DNA of 37,103 nt from an uncultured Desulfobulbaceae bacterium (GTDB taxonomy: Bacteria; Desulfobacterota; Desulfobulbia; Desulfobulbales; CALZHT01), in contig CALZHT010000037.1 in NCBI GenBank assembly GCA_945787445.1, forward strand, positions 1 through 37,103, read 5' to 3'. This document shows positions 1 through 37,103 of this stretch, piece by piece (position 1 is the stretch's first letter; every line of letters begins with the position of its first letter). The notes beneath the pieces were generated by a model. The model saw only the letters and a program-made list of their open reading frames with translations, searched no databases and was not told the DNA's origin. The translations under genes and the position numbers were made by a program.

Positions 1-49
1 CAATAGATGTAATCTACACCCCGATGTCACGCATGCTTTGGAGAAACAG

Positions 50-1402
50 ATGATACATAAGAGGATCATGACAACCTGCATTATTGCCTTGGCCGCGTTG
101 GGATTACCCAGCATTCTGTATGGACAGGAGCCGGTTTCACTACAGAAAATACCTCAAGAATCGGAACCCAAGGAAACACTGCCGACCCAGCCGCAGGTAG
201 CCACGAGTGACTGGCAGAAAATTGCAAAAAAACTCTCCTTCATTGCCCAGATTGACGCCTATTACTCATTATCGGACCGGTCGGGCGCCGATACCCTTTC
301 CGGCTTTGGTCTCGCCAGTCTTCTTGCCCCTGGATACAGATTCAATGACAAATCTGTAATTCTTCTTATGTACGATGCACAATACTATGAGAAACGTGAA
401 TTCTATTCCGACCTGATAGGGCCTCGGGAACGCACGGAATTTCAGTCCCATACCTTGACTCCGATATTCAATTATGACTATGGCGACGAGTCCCGCTACT
501 CTGTCAAACCATCACTTTTTTATAGCAGGACTTATAACAAGGATGTAGCCGGCGGCGGCTGGGGAGATGGGTTGTACAATTATGAAGACATTGGGATCGG
601 AGTTGACTGGAAAATGCGGCGAGTGGGCTTTGCTGGCGCAGACGGCGCGGTAAAATTGGGCCTGCAGTATTACACACGGGAATATCCCAATTATGAATCA
701 CTTTTAGATCTTGCCACCGGAATCGGCATTGAGGAGGATGAAAGGGATTACGACGGCATCCTCATGCGGACGGGGTATTCATGGGGCGATAAAGGAGGTT
801 TTTCATGGGGGGCTGATTATTATCTGCTCCGCAAGGCCCTGGAGGGGAAAAAAGTTGTGGACAGCAATGGTGTCCTTACAGGGGAAGAGCAGCGCGACTA
901 CCTGCATGGCTTGAGTTTCAGCTTCTTCTATACTCTGGAAACCATCCCGGCTCTCAGGATGGCAGTCGATCTTACTGCCAACCTTAACAAAAGCAACCAG
1001 AATTATTACGACGGTTTAGGAACCGTGGACCTGACCGATGATATATTCATGGAAGGTTTCTATGATTATGATGCCTATGGAATCAGACCCACGGTTTCCT
1101 ATACGCTGCCAATAATTCCAAGGATGCCAATGCCGATAACGACGAGCATTTCCTATTTTTATCAGCAAACCGATTACAGCGGCAGAAGGGCTCAGGCCTC
1201 CGGCGGCACCTATAAGGATGAAACCCAGGAAGAAACCCAGAATGAAGTGACGTTAAATGTGCAGGTTGACATGTATAGGAGAATGAGTCTGTTTTTGCGC
1301 TTCCAGTATCTCAAGGTAGAGTCCAACAACGACAATGAAGAGGTCTACAGCTATAATCATAAATTGACTACCTACTATGCCGGATTTAAATTCAGATACT
1401 AA
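50..1402 (+). CDS. Outer-membrane beta-barrel protein, function unknown
   Basis: A 450-residue predicted outer-membrane protein. The N-terminus has a basic start and a hydrophobic stretch ending near LYGQ, consistent with a Sec signal peptide. The rest is rich in alternating aromatic and polar segments, for example around YDAQYYEKREFYSD and LGLQYYTREYPNY. It ends in the aromatic-terminated strand YAGFKFRY, a typical C-terminal signature of Gram-negative barrels. I chose the ATG at 50 because GGAG lies 6 bases upstream at 40-43; an in-frame TTG at 38 overlaps that site and is less likely. I do not recognise a named family with certainty. The stop codon overlaps that of the convergent TPR lipoprotein gene, leaving no room for a terminator between them. 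The substrate or role cannot be read from sequence. Confidence 0.75.
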   Translation: MIHKRIMTTCIIALAALGLPSILYGQEPVSLQKIPQESEPKETLPTQPQVATSDWQKIAKKLSFIAQIDAYYSLSDRSGADTLSGFGLASLLAPGYRFNDKSVILLMYDAQYYEKREFYSDLIGPRERTEFQSHTLTPIFNYDYGDESRYSVKPSLFYSRTYNKDVAGGGWGDGLYNYEDIGIGVDWKMRRVGFAGADGAVKLGLQYYTREYPNYESLLDLATGIGIEEDERDYDGILMRTGYSWGDKGGFSWGADYYLLRKALEGKKVVDSNGVLTGEEQRDYLHGLSFSFFYTLETIPALRMAVDLTANLNKSNQNYYDGLGTVDLTDDIFMEGFYDYDAYGIRPTVSYTLPIIPRMPMPITTSISYFYQQTDYSGRRAQASGGTYKDETQEETQNEVTLNVQVDMYRRMSLFLRFQYLKVESNNDNEEVYSYNHKLTTYYAGFKFRY

Positions 1403-2013
1403 TTGAGTCGCTCCAAGTTCTTTTCGACAATTTGAATGTAGTTGCCCTTTTCCAGCTCTTTGAAGAGTGCCAACGCCTCCAGATAATTCCTTCTAGCTTC
1501 AGCAGGCTGCATCAGATACCGTTCATACACAAGACCCATGTTGTTCTTGGTTATGGCGATCCCCAATTGGTTTTCTGTTTTTCTGTCCCAGAGTAGAAGA
1601 CTATTGTATTGGTCAATTGCCGCCGTAAATCTCCCTTCTTGTATATATATCAGCGCCATATTGTTCATAGCTTTTGAAACTTCCGGTGCCATTCCCTCAT
1701 CTCGATAAATCTCCAGGGCCCGGGTAAGCAGCGATCTGGCCTCTGAGTATTTGCCATGCCTGGTATGGTGGATCGATAATTCATTGAGATTGTGGGCCAC
1801 ACCGGCCGAGAAATCGATTTCCTTGGACATTTTAAGAGATTTTTCAAACTTCCGGACAGCAGCTTCATCCTTGCCTTTTGAAAGAAGATGCTGCCCCTCC
1901 ACATACAGCCGTTCCGCCCATCTCATCTTCGCGGCGTTGGTAACACAACCGTTTGAAAGCATGAGGAGCAAGGCAACAAACAGAGCGGTCTTCGGCCTTT
2001 TGCTATCGTTCAT
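1399..2013 (-). CDS. TPR-repeat lipoprotein
   Basis: A predicted 204-residue lipoprotein. From the ATG at 2013 it begins with a short basic segment and a hydrophobic stretch ending in the lipobox LSNGC, with Cys23 the lipidation site. Val at +2 suggests outer-membrane sorting. The remainder consists of tetratricopeptide-like helix pairs (about residues 30-200), with recognisable units around NNMALIYIQEGRFTAAIDQY and NNMGLVYERY. A longer in-frame start at 2082 would hide the lipoprotein signal and lie inside an inverted repeat. The ATG at 2013 has GAGGTGGG directly upstream. TPR lipoproteins usually act as scaffolds at the envelope. Its 3' end overlaps the barrel gene tail-to-tail, so the two may antagonise each other transcriptionally. 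Confidence 0.8.
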   Translation of the reverse strand: MNDSKRPKTALFVALLLMLSNGCVTNAAKMRWAERLYVEGQHLLSKGKDEAAVRKFEKSLKMSKEIDFSAGVAHNLNELSIHHTRHGKYSEARSLLTRALEIYRDEGMAPEVSKAMNNMALIYIQEGRFTAAIDQYNSLLLWDRKTENQLGIAITKNNMGLVYERYLMQPAEARRNYLEALALFKELEKGNYIQIVEKNLERLN

Positions 2014-2027
2014 ACCCACCTCATAAG

Positions 2028-2110
2028 AAGTGCCTAAAGTTATGGTACTGATTATATCGGATATTCCTTTAACTTTAGGCACTTCAAACTTTAGCGCACT
2101 TTAGGCACTT
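2028..2110. repeat. Inverted and direct repeats of ACTTTAGGCACTT
   Basis: A perfect 15-bp inverted pair lies at 2028-2042 and 2070-2084, with 27 bp between. A third copy of the 13-base unit ACTTTAGGCACTT is at 2098-2110, and a degenerate copy (ACTTTAGCGCACT) lies between them at 2088-2100. The cluster sits between the divergent TPR lipoprotein gene and the 2200 gene, so it could be an operator, an RNA hairpin or a dispersed intergenic repeat. Confidence 0.75.
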
Positions 2111-2199
2111 TCCTGAATGTACATTAGCATAAATTATAAATTCAAATTACAATACAAGTACACTTGTAAAAACTTTTCCTACAATCACGGAGCCTCCCC

Positions 2200-2958
2200 A
2201 TGGCCAAACTTCCCACCATCGATGAAACACTATCTACTGAAGTCATGCAAGACATTGCCGGACGCTATTTCGGATTCAGGAAATTGATTGAAGATGACAA
2301 GATGGATCTTGACCAGAAGATCAAGCAGTATTCTTTTATCCTTGAAAAGCGGATCAGTTTCGATCTTATCCGTATCTACATTATGCTCAGAGATGAAGAG
2401 CTGATCCGATCTTTCCTGGACCTGGCCAATCTCGACCAAAGGTTGTTCTATGATCCATATCTTGTTGAATCCCCGACTATTAGAAAGCGAGTTTTAGAAT
2501 TCCAGCGATTCTCAGGGTTCACCAAGGCCGGCCGCTTCAAGAATTATTTTTTTGACTGCTATGAAAACCTGGTCTTTCATGTGGAGCTCTATCGCAAGCG
2601 CTTCCTGGAACTCGTGGAAGAACAGAGTATGATTACCGAAGAAGTGAAACTGTTTTATGCACAAAACGATATCAACGCAATCCTCGGTTTTCTCAACAGA
2701 ATCAGCAAGGCTGAGAACGGCGGCATGCAGGGTGGCATGGAAACCGGCATCGCCGCAGGCCTTGATAAAAAGCTGCAGATCGAGACGCCTATGCCCATAG
2801 ACCAGCATCTGCCTATTATCCCGCCGCTCATGCACCTTGCAAAAATAAAGGGCAAACTGAAAAAACTGATCAAGCGGGCCTATAAAGGCCAGACCCACGA
2901 ATTTTTGGAAATGTTTTCAAAAAAAAGTACCACTTCCGACCACAAGGAGGATTTATAG
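2200..2958 (+). CDS. Conserved-looking hypothetical protein, 252 aa
   Basis: I do not recognise this protein. It is soluble, with no signal peptide or membrane segment. Residues 1-150 look mostly alpha-helical and charged (for example KLIEDDKMDLDQKIKQYSF). A Gly/Met-rich linker follows at about 172-186 (NGGMQGGMETGIAAG), then a Pro-rich segment and a basic C-terminal part (KIKGKLKKLIKRAYKG) that could touch nucleic acid or membrane. The ATG at 2200 is supported by GGAG 7 bases upstream. The upstream region holds the ACTTTAGGCACTT repeat cluster. No neighbour suggests a function. Confidence 0.65.
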   Translation: MAKLPTIDETLSTEVMQDIAGRYFGFRKLIEDDKMDLDQKIKQYSFILEKRISFDLIRIYIMLRDEELIRSFLDLANLDQRLFYDPYLVESPTIRKRVLEFQRFSGFTKAGRFKNYFFDCYENLVFHVELYRKRFLELVEEQSMITEEVKLFYAQNDINAILGFLNRISKAENGGMQGGMETGIAAGLDKKLQIETPMPIDQHLPIIPPLMHLAKIKGKLKKLIKRAYKGQTHEFLEMFSKKSTTSDHKEDL

Positions 2959-3161
2959 GTACCCCCAAGGCCACCATTAACGATGTGCTCCTTGTTCGGT
3001 TTGAACCTGGCAAAAAACAACAACTTTTGTGAGTGATAACAGGTGCTGCAGATTCGTACGAGCGCGACTGTTCGCTATAGCCTGCTATGCGAGCAGGAGC
3101 GATCGTGCGAAGATGCGGTGTACCCCAAGGGCACTTCTTTCAGGGCGCCTGTGATCACTTA
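2959..3161. other. Intergenic region with hairpin and short direct repeats
   Basis: No gene is seen here. The stretch 3081-3097 forms a 6-bp stem (CCTGCT/AGCAGG) with a 5-base loop. It sits inside a longer imperfect palindrome between roughly 3052 and 3114, whose outer arms are ATTCGTACGA and TCGTGCGAAG. Related motifs GGTACCCCCAAGGCC (from 2958) and TGTACCCCAAGGGCA (3119-3133) flank the hairpin. There is no T-run, so it is not a clear terminator. Confidence 0.4.
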
Positions 3162-3935
3162 CTATTGTTCTTTGGGATGCCGGCAGGAATGAGCCACAAT
3201 AATCTTATGGGCAAGGCCGGCATCAATCGCCAGCCTGGTTTCTTTATACGCCACTATGGTAGGTCCAGAGGCGAAATTGCTGATGACCTCAAGGCAAGTG
3301 CCGATACCCAACCCCATCGCAGCGAGTCTGGCCTGCACGCTTCTTCCACCGGCAATTTCGACGATACTCACCTCTTCACCGATTGCAGCCATGGGTAGTG
3401 GGATATTGACTTCGCGTTGTCCCATACACTTATTACACAAACCGTAAATCTCCATCTTGTGTTGGAGAGGATGGAAATTAAAATCGCGGGCAATGGTGAG
3501 CTGAAGCCGTTCAAGATCATCGTTATTGAATTCCTGAATGAGGCCGCAACGCGTGCAGATAAAATGGTCATGATGTGCGCCAAGATGATGGTGCTCATAA
3601 AATGTCTCCTGGCTGCCAAAGGTCTTTTTCTGGGCAAAACCGAACTGGCAAAACATATCCATGGTCTCAAGCAGAAAAGCCCTGTCTTCAAAAGACGGAT
3701 TCTTCTGTTTGAGGATCTCTTCGAGTTCAAAATAGGTGACGTGCTGTTCAATAGAAAGGAAAACGTCAAGGATCTCCAACCGCTCGTTTATCCGGGAAGC
3801 CTTAAATGTTTTGAGCACCTCCTGAAACTGCTCGCGCTCTACCTGGTGGACACTTTGAGGGACAGCGCCGCTTTTCTCGCCATTTTCAGTGTGTATTAAC
3901 TTATGGATAAATGAGGGGAGGCGGATCATGGTCAT
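3162..3935 (-). CDS. Fur-family repressor fused to a FeoA domain
   Basis: A 257-residue two-domain protein. Residues about 35-171 are a Fur-type metalloregulator: a winged-helix segment (RINERLEILDVFL through FCQFGFAQKK) followed by the metal-binding HHLGAHHDHFICTRCG motif. Structural-zinc cysteine pairs are C127/C130 and C167/C170. Residues about 177-250 match FeoA (MAAIGEEVSIVEI, ARLAAMGLGIGT), the small SH3-like cytosolic partner of the ferrous-iron transporter FeoB. Fur normally ends after the second Cys pair at about 140-150 residues, so the C-terminal FeoA module is an addition. The ATG at 3935 is preceded by GGAGAG; an upstream TTG at 3950 overlaps that site. It lies 62 bases downstream of the NamZ gene on the same strand and may be co-transcribed. 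No FeoB is in the window. The likely role is iron-dependent repression; which metal it senses cannot be told. Confidence 0.85.
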   Translation of the reverse strand: MTMIRLPSFIHKLIHTENGEKSGAVPQSVHQVEREQFQEVLKTFKASRINERLEILDVFLSIEQHVTYFELEEILKQKNPSFEDRAFLLETMDMFCQFGFAQKKTFGSQETFYEHHHLGAHHDHFICTRCGLIQEFNNDDLERLQLTIARDFNFHPLQHKMEIYGLCNKCMGQREVNIPLPMAAIGEEVSIVEIAGGRSVQARLAAMGLGIGTCLEVISNFASGPTIVAYKETRLAIDAGLAHKIIVAHSCRHPKEQ

Positions 3936-3997
3936 AAGTACTCTCTCCAAACTGCGTTGAAGTAAACATTCAATAAGCGAATTATTTACATAAAATT

Positions 3998-5167
3998 TCA
4001 GTTATACAATAAATATCTTTGGCGAATTTGCTTAAATTCGCCAAGCTCATCTTGCCATTGTGCTTCCAGTTCCAACAAGGAAGTTCCATCTGTCAAAGCA
4101 GTTCGTAATTCCATATCTCCCAAAATCAAATCAAGGGGAAGTCGATCATATTCATATTCATATGGCGGTTGTTTATACTTGAAATCCTCAGGATAATGAA
4201 GCATCACGCCCTGCAGCAGAGCAAGGGATGTCCGGTAAGGTTGGAAGGCTTTTACATCTGTGACATGGATATGAAATCCCCTGCAGACGGTGTTGGCCCA
4301 TTTGTTTGACGTGGGCTCGAAACTCACCGGTCGAAAAACGCAGCCAGGCAAGGGTATTCCATTACTAAATTCAAGAAGCTGTTGTGGATCGATAAAAGGC
4401 GCGCCGAACAACTCAAACGGCAAGGTGGTTCCCCTGCCCTCCGAGACATTGGTGCCCTCCCAAATCACCTGGCCCGGATAGACAATTGCAGATTCCGGGG
4501 TTGGAATGTTTGGCGAGGGAAAGACCCACGGCAATCCGGTTTCCCGAAAATACATATGACGTTCCCACCCTTTCATGGGTATCACCTCAAGCTTCGCATT
4601 TATGCGGAACCGGTCATTTATCATCAAGGCGAGTTCGCCAAGGGTCATGCCGTGGCGCATGGGAAGTGGATAGAGCCCCACAAAGGAAGTGCAATTTTCT
4701 TTGAGAAGGTTTCCTTCCATTTGCAGGCCGCCGATAGGGTTGGGGCGGTCCAGTACCACCACCATTTTATCAGAAGCCTTTGCAGCGTCAAGACAATACG
4801 CCAGGCTATAGAGAAATGTATATACCCTTGTGCCGACATCCGGCAGGTCAACGAGCAAAACGTCGAATTGGTCAAGCATTGCCGGAGTCGGTTTTCTTTG
4901 CCTGCTATACAGACTATATATCGGCAGCCCGGACAACGGATCAATGGCATGGTCAGATTCAACCATGTTGTCCTGCTTTTCGGCAAAAAAACCATGTTGA
5001 GGAGACAAAAGACAGGTCAGTTTATCAGAAAAAACCTGGCGGATCAGCTGCCGGCTGTGGATGAAATTATGGCCAATAGAAGCGTGATTGCATAGTAATC
5101 CAAGCCTCTTTCCTTCGAGATATTTTGGTGGAGCGGCAAGAAGCCGTTCAATTCCCAGGGTCACCAT
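3998..5167 (-). CDS. Exo-beta-N-acetylmuramidase NamZ-like (DUF1343) protein
   Basis: A full-length DUF1343 protein of 389 residues. Conserved blocks seen are LSPQHGFF (N-terminal third), LLVDLPDVGTRVYTF, LDRPNPIGG and SEGRGTTLPFELFGAPF. This family (glycoside hydrolase family 171) includes NamZ of Bacillus subtilis, which removes terminal N-acetylmuramic acid from peptidoglycan fragments during cell-wall recycling. No signal peptide is visible, so the product is predicted to be cytosolic unless exported another way. The ATG at 5167 has GAGGTG 8 bases upstream. The gene precedes fur-feoA on the same strand. No other muropeptide recycling gene is in the window. Confidence 0.85.
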   Translation of the reverse strand: MVTLGIERLLAAPPKYLEGKRLGLLCNHASIGHNFIHSRQLIRQVFSDKLTCLLSPQHGFFAEKQDNMVESDHAIDPLSGLPIYSLYSRQRKPTPAMLDQFDVLLVDLPDVGTRVYTFLYSLAYCLDAAKASDKMVVVLDRPNPIGGLQMEGNLLKENCTSFVGLYPLPMRHGMTLGELALMINDRFRINAKLEVIPMKGWERHMYFRETGLPWVFPSPNIPTPESAIVYPGQVIWEGTNVSEGRGTTLPFELFGAPFIDPQQLLEFSNGIPLPGCVFRPVSFEPTSNKWANTVCRGFHIHVTDVKAFQPYRTSLALLQGVMLHYPEDFKYKQPPYEYEYDRLPLDLILGDMELRTALTDGTSLLELEAQWQDELGEFKQIRQRYLLYN

Positions 5168-5240
5168 TTACAAACACCTCTTTATAAACAACGACATAAG
5201 CACTTGCTCCTCGTTGGAGAACCGCAGAACATAGAACACG

Positions 5241-5304
5241 GAATGTCGAATATCGAAGTAACACCTTCAAGATTCTGCAGTTCCTTGTTCCATATTCGAC
5301 ATTC
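5241..5304. repeat. Dispersed-type inverted repeat with GAATGTCGAATAT arms
   Basis: Arms GAATGTCGAATAT (5241-5253) and ATATTCGACATTC (5292-5304) are perfect reverse complements over 13 bases, separated by 38 bases. The look of the unit (GTCGAATATCGAA) resembles intergenic repeats I associate with sulfate reducers. It may also form a cruciform or an RNA hairpin in the leader of the minus-strand NamZ gene. Confidence 0.65.
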
Positions 5305-5464
5305 GATTTTCAAATACAAAAAAAGCTGCTGCTGCCTGAAAGCTACCAGTCTGAAGATGGGGCTTTAAACCGTAAGCTCGGACGAATTAAACGCTGGGAT
5401 TAAACCAGAAATGATGGGAACTTGCACGAGAAAAAGGGAGAGGACATAGGTTTTCACCAAAAGA

Positions 5465-5489
5465 AAAGGCCCCTTGGCGGGGCCTTTTT
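5465..5489. terminator. Rho-independent terminator, both strands
   Basis: A perfect 9-bp stem AAAGGCCCC/GGGGCCTTT with a 5-base loop, ending in a T-run on the plus strand and matched by A-rich sequence that gives a T-run on the minus strand. It lies about 40 bases beyond the stop of the minus-strand chemoreceptor gene and is its likely terminator. Confidence 0.85.
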
Positions 5490-5530
5490 GAGAGTTACTC
5501 AGCTGGAAAACAGAATCTACAGATTCATAA

Positions 5531-7183
5531 CTAAAAATCTTCAAACTCTTGATTGTCATCATCAAAAGGAATGACTTCCGCCGGATTAACATTATCTTCT
5601 TTCTTTTTTTCTACAGCTGGAGGTGGAGCCTGGGGCAATGCTCTTTGTTCCGTCTTTGCTGGAGCCGGTCTTTTAAGAGTTTGTTGACTAAAGGATTTTG
5701 CTTTTGGTTGAGCCATGGCGGGCTTTGCCGTACGATTGATCGCTACCTGTTGGCCTGTTCCGAAAATAATGAATTCTATTCCATTGACATAATCTTTCAT
5801 CTGAGTGGATTGGGCGCTTAATTCTTCGGAGGCGCTGGCTGATTCCTCGGCATTGGCGGCATTCTGCTGGACAACTTTGTCCATTTCCGAAGTGGCCTTG
5901 TTCACCTGATCAATGCCCTGGGCAAGCTCTCTGGATGCCGCCGAAATTTCAGAAACCAAATGGCTGACCTTTGCCTGACTTTCGGACATGGCTGAAAAAG
6001 CGTCATTGGTGTTGGTTAAAAGTTCTTTACCCCCTTGCACTTTCGCTACGGTCTTTTCAATAAGCCCTGAGGTGTCCCGGGCTGCATCAGCAGCGCGCAT
6101 TGCCAGATTCCTTACTTCATCGGCAACAACGGCAAACCCCGCCCCTGCCTCCCCGGCCCGCGCCGCTTCGACTGCTGCATTCAGGGCAAGAAGATTAGTC
6201 TGGAAGGCAATTTCATCAATAGTTTTTATGATTTTAGAGGTATCTTCACTGGCCTGGGAAATCTCCTCCATGGCAGAGACCATCTCATCCATGGATTGAT
6301 TGGCCTTGCTGACCATCTGATTGGTATCGTTAACCAGTAAATTCATATTATTGGCATTATCCGCGCTGCCGCGAGTCATGGAGGCCATCTCTTCCATGGA
6401 TGAGGAGGTTTCCTCTAGTCCGGCGGCCTGCTCGCTTGCTCCCTGCGCCAATTGCTGGCTGGCGGAAGCCACTTCCATGGATGCGGCCGCAACCTGGTCA
6501 GCTCCCTGGTTAAGGCCGCCAATGGCTGCTGTAAGAGGCCGGGTTATGGAGCGTGTTATGAGCCATCCAGCCAAAACACTAAATATAACGGCTAGAAATC
6601 CTCCTAACCCAACGATAAATACTAGGTTTTTCATGGAGGATTCAATGGACTGAACAAGTTCCTGATGCGCTAAATTTTCAAGTTCAACAATAGGGTTGAG
6701 TTCGTCCCGCAAGGATTCAACTGCTGCATCAAAGGTGGGCATCACTTTATTTCCCTCTGCAGGGCCGGCATCAATATAAGCCGTGGCAATAACTTTGCCC
6801 ATTTCATGGAATTTTTTAAACTTCTCCTCCAGGACATTGAGCTGCGCAACTTCCTCCTGTTCATTATCTTCAATATAATGCGTCCTTACTTGGTCAAGTG
6901 TATCAAGGAAATCCTTACTCTGTTTTGCAGCCTCTTCTAAACCGCTGTCAAGACCGTCAAAAGCTCGAGTGGCCGATATATCTGTAATAGACTGCTGAAC
7001 CTCAACCGCCAAGAGCTTCATCATTTCGGCTTTTTCCACTATCTCGGCTGATTCACTGGCATGTTCAGCATCGCTTTGCACAGATTTTGCCACCATGTAG
7101 ACCCCAAACATTAATATCACCATGACCGTGATTAAAATGCCGAAGCCAACAGACATTTTGCCGCCCAGACTGGTATTATTCAT
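5531..7183 (-). CDS. Methyl-accepting chemotaxis protein with tethered C-terminal tail
   Basis: A 550-residue chemoreceptor. TM1 spans about residues 11-31, followed by a four-helix-bundle periplasmic sensor (about 35-185), TM2 at 187-210 and a short HAMP start (RSITRPL). The long cytoplasmic signalling hairpin runs about 230-470, with the near-invariant tip [20 protein letters not shown] where CheA and CheW bind. Flanking EE/QQ-rich helices ([16 protein letters not shown]) are the expected methylation regions for CheR and CheB. Residues 475-550 form a Pro/Ala/Lys-rich flexible tail ending EFEDF, resembling the x-W/F-x-x-F pentapeptide that docks CheR in some receptors. The ATG at 7183 has a perfect AGGAGGT. 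A terminator follows 40 bases downstream, so the gene is probably monocistronic. No CheA or CheW is in the window. The ligand is unknown. Confidence 0.92.
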
Positions 7184-7538
7184 TGTGACCTCCTGAATAA
7201 CAACTCTCTTTTGATATGACAGTTATAGCGTGAAGAATATTCTAAGATCTTCTTGAATCCTGAAAGGAATGCTGACATGTCGATCAGTAATTATAGATCC
7301 TGCAAGTAAAAAATTTTGCCCATCAAGATAAAGTATCGCAAAAACACAACATTCCTGTCAAATATTTTCCATTTCGGCATGAAAAAATAATAACCATTCT
7401 CCATACTTCATTTACCCAATTTTTATCAATTCCCTCACTTCAGGTTTTGGGTATCATCATTGGGAGTTTGCGACCGGGCTTTACATCCTGCAAAGGATGC
7501 TTTACATGTATTATAAATTCGTAAAAAAAGGTGCCTCC
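7184..7538. other. Divergent intergenic region, MCP and CooC-like genes
   Basis: This 355-bp AT-rich gap must hold the promoters of both flanking, divergently transcribed genes. I see no unambiguous promoter. A small palindrome CATCC-TGCAAA-GGATG lies around 7485-7500, and TTTACAT occurs on both sides of it, just before the CooC-like start. No open frame looks real. Confidence 0.4.
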
Positions 7539-8288
7539 ATGAAAATTGCAATAAGCGGCAAGGGCGGGGTCGGCAAAACAACCATCATGGCCCTGTTGGC
7601 AAAACTTCTACAAAAGCGTGGCAAAGATGTTCTGCTCATCGACGCCGATCCAAGCCCGCAAATGGCTCAGACCCTCGGTATTGAGGATCTGGGTACAATT
7701 ATCCCCATTGCCGACATGAAAGACCTTCTGGTGGAGCGCTCAGGGAAAACAGAAGGCTCCCCTTTTTACAACATCAATCCGAAAGTTGACGACCTCATGG
7801 GAAAATATATGGTGGAAAAAGACGGGATACGTCTTATGGTCCTGGGTGCTATTCAAACCGGAGACAGTGGCTGCGCCTGCCCGGAAAACACGGTATTGCG
7901 GCGCCTTCTCACCAAGCTGATGCTTTCCCCTTCCCAGGTTGTTCTGCTCGACATGGAGGCTGGAGTGGAACATTTAGGCAGGGGCACTATTGCCAAGGTG
8001 GACCATTTACTGATTGTTGTCAATCCCTCAAAGTCCAGCCTGCGCACTGCCCATAAAATAAAAAAACTGGCAACGGATGTGAGAATCCCCAACATATCTT
8101 TTATTGGAAACCTGGTGATTGACGATGGGGATAAAGTGTTTCTGACCGAGGGCCTTGGCGAACCGCCCATTGCCAACTTTCCTGACGCCCCCTTGATTAG
8201 AAAGACCGAAAGAGAAGGAAAACCCATCATTTCAGTGGCAGATCATTTTGAAGAAATTACTGCCACGTTGCTGGACGCTCTTGCTTAG
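7539..8288 (+). CDS. CooC-like nickel-insertion ATPase (MinD/NifH-type)
   Basis: A 249-residue P-loop ATPase of the SIMIBI class. It starts MKIAISGKGGVGKTT, with the deviant Walker A signature lysine (K8) and catalytic-type K13, followed by LLIDADPS (Walker A') and VVLLDMEAGVEHLGRG (Walker B region). The motif GCACPEN places cysteines at 112 and 114, the CXC pair that in CooC1 of carbon monoxide dehydrogenase maturation binds metal at the dimer interface. The family delivers nickel to the C-cluster of CODH, or serves acetyl-CoA synthase as AcsF. The ATG at 7539 has AAGGTG upstream and gives the standard family N-terminus; an extension to 7497 is unlikely. No cooS or acs gene is next to it, so its target enzyme must be encoded elsewhere if this assignment is right. 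Confidence 0.85.
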   Translation: MKIAISGKGGVGKTTIMALLAKLLQKRGKDVLLIDADPSPQMAQTLGIEDLGTIIPIADMKDLLVERSGKTEGSPFYNINPKVDDLMGKYMVEKDGIRLMVLGAIQTGDSGCACPENTVLRRLLTKLMLSPSQVVLLDMEAGVEHLGRGTIAKVDHLLIVVNPSKSSLRTAHKIKKLATDVRIPNISFIGNLVIDDGDKVFLTEGLGEPPIANFPDAPLIRKTEREGKPIISVADHFEEITATLLDALA

Positions 8289-8730
8289 TACACACATTCG
8301 TAAATATGGAGACGTGAATTTTTTACCACAGAGGGCACAGAGGACACAGAGAATTATACCGTAAACCTTTGAATTCCGTCCTTGAGTCTTTCAACATTGA
8401 AATTGTTCAGCAGGCCAGTATCCATTCTGGATAATTTCATGTATGTCAACAATTATGCTTAATGAATGCCGTTGATCTCATCAACAGTCTTCTTCATATT
8501 TCTCTGTGCTCTCTGTGGTTTGTCTATGAAACTGACCAGTATATATCACCGAACTTATGAACTTGAGTACTTAGTTTGCCGTATTACAGGTCGGAGTGAT
8601 GCAGTAGAATAACGCAAGGGCAGCATGAAAATAAACATTTCCCCGTCCATGCTGATGCAGTAGCAATATTCTGATGACTGGCACAAAAAATCATTTTTAA
8701 AAAAATATCTCATTCAGAAAAGGTGCGATT
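8289..8730. other. 442-bp gene-free region downstream of the CooC-like gene
   Basis: Most of the gap is the CACAGAG-bounded repeat at 8321-8522, annotated separately. The remainder up to the CheB stop shows no convincing open frame. The residual cheB 3' coding sequence (about 8707-8745) reads on the minus strand in the shifted frame. Confidence 0.5.
8321..8522. repeat. CACAGAG-family inverted-repeat element, copy 1
   Basis: The left end is made of tandem CACAGAG-like units (8321-8353: CCACAGAGGGCACAG then AGGACACAGAG). The right end is their inverse, TCTCTGTGCTCTCTGTGGT (8501-8519). The roughly 200-bp unit with inverted ends and no coding potential resembles a MITE or REP-like element. A second copy lies at 33248-33428. 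Confidence 0.75.
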
Positions 8731-9231
8731 TCAGCAAGCGGAATGATAGGCCGTTTTGGGATCCTGTACTATGGCAAACCCTCCTGCCTCTTTTATTTTT
8801 TTAAGACCAAGGGCACCGTCGCTGTTAGCACCGGTTAGAACAATACCTATAAGATGCGGACCAAAGACATCGGCGGCCGTATCGAAAAGCACATCGATTG
8901 CAGGCCGTGCATAATTAATCTTTTCCTCCGCAGAAAGAGACAAGCTGCAATCCTCTTCAATGAGCAGGTGATAATCGGGAGGTGCAATATACACTGTGTC
9001 GGGAACCAATGGTTCTTTGTCTTCCGCCTCTTTAACGTGAACTGAACCTGATGCAGACAGATGTTCCGGCAAAAAACCGTCCGAATCAGGGCTCTGGTGC
9101 TGCACGATAACAACCGGCACAGGAAAATCAGGTTTTAATTTGGAAATCACAGTGGTGAGCGCTTCAAATCCCCCTGCTGAAACACCTATGACAATAGCCT
9201 TATATCGCATTTTTTGGGCGGCATCATTCAT
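8731..9231 (-). CDS. cheB: CheB-type methylesterase, C-terminus frameshifted
   Basis: A stand-alone CheB catalytic domain (166 residues, no receiver domain) that would demethylate or deamidate chemoreceptor glutamates. The catalytic triad is present: S18 in GVSAGG, H45 in VQHQ and D138 in LTGANSDGA. The protein stops abruptly at DPKTAYHSAC, whereas the family continues through a final MPxAA helix and a PLxEIA helix. In the next frame directly over the stop, the minus strand reads IPLAEIAPFLNEIFF then TAA, which is exactly the expected CheB ending. About 17-20 codons therefore seem lost by a frame-shifting deletion. The ATG at 9231 overlaps the CheR stop by 8 bases, suggesting translational coupling. 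It could be a degrading gene, a working truncated enzyme or a sequencing or assembly error. Confidence 0.85.
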   Translation of the reverse strand: MNDAAQKMRYKAIVIGVSAGGFEALTTVISKLKPDFPVPVVIVQHQSPDSDGFLPEHLSASGSVHVKEAEDKEPLVPDTVYIAPPDYHLLIEEDCSLSLSAEEKINYARPAIDVLFDTAADVFGPHLIGIVLTGANSDGALGLKKIKEAGGFAIVQDPKTAYHSAC

Positions 9232-10051
9232 ATTTTTTCTTGTAGATTTTCTCCTTTCCATCAATCACCTGGAACCGGTCCACGTATTTTGTAAATTTCA
9301 GACTCTCCTTTGAACCGAGGCACAGGTATCCCCCTGAACAAAGGCTCTCCCAGAACAGTTTCACTACCTTATCCTGCAATTCCTTATTAAAGTAAATGAG
9401 AACATTCCGGCAGACAATCAAGTTCATCTCGCCGAAAACACCGTCGGTCACCAGGTTGTGGTCTGAAAAAACGATACGCTCTTTCAAGGATTTATCAAGA
9501 ATAACAGAGTCATACCGAGCCAAATAAAAATCAGAAAATGAAAGGCGCCCTCCACCTTTTTGGTAATTAACCGTAAACTCTTTAATCTGATCAACCGGAT
9601 AAATTCCTTCCCGCGCTTTTTGAAGAGCCATTTGATTAAAGTCCGTCGCATATATCTGCGATCTATCATACAAGCCTTCTTCCTTGAAAAGAATGGCAAG
9701 AGAATACAACTCCTCACCTGTCGAGCATCCGGCATCCCAAATCTTGATAAACGGGTATGTGCTCAAAATCGGCATAACATCTCTACGCAGGGCAAGATAA
9801 AAAGAGGGGTCACGAAACATCTTGGTAACATTGATGGAGAGGTCGAGCAGTAATTCCGCAAAAAAAACCTGGTCATAAAGGACCTTATGCTGCATTTCGG
9901 AAATGCTTGCATAATCGGTCATGGCCAGGCGTCTTTTGATGCGCCGTTTTACATGGGCCTTGGCATAATTTCTGAAATCATAGCCGTATTTTAGATAGAT
10001 TGCTTCCAACAGAAGTTGTATCTCTATGCTCTCATTGTTACTATTGTGCAT
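9224..10051 (-). CDS. cheR: CheR-type protein-glutamate O-methyltransferase
   Basis: A 275-residue SAM-dependent methyltransferase of the CheR family. The N-terminal helical domain has KAHVKRRIKRRL, the basic patch that contacts receptor helices. The SAM-binding motif is IWDAGCSTGEE at about residues 103-113, with ATDFN as the acidic ribose-binding strand and CRNVLIYF at about 214-221. It would methylate chemoreceptors or a receptor-like scaffold, opposing CheB. The ATG at 10051 has GAGAGGT 11 bases upstream; a longer TTG start at 10084 is less likely. It sits between the hybrid kinase and cheB on the same strand and overlaps cheB by 8 bases. Confidence 0.93.
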   Translation of the reverse strand: MHNSNNESIEIQLLLEAIYLKYGYDFRNYAKAHVKRRIKRRLAMTDYASISEMQHKVLYDQVFFAELLLDLSINVTKMFRDPSFYLALRRDVMPILSTYPFIKIWDAGCSTGEELYSLAILFKEEGLYDRSQIYATDFNQMALQKAREGIYPVDQIKEFTVNYQKGGGRLSFSDFYLARYDSVILDKSLKERIVFSDHNLVTDGVFGEMNLIVCRNVLIYFNKELQDKVVKLFWESLCSGGYLCLGSKESLKFTKYVDRFQVIDGKEKIYKKKYE

Positions 10052-10201
10052 AAATATATCGGACCTCTCCGCAGCCCTATGCAAACTGGATCTCCATTCT
10101 CCTGCAAAAGCAACAGGAAACGCACTCTGCCGTCACGGATTCAGGTTGTATTCATGATTGTGTTCTGCTGATACGACTGATGAACAAACGCTCCTGTCCT
10201 G

Positions 10202-13200
10202 TTATCGATAGAGCCACACACGCAACAGGGAGAGCAGCTTATCAATTTCTACAGGCTTGGCAAGATAATCGTTTGCCCCCACTTCTATACACTTATTACG
10301 ATCACCTTTCATGGCTTTGGCGGTAAGGGCAATGATCGGCAGTTCCCGGAAACGATCCTGTTTTCTTATTTCGCGAATTGCATCATAGCCATCCATTTCC
10401 GGCATCATGATATCCATGAGAACAATGTCTATATCCGGCTCTTTATCAAGATTTTCCAAACCGTCATTGCCGTTTCTGCCCATAATTATTTTCATGCCCC
10501 TTTCTTCGAGAACACTGCCGATGGCAAATACATTTCGCATGTCATCATCAACAAGCAGAACCTTTTTACCCATGAGAACCGCCTCCTTATCATGGGCTAA
10601 TGTCACCAGGTGTTTCATCTCTTCCGGCAGCTCTTTTTCCACCCGGTGCAAAAAGAGGTTGGTTTCCTCAAGAAGACGTTCAGAGGAACGTACCCCTTTC
10701 ACAATGATGCTTTCAGCATATTTTTTCAGCTCTGCCTCCTCCTGAACGGAAAGGTCTTTGCCGGTGTTTACAATAATTGGAGTTCGCGATAACGCCTCAT
10801 CATTTTTTATACTTTCAAGCAGCTCAAATCCTGACATGTCTTTCAATCCCAGATCCAAAATAATGCAGTCAAAGGACTCTTTTTTCAGGAGGTCAAAGGC
10901 ATCTTTTCCAGATGATATATCAGTGACCACAACGTCTCCGTTGCCGATAAGCTCCTTGATGCTCAATCTTTGCACCTCGTCATCTTCCACGATCAACAAT
11001 TTTTTGACCGGCTTTGAAGCAAAATTTTCAATGGCGCCGAAAGCTTCCTGAATTTTTTCCATGTTAACCGGCTTGGTCATATAGCCAATGGCCCCCATTC
11101 GCATGGCATCTATAGACTTATCCATAGATGACATGAAATGCACAGGGATATGTCGGGTTTGCGGATTATCCTTAAGCCGTTCCATCACTTCCCATCCGTT
11201 GATACCCGGGAGACTGATATCAAGGATGATGCCGCTTGGCTTGTAATAGTCGGCAAAGTGGAGTCCGGTTTCACCGTCTTCAGCAACAAGGCACTTAAAA
11301 ATTTTTTCCCTTGCCAGGCTTACCAATACGCCGGCAAAATCAGGATCGTCTTCAATGATCAGAAGCGATTTGTCTCCAGGCCTGACGGATTTCCTATCAT
11401 CCGGGATAAAAGGATCGCTGATTTTTTTCTCAATTTTTTTATTTGTCCGTACCGTGGAGGATTTCTTAACAGTCTTCCCTGTAGCTGATATTTGGATATC
11501 ATTTTTCACTGGTTTCTCAATATCTCCCCTGCCCTCAACACGCTCAGGAAGATAAAGTGTAAAAACAGTGCCCATGCCCTCTTCGCTTTCGAGATGTAAT
11601 TCACCGCTAAGGAATTTTGCAAATTCTCTTGAGATGGAAAGGCCAAGACCGGTTCCGCCAAACTTCCTGTTGGTTGAGCCATCCACCTGTTTAAAAGCCT
11701 CAAAAATCACTTCTTTTTTATCACTGGGTATACCCATGCCTGTATCGGAAATTGCTATGGCAACAGCGGTATCCGGCTGCAAACCGCTTTTTAAATCCGT
11801 ATCCGAACTAGGACGGCTTATCGAAAGAACCACTTCACCGTACTGCGTGAATTTGAAGGCATTTGACAGCAGGTTTTTGAGGATTTGTTGGACTCTTTGT
11901 TCATCGGTCAAGATGCTTTCCGGGACATCCTCCGAAATTACGATTTTAAATTCAAGGCCTTTATTTTCAGCAATCTGTCCGAAAAGCCTTTCCATAGGAT
12001 GAACCATCTCTTCAAGATACATTTCACCGAGATTAAGCTCCATCTTGCCTGATTCCACTTTGGAGAGATCAAGAATATCATTAATAATCTCAAGAAGGTC
12101 AGAGCCGGATGTGTGAATGGTGGATACGAATTCTACTTGTTTTTCATCGAGGTTCCCTTCCTTGTTTGTGGCAAGAAGTTGGGAGAGGATTAAGATAGAG
12201 TTCAGCGGAGTGCGCAACTCATGGGACATGTTGGCCAAAAATTCCGATTTATATTTATTCGCCACTTCAAGATCATTGGCAATCTCCTCTAACTCCTTCT
12301 GTGTTTTTTCCAGAGCCACATTCTGTTTACGGACCGCATCCCTTTGTTCCTCAAGGGCTTGAGTGCGTTCTTCAAGTTCTTCATTGGCGACCCGCAATTC
12401 TTCCTGCTGATTCTGCAAATCCTTTTCAGACTTTTCGAGGAGCTTGGTCTTATCTTCTAAGGTTTCGTATGTTTTCCACAATTCTTTCTGTTGGGAACGG
12501 AGCTGTTCTGCTTGCCTTTTTTGCTTGTCCAGCAGCTCGCGCATTTTACTGCGGGACTTGGACATATTCAGAGAGATGGCGATATTTTTTGCAACTCGAT
12601 CCAGAAACTCAAGCTGCAAGTCACTGAAACGAAAAAATGAACCTAGCTCTATTACACCACTTACATTTCCGCCAAACACTAATGGAAAAAGCACAATGCT
12701 GTGAGGTGTTGCTTCTCCGACACCGGACCTGATTTTTACATATTCTGCAGGGACCTCCGTGATCAACAGTCTTTCTTCCTGTTCAGCAACCTGGCCGACA
12801 AGACCATCACCGACATGAAACTCTGCTGCAAAATCCGGTTGCTGTTTGTATGCATAACTGCCACTGAGTTTCAATACTCCTGCATCATCAGCAACATAAA
12901 AGGCAGCGACAAAACAATTCAGATACTCTGCCAGAAACTTGATGACATTCGAGCAAAGGCTTGAGACGTCCTGTTCTCCTCTCATGATATTATGCAGTTC
13001 GACCTCACCTGCCCGCATCCAGTCACGGCCAAGATTCTCGTCGGTCATCTGGCGCAATCTGGTTGTCATGTTATGCAGAGCTGTTTCCAGTTCGTCTTTC
13101 TCAGACTTGGGAATAAAAACGATATTATAGTTGCCCTCTGCAACTGCATTGGCTTGTCGTACTACATTCCGGAGATTTTCCGCCATCAGGTTGACGGATT

Positions 13201-14602
13201 GGGCCAAGAGATCATTTTTGCTTCTCGACTGCACTGCCCTGCTATAGTCCCCCACGGAAATCGATTGGCAGATATCTGTAATTTTTCTGAATGAATCAAC
13301 AACCTGGTGGAAACTTTCACTGAGTTCGCCGACTTCGTCCTTTGAATGCCGGATGTCATGATAATCAAGATCACCCACTGCCACCATTTTTGCCCATTCG
13401 GAAAGCTCTTTCACGGGGACAACAATCCTTCTCGTCACCAACAGAGCAAGAAGAACTACTAATATGCCGGTCAAGGTGGCAAGACCGTAGACAATATTTT
13501 TTAAGATCTGGGCAGGCCTGAAGGCCTCCTGTTTTTCAATCTCAGCCACAATGGCCCAGTGGAGCCCCAGGCCATGCAAAAACTCAAAATCACTGATCAC
13601 ACCAAGCACGGGAAGCCCTTTGGGACCAAGATATGTCTGGGCCACATCTACCCACTCCTCCGGATTTACCTGGTCAAAGCCATCAGGTTGGTTATTTTCA
13701 GGTGAATCACCCTTTTGATTATGTCCATTTTGGATTTCATCGACAGCAAGATGTTCTTTTACATAGGCCCTTACCGGCTTTGTATTAATTTTGGCAGTCA
13801 GCATTGTGGACTTCTTGGCAAATTGAGAGGAGTCGGAACGCATCATCATATCTCTGCCGACAAGGTATGTCTGCCCGGTTTCACCAAGACCAGTGCTTAC
13901 CTGCATAATATCGTTTATCTGATGTATGGGCATTTTAAAGGCCATAAGGCCGACATGGTCACCATGCTCATCAGCAATAGCCTGCACGAGAAACATTACA
14001 AGTGCATCATGGGCCGGCTTGTAAAACTCAAGATCTCCCACAACGGGTTTGCCAGTTTGCAAGGTCTGCCAGCATGCTTTGGAAAAATTTGTATCAGAAT
14101 ATTGGTCGGTAAAGATATTGGTGCCGAGATCATCTTCACCCATGACGCTGAACAATATATTCCCGTCATTATCTATTAGCAGGACATCATAAAAGTCATA
14201 GGCAAATCTGAATTCATCAAAATATCCACCCCGGCTGCGTGAATTTGTTGACCACTGGGGTGTATTAATAAACTGTTCTATGGGCAGGCCGCTCATGATA
14301 AACGCCTCCCTCATGCGCTGCAAAAACTCTACGTTTTCAGACAACTCAACCTGCAAGCGTAAATTTTTCAGCCTTTCAGAAAAATACGAGGCAAAATGAT
14401 CTTCCTTGAGCTTGATTGCGGCGGTCAGAGAGTCAACTGCATTCTTCCGCAGGCTATTTTGGGCATTCCACCAACTCACCAGACTGACTACTGTCAAAGG
14501 AATAAGTGATATTACCATGAACCAGAGAAACAGAGTTCGTCCCAGGCCACGGTAAAAAATATTGAGTGGGGATTTATGTTTGGCGGCGAAAACGGTACTC
14601 AT
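10202..14602 (-). CDS. Large hybrid histidine kinase: sensor-HAMP-GAF-HK-3xREC
   Basis: A 1466-residue membrane hybrid sensor kinase. Numbered from the ATG at 14602, TM1 lies at about 23-44. A large extracytoplasmic sensor (about 45-362) resembles a double-Cache domain (YDVLLIDNDGNILFS; GETGQTYLVGRD). TM2 lies at about 366-389, then HAMP (about 390-443) and a second HAMP-like unit. A GAF domain spans about 541-686 and a long coiled coil 690-785. HisKA contains the phospho-accepting H794 in ANMSHELRTPLN, and HATPase_c spans about 896-1020 with DTGMGIP and GGTGLGLSI. Three receivers follow with aspartates D1128, D1250 and D1397. Many receivers behind one kinase suggest branched or phase-tuned phosphotransfer. 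An in-frame GTG at 14614 is an alternative start; neither has a strong ribosome-binding site. It lies between the diguanylate cyclase and cheR in one apparent operon. Confidence 0.92.
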   Translation of the reverse strand: MSTVFAAKHKSPLNIFYRGLGRTLFLWFMVISLIPLTVVSLVSWWNAQNSLRKNAVDSLTAAIKLKEDHFASYFSERLKNLRLQVELSENVEFLQRMREAFIMSGLPIEQFINTPQWSTNSRSRGGYFDEFRFAYDFYDVLLIDNDGNILFSVMGEDDLGTNIFTDQYSDTNFSKACWQTLQTGKPVVGDLEFYKPAHDALVMFLVQAIADEHGDHVGLMAFKMPIHQINDIMQVSTGLGETGQTYLVGRDMMMRSDSSQFAKKSTMLTAKINTKPVRAYVKEHLAVDEIQNGHNQKGDSPENNQPDGFDQVNPEEWVDVAQTYLGPKGLPVLGVISDFEFLHGLGLHWAIVAEIEKQEAFRPAQILKNIVYGLATLTGILVVLLALLVTRRIVVPVKELSEWAKMVAVGDLDYHDIRHSKDEVGELSESFHQVVDSFRKITDICQSISVGDYSRAVQSRSKNDLLAQSVNLMAENLRNVVRQANAVAEGNYNIVFIPKSEKDELETALHNMTTRLRQMTDENLGRDWMRAGEVELHNIMRGEQDVSSLCSNVIKFLAEYLNCFVAAFYVADDAGVLKLSGSYAYKQQPDFAAEFHVGDGLVGQVAEQEERLLITEVPAEYVKIRSGVGEATPHSIVLFPLVFGGNVSGVIELGSFFRFSDLQLEFLDRVAKNIAISLNMSKSRSKMRELLDKQKRQAEQLRSQQKELWKTYETLEDKTKLLEKSEKDLQNQQEELRVANEELEERTQALEEQRDAVRKQNVALEKTQKELEEIANDLEVANKYKSEFLANMSHELRTPLNSILILSQLLATNKEGNLDEKQVEFVSTIHTSGSDLLEIINDILDLSKVESGKMELNLGEMYLEEMVHPMERLFGQIAENKGLEFKIVISEDVPESILTDEQRVQQILKNLLSNAFKFTQYGEVVLSISRPSSDTDLKSGLQPDTAVAIAISDTGMGIPSDKKEVIFEAFKQVDGSTNRKFGGTGLGLSISREFAKFLSGELHLESEEGMGTVFTLYLPERVEGRGDIEKPVKNDIQISATGKTVKKSSTVRTNKKIEKKISDPFIPDDRKSVRPGDKSLLIIEDDPDFAGVLVSLAREKIFKCLVAEDGETGLHFADYYKPSGIILDISLPGINGWEVMERLKDNPQTRHIPVHFMSSMDKSIDAMRMGAIGYMTKPVNMEKIQEAFGAIENFASKPVKKLLIVEDDEVQRLSIKELIGNGDVVVTDISSGKDAFDLLKKESFDCIILDLGLKDMSGFELLESIKNDEALSRTPIIVNTGKDLSVQEEAELKKYAESIIVKGVRSSERLLEETNLFLHRVEKELPEEMKHLVTLAHDKEAVLMGKKVLLVDDDMRNVFAIGSVLEERGMKIIMGRNGNDGLENLDKEPDIDIVLMDIMMPEMDGYDAIREIRKQDRFRELPIIALTAKAMKGDRNKCIEVGANDYLAKPVEIDKLLSLLRVWLYR

Positions 14603-14665
14603 ATGTAAATCCACTATCTTTGTATGTCTGCAGACATACGCATTAAATGTGCCTTGAAAAACTTT

Positions 14666-15688
14666 CTAGGATGCTGCAGAAGTCCTGTTGGGTTCAACTC
14701 TGTTTCTGCCCAATTCTTTGGCCATATAAAGGGCCTTGTCAGCTTCTGCTATAAGGTCTTCGATCAACACATCAGTGCCGGGATGACAACATGTTACCCC
14801 GATGCTTACTGTTACCCGAATTGAGTTTTCTCCTTCCTTATAAATATGGGCTTCTGATAATTTTTTTATCTTTTCAGCAACCTTTACGGCGCCCTTAAGA
14901 TCTGTATTGGATAAAAGAACCTCAAATTCCTCCCCTCCGAAACGAGCCATGATGTCTGACTCTCTGATAACGCTCTGGACGATATTGACAAAGCCTCGCA
15001 GAACAAAATCACCAAAAAGATGCCCAAAGGTGTCATTTACCCTCTTGAAAAAATCGAGGTCCATGAGGAGCAAGCAAAAACTCCTTTTATATCTATGCAT
15101 CATGGTAATTTCACGTTCGAGAATCTCTTTGAAATGTCGATGATTATAGACGCCGGTCAAACCGTCCTTTATGGCAAGCTCGTGAAGGGCCTTGTTCTGG
15201 TCTTCAATGATTTGCTTTGATTTTTCGAGCTCTACGACTGTATCACGCAGGGTCTGGTTCAATTCCTCCAGCTTTTTTCTTTGCATATCAAGTTTAAGAA
15301 ACACCCTGACCTTACTATGCAAAACATGAGGATCCAGAGGCTTGAATAAATAATCAACCGCCCCGATTTGATATCCCTTGAAAATGAATTTCTGTTCCTT
15401 ACTGATTGCTGTGACGAAAATAATCGGCACATCCCGGGAGCGCTCGATACCGCGCATGAGTTCGGCTGTCTCAAAGCCGTCCATATCCGGCATCTGAACG
15501 TCGAGCAGAATGAGGGAAAAATCATGTTCCAGCACCAGGCCCAGAGCCTCATTTCCCGAACTTGCCTCGATAATGTTGATCTGGTCGCTCATTTCATGTT
15601 CTTCCAACAATCCGCGCAACACTACCAAATTGATCGGACGATCATCGACAATCAGGATATTTTGCTTTGGGTTATTTTCTTCAGGCAT
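14666..15688 (-). CDS. REC-GGDEF response regulator, diguanylate cyclase
   Basis: A 340-residue PleD/WspR-like response regulator that would make cyclic di-GMP. The receiver domain (about 9-125) has the phospho-acceptor D63 in LLLDVQMPDMDG and K in FKPLD. A short coiled coil (about 130-172) leads to the GGDEF domain. The active-site loop reads RFGGEEF (GGEEF at 251-255), so catalysis is expected. RESD at 242-245 sits five residues before it, matching the RxxD inhibitory I-site. MDLDFFKRVNDTFGH is the metal- and substrate-binding strand. I prefer the ATG at 15688, which starts just ahead of NILIVDDRP; a TTG at 15763 would add a tail without recognisable features. The stop is 64 bases before the kinase start, so it is probably the first gene of a four-gene operon and a likely partner of that kinase. 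Confidence 0.92.
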   Translation of the reverse strand: MPEENNPKQNILIVDDRPINLVVLRGLLEEHEMSDQINIIEASSGNEALGLVLEHDFSLILLDVQMPDMDGFETAELMRGIERSRDVPIIFVTAISKEQKFIFKGYQIGAVDYLFKPLDPHVLHSKVRVFLKLDMQRKKLEELNQTLRDTVVELEKSKQIIEDQNKALHELAIKDGLTGVYNHRHFKEILEREITMMHRYKRSFCLLLMDLDFFKRVNDTFGHLFGDFVLRGFVNIVQSVIRESDIMARFGGEEFEVLLSNTDLKGAVKVAEKIKKLSEAHIYKEGENSIRVTVSIGVTCCHPGTDVLIEDLIAEADKALYMAKELGRNRVEPNRTSAAS

Positions 15689-16005
15689 AGAGATTTCTAG
15701 TGATGAGGAGGGCAAAAATAATCTAAGAAAATCTTTACGGCGGCTTTGTGAAGATGGGTCCAAGAATTCATTGGTGTACTATGTTTCAGCTCCTGCTAAA
15801 ACGATCCGATGATGCGTTAATCGTTTTCACCCTTTTAAAATCAGGGGAGGCGATGGTTCAGACTAGAATATTGTATTGTTTCATAAAAATATGATATCAC
15901 TACTGATTAAATCATTTTTTTACAGCGAAATCAACAAGACATAAAATTAATGCTTCGTTGCAAAGAGACATGGACAGCACACGAAAGGATTGAACCTGAA
16001 CAGTC
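15689..16005. other. 317-bp gene-free region, likely operon promoter
   Basis: Both flanking genes read leftward, so this region should hold the promoter of the diguanylate cyclase/kinase/CheR/CheB operon. It is AT-rich around 15870-15960, but I see no confident -35/-10 pair, no terminator for the zinc-ribbon gene and no open frame worth calling. Confidence 0.35.
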
Positions 16006-16524
16006 TCAACTGAAGCACAGGCCACAGTCGGGACAGGTAGAATTAGAGGTTGGGAAGGAATGACCGCATGCAGGACAAACTACTTCTTCATTATCAGGAT
16101 CAAAAACAGAATCATTAAAGCGGGCGTCATATTCTTCCAAGACCGTGGTCTTGCGGTAGTCCCGTTCAATAACCTCAACAGCATCAGAAATATCTTCCTC
16201 CCTTATCAGGAGATAATGCAGGGACGGACAACATCCTTTGCCGCATGAATTATCATCTCCCACAATCGTTGCACCGATTCTCTCCTCAATAAGGAGACTT
16301 TGCATCCTCTTTAACTCGTTAAGTGATGCTTTCTGAATAGGTACCAGATTATCCTCGCGGCTCAATTCCATCGATCGATCAGATTTGCGGTGATTCCGGG
16401 CCTCCTCTCGTTCCAGCATCTCATTACCGCTGACTAATTCCTCATTACAAATACCGCAGAGTGAAATTTCTACAACGTATTCACCGTTACATCTGGGACA
16501 ATAGTTAAATTGAGAATCATACAT
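16006..16524 (-). CDS. Zinc-ribbon protein with DUF2007-like central domain
   Basis: A 172-residue soluble protein. The N-terminal zinc ribbon has C9/C12 (YCPRC) and C23/C26 (LCGIC). The C-terminal ribbon is CPACGHSFPTSNSTCPDCG. Between them, residues about 58-126 (VPIQKASLNELKRMQSLL to DAVEVIERDY) resemble DUF2007, a small domain described as a putative signal transducer. It contains an unusual extra cluster, SCGKGCCPSL, which might bind another metal. The ATG at 16524 has AGGAT 6 bases upstream. Function is unknown. The flanking genes do not form an obvious operon with it. Confidence 0.75.
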   Translation of the reverse strand: MYDSQFNYCPRCNGEYVVEISLCGICNEELVSGNEMLEREEARNHRKSDRSMELSREDNLVPIQKASLNELKRMQSLLIEERIGATIVGDDNSCGKGCCPSLHYLLIREEDISDAVEVIERDYRKTTVLEEYDARFNDSVFDPDNEEVVCPACGHSFPTSNSTCPDCGLCFS

Positions 16525-16712
16525 ATGATATCCTAATTTTTTTGATATTAATGTATAGTTGCAATGAAATATTCTTCATCGTACTTTCCCTAAAGCTCTG
16601 ACGAAAAATGGGAAAGCTCACCTTAAAAATTATAAAAATAACAAATTTTAAACCATTACTGAAGGGGAATTTTTTATCATTGACGTAACCTGAAACCTAC
16701 AAGGAGGACCTC

Positions 16713-17099
16713 ATGAGTATTCATGAGAAAATCGCATCATCTGTCACTACGATCACTAAGGCGGTAATTCCCAACACCACCAACCATTACAACACCCTCT
16801 ATGGAGGCACGGCGATGCAATGGATGGACGAGACAGCCTTTATTACGGCGACCCGTTTCTGCCGTCAAAAATTTGTTACCGTGTCCGTTGACCGTATCGA
16901 CTTTAAAACTCCCATTCCTGCCGGCACCCTTATAGAACTAAGGGGTTGTGTTGAGAGCATTGGCAAAACAAGCCTGAAGGTCAAAGTAAATGTTTTTCTG
17001 GAACAGATGCATGAAGATACCAGAGATAAAGCAATAGAGGGAATATTTACCTTTGTCGCAATTGATGAAAATATGAAACCGGAGAAGATAATGGTATAG
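16713..17099 (+). CDS. Acyl-CoA thioesterase, YciA/BFIT hotdog family
   Basis: A 128-residue hotdog-fold enzyme that would hydrolyse acyl-CoA thioesters in the cytosol. The diagnostic segment is NTLYGGTAMQWMDETA (about residues 27-42), containing the conserved GG and the Asp/Glu pair that activates water. DFKTPIPAG and GCVESIGKTSLKVKV are further family blocks. The length fits YciA-type proteins. The ATG is preceded by AAGGAGG at ideal spacing. Chain-length preference cannot be read from sequence. It appears monocistronic, and AT-rich DNA follows. Confidence 0.88.
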   Translation: MSIHEKIASSVTTITKAVIPNTTNHYNTLYGGTAMQWMDETAFITATRFCRQKFVTVSVDRIDFKTPIPAGTLIELRGCVESIGKTSLKVKVNVFLEQMHEDTRDKAIEGIFTFVAIDENMKPEKIMV

Positions 17100-17406
17100 G
17101 TAATTTCGTTCTCATTTTATTAGACGTCCCGTCCATGACATTTACACATATTATGCTTATAGTAATTTAAAACAAAAATATACAATATAACAATTAATGA
17201 TGCTTCCTTATCAGGCCAAGGAAAATACAATTTTTCTGCCTGCTCCTGCGGAATTAGCACAAAGCTGTTTATAATTTATTTATAAGTAAGCTTGCTTGAT
17301 TTCATTCACAAATAAATTGTATAATAATTACATAAACTATTGTTTTTCCCAATAACTTTTGCTTTATTTGGGAAAAATATTAAAAGGTTATTTAAAGGTG
17401 AATGGT
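17100..17406. other. 307-bp AT-rich gene-free region
   Basis: This strongly AT-rich spacer has no credible open frame. It contains the sigma-70-like promoter at 17296-17325 annotated separately. There is no clear terminator for the thioesterase gene. Confidence 0.5.
17296..17325 (+). promoter_or_regulatory. Sigma-70-like promoter for the 17407 lipoprotein gene
   Basis: TTGATT (17296-17301) and a consensus TATAAT (17320-17325) are separated by 18 bases. Transcription would start near 17332, giving a leader of about 75 bases. The AT-rich surroundings make chance matches possible. Confidence 0.5.
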
Positions 17407-18108
17407 ATGTTTGATCGCAAACTTTTTTATGTATACAAACAGAATAAAGCCAAAGGTTTACCTAAAAAGATTTCAAGATACGCTTGCTCCTGGTTTCTTG
17501 CCCTTCTTGTTTTACTCGCACTTATTGCCTGCAGCACCATGCAGTCGCAATCTCAATTCAAGGTTGCCGTCCAACAGGATTCTATTCCCACCTATAAACT
17601 ATTCCTTGAAAAATTCCCTGAAAGCAAAGAAGCACCTTGGGTACGGACTCGAATCCAAAAACTCGAGGAAAATTTTGCTAAAAAGAGAGTTACTGAACTT
17701 CGCAAACTGAAGGAATGGAATCTGTTACGCATAGAGATGATCAAGCAGTACAGCAAAAAAAATACCGACATAATTACAGAAAAGGAATTCTTTTCAGACG
17801 GCTGGAATCCTCGCGATCCTTTTTATGGGCGCTTGGGTATTATGGGCATGAACAAAGCAGGAACTGTAACGGAATATGAAATCGGCGCCATTGTCGTTCC
17901 TGAAGATACCAGGGATTCACTCGCCAATTTTGCCGCGAACTGGTTCGACTATTATAGAGAGGCGCAAAAAAACCTGACATGGAAAGCTGTACAACAAAAA
18001 GACGATTCCTTCGATGTTTATTCCCATAAATTCTGTGCTATTTCCTTTAAAAACAAGCAGCTTAATTCTATAGAGTGGTCAGAGGAATTTCTTAACACGA
18101 AGCAATAG
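17407..18108 (+). CDS. Predicted lipoprotein of unknown function, 233 aa
   Basis: From the ATG at 17407 the protein has an unusually long basic N-region (about 25 residues), then the hydrophobic segment WFLALLVLLALIAC with Cys42 in a lipobox, followed by Ser at +2 (outer-membrane sorting expected). Residues about 50-85 resemble half a TPR or YfgL-like helix pair (YKLFLEKFPESKEAPWVRTRIQKLEE), a pattern often found in lipoproteins that count or scaffold repeats. The remainder is unfamiliar. An upstream TTG at 17359 is in frame, but AAAGGTG just before 17407 supports the ATG. The nearest gene downstream is the small acidic protein at 18530. Confidence 0.7.
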   Translation: MFDRKLFYVYKQNKAKGLPKKISRYACSWFLALLVLLALIACSTMQSQSQFKVAVQQDSIPTYKLFLEKFPESKEAPWVRTRIQKLEENFAKKRVTELRKLKEWNLLRIEMIKQYSKKNTDIITEKEFFSDGWNPRDPFYGRLGIMGMNKAGTVTEYEIGAIVVPEDTRDSLANFAANWFDYYREAQKNLTWKAVQQKDDSFDVYSHKFCAISFKNKQLNSIEWSEEFLNTKQ

Positions 18109-18529
18109 AGGGTGGGAAAAGTCACTTCTCTCAGTATTACCGGAACAAAATATTTACGATGGCATCAAAAACTAATTATGGGACATGAGATTGCTTGAGG
18201 TAAAATCCCCCATCTCGCATTCACAACGGCCGATATACTCTAACTCCTTCTGAAACAACTCAAAACAATTCATAGTGAAGCTCTCCGCAAGGCCACGGCG
18301 AAGGGATATCCGTTCTGCTCCGACAAGCAATGGAGAAGGCTCTCGCTATGCGTGTCCACTGACACTCCTACTATAAACAAAAAAGGGTATCTTTTTTTAT
18401 GTGTCGTTAGCCATCTGGAAAAAAAATCTATATAATGAAAATATGACCAATCCAGATCGCATATCTGCCCCATCATGTCTCAATCCAGAAGTTTTCACTA
18501 ACTCTCATTGGTAATCAAAAGGGAACTTT
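18109..18529. other. 421-bp intergenic region with odd internal segment
   Basis: No gene is called here. Within it, roughly 18271-18372 is visibly less AT-rich than its flanks and is open in two frames, one on each strand, which suggests an imported or repeated fragment rather than random spacer. A TATAAT at 18431-18436 with a weak TTAGCC 18 bases upstream could serve the small gene at 18530. Confidence 0.35.
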
Positions 18530-18802
18530 ATGAAAGCATTGGAAGAACTGAGTGAACTTGAGAAGAAGGCTTTTGAAATGGCTGTCCAAGTACTTAATGA
18601 TCCTTCAAACAGGAAGGGATTAGAAAAAGAAGCAGAACAAATGCTGGCCAGCCTCGATCACCTCGCAGAGGTTATAGACAATGAAGATCCGGAACTTGTC
18701 GGCGACCTGCCGGAAAAAATATCCGAAGCTACGCTTGACTTGCTGTTTGTACAGGCGGATACAGGCCTGAAGAGTTTACGTCTTAGTAATTATAAAGGGT
18801 AA
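18530..18802 (+). CDS. Small acidic helical protein, 90 aa
   Basis: I do not recognise this protein. It is short, Glu/Leu-rich and probably all alpha-helical (LEELSELEKKAFEMAVQVL; LEKEAEQMLASLDHLAEVI), with no Cys, signal peptide or membrane segment. AGGGAAC before the ATG and a strong terminator 67 bases after the stop support a real single-gene unit. Helical packing could make it a dimeric adaptor, but that is only inference. Confidence 0.65.
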   Translation: MKALEELSELEKKAFEMAVQVLNDPSNRKGLEKEAEQMLASLDHLAEVIDNEDPELVGDLPEKISEATLDLLFVQADTGLKSLRLSNYKG

Positions 18803-18868
18803 TGTACCATCTGGTTTTCCAAATTGACCCCTACGATCCCATTTTCACCTAAGCCTTTCATTTTTACT

Positions 18869-18910
18869 AAACATAAAAGCAGGGCATTACTCAGCCCTGC
18901 TTTTATGTTT
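18869..18910. terminator. Strong bidirectional terminator between convergent genes
   Basis: A perfect 17-bp stem: AAACATAAAAGCAGGGC (18869-18885) pairs with GCCCTGCTTTTATGTTT (18894-18910) around an 8-base loop. The GC-rich top with A-tract and T-tract flanks can terminate both the plus-strand 18530 gene and the minus-strand Cys-rich lipoprotein gene. Confidence 0.9.
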
Positions 18911-18944
18911 TCCTATTTAAAAAATACTTGAGAACAGGTTGCTC

Positions 18945-19370
18945 TCAATCCACCTTTTTCAGCTGCATGCCGCATTTGCACTCTCCGGGCTTATCCGATA
19001 CCGTATTGCACATACAGGAACCACCGCAGTTGCAGAAATAAACACCGCTCCCTTTAAGGTCAACGCGTTTCACAACCTTGCCGCAGCCGCATTTTGTTGG
19101 ATCATTGGGATCTAATTTGCATTGGCAATCCGGCCCACAGGTGCACATCAGCGCTTCGTTGCCTTCGGTCTTAATAACATGCCCACCTTTTAATGGAGCG
19201 CCGCAGGCGCATTTTCCCGGCTTGGTACCCACAGTGTTGCATTTGCATTGCGGCCCGCAATCACAGGCATATAAGGCATCCTGTCTGTCACCCTTTGCCT
19301 CCGTATCCATTGCAGCACATCCCACAAGTGTCATGAGTAAAGCCGCAACCAAAAGACCGTAGATTTTCAT
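18945..19370 (-). CDS. Metallothionein-like Cys-rich lipoprotein, three repeats
   Basis: A 141-residue lipoprotein: lipobox LVGC with Cys18, then three tandem units of about 35 residues. Each unit follows CxCGxxCxC, 8-9 residues, CxCG, and ends in a hydrophobic/Lys segment: CDCGPQCKC...CACGAPL, CTCGPDCQC...CGCGKVV, CNCGGSCMC...CKCGMQL. Each unit thus has six cysteines, 18 in all besides the lipidated one. The spacing resembles bacterial metallothioneins, so soft-metal binding (Zn, Cu, Cd) at the envelope is the likely role. This is inference from composition. The ATG at 19370 has GGAG 8 bases upstream; a TTG two codons earlier is an alternative. A strong terminator lies just past its stop. 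Confidence 0.8.
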   Translation of the reverse strand: MKIYGLLVAALLMTLVGCAAMDTEAKGDRQDALYACDCGPQCKCNTVGTKPGKCACGAPLKGGHVIKTEGNEALMCTCGPDCQCKLDPNDPTKCGCGKVVKRVDLKGSGVYFCNCGGSCMCNTVSDKPGECKCGMQLKKVD

Positions 19371-19422
19371 GTTCAAACTCCTTTGTTGTTAGTTGTTGTG
19401 AATATAGGTACTATTGCTAATC

Positions 19423-19480
19423 AAAATGAATAAACCATATTCATCCTATCAGTTTGAGTTGTCAACATAAAATGAATAAA
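19423..19480 (-). promoter_or_regulatory. Candidate promoter with 12-bp direct repeats
   Basis: On the minus strand a consensus -35 TTGACA (19460-19465) precedes a poor -10 GAATAT (19437-19442) at 17-bp spacing, upstream of the Cys-rich lipoprotein gene. The dodecamer AAAATGAATAAA occurs twice on the plus strand, at 19423-19434 and 19469-19480. The copies bracket this element at a 46-bp period, as a regulator's paired operators might. Divergent transcription of the dus gene starts at 19498. Confidence 0.35.
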
Positions 19481-19497
19481 AATTCAAAATTTCCGTT

Positions 19498-20430
19498 ATG
19501 AAAATAGACCAGGTAGTTCTTGAAAATCCTTTTATCCTGGCGCCTTTGGCTGGCTATACCGACCTTGCTTTCCGGCTCCTTTGCCGGGAATACGGCGCCG
19601 GTCTCTGTTTTTCTGAAATGGTAAGCTGTCATGGTCTTGTTTTCAGGCAGAAATCCACCCTGGACCTTATTGCGACAAGGCCCGCGGAACGGCCGGTTGT
19701 CATGCAGCTTTTCGGCAGCGAACCGGACATCATGGCCGAGGCGGCAGCCATTCTTTCTGAACAATCGATTGACGGCATAGATATCAACATGGGATGCCCG
19801 GTGAAAAAGGTTATTAAGAAAGGCGCCGGGGCGGCGCTTATCAAAAACCCTCGGTTAGCGGCAGAGATCATCAGAAAAGTACGACAGAATTCTCAGGTTC
19901 CAGTGACCGTTAAAACACGGACCGGATGGAACCATCATGCCATTGTGGCGGAGGATTTCGCGAAAATGGCTGAAGACAGCGGCGCGAGCGCGATCACGGT
20001 GCACGGCCGCACCTGGACCGACGGTTTCTCAGGTGAGGTTGACTGGCAGTGCATCGCCAGGGTAAAAAAAGCGGTCACCATTCCCGTTATCGGCAACGGT
20101 GATATCATAAGTCGTGAAGACGGCCTGGCAATGATGGCGAAGACAGGCTGCGACGGGGTAATGATCGGCAGGGGCGCGCTTGGCAGACCATGGATTTTCA
20201 GCGAAAACATCAATCCAAACCCCTCTTTGCATTTGAGGGTCAAAGCGCTTCTCAGACATCTGGATATTATCGCAAGCCTCGGTTCACCGGTTCCTCCATT
20301 TGCTAAAACAAAGAACCATGCCGGTAAATATTTCAAAGGAATTACAGGCAGTGCATCAATCCGGCAGAAAGTATACTCCTGCTCTTCCTATGAAGAGCTT
20401 CATGAATTTGTAAATTCCCTTATTACGTAA
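19498..20430 (+). CDS. dusB: tRNA-dihydrouridine synthase
   Basis: A 310-residue FMN-dependent Dus enzyme that reduces uridine to dihydrouridine in tRNA D-loops. The TIM-barrel starts LAPLAGYTDLAFRLLCREYGA. NMGCPVKK carries the catalytic Cys. TVKTRTGW and ITVHGRT are FMN- and substrate-contacting blocks, and VIGNGDI with GVMIGRGALGRPWIF completes the FMN phosphate site. The overall pattern fits the DusB group, but subtype assignment is from general resemblance only. No clear Shine-Dalgarno site precedes the ATG at 19498. The gene is divergent from the Cys-rich lipoprotein gene. Confidence 0.92.
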   Translation: MKIDQVVLENPFILAPLAGYTDLAFRLLCREYGAGLCFSEMVSCHGLVFRQKSTLDLIATRPAERPVVMQLFGSEPDIMAEAAAILSEQSIDGIDINMGCPVKKVIKKGAGAALIKNPRLAAEIIRKVRQNSQVPVTVKTRTGWNHHAIVAEDFAKMAEDSGASAITVHGRTWTDGFSGEVDWQCIARVKKAVTIPVIGNGDIISREDGLAMMAKTGCDGVMIGRGALGRPWIFSENINPNPSLHLRVKALLRHLDIIASLGSPVPPFAKTKNHAGKYFKGITGSASIRQKVYSCSSYEELHEFVNSLIT

Positions 20431-20608
20431 ACCATTGTCTTGTATTCATTAAATCTCTCCCAAACAATCTTGAAACCCTTACCCCTTTAAGATCCTTATG
20501 CCTTACATTCTGTTATTTTAAAAGAATTACAGAAGAAGCTGTTATGCGGATATGGCTACTTGTGGCAAAAAACATTTTTTGTTTTACGCCGACATCATGG
20601 AACTTTCC

Positions 20609-20638
20609 TTGATAATCACCCTGCCAGTGCGATATAAT
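20609..20638 (+). promoter_or_regulatory. Sigma-70 promoter of the pilus locus
   Basis: TTGATA (20609-20614) and a perfect TATAAT (20633-20638) are separated by 18 bases. The start point would fall near 20645, about 43 bases before the first gene of the MSHA-like locus, which has a good GGGAGA ribosome-binding site. Confidence 0.65.
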
Positions 20639-20687
20639 TTATAATGATTTCATAAAGGTAGATTAAACAAACATAACAAGGGAGACC

Positions 20688-23600
20688 ATGCAATCCGCGC
20701 AACCGCTCATGATGAAAAATTCCTTTCATAAAAACTTTACCTTCCCTTCTCAATTTTCCTTCTTTGTTATTTTTTTTATTCTTTTCACTGCCTTCATTTT
20801 TCTCTCCTCACCCCGAAACGCCAATGCGGCATGCTCTTCATACAAAAATCGGGCAGTTGTCAATGAAGCGCACAGGCAAGGCAATACAGAACGTTTCGTT
20901 GAAATAAAACTCCTTGATGCGAGCATCACGAACTCCATTTATGATAATTGGTCCATTACTATATGCAGCGATGCCCGAGGCTGTACAGGAGCAATTTCCG
21001 TTTCGGCAGCCAATGACAGTGGATATCCGCATGTTGTAATTGAAAAACCGCTGATATCCCATCAAAATTATATAGACCTTACCGTGGGCGGCGGCATGGA
21101 TGTGATCCTAAAAGACGGATCCGGCAACACAATCGATTATTTCAGCGTCTCCGGGTACACAAACCAGCAGGATTCCACCTGCACCCCGGCGTATGACTGG
21201 GATTTCCCAGGATCAAACAGCCAGACAGTTCTGCGCTCTCCGGACGGAACAGGTGATTGGGAAATGGCTGGACCAGGCGGCTCTGTTCCTCCCACTGAAT
21301 CGAATCCCAACGACACTCTGCCGGACGGCAGCACCCCGCCGCGACTGAATATTACCAATGAAACAGTAACCAGCGGCAATACGGCTGTCTTCACCCTCAC
21401 CCTATTGGATCCGGTATCAAGTGATCCTGTTGATGATTATACCGTTTCCCTGGACTACCAAACAGTTGATGACACTGCCCAAGCCGGCGTTGATTATGTC
21501 GCAACCAGCGGCACCATCACCTTCCCCGAAGGATCGCCCGCTGGCACTACTGCCACGGTTTCTGTCGATACCACAGCCGGTTGTGCTTCAGGCAGCGACC
21601 TGTATTTCTATCTGTTTCTCAACAACCAGGTCAACGTCACCTTGCTCAACCATTTTGCCATCGGCACCATCCAACTGGCGGGATCGTCCTCCCTGGACCA
21701 TTTTGAGATCCAACATGACGGCGCCGCCCTCACCTGCGAGCCTGAAACCGTGACGGTCAGGGCCTGCCAGACCGCGGATTGTTCAATCCTCTATCCGTGC
21801 AGCACCGATATCACCCTCTCACCCAGCGGCTGGGTTGGAGGCAACGATAAAACCTTCAGCGGCTCTGCCACATTTCAGTTGCGCCACAATACCCTTGCCG
21901 CACCCCCACTTCCTGATATCGTAACACTTGGTATATCTGCCTACACCCCCATACCAAGCAGCGCCACTCCTGTTACTTGTCTCAACACAACCACCAGCGC
22001 CGCAGACTGCAACATTACCTTTTATGAGTCTGGATTTGTCTTTGATATTCCCACCCAGGTAGCCTGCGAAACATCTGCGGCAATAACTATCAGCGCGGTG
22101 AGAAAGGATTTGGAAACCGAACAATGTGTGCCTGCCTTTGACGGCCGCACCGAAACCATCGACTTCCGGGCAACCTATGCCAATCCCGCCACAGGTACCA
22201 ATTCCCTGATTCTGAATACTATTACGCCCCCGAATGTCTACAACCTGACACCGCCGGCTGTCAATCCAATCACTCTTGACTTTGATGCCAACGGAGAATC
22301 TACCATAACGGTAAATTATCCGGATGCCGGCCAATTGCAACTTGACGCCAGTTTTACAGGTTCCGGCAGTGAGGCCGGCTTGGTAATGACCGGCATTGAT
22401 ACGTTTGTGACCCGGCCTTTTGCATTATTTATAACGATACCAGGAAATCCAGGCGCTACTGATGCTTCAGGAGCTTTCTTTACAACGGCCGGAACCGCAT
22501 TCTCAACAGATGTTACAGCCGTTTGCTGGCAAGCGGCAGATGATGCTGACAACAACGGTATCGCAGACGGCCACGATGATACGAACCCAACCAATAACGC
22601 CAACCTGGGCGACAATCCGGCAGTTCCCAATTTCGGGCAGGAAGCAGCAGCTGAATCCGTAGCACTGGCAGGGCTGCTCAATCAGCCTGCTGGAGGAAAT
22701 GATCCCGGGCTTGCAGGCACAACGACCGTTGCATCTTTTACAAACGGCAATGGAAGCACAACAGTCAACTACAGTGAAGTGGGCATTATTGAAATTTCTG
22801 CAGGCATTGGTGATGGGGACTATCTCGGGATCGGACCTGCAGCCACAGCAGACATTGTCGGCAGCTCCGGATATATCGGCCGCTTTATTCCGGATAGATT
22901 CAACGTCACGATAAATCCTACCAAAAACAATTGGCAAGCAAGCACTGCGTATAACCTTGGCGACGAAGTGTTGCCGACATTCCACAACGGTCACCTCTAT
23001 ACAGCGCTGCAAGCCGGCACCTCAGGAGCAACAGAACCAGGTTCCTGGCCGGAGGACGGCACAACAGTCAATGACGGCACAGTAATTTGGATAGATAACC
23101 AGGCATTATTACTCGGTAGTTTCTGTGGTCCGTTTACGTACCTTGATCAACCATTTTCATATATTGGCAATCTTCAGATAACGATTGAAGCGTTAAACAG
23201 TTCCGGTAACCTTACTCAAAACTATGGAGGAGATGGCACTGCCGATGATTTCTGGAAATTATCGGCCCCCGCACTCGATGCAACCTATTATACCGACCAG
23301 GCAGGCATACCAACCTCAGTATTATCTATCAATAATGCAGGTACTGTTGCTGTCAATCAGGCAAACGACTTCGATGGTGACGGCATCCTGGAAATTAGTT
23401 CCGCTTCTTTCAATTATCCTCGTCCCGCTGCGGAAATCTGGCCTTTTAATGCCTTATTCGATTTTGCTCTACCGGATAGCGATTTGACCGACTCGGATGG
23501 TGTCTGCTATGACCCTGACGCAGATGCTACTTGTGATTCCTTTTCCTTAATCAATATAACGGGCACCCAGCTTCGCCACGGCATTGCAACGGCTATGAAT

Positions 23601-23978
23601 GCTTACGGCCCAGAGACTGTTGATGCAGCCAATCCGCTTATCATGAATGTAATGGTTGAATATTACGACAGCACCGATACCTGGCTGACCAACCCTGATG
23701 ATAGTTGTACCACATATGACTATACTATTGCTTCGCAAAACGATATCACTGTAAACCTTCCGGTTGGGCCAACAACAATAACAATGAATGCCGGCCAAGG
23801 TGATCTGACCATGTGGCCGACTGCTGATCCGAACATCTCCCCCAATTACCCGGGTGGTTTTGTTGTATTCAATTTCGACTTTCCAAGCTGGCTTGAGCCG
23901 GACCCCATAGCCGAGGCCTATTTCGGACTCTTCCGGGGCAATGACCGTATCATTAATTGGCAAGAAATCGTGCGGTGA
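20688..23978 (+). CDS. mshQ: MshQ-like giant exported protein (DUF6701-type)
   Basis: A 1096-residue secreted protein heading the pilus locus. A signal peptide ends near NANA/A at about residue 48. Residues about 50-190 resemble a lamin-tail-like beta domain (AVVNEAH, RFVEIKLLD, GSGNTIDYF). About 215-330 resembles a Calx-beta domain (TVDDTAQAGVDYVATSGTITFPEG spread over 265-290). The remainder matches my memory of the MshQ/DUF6701 region of MSHA loci, with many Cys and beta-rich segments. Inserted at about 745-807 is a separate module with W-x-x-x-x-x-Y-x-x-GD-x-V and DGTVIW, like carbohydrate-binding repeats found in phage tails and chitinases. It is likely a pilus-associated adhesin or tip protein; the adhesin role is inference. 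Prepilin genes follow on the same strand. Confidence 0.75.
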   Translation: MQSAQPLMMKNSFHKNFTFPSQFSFFVIFFILFTAFIFLSSPRNANAACSSYKNRAVVNEAHRQGNTERFVEIKLLDASITNSIYDNWSITICSDARGCTGAISVSAANDSGYPHVVIEKPLISHQNYIDLTVGGGMDVILKDGSGNTIDYFSVSGYTNQQDSTCTPAYDWDFPGSNSQTVLRSPDGTGDWEMAGPGGSVPPTESNPNDTLPDGSTPPRLNITNETVTSGNTAVFTLTLLDPVSSDPVDDYTVSLDYQTVDDTAQAGVDYVATSGTITFPEGSPAGTTATVSVDTTAGCASGSDLYFYLFLNNQVNVTLLNHFAIGTIQLAGSSSLDHFEIQHDGAALTCEPETVTVRACQTADCSILYPCSTDITLSPSGWVGGNDKTFSGSATFQLRHNTLAAPPLPDIVTLGISAYTPIPSSATPVTCLNTTTSAADCNITFYESGFVFDIPTQVACETSAAITISAVRKDLETEQCVPAFDGRTETIDFRATYANPATGTNSLILNTITPPNVYNLTPPAVNPITLDFDANGESTITVNYPDAGQLQLDASFTGSGSEAGLVMTGIDTFVTRPFALFITIPGNPGATDASGAFFTTAGTAFSTDVTAVCWQAADDADNNGIADGHDDTNPTNNANLGDNPAVPNFGQEAAAESVALAGLLNQPAGGNDPGLAGTTTVASFTNGNGSTTVNYSEVGIIEISAGIGDGDYLGIGPAATADIVGSSGYIGRFIPDRFNVTINPTKNNWQASTAYNLGDEVLPTFHNGHLYTALQAGTSGATEPGSWPEDGTTVNDGTVIWIDNQALLLGSFCGPFTYLDQPFSYIGNLQITIEALNSSGNLTQNYGGDGTADDFWKLSAPALDATYYTDQAGIPTSVLSINNAGTVAVNQANDFDGDGILEISSASFNYPRPAAEIWPFNALFDFALPDSDLTDSDGVCYDPDADATCDSFSLINITGTQLRHGIATAMNAYGPETVDAANPLIMNVMVEYYDSTDTWLTNPDDSCTTYDYTIASQNDITVNLPVGPTTITMNAGQGDLTMWPTADPNISPNYPGGFVVFNFDFPSWLEPDPIAEAYFGLFRGNDRIINWQEIVR

Positions 23979-24043
23979 ATGTTGGATCAAAAACCAAGTT
24001 CTTCAAATAACGCTGCCCTTTAAAAAGTGATAAATTTCTAATT

Positions 24044-24550
24044 ATGCGGTTTATAAACATAAATGGAGAAAGCAATCAAGGTTTTACCCTTATGGAAGTG
24101 ATTATTGTAATGCTTCTAATCGGGGTCCTAGCCGTGGCCATATCAAGCAGATGGCCAACAGGTATGGATGATAAGGCCGCAGTTCTTGAATTCAAACGCG
24201 CTGTACGCTATGCCCAGCATAAAGCCATGACCCGCCAATATACCGGTGCAGCAACTGCCTGGAAGATTGGTATTGCTGCAAACCATTACACAATCCAACG
24301 TGAAGGCACGGACTGCTCCACCTGCCCAATTGATCCCGGCTGTGCTGAGCCGGACTACTGTGACCGTGCTCTACTGGATCACGCGGCAATCAGCCTTGTT
24401 GGTCCGACAGTCTGGTTCAACGGGCTCGGTGAACCGACAGACATGGCAGGCAACCCTTTAGCAGCAAGCACTTTCACCATTAGCGGCGGCAACACTGTTA
24501 CCATATGCCCTGAAACCGGTTATGTTCAGGAGGGACCTTCTTGTCCGTAA
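24044..24550 (+). CDS. mshC: Minor prepilin, GspH/MshC-like
   Basis: A 168-residue class III signal (prepilin) protein. A short leader ends in Gly, then GFTLMEVIIVMLLIGVLAVAI with cleavage before Phe and the conserved Glu5. The C-terminal domain has Cys-rich loops (CSTCPIDPGC, EPDYCD) and ends VTICPETGYVQEGPSC, recalling the GspH/FimT fold. It is the first of four minor pilins in H-I-J-K order. Its stop overlaps the next gene by 10 bases. Processing requires a prepilin peptidase not present in this window. Confidence 0.85.
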   Translation: MRFININGESNQGFTLMEVIIVMLLIGVLAVAISSRWPTGMDDKAAVLEFKRAVRYAQHKAMTRQYTGAATAWKIGIAANHYTIQREGTDCSTCPIDPGCAEPDYCDRALLDHAAISLVGPTVWFNGLGEPTDMAGNPLAASTFTISGGNTVTICPETGYVQEGPSCP

Positions 24551-25158
24551 GATTCAATTATAAACAACAGAGAGGTTTCTTTCCCGGTGGTTTCTCTCTG
24601 ATGGAAATTCTGATCACCATAGTGATCCTGGGTTTTCTCTCCCTCATCCTTATTCCTTTTTATACTTCCATCACCCACAGTCCTGATCCTGTTATCCGTG
24701 AAAAAGGTATCGCATTGGGCCAGGCGTTGATGGATGAAATTCTTTCCAAGAAATGGGATGAAAATACGCCCTTTGGCGGTGGCCCTCTGAACACTGATCT
24801 TGAAAGTTCGCGTGGTGTAATTGCCGCAACTCCTATAGCAAGCCTTGGGCTTGATGCAGGAGAACTGATTGGTACTGATAGATCAAATTGGGATGATGTA
24901 GACGATTATAATGGGCTTTTTGAGTCTCCGGGTACTCCTGTCCCCCTTACAGACCAGAGTAATAATCTTATTCCAGTTTCCGGTTATACACGACAAGTCC
25001 AGGCAGGCTACATTTCAAGCACTATAGATCCCATAGATAGAACAACAACTTTTCAAGGACCTGGGCTTAACACTACTGACACAAAATTAATAAAAGTCAC
25101 AATTACTATGCCGAACCAGGAGACTTTCACTTTGGTGGCGGTCTATTGCAATATTTAA
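24541..25158 (+). CDS. mshD: Minor prepilin, GspI/MshD-like, TTG start
   Basis: A 205-residue prepilin with leader MSVRFNYKQQRGFFPGG, then FSLMEILITIVILGFLSLILI containing Glu5. A following segment GIALGQALMDEILSKKWDE is typical of MshD-type proteins. The TTG at 24541 is well supported: AGGAGGG lies 6 bases upstream, inside the end of the preceding gene, and there is no competing ATG at a suitable place. It probably sits in the pseudopilus-like initiation complex. Confidence 0.85.
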   Translation: MSVRFNYKQQRGFFPGGFSLMEILITIVILGFLSLILIPFYTSITHSPDPVIREKGIALGQALMDEILSKKWDENTPFGGGPLNTDLESSRGVIAATPIASLGLDAGELIGTDRSNWDDVDDYNGLFESPGTPVPLTDQSNNLIPVSGYTRQVQAGYISSTIDPIDRTTTFQGPGLNTTDTKLIKVTITMPNQETFTLVAVYCNI

Positions 25159-25169
25159 ATGCCCCGAAA

Positions 25170-25970
25170 ATGAACAACCCAAAACACATATTAAATTTGT
25201 ACCGAAACACCAAGGGCTTCACCCTTATGGAGCTTATCATTGTTATTGTGCTGCTTGGCATCATTGGGCTAATGGGGGCAAATTTCATCAGCACCGCCTT
25301 TAAAGGATTTTCAGACACCGATATCCGCAATGACATCTATGAAGAAGGTAAAACAGTCCTGGTGCGCATGGAAAGAGAGCTGCGCAACGCACTGCCCAAT
25401 GCGGTCAATCTAGCCGGCGCCACGGATCTGCAATTCGGTATAATAGACGAGACAGCCCTGGATTGTTCATCATTGCCCTGCGTCTTCGGCCAGTACCGGG
25501 ACAACAACCCTGTCGGCAGATCGTTTATTCGTGATCAACGTAATAATACAGGCATGAATGGGAGAATCATCTCCATCTATAACAGAAACTGGAGTCCAGA
25601 TTTTTCAGGTCCGGCAGCTAGTCTAAGGCTCTATCAGGTTACAGGCATTGTTGGGTCACGCCGTATGAATTTACATAAAAATATTCTCGCCGCTTCACCT
25701 AATAGACGCTTTTATCCGGTGGCCAGAGCAATCCGATATTATTTGAGCGGCACTACTCTTATCCGGGAACCGGCAGCGGTTAACATTGCAGGGCCAACTC
25801 TCTTCCCGGGGGGAACAATACCGCTGGCAAATAACATCTCGTCTCTTACTTTTAATTATCAGCCAGGCACTCTTGTCCGAAATGCTCTGGTTACGGTGGA
25901 TTTCACCATAAGTCGCAGCGGCATCAATGTTACCTTCCATAAGGAGATTCAGATTCGCAATGTGCCGTAA
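25170..25970 (+). CDS. mshO: Minor prepilin, GspJ/MshO-like
   Basis: A 266-residue prepilin. The leader ends NTKG, then FTLMELIIVIVLLGIIGLMG with Glu5. KTVLVRMERELRNALPNAV at about 60-80 is characteristic of the GspJ/MshO group. The last third is beta-rich. I chose the ATG at 25170; a TTG at 25146, which would overlap the previous stop, is also in frame, and neither has a strong ribosome-binding site. It is third in the minor-pilin series. Confidence 0.83.
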   Translation: MNNPKHILNLYRNTKGFTLMELIIVIVLLGIIGLMGANFISTAFKGFSDTDIRNDIYEEGKTVLVRMERELRNALPNAVNLAGATDLQFGIIDETALDCSSLPCVFGQYRDNNPVGRSFIRDQRNNTGMNGRIISIYNRNWSPDFSGPAASLRLYQVTGIVGSRRMNLHKNILAASPNRRFYPVARAIRYYLSGTTLIREPAAVNIAGPTLFPGGTIPLANNISSLTFNYQPGTLVRNALVTVDFTISRSGINVTFHKEIQIRNVP

Positions 25971-26355
25971 CAATACAATTTATACTATTTTTGCCAACAA
26001 CAAAGGTTTCGGTCTGATCGCTGCCGTATTCGTGGTTGTAATTCTCGCCATGTTTGGCCTGCTCATTGCCCGCTATACCCTGACAAGCTCAACATCGTCA
26101 GGAGAAGATTATGTCTGGTCTCAAGCACTATATTCTGCGGAATCAGTGGCGCAGCTCCGAATACTCTGCTATGACGGAGGGGGCAATTTCCCAGGACCAT
26201 GTAATGGTGTCGGCGGAGTAGAGCCAATTGTTGAGAACTTTGCCGTAACCATTGGAACTGATACCTTTACCGGGCCGAATAGCCCTGATATTCTTCAAGT
26301 CCAGTCCACCAGGGGCAACATCAGCCGACAGATCCAAGTGAAATTCATTCTGTAA
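25960..26355 (+). CDS. mshP: Minor prepilin, GspK/PilX/MshP-like, lacks Glu5
   Basis: A 131-residue protein with a short leader ending NNKG and FGLIAAVFVVVILAMFGLLI. Position 5 of the mature helix is Ala, not Glu, as in GspK-type tip pseudopilins. SSGEDYVWSQALYSAESVAQLRI resembles the family's post-helix region with AxYxAExxAQ. Two Cys (CYDGGG and PCNG) may form a disulfide. The ATG at 25960 overlaps the previous stop by 11 bases. AAGGAGA lies about 13 bases upstream, rather far. The family is known to cap the pilus or pseudopilus tip. Confidence 0.8.
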   Translation: MCRNNTIYTIFANNKGFGLIAAVFVVVILAMFGLLIARYTLTSSTSSGEDYVWSQALYSAESVAQLRILCYDGGGNFPGPCNGVGGVEPIVENFAVTIGTDTFTGPNSPDILQVQSTRGNISRQIQVKFIL

Positions 26356-26388
26356 AAACTCCTATCCCCTTAGTTTCATATTAATTTT

Positions 26389-26417
26389 TTGATTATGGCA
26401 TTTGGATGTGATATAAA
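26389..26417 (+). promoter_or_regulatory. Internal sigma-70-like promoter before the pilin gene
   Basis: TTGATT (26389-26394) and TATAAA (26412-26417) with 17-bp spacing lie in the 127-bp gap upstream of the major-pilin-like gene. Transcription would start near 26424, leaving a leader of about 59 bases. A separate promoter would let the pilin be made in excess over the machinery. Confidence 0.5.
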
Positions 26418-26482
26418 TATAGAGAATACTTATGTTATCTAACATTTTCTTGTTATCTCTATCCATTCCGGAAGGAGGAAAA

Positions 26483-27082
26483 ATGGTGGGCTTGGGTAAC
26501 AATAAAGGCTTTACCTTAATTGAACTCATAATAGTTATTATCATTCTCGGTATTCTCTCATCCGCTGCTTCTCAATATTATCTGAAAATGCAGGAAGAAG
26601 CTAAGATTGCAGCAACCAAAGGCAAACTTGCCGCTATTCGCGGTGGGATTGAACTTGGCCACGCCAAGATCATGGTGTCCGGTGTAAACACTGGTCCGGA
26701 AGGCGATAATCCTGACTGGCCGACCCTTGAAGAAGTGCAATTCAATGAGTTGATGCTTGAGACCCGGCCTGATTCTTTACAACACCTCAAACTGGTACGG
26801 GCTGACCATTTTTCCAATGAACGAAATAAAGCATTGCCTGATTGCAACCTGCCTGACATGACCTCCGGCATGTCCCAAAATCCTTCTGCAGTTGCATCCC
26901 GATCCCTTGCTGATGTAACCACAGGGATACGACGTGCCATTGAATCAACCTGTTGGGCCTATTATCCAGGTAATGAGCGAGATGCCAACGGCCGCGTGGT
27001 TGATGCAATCTTCTACATAAATGACGACCGGCCCAATTCCAGCAATATCGATGCGGCCGATCGTCGACCTTCTCAATGGTAG
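26483..27082 (+). CDS. Type IV prepilin, MshA/MshB-like, probable major pilin
   Basis: A 199-residue prepilin: leader MVGLGNNKG, then FTLIELIIVIIILGILSSAA with Glu5 and a long amphipathic helix (YYLKMQEEAKIAATKGKLAAI). The globular part has exactly two Cys (ALPDCN and ESTCWAY), suggesting the D-region disulfide typical of type IV pilins. The ATG at 26483 has GGAGGA at ideal spacing; the longer in-frame ATG at 26432 would destroy the short leader. A promoter-like element precedes it. The other prepilins in the window look like minor ones, so this is the best major-pilin candidate, though a second pilin could lie elsewhere. Confidence 0.82.
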   Translation: MVGLGNNKGFTLIELIIVIIILGILSSAASQYYLKMQEEAKIAATKGKLAAIRGGIELGHAKIMVSGVNTGPEGDNPDWPTLEEVQFNELMLETRPDSLQHLKLVRADHFSNERNKALPDCNLPDMTSGMSQNPSAVASRSLADVTTGIRRAIESTCWAYYPGNERDANGRVVDAIFYINDDRPNSSNIDAADRRPSQW

Positions 27083-27090
27083 AGGCGTTT

Positions 27091-27765
27091 GTGAGCAAGC
27101 TCTTTAACACTCTCGAACAGATCCGGCAAAACGAATCACAAAGCTATACTCCCCTTTCAACTATCCCTGATCAAAACTCAGCTGATAAGTGGAGATGGAA
27201 AAGGAGAACTATTATTGCAGTCGTATCTGTACTGGCGGTTTTTTTACTGCTTGTTGCCCTACCCTCTTTCATCTCTCTCAATCAGACTGGGCAAAAATCA
27301 CAGAGCAAAATTGCCTGGCTTGGCAACGCTTTTTTCTCAAAAAATCCTCCAACGCCAAAATCATCCGTAGGGGTGGTCCGAGCAGATACAAGAACCATAC
27401 CGAAATCTGTTCAAACAATTGCAGACCAGGCCCTCAACATCGGCAAAAAAACAGCTTCTCCCTCGACTATTGATCCTATTATGCTTAACAACCAGGGAGC
27501 CAAGACAATACAACAGCAGGACTACTGGAAAGGCATCTACCTCCTGAATACCGCCATGGAAAACACCCCGGACCAGGTAGAACCCATAATCAATCTAGCA
27601 GTCGCCCTTACCGAAATTGGCCTGCATGGTCCTGCAAAACGATTATTTACCAAAGCGAAATCAATTAATCCGAAACATCCACAGTTACTTGAGAACTTCA
27701 AGATACTGGCAAATTCCGGTATGTTTGACGAGACTGCGTTACAGCCAAGTTTGAGGGATCGTTAG
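27091..27765 (+). CDS. mshN: MshN-like membrane protein with TPR repeats
   Basis: From the GTG at 27091 the protein (224 residues, MSKLFNTLEQIRQNE) has a cytoplasmic N-terminus, one membrane segment (about residues 41-62) and a periplasmic part. The last 90 residues contain TPR units (NNQGAKTIQQQDYWKGIYLL; NLAVALTEIGLHGPAKRLF). GAGG five bases before the GTG supports this start over the ATG at 27076, which overlaps the pilin stop and lacks a site. TM-plus-TPR layout and position suggest MshN, whose role in MSHA assembly is scaffolding; the assignment is by layout rather than motif. Confidence 0.65.
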   Translation: MSKLFNTLEQIRQNESQSYTPLSTIPDQNSADKWRWKRRTIIAVVSVLAVFLLLVALPSFISLNQTGQKSQSKIAWLGNAFFSKNPPTPKSSVGVVRADTRTIPKSVQTIADQALNIGKKTASPSTIDPIMLNNQGAKTIQQQDYWKGIYLLNTAMENTPDQVEPIINLAVALTEIGLHGPAKRLFTKAKSINPKHPQLLENFKILANSGMFDETALQPSLRDR

Positions 27766-27827
27766 CATAACAGACGTATTAGTAAAAAGGGAAATCCACC
27801 TCTATCTAACCCACTGAAATTAGATTT

Positions 27828-28949
27828 ATGAGATTGAAATTACACAAAAAAAATACGTATTCTCTGGCATGCGACCACAACAAAACACTGCTGACAGAAT
27901 CCGTCAAGGCTTCCAGCTCATACGGACTTCGAACCATTGCTAGAACCGATGGTTCACTGAAAGACGAAAAAACTCTCCCGCGCTTACTCTCAACTACCTC
28001 TGCACCCAAAGCTGATGTTTCCGTGGCCTTGCCCTTGAGCTTCTTTGAGGTTGTAAGCCTTCCCTTGCCTGTCATGCCTGATGAGGCTATCAACAGAGCT
28101 CTGCCGTATTATCTTTCCAAGGCCATTGACAAGCCTCTTACAAGCTTCGTTTATGATTGGCAAATCACCCAGCGCCAGAAAAATCAGCTACAGCTAACGG
28201 TTTACCTCTTCCCAGCCTCTACCTTTAGACAATTTGAAGAAGAATTAACGAACAAGCAGCTTGAACTTGCGTATTTTGAGGCGGATATTTTTGCGGCCTA
28301 TGCATATCTTGCCTGCACCAATCAACTGCAAGAAAATGAAACAAGCATATGTGCCATAATCTGGCCCGAGGACATTTCACTTGCAGTTTATGAAAACAAA
28401 ATTCTCACTCTGGTGCGGTCGGTTTCAATTCCTCAACCATTGATCCCATTCAGTCCAACGATTGAGGAACCCATTTCTGGAGAATTACCACATATAGATG
28501 AAGAACAACCTTCCATGGTCAATGAACCGCAAGCTGATGGTCTTATTTTATTTGACGAACCCGGAGACGATTCCATTCTTGCCGAGTTCGACCTATTTTC
28601 CCTCGACAAACCCGCGTTCACAGCAGAAGAGTCTACCGATGTTGAAAATAACGAACCTGAGATTCCTGCTGATGAGCAAACTGTGGCGCTTTCAATACAG
28701 TCCTGGTCCGATTATTTACAGAATATCAATCTGGAAATTATGCGGACAAGGGATTACCACGCCAGCATTATCAAAGGCAACGCTATCAACAAGATTTATA
28801 TCAGCGGTGCAGAGCCTTTCTGGAAAGACCTGGAAGAAATAAGCAAAAGTTCATTGGGGCTTGAAATCCAGGCTCTCGGCAGTGCATCACCAAACGATGA
28901 AATATCGTCAACACTTAATACCATATGTTTGGGCACAGGGATTAGGTGA
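27828..28949 (+). CDS. mshI: PilM/MshI-like actin-fold protein with acidic insert
   Basis: A 373-residue cytoplasmic protein of the PilM/GspL actin-like group. VALPLSFFEVVSLPLPVMPDEAINRALPYYL, spread over about 66-96, is the typical region near the nucleotide fold. AYFEADIFAAYAYLA and the C-terminal INKIYISGAEPFWKDL are further matches. Residues about 203-287 are a low-complexity acidic insert (23 Asp/Glu against one Lys) not expected in the family. PilM normally polymerises under the inner membrane and binds the N-terminus of PilN. Its stop overlaps the start region of the PilN-like gene. The ATG at 27828 has only a weak ribosome-binding site. Confidence 0.75.
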   Translation: MRLKLHKKNTYSLACDHNKTLLTESVKASSSYGLRTIARTDGSLKDEKTLPRLLSTTSAPKADVSVALPLSFFEVVSLPLPVMPDEAINRALPYYLSKAIDKPLTSFVYDWQITQRQKNQLQLTVYLFPASTFRQFEEELTNKQLELAYFEADIFAAYAYLACTNQLQENETSICAIIWPEDISLAVYENKILTLVRSVSIPQPLIPFSPTIEEPISGELPHIDEEQPSMVNEPQADGLILFDEPGDDSILAEFDLFSLDKPAFTAEESTDVENNEPEIPADEQTVALSIQSWSDYLQNINLEIMRTRDYHASIIKGNAINKIYISGAEPFWKDLEEISKSSLGLEIQALGSASPNDEISSTLNTICLGTGIR

Positions 28950-28957
28950 TGATAACA

Positions 28958-29530
28958 ATGCTTGAAAGAATCAACCTTGTTCCGCAAAAGCCTTTTTCTG
29001 AAAAAATAAAAAAGGCCACCCCTTTTGTTCTCTGTATGCTGGTCACCTTTCTCTTTCTGGTTTTTATTTTTCAGAAAACAGCCATTGAGAGACAAATTGT
29101 CGCTATTGACCAGGAAATTAGCAAAGTTTATGAACGCTCACAGATGGCCGATAAGCTTAAGGTGATGGAAGCAAAACTTAGCAATGATGTAACCACGCTG
29201 CAGAAATTGCAGACCGAACTGCAAGTTACGGTTGATTCCATGTCCCCGGCCAAGGACGGCAAATTCTTTTTCTCGCGGGCACTCGCCGGTATAACACAAG
29301 CGCTTCCTGCATCCATCAAATGCAACAAAATATCGTTCCAGGATAATACCGGAAGCATTGAAGGGTCTGCCGTCCGTTACAGGGATCTGCCGAAATTGGT
29401 TGCGATTCTTAGCCAGAATCCGCAATTTACAAAAGTTGTCTTGCAAAATATAGACAAGGATTTGCTCAAGGACGAACCGCAACTCCATAATGATGTTTTT
29501 TCGTTTAGAATTATTTTCGAATTAACGTAA
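28958..29530 (+). CDS. PilN-like alignment protein
   Basis: A 190-residue bitopic protein. The start MLERINLVPQKP is the conserved PilN N-terminal peptide that sits in the PilM groove. A membrane segment spans about residues 24-42, and a coiled coil about 43-90 leads to a ferredoxin-like periplasmic domain (GSIEGSAVRYRDLPKLVAIL). The ATG at 28958 is preceded by AGGTGAT; in-frame GTG and ATG codons at 28946-28951 would only add three or four residues. It belongs with the MshI- and MshJ-like neighbours. Confidence 0.8.
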   Translation: MLERINLVPQKPFSEKIKKATPFVLCMLVTFLFLVFIFQKTAIERQIVAIDQEISKVYERSQMADKLKVMEAKLSNDVTTLQKLQTELQVTVDSMSPAKDGKFFFSRALAGITQALPASIKCNKISFQDNTGSIEGSAVRYRDLPKLVAILSQNPQFTKVVLQNIDKDLLKDEPQLHNDVFSFRIIFELT

Positions 29531-29593
29531 CCGAATCTCTCAAGAAATGAAAAAAAGATTAAAAATGATGTTTCGCATTAAAAAATAAGGGTC

Positions 29594-30259
29594 ATGGAAT
29601 TTAGAGAGCTACAAAAAATCGGCAAGCTCCTCAAAAGGTTGTACTACAGTGTACGGAGCGATCCAGCCGCGCTTCTTGAAACCAGACAGCTCTTGCTGGG
29701 GATAATCGTTTGTTTTGTTATCTTTTACGGCATGTCGGCATTTTTCCTTGAGCCCAAGGAAAAAGTACTTACCCAAAAAAAGGCAGAGCTTGTTGAGACA
29801 AAAGATCTTGCTCCAGACCAGATAAGTACGGCCATTGCTACCAGGATTTACCAATTGGAAAAACAAAAACAAATCCTGGATGAAAAAATTAACACCCTCA
29901 AGGTTAAGGAGGCGTTTCTCACGGAACATTGGAATTCCTTGGGGGATCCAGAGCAATTTGTTAATACCATTTTTACCCTGAATTCTGCCGCGCCTGTCAG
30001 TCTGGAAAAGAATCTTGAACAGATGGCTAGAATACAGACCCGCAGCCGGAATAATTTTGAGCTGCACCCAGTGACTCTTATGGGAGAGGCTAACTTCTTT
30101 GATCTCTATGCATATTTGCAATACATAGAAAAAAAATCGGAAGTCGGAGCCATTAACAATCTGGATATTTCGGGCATGCCGGTTTCCGAACTCCAACAAA
30201 ATGGAAATGTTCACTTCAGCATTGTTGTGAGCCGATTAACCCTGAAACGAACAACATGA
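29594..30259 (+). CDS. mshJ: PilO/MshJ-like alignment protein
   Basis: A 221-residue protein: a cytoplasmic N-terminus, one membrane segment (about residues 33-51), a long coiled coil (about 55-115) and a periplasmic domain ending SIVVSRLTLK. The layout is that of PilO/GspM-like proteins that pair with PilN; the segment HPVTLMGEANFFDLYAYLQ is the usual ferredoxin-like fold. AAGGG precedes the ATG at 29594. The stop overlaps the next start in ATGA, indicating coupled translation. Confidence 0.78.
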   Translation: MEFRELQKIGKLLKRLYYSVRSDPAALLETRQLLLGIIVCFVIFYGMSAFFLEPKEKVLTQKKAELVETKDLAPDQISTAIATRIYQLEKQKQILDEKINTLKVKEAFLTEHWNSLGDPEQFVNTIFTLNSAAPVSLEKNLEQMARIQTRSRNNFELHPVTLMGEANFFDLYAYLQYIEKKSEVGAINNLDISGMPVSELQQNGNVHFSIVVSRLTLKRTT

Positions 30260-30708
30260 AGCACACAACAGAAAAAATTTTTCCGCCATTCTGCGCTCTC
30301 TTTCTGGTGTTTTGTTTTATTGCACCTCCAGCCTTTGCTGCTGAAGAACCATTGGTGCTCATTGTCCGACCTGAAAAATTGCAAAGGACTGGAATGATTC
30401 CAAAGGACCTGATAAAACGCGATCCCTTCAATTGGTCTGCGGAACAACTCAGAAAATTTAGACACCATGAAGAACAACTCCTGGGTAATATTTTCGAAAA
30501 CCTGCATCTAAGCGGCATAATATGGGGCTATGAGCGTCCATTTGCGGTTATCAATGACCATCTCGTAGGTATTGGAGACACGGTTGGCGGCGTGACAGTC
30601 ACCCATATTTCAAAATCAGAAGTAGAGGTTGCCGGTAAGGGCTTGCGAAAAATGATGCGGTTTTCCCCTCAGGTCTCTGGGCTTAATCCTTCCGGGGAGA
30701 AAGATTAA
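30256..30708 (+). CDS. mshK: MshK/PilP-like pilotin-interacting protein
   Basis: A 150-residue exported protein with signal peptide ending PAFA. The C-terminal half has a homology-region-like beta domain (LHLSGIIWGYERPFAVINDHLVGIGDTVGGVTVT), spread over about 85-120, with the recurrent sequence GIGDTVGG as in PilP/GspC proteins. These link the inner-membrane complex to the secretin. It is coupled at both ends, ATGA with MshJ and TAATG with MshL. Confidence 0.75.
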   Translation: MKHTTEKIFPPFCALFLVFCFIAPPAFAAEEPLVLIVRPEKLQRTGMIPKDLIKRDPFNWSAEQLRKFRHHEEQLLGNIFENLHLSGIIWGYERPFAVINDHLVGIGDTVGGVTVTHISKSEVEVAGKGLRKMMRFSPQVSGLNPSGEKD

Positions 30709-32072
30709 TGAAATATTTTGCAGCGATCAGAAGCTATCTGGACAATAGATCCTGCCGTATTGCTGTGTTGCTAGTTTTATTCTTCATCATGCCTATTTGC
30801 CCAGCCTCTGGAGCGGAATCGCCCATGCTCCAACAGTTGAAGCAGCATGAAGCCTCTGTGCGCGGTGAAAATCTGCAAGTGGCAAATATATTGCGAGCCA
30901 TTGCACGCCAGTCTGCAATTAATATTTTTGTTGCAGACAATATCGATTCAAAAATTACCCTTGAGATGGAAAATCTGACCCTTTACGATATCTTTCATGT
31001 GATCATGAACGCCAAACGCCTCCGCTCCTATGAAAAAAACAAAGTCCTCTACGTTGTAAAAGAGTCGGACTTCCAGGAAGAATTGCAAGATGTGAAAACC
31101 GAGACTCTCTGCACCAAGTTTAGTGATGCCGCAGACTATGTCGACCAGATCAAGCCTTTGATGACTTCTAATGGGACCGTCAGTCTCTCAAAAAGAACAA
31201 ACTGCTTTATTGTGCGTGATCGGGAACCTAATATCGCCCGCATAAAACAGGTTATCGAAAAGCTCGACACGCCTATCCCGCAAATTCATATCGAAGCACG
31301 AATTGTCTCGGTCTCTCAGGAAGCCAAAAAAAGGCTGGGGGTCAGGTGGGGATACGATAATTTAAGCAACCGAAATCCTGTCACTGCTGATGTTGATCTG
31401 TCCATAATCGGCTCGACCAATGTTGCTGTGGGCTTTATCCGGGACAATCTTGATCTCTCGGTTGATCTTATGGCCCTACAGGAAGAAAATATGCTCAATA
31501 TACTCTCAGCGCCACGTGTTCTCGTTGTTGATGGGAGAGAGGCCGAAATAAAACAAGGGAAAGAAGTACCTTTTGTCACCCAATCAGGTGACCTGATAAA
31601 CACATCCTTTCGGGAGGCCAATCTCAGCCTGAGAGTAACACCCAAAATCATGCGTGATAAATATATTGTCCTTGATGTAAATGTTACCAATGACAGTGTG
31701 GATCAAACCCTGGTCGGCACCGAGCCCCTCATCAACAAACAGGAGATAAAAACGAATCTTATCCTTGAAGATGGAGTAACCGTGGTCATTGGCGGCATTC
31801 TTCTCCAGACAAAGGATAATCAAAAAGGAAGCGTTCCATGGATCTCCAAAATCCCTCTCCTGGGATATCTGTTTAGAAATTCCCTAAAAAGTAATGAACA
31901 ATCAGAACTCATGGTATTTCTTACCCCAACAATCGTCAATATTGCCCAGATAGCTGTAAATCCCGAAGACCTGGAAGGATCTTCGGATTTCGAGACGCAG
32001 AGCTTCAATCTGAATGCAAATGAATCTGAAGATAATTTGGCAAACCCGGCAACCGCTGCTTTTGCTAATTAG
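30708..32072 (+). CDS. mshL: Outer-membrane secretin MshL
   Basis: A 454-residue secretin. The signal peptide ends SGA/ES (about residue 36). An N-domain of the STN/secretin_N type follows (NILRAIARQSAINIFVADNI; LYDIFHVIM), then a second N-domain (ARIKQVIEKLDTP). The C-terminal gate region has VPFVTQSGD, LRVTPKI and IPLLGYLFRN with LMVFLTPTIV. It would form the channel through which the pilus crosses the outer membrane. It is short for the family (MshL is usually nearer 500-550 residues), which suggests a shortened N-terminal periplasmic part. It starts inside the MshK stop. Confidence 0.92.
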   Translation: MKYFAAIRSYLDNRSCRIAVLLVLFFIMPICPASGAESPMLQQLKQHEASVRGENLQVANILRAIARQSAINIFVADNIDSKITLEMENLTLYDIFHVIMNAKRLRSYEKNKVLYVVKESDFQEELQDVKTETLCTKFSDAADYVDQIKPLMTSNGTVSLSKRTNCFIVRDREPNIARIKQVIEKLDTPIPQIHIEARIVSVSQEAKKRLGVRWGYDNLSNRNPVTADVDLSIIGSTNVAVGFIRDNLDLSVDLMALQEENMLNILSAPRVLVVDGREAEIKQGKEVPFVTQSGDLINTSFREANLSLRVTPKIMRDKYIVLDVNVTNDSVDQTLVGTEPLINKQEIKTNLILEDGVTVVIGGILLQTKDNQKGSVPWISKIPLLGYLFRNSLKSNEQSELMVFLTPTIVNIAQIAVNPEDLEGSSDFETQSFNLNANESEDNLANPATAAFAN

Positions 32073-32075
32073 GTC

Positions 32076-32254
32076 CCATCCGGAAAGTCGCAGAATTGGA
32101 GGATGCTGGAACAAGTTGTTTCCAATTCGGAAATGGAAATTTTTCGTCAAGATCAAGGAAAACAAGGAGTCACGCGGAGGCGTACGCAGGTACGCCGCAC
32201 AAGTGACTACGCAGGTTGACGCTGAGATTGGCGAAAAAGGCCGTTTCCGGATGG
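32076..32254. repeat. MITE-like intergenic element between mshL and mshM
   Basis: The ends CCATCCGGAAA (32076-32086) and TTTCCGGATGG (32244-32254) are perfect 11-base reverse complements. Inside is GC-richer sequence with GTACGCAGGTACGCCG. No product-like frame is convincing. It separates the mshL stop from mshM by about 250 bases while the other junctions here are nearly overlapping, which suggests later insertion. Confidence 0.65.
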
Positions 32255-32324
32255 AAACTAATTAATTGAAATGACACAACCCATTTGTTTTTCCAGATAA
32301 AATTGGGATTTTTACCAGAACCAT

Positions 32325-33224
32325 ATGCATCACCTATCCTTTTTCGGATTAACTGAAGATCCATTTAAACTTACGCCGGACCGGGATTTTTATTTCCCTT
32401 CCGCGAGCCACACCGCTGTGAGTGAGGTAGTACGCTTCGGTCTGCAACAGGGAGAGGGTTTCCTTCTCCTTATAGGTGAGGTAGGAACCGGAAAGACCAT
32501 ATTGCTCCGGTACATGATGAACGAAATTCAGCAGCAATTTGAAACCGCCCTGCTCCTTTCTCCTCAACTTACCCCAAGGCAACTCCTGCTGGCCATTCTG
32601 CAGGATGTCGGTCATGAAGAAAAATCCCTCAACCGCTGCAGTTTGGACAAACTGCTCAGAGTTCTTAACGATTACCTTTTTGCACTTTCCACCAAAGGCA
32701 AAAAGCTGGTTATTATTATTGATGAAGCACAGAATCTGCCGGATCAGAGCATTGAACAATTGCGACTGCTTTCCAATTTTGAATCGGACAAACAGAAACG
32801 ATTGCAAATTGTCCTGATAGGTCAACCTGAACTGCAAACAAAAATCGAATCGCCCCAACTCCGCCAACTGTTACAACGGGTAACAATTATGGAAACCTTG
32901 ACTCCCCTTTCAAAAGAGGAAATGGGTCATTATATCCACTTCCGGCTCAGCAAGGCCGGTCGCGGCGACCTGCGGGTAGGACCTGCCGCCCGCAAATTGT
33001 TATGGCGATATACCCATGGGGTGCCGCGTCTAGTCAACAAATTTATGAGCAGATCATTATTGGTAGCATATGCTAATCAGAAACAAATCGTTGATTGCAA
33101 AATCCTTCGTGAAGCAGCTCTTTCCATGCGTTGCAGGAAACCGTTTTTCGGCAAGCTGAGAATGACAACCGCAATTGCAACCAGCGCACTATTTATTTTT
33201 GTTTTTTGGTTTATGCAAATTTAA
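32325..33224 (+). CDS. mshM: ExeA-like AAA ATPase MshM
   Basis: A 299-residue ATPase of the ExeA/MshM group. Start MHHLSFFGLTEDPFKLTPD is the family's typical N-terminus. Walker A is GEVGTGKT at residues 51-58 and Walker B is VIIIDEAQN at about 129-137. QLRLLSNFE, the Arg-rich QLLQRV segment and the lid GVPRLVNKF follow. A C-terminal membrane segment (about 280-297) with a very short tail would anchor it. In V. cholerae MshM is needed for MSHA assembly; ExeA helps secretin insertion. No Shine-Dalgarno site precedes the ATG, perhaps because of the inserted repeat upstream. Confidence 0.88.
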   Translation: MHHLSFFGLTEDPFKLTPDRDFYFPSASHTAVSEVVRFGLQQGEGFLLLIGEVGTGKTILLRYMMNEIQQQFETALLLSPQLTPRQLLLAILQDVGHEEKSLNRCSLDKLLRVLNDYLFALSTKGKKLVIIIDEAQNLPDQSIEQLRLLSNFESDKQKRLQIVLIGQPELQTKIESPQLRQLLQRVTIMETLTPLSKEEMGHYIHFRLSKAGRGDLRVGPAARKLLWRYTHGVPRLVNKFMSRSLLVAYANQKQIVDCKILREAALSMRCRKPFFGKLRMTTAIATSALFIFVFWFMQI

Positions 33225-33247
33225 CAAACTTGCAAAAACTATGAATT

Positions 33248-33428
33248 CATCACAGAGCACACAGAGTTCACAGAGCAAAACTTTATTCTCTTTTAGGGTA
33301 AATACCCAGCTGCGTGCAACGTTATTATGGAAAATATCCTTTGTTGAGATACACCGTAGCTTGCCGCGGGGAGTTTCATTTTTTCAAACAGCATTCTCTG
33401 TGCTCTCTGTGCTCCCTGTGGTAAAAAA
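33248..33428. repeat. CACAGAG-family inverted-repeat element, copy 2
   Basis: The left end has tandem units (33248-33280: CACAGAGCACACAGAG then TTCACAGAG). The right end is the inverse, CTCTGTGCTCTCTGTGCTCC (33396-33415) followed by CTGTGGT. It resembles the 8321-8522 element in end sequence, but the interiors differ. It lies between mshM and mshE. Confidence 0.75.
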
Positions 33429-33508
33429 ACAACTATTTCTAGACCATCAATTTGGACCCATAGACGGGATAATAGAAATCCAATTAGTCCATACTCAGGT
33501 GTAATCCA

Positions 33509-35146
33509 ATGGCAGAACCTGTAAAACGAAAGCGGTTTGGTGACATTCTTGTTGAAGGTGGACTTATTTCCGCAACCCAGCTCGAACAGGCCCTGGCCCA
33601 TGGTAAAGACAAAAATATCAAACTTGGCCAAGCATTACAGGAGCTTGGTTTTGTAAACGATATTGCCGTTGCAAAAACGCTTGCCAAACAGCTTAACATC
33701 CCATTCGTTGACCTGGAAAAAATTGTCATTGATCCGGAAATTGTCAGTTCAATCCCTGAGCTGATCGCCAGAAAACACAAAGTCATAGCGCTCGGTAAAC
33801 GGCCGGGAGAGCTTTTAGTAGCCTTTGCCGATCCCTTAAATATTTTTGCCCTGGATGAAATCACCAAACAGGTTGAAGATAAAGTTGTCAGCAGCGTAGG
33901 TGTTGAATCAAGAATAGCCTCGGCCATAGATCGATATTATACAACAGAAGCCCGACTTCTTGAAAATGAGGCCACAGGTGAAGAATCCGAGGCAGTGACA
34001 GCAGTCAACGAACTGCTCTTGCAGGCTGTCCGTGAAGAAGCGAGCGATATCCACATTGAACCCTCGGAAGATAAAGTACGGGTACGGTTCCGCATAGACG
34101 GAATCCTGCGGCAAACTAAAGAATATTCTTTTTCCATGCACCCCAGTATAATTTCTAGAATAAAAATTCTTTCCCAATTGGATATCGGTGAACGCCGAAA
34201 ACCCCAAGATGGTCGTTTTGAGATGCCAATCTCCGGTCGTCACTTTGACGTGCGTACCTCTACATTACCGCTTAACCCCCTTGAAAAGGTGGTAATGCGT
34301 CTGCTGGACAAATCAAAAATCCGCATCGACATGCAGGACCTTGGTTTTGAGCCGGATCAGAATACCCTTTTTGAAAAACACCTCCACCATCCCCATGAGA
34401 TTATTCTGGTGACCGGTCCCACTGGAAGCGGCAAAACCACGACCCTTTATGCTGCACTCAACTTCATTAATTCCGTTGAAAAAAACATTGTCACAGTAGA
34501 AGACCCGGTTGAATATGAATTGACCGGCGTCAATCAGGTGCAGGTGAATCCCAAGGCCGACCTGACCTTCAACACCTCCCTCCGTTCTATCCTGCGTCAG
34601 GACCCCGATATTGTGATGATCGGGGAAATCAGGGATGTGGAAACCGCCGAAATCGCTATCCAGGCAGCCTTAACCGGACATCTGGTCCTTTCTACTTTAC
34701 ACACAAATGATGCCTGCGGCTCCATAACCCGTTTGGTGGACATGCAAATCCCACCGTTTCTGATTGCCTCTGCTCTAGGACTGGTTCTGGCCCAGCGGTT
34801 GGTGAGGCTCCTCTGCCCAAAATGCAAAGAAGCATTCACTCCACCTGCCAATATTCAGGAAGATCTGGATATAGAGTATGATGAAAACCGTAAATTTTTT
34901 CGTGCCACAGGCTGTGAAAAATGCGACCAGAACGGTTACAAAGGCAGATTGGCCTTATATGAAACGTTACCCATTTCCAAAGAAATTGAAACCCTGATCA
35001 TGGCTAAAGCTTCAAGCCATAACCTTTTCCGGCAAGCTGTCCAGGAAGGACTGGTTTCTCTGCGTCAGGCCGGGATCAATAAAATGCTGGCCGGCACCAC
35101 CTCTTTGGATGAAGTTTTACGCGTAACCTTGGATACCAAGGAGTAG
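33509..35146 (+). CDS. mshE: Pilus assembly ATPase MshE (PilB/GspE family)
   Basis: A 545-residue extension ATPase. The N-terminal MshEN-type region has two 24-residue motifs at residues 9-32 and 38-61 separated by five residues, the layout known to bind cyclic di-GMP in V. cholerae MshE. R9, G11, L14 and G18 are kept, but the first motif ends Gly32 instead of Gln, and the second begins Lys38 instead of Arg. The ATPase core carries GPTGSGKTT (Walker A, about 302-310), an Asp box EDPVEY, GEIRDVETAEIA and LSTLHTND. A C-terminal zinc-type CPKC/CEKC cluster precedes YKGRLALYE. AGGTGT precedes the ATG. It would power pilus polymerisation from the cytoplasmic face. Confidence 0.93.
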   Translation: MAEPVKRKRFGDILVEGGLISATQLEQALAHGKDKNIKLGQALQELGFVNDIAVAKTLAKQLNIPFVDLEKIVIDPEIVSSIPELIARKHKVIALGKRPGELLVAFADPLNIFALDEITKQVEDKVVSSVGVESRIASAIDRYYTTEARLLENEATGEESEAVTAVNELLLQAVREEASDIHIEPSEDKVRVRFRIDGILRQTKEYSFSMHPSIISRIKILSQLDIGERRKPQDGRFEMPISGRHFDVRTSTLPLNPLEKVVMRLLDKSKIRIDMQDLGFEPDQNTLFEKHLHHPHEIILVTGPTGSGKTTTLYAALNFINSVEKNIVTVEDPVEYELTGVNQVQVNPKADLTFNTSLRSILRQDPDIVMIGEIRDVETAEIAIQAALTGHLVLSTLHTNDACGSITRLVDMQIPPFLIASALGLVLAQRLVRLLCPKCKEAFTPPANIQEDLDIEYDENRKFFRATGCEKCDQNGYKGRLALYETLPISKEIETLIMAKASSHNLFRQAVQEGLVSLRQAGINKMLAGTTSLDEVLRVTLDTKE

Positions 35147-35153
35147 ATAAAGC

Positions 35154-36392
35154 ATGGCGCTCTTCAGTTATGAAGCCATAAATGCGACAGGAAAAACCCA
35201 GACCGGTACATTTACAGCTGAACTTTCCCAAGAAGTCGAACGATGGCTCCTGGAAAAAGGCTTGAGTCCGATCAGTATCCGGATGGTTGCGGAAAAAATC
35301 GGACCAGACTACGAACAGCATGAAACAAAAATATCACTTTTAGATAAAATCTCCGGCGTAAAAATTGAAGACCGCATCCTATTCTGCAGACAGATCGCCA
35401 CCATGCTGGACGCCGGTGTACCTGTGCTGCAATCCTTAAAAATATTGCGACAGCAAGTTACCAATCCAATTCTCAAACAGATAATCGCAGACATAGCCAC
35501 TAATGTTGAACAGGGGGCCAGCTTAAGCGATTCCTTTGCCCAATTCCCCAAAATATTCGGGCAATTGTTTCAGAATGTCATCAAAATTGGTGAAGAATCA
35601 GGAAATTTGGACAACTCCTTCAGCTACCTTGCACTGCTCTACGAAAATGAAAAAGATGTTAAAGAACGGATCAAATCTGCCACCAGATATCCGAAAATCG
35701 TAATATCAGCCTTATTCGTTGCGGTCTTTTTCCTTATGTCTTTTGTGGTCCCTAAATTTATCAGCCTGTTTGAAAAGGGTAAAGTTGAACTTCCTTTAGC
35801 TACAAAAATTCTCATTCTGATAAGCAATTTCTTTTCACACCACTACCTGGCAATTTTCATCGGAATAGTTGTCTTAATCATAAGCTACCATGTTGCCATA
35901 CGCTATGAGGAGGTCATTCTTTTTCGGGACAGGATGCTCCTCAGAACACCGATCTTCAGCGACCTCTACACAAAGATTTACATGTCCCGTTTCTGCCGAG
36001 TTTTTGCAGTATTAACCAAAAGCGGCATTGATATAATCAAAACCCTGAGGCTTTCCGCATCAGCCCTCGATAATCTCATCCTCTTCCGAATGATTGAGCA
36101 GGTGACTGGAGAAGTGGAGGAAGGTGCTAATCTGCATAGCTCCATGGACAAACATCCACAGCTTCCTGCCATGGTTGTCCAAATGGTTGCCGTGGGCGAG
36201 GAATCAGGGCAACTTGACACCATGATGGATAAAGTAGCCGACTATTATGAAGTAGAAACAGATTATACTATTAAAAACCTGTCAACGCTGATCGAACCCA
36301 TACTACTGCTGTTCATGGGGATCATGGTCTGCTTTATCGCCCTTGCCATCTTCCTGCCCATGTGGAATATGATGAGTGTCATGCGTGGCTGA
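35154..36392 (+). CDS. mshG: Inner-membrane platform protein MshG (PilC/GspF)
   Basis: A 412-residue polytopic protein with two T2SF domains. Domain 1 (about 70-195) contains LFCRQIATMLDAGVPVLQSL and KIGEESGNLD. Domain 2 (about 275-400) contains RFCRVFAVLTKSGIDIIKTL and VAVGEESGQLDTMM. Three membrane segments lie at about 175-205, 220-245 and 375-400. The duplicated motif and length fit PilC/GspF platform proteins, which couple the ATPase to pilin insertion. GGAG at about 35139 serves the ATG eight codons after the mshE stop region. Its stop overlaps the next reading frame by 8 bases. Confidence 0.93.
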   Translation: MALFSYEAINATGKTQTGTFTAELSQEVERWLLEKGLSPISIRMVAEKIGPDYEQHETKISLLDKISGVKIEDRILFCRQIATMLDAGVPVLQSLKILRQQVTNPILKQIIADIATNVEQGASLSDSFAQFPKIFGQLFQNVIKIGEESGNLDNSFSYLALLYENEKDVKERIKSATRYPKIVISALFVAVFFLMSFVVPKFISLFEKGKVELPLATKILILISNFFSHHYLAIFIGIVVLIISYHVAIRYEEVILFRDRMLLRTPIFSDLYTKIYMSRFCRVFAVLTKSGIDIIKTLRLSASALDNLILFRMIEQVTGEVEEGANLHSSMDKHPQLPAMVVQMVAVGEESGQLDTMMDKVADYYEVETDYTIKNLSTLIEPILLLFMGIMVCFIALAIFLPMWNMMSVMRG

Positions 36393-37103
36393 AAGTTCCA
36401 AGGCCAATAATCAAACCAGCTCAAACCACATGCTGAAACACGTATCGTCATCTTTCCCACAGCAATTCATCCACATTGCTCTGCTTACACTTTTTATTTC
36501 TATTGCTTATTTCCCATCCCTTGATGTGCCATTCATATTTGACGACCAGCCCAACATTGTTCTGAATCCCTCTGTGCACCCGGAAAAATTTTCCGAAATA
36601 TGGGAGGCTACAAAATCCCCTTACTCCTCTTCCCGTCCCTTGGCCATGATGTCCTTTGCCTTCAATTATTGGCTGCATGGTCTTGATTACTTTGGCTATC
36701 ATATCGTCAATATCCTCATCCATATATTGAATGCCTTTTTGTTATATAAAATAATTAGTGCATTTCCCTTAAAAGCAACGCAGAAAACTTCCAAACACTC
36801 TTTCACGTATAACACCCAAAATCTTGCCTTTTGGAGCGCGGCTCTCTGGGCTATGAATCCAATCCAAACCCAAGCGGTCACCTATATTGTGCAGCGCATG
36901 ACCTCAATGGCGACCTTTTTCTACTTCAGCGCCATCCTTACTTTTCTGCTCTGGCGGAACAAAAAACTTTCAACCATCACAGCTTTTTCGATAATTATTG
37001 CCAGTTTCATTTTGGGTATGGCGTGCAAAGAAATTGTTATCACCCTGCCCTTTGCTCTCCTGCTTCTGGATTGGCTCTTGTATTCAAAAACCACGACAAA
37101 GAG
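36385..37103 (+). CDS. TMTC-like membrane glycosyltransferase, partial (3' end missing)
   Basis: A partial frame running off the window, at least 239 residues. A GTG at 36385 overlaps the mshG stop by 8 bases; an ATG at 36430 is an alternative, and neither has a strong ribosome-binding site. The sequence has an early membrane segment, then FDDQPNIVLNPSV, SSRPLAMMSFAFNYWLHG, NPIQTQAVTYIVQRMTSMA and GMACKEIVITLPFALLLLDW. These blocks are typical of multi-spanning proteins annotated as TMTC/O-mannosyltransferase-like with TPR tails. In this position it might modify pilin, but that is only inference. Confidence 0.75.
   Translation, partial: MAESSKANNQTSSNHMLKHVSSSFPQQFIHIALLTLFISIAYFPSLDVPFIFDDQPNIVLNPSVHPEKFSEIWEATKSPYSSSRPLAMMSFAFNYWLHGLDYFGYHIVNILIHILNAFLLYKIISAFPLKATQKTSKHSFTYNTQNLAFWSAALWAMNPIQTQAVTYIVQRMTSMATFFYFSAILTFLLWRNKKLSTITAFSIIIASFILGMACKEIVITLPFALLLLDWLLYSKTTTK

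Follow-up and report, generated by a model that had tools for sequence, protein, structure and literature searches.

Does the N-terminal domain of a pilus motor still bind c-di-GMP when one of its two motif-final glutamines has been replaced? This question is raised by mshE, a gene in a 37,103-nucleotide stretch of DNA from an uncultured Desulfobulbaceae bacterium (contig CALZHT010000037.1; hereafter the window). The MshEN domain of its product carries Gly at position 32 and Lys at position 38 where Gln and Arg are expected, and a preliminary description of this DNA, made from the sequence alone, treated both as key substitutions by which binding could be weakened, lost or altered in nucleotide preference.

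The mshE gene and its pilus locus

The mshE product (Table 1) belongs to the Pfam family MshEN (PF05157; 64.3 bits against a cut-off of 23.1, residues 62-148) and also exceeds the Pfam cut-off for T2SSE, with 471.1 bits. In this pilus locus the T2SSE ATPase has genes for a secretin, an AAA ATPase and a platform protein as neighbors, the setting of an MSHA-type extension ATPase. The protein scores below the equivalog cut-offs of both PilB (TIGR02538, 601.0 versus 675.65) and GspE (TIGR02533, 562.7 versus 630.25), and the neighboring secretin, which passes the PilQ model (TIGR02515, 291.3 versus 284.35), stays below that of MshL (TIGR02519, 92.1 versus 250.2). The name MshE is therefore given by locus type and not by a curated equivalog. 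Among 31 named related loci, several of them on contigs that end early, a secretin lies near the ATPase in 28, an AAA ATPase in 26 and a platform protein in 28; the closest come from uncultured Desulfobulbaceae or Desulfobulbales, as well as from Deltaproteobacteria.

Table 1. Features of the window discussed in the text; positions count from its first nucleotide.
Feature	Position	Strand	Remarks
REC-GGDEF diguanylate cyclase	14666..15763	-	RESD (RxxD I-site), five residues, then GGEEF
DUF6701 protein, presumably MshQ-like	20688..23978	+	CBM5/12 insert
Pilin-like genes	24044..27082	+	three N_methyl proteins, at 24044, 25146 and 26432
PilN-like component	28946..29530	+	
Secretin, MshL position	30708..32072	+	Secretin profile over cut-off
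MshM-like AAA ATPase	32325..33224	+	name from locus order
mshE, MSHA-type pilus extension ATPase, 545 aa	33509..35146	+	ORF; MshEN domain and T2SSE ATPase
Motif I, residues 9-32	33533..33604	+	R9 and L25/L29 kept; F10 and G32 off consensus
Phe10 codon	33536..33538	+	Leu in consensus
His31-Gly32 codons	33599..33604	+	
Five-residue spacer, residues 33-37	33605..33619	+	KDKNI
Motif II, residues 38-61	33620..33691	+	K38, L39, G40, V54, L58, Q61
MshEN_C subdomain	33692..33952	+	includes Asp108 (33830-33832)
MshG-like inner-membrane platform protein	35154..36392	+	T2SSF

Two further observations concern the flanks of this locus. The CBM5/12 module of the DUF6701 protein (about 22929-23048) interrupts the match to the DUF6701 profile between its positions 295 and 297; the stretch of some 67 residues is absent from six relatives that have an ORF spanning the site (L098, L099, L104, L117, L119 and L122), and no such module turned up among 1,072 ORFs of the 31 related loci. 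Downstream of mshG, an ORF on the plus strand (36376-37101) runs off the window after at least 242 codons, and by eye its product resembles a membrane protein.

Register and composition of the c-di-GMP motif

The 53-residue motif occupies residues 9-61 of the translation with the 24-5-24 spacing intact and Arg9 in place, as the preliminary description had stated. A phmmer alignment to MshE of Vibrio cholerae (5htl) contains no gap within these residues and sets Gly32 on Gln32 and Lys38 on Arg38, and thus confirms the register from which the two substitutions had been read. The NCBIfam model of the c-di-GMP motif (NF053729) aligns over its full length, with residues 9-61 on model positions 1-53 of 53, at 52.7-56.7 bits against a cut-off of 38; this is the third-ranking of eight matches in the genome, five of which exceed the cut-off. 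All 24 relatives tested match the model at E <= 7e-10, the E-value standing in here for the 38-bit cut-off, and residues 9-61 are free of gaps and insertions in each of the 39 orthologs described below. A wrong register is rejected on these three grounds: the gap-free alignment to 5htl, the full-length model match and the gap-free orthologs.

Measured against the strict consensus (Wang 2016), Gly at motif position 3 is present in both motifs (Gly11 and Gly40). Motif I departs at position 2, where Phe10 replaces Leu (Leu39 of motif II fits), and at position 24, where Gly32 replaces Gln (Gln61 fits); motif II departs from the LxxxL that precedes the final Gln, with Val54/Leu58 in place of a pair to which Leu25/Leu29 of motif I conform. 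The extended consensus, which admits Arg, Lys or Leu at position 1 of both motifs (Neissner 2024; PMC11731258), accommodates Arg9 and Lys38. Compared with V. cholerae MshE, with which it has 36% identity over 138 aligned residues, the protein shares the fold, the 24-5-24 spacing, Arg9, Gly11, Leu25, Leu29, Leu39, Gly40, Leu58, Gln61, Asp108 and an MSHA-type locus with secretin, AAA ATPase and platform neighbors, whereas it differs by L10F, A31H, Q32G, R38K and L54V. All of these except the change at position 31 fall on ligand-contacting side chains (L10F, Q32G, R38K and L54V). Three changes, Phe10, Gly32 and Val54, come together in the pocket, which counts against retained binding. The earlier list of departures was correct for Gly32 and Lys38 but passed over Phe10, Val54 (both Leu in V. 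cholerae MshE) and the aromatic residue at position 31. What the domain keeps comprises Gly11 and Gly40, which make backbone contacts, Leu25/Leu29/Leu39, Gln61, Asp108 and a basic stretch at residues 6-9.

An AF2 model (mean pLDDT 87.7) has helix 1 beginning at residue 10, in agreement with bound V. cholerae MshE, in which this helix is broken (PMC5013675). The best structural match of the model is c-di-GMP-bound 5htl (Z 18.2, rmsd 2.2, 138 residues), followed by XpsE (2d28, Z 16.4). Because XpsE is called a non-binder (PMC5013675), the fold alone proves nothing.

Inheritance of the substituted residues

Of 257 genomes of the order, which we take to be Desulfobulbales, 40 contained a match to MshE at E <= 1e-25. 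One of them (G154; 40% identity, Gln32) falls away from MshE in the tree and was left out as a paralog, leaving 39 orthologs, including the window protein, from 21 genera and 11 families as counted by taxonomic code. Position 32 is a small residue in all of them (35 Gly, 3 Ala, 1 Ser) and position 38 is invariably Lys, counts that reflect shared ancestry and are not 39 independent events. Chance, or a sequencing-level artifact, in this one gene is virtually out of the question as the source of Gly32 and Lys38, since the same letters occur in 39 orthologs from independent genomes; decay of the window gene alone is rejected for the same reason, and Gly32 in particular is not such decay because a small residue is fixed at this position across the group. 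Further departures are widespread as well: position 10 is Phe in 37 orthologs and Leu in 2, position 31 is aromatic in 39/39 (26 Tyr, 9 Phe and 4 His, the last including the window protein) and position 54 is Val in 30 and Ile in 9. Position 58 (21 Leu, 16 Ile, 2 Val) and position 9 (23 Arg, 15 Lys, 1 Met) vary more, and Gly11, Leu25, Leu29, Gly40, Gln61, Arg88 and Asp108 are invariant. A fixed charged residue at position 33 in replacement of Gln32 found no support, as this position is Arg in 16, Lys in 10, Ala in 4, Thr in 3, Asn and Glu in 2 each, and His and Gly in 1 each.

Two broader samples place these residues in context. Among 89 other MshEN proteins with Gly11 and Gly40, which were chosen by similarity to the window protein and are not a fair sample, 72 have Gln32 and 14 a small residue at this position, all 14 with Gln61 kept; Lys38 occurs in 37 and Phe10 in one. 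A phylum sample of 90 motifs, composed of the 30 best-scoring loci and 60 chosen by hand among the matches listed, contains Gln32 in 81 cases and a small residue at 32 in five, high scorers favoring Gln32. Within these 90 motifs among the matches listed, Lys38 is found in 26, Phe10 in none and Ile or Val at position 54 in 38; nine lack Gln32, nine lack Gln61 and none lacks both. The latter nine, again among the matches listed, form a mirror case, with Gln32 kept and Gln61 replaced by His, Asp, Asn or Glu (L237, L240, L242, L245, L247, L253, L254, L258 and L264). Judged from the counts in the orthologs and these two samples, Lys38 is frequent and Gly32 a minority form, and the real signature of the group is Phe10 together with the aromatic residue at 31.

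The small residue at position 32 is not confined to the order. A tree was computed from the part of the alignment that follows the motif (residues 62-545) by a quick method with no bootstraps, using 82 rows that remained of 84 chosen by hand once two short ones had been dropped (L002 and L165, the latter with Ser32). In it, the 24 MshE rows are set apart from all others by one branch (support 99), and a single fork (support 85) holds 34 of the 36 small-32 rows plus one long row with Gln32 (L021); the fewest changes at position 32 on this tree number two. The distribution of the small-32 trait matches an ATPase clade wider than the order, and given this grouping it is an inherited trait of that clade and not the product of repeated recent damage. 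The Desulfobulbales MSHA motors appear to be one branch of it. It is conceivable, if doubtful, that this large clade maintains a second standing form of MshEN with a one-Gln pocket, to which the MSHA branch would have added Phe10 and the aromatic residue at 31, resulting in a retuned c-di-GMP threshold or a different grip on the ligand.

Probable ligand binding by a pocket with one glutamine

Published mutants bear directly on the individual substitutions. In V. cholerae MshE, Gln32 and Gln61 each hold ribose and phosphate through two hydrogen bonds, Asp108 contacts guanine 2, and changes at Arg9, Asp12 and Gln32 are reported to have an effect of about fivefold at most, while L10A alone raises the KD 36-fold (PMC5013675). 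The triple change L10A/L54A/L58A abolishes binding and leaves the ATPase constitutively active (PMC5013675, PMC7096442), and elsewhere a binding loss of 61% is given for Q32A and of 83% for R9A (PMC4624772). For the GSPII-B domain of Thermus thermophilus PilF (8pdk), single changes of either Gln leave measurable binding (KD 950 nM for Q190E and 460 nM for Q218E) and the double change abolishes it (PMC11731258); a bound structure of PilF Q190E is on record by its title (9gl5). The same domain, with a KD of 6 nM, has Lys at the start of motif I and Leu at that of motif II, residues that confer higher affinity than Arg, and restoring Arg weakens binding (PMC11731258). GSPII-B thus binds with no Arg at either motif start, so Lys38 need not be harmful; it does, however, keep both Gln (Q190 and Q218), whereas the window domain has only that of motif II. 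Taken together, these mutants lead us to predict that a pocket with a single Gln binds more weakly yet still binds, and that Lys38 is neutral. Of the two substitutions first singled out, Gly32 holds up as a true departure from the consensus; the idea that Lys38 is a key loss is contradicted by its presence in every ortholog, by its frequency in both wider samples and by the Leu in motif II of a tight binder.

We found no proven c-di-GMP binder with Gly32, and PMC12943098 yielded nothing further on Gln32. The non-binding domains PilF GSPII-A and Xanthomonas XpsE likewise combine the MshEN fold with motif departures, but they also lack the motif-II Gln (R62 in GSPII-A; Q61V in XpsE) and the Gly of the second motif (A41; G40L), both of which the window domain retains. 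That Thermus GSPII-A, which besides other changes has neither Gln, shows no binding (PMC12002112) counts against retained binding, since the motif-I Gln is missing from the window domain too. The capping pattern by which helix 1 is locked and binding prevented in GSPII-A occurs in none of the 39 orthologs.

The conservation of the site speaks to the main rival reading, which we consider unlikely: that c-di-GMP binding has been lost, leaving a constitutively active ATPase whose MshEN domain now has a structural or docking role. The 11 columns that Wang et al. list as side-chain contacts show stronger conservation across the 39 orthologs than the remaining domain does (entropy 0.40 versus 1.14, permutation p = 0.002), also when the comparison is restricted to residues 9-61 (p = 0.023). 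Ten fold-supporting motif positions that make no ligand contact are just as conserved (entropy 0.31), so the conservation is partly structural, as a loss of binding would allow. Such a loss is also consistent with the existence of a natural non-binding relative, Thermus GSPII-A, and with Phe10 and Val54, which occupy two of the three positions (10, 54 and 58) changed in the non-binding, active triple mutant. However, Phe and Val leave the pocket hydrophobic, which Ala does not, and Ile or Val at position 54 is common, being present in 39/39 orthologs and in the 38 of 90 phylum motifs noted above among the matches listed. The strongest single argument for a kept site comes from Gln61 and Asp108: both are known for contacting the ligand, and neither varies among the 39 orthologs.

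The same order also contains a second family of MshEN-bearing ATPases of about 780 residues (L197-L226) that has lost binding residues: Gly40 is replaced by Asp or Glu in 28 of 30 rows, Gln61 by Tyr, Phe or His in all 30 and Leu29 by Arg or Lys in 26, with Gly11 retained and Ala or Ser at position 32 in 30/30. Its contact columns show no significant excess of conservation (p = 0.08). That this paralog lost Gly40, Gln61 and Leu29 in the same genomes in which MshE kept them argues against a loss of binding in MshE.

The reading we favor is that this MshE is probably an ordinary MSHA extension ATPase which, judging by its sequence, would still bind c-di-GMP, in an asymmetric pocket with one Gln. 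Since its relatives share the odd residues and the rest of the site is kept, the most likely description is that of a known sensor in an inherited variant form, not of a broken one. Binding would follow the manner of V. cholerae MshE, with Arg9 and Leu25/Leu29/Leu39 stacking on guanine 1, Phe10, Val54 and Leu58 stacking on guanine 2 and Lys38 on the opposite face; the ribose-phosphate clamp would be reduced to its Gln61 half, and binding would switch the ATPase toward pilus extension, as in V. cholerae. Because the pocket is asymmetric, its affinity is probably unlike that of the two-Gln form. A receptor prediction that insists on Gln at the end of each motif would class the whole group as non-binding. 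Should the one-Gln form bind, the published consensus would be too strict, and pili under c-di-GMP control would extend further into the sulfur-cycling Desulfobacterota; should it not, the group would be a clean natural example of a sensor domain preserved intact although its signal is gone.

The supply of ligand in the genome was considered as well. In the open-licence papers searched, we found none on MshE or MSHA of Desulfobulb- lineages or on Hypr GGDEF/cGAMP in Desulfo- lineages, and for Gly/Gln substitution in MshEN only one, on EAL enzymes. With 17 GGDEF, 2 EAL and 19 PilZ matches in the genome, c-di-GMP signaling is very likely present. The preliminary description had pointed to a diguanylate cyclase with intact GGEEF and I-site some 18 kb upstream, and this gene is indeed there, starting about 17.7 kb from mshE on the opposite strand; no link between it and MshE was found in our analysis. 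A Ser in place of the GHxxGD Asp marks cGAMP synthases. The window cyclase carries the base-specifying Asp, as do all 15 readable GGDEF domains of the genome (2 of the 17 are not readable). These domains speak against a switch of ligand, in which the small residue at 32, Phe10 and the aromatic residue at 31 would favor another cyclic dinucleotide, such as 3',3'-cGAMP. We regard such a switch as very improbable, even though Phe10 (37/39) and the aromatic residue at 31 (39/39) are specific to the clade and V. cholerae MshEN binds cGAMP weakly, with a KD of 330 uM (PMC5013675): base choice is set by the backbone NH groups that follow Gly11 and Gly40 (PMC5013675), and both glycines are unchanged. 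Of the outcomes first proposed, we therefore judge lost binding and an altered nucleotide preference to be less likely than a weakened or retuned binding of c-di-GMP.
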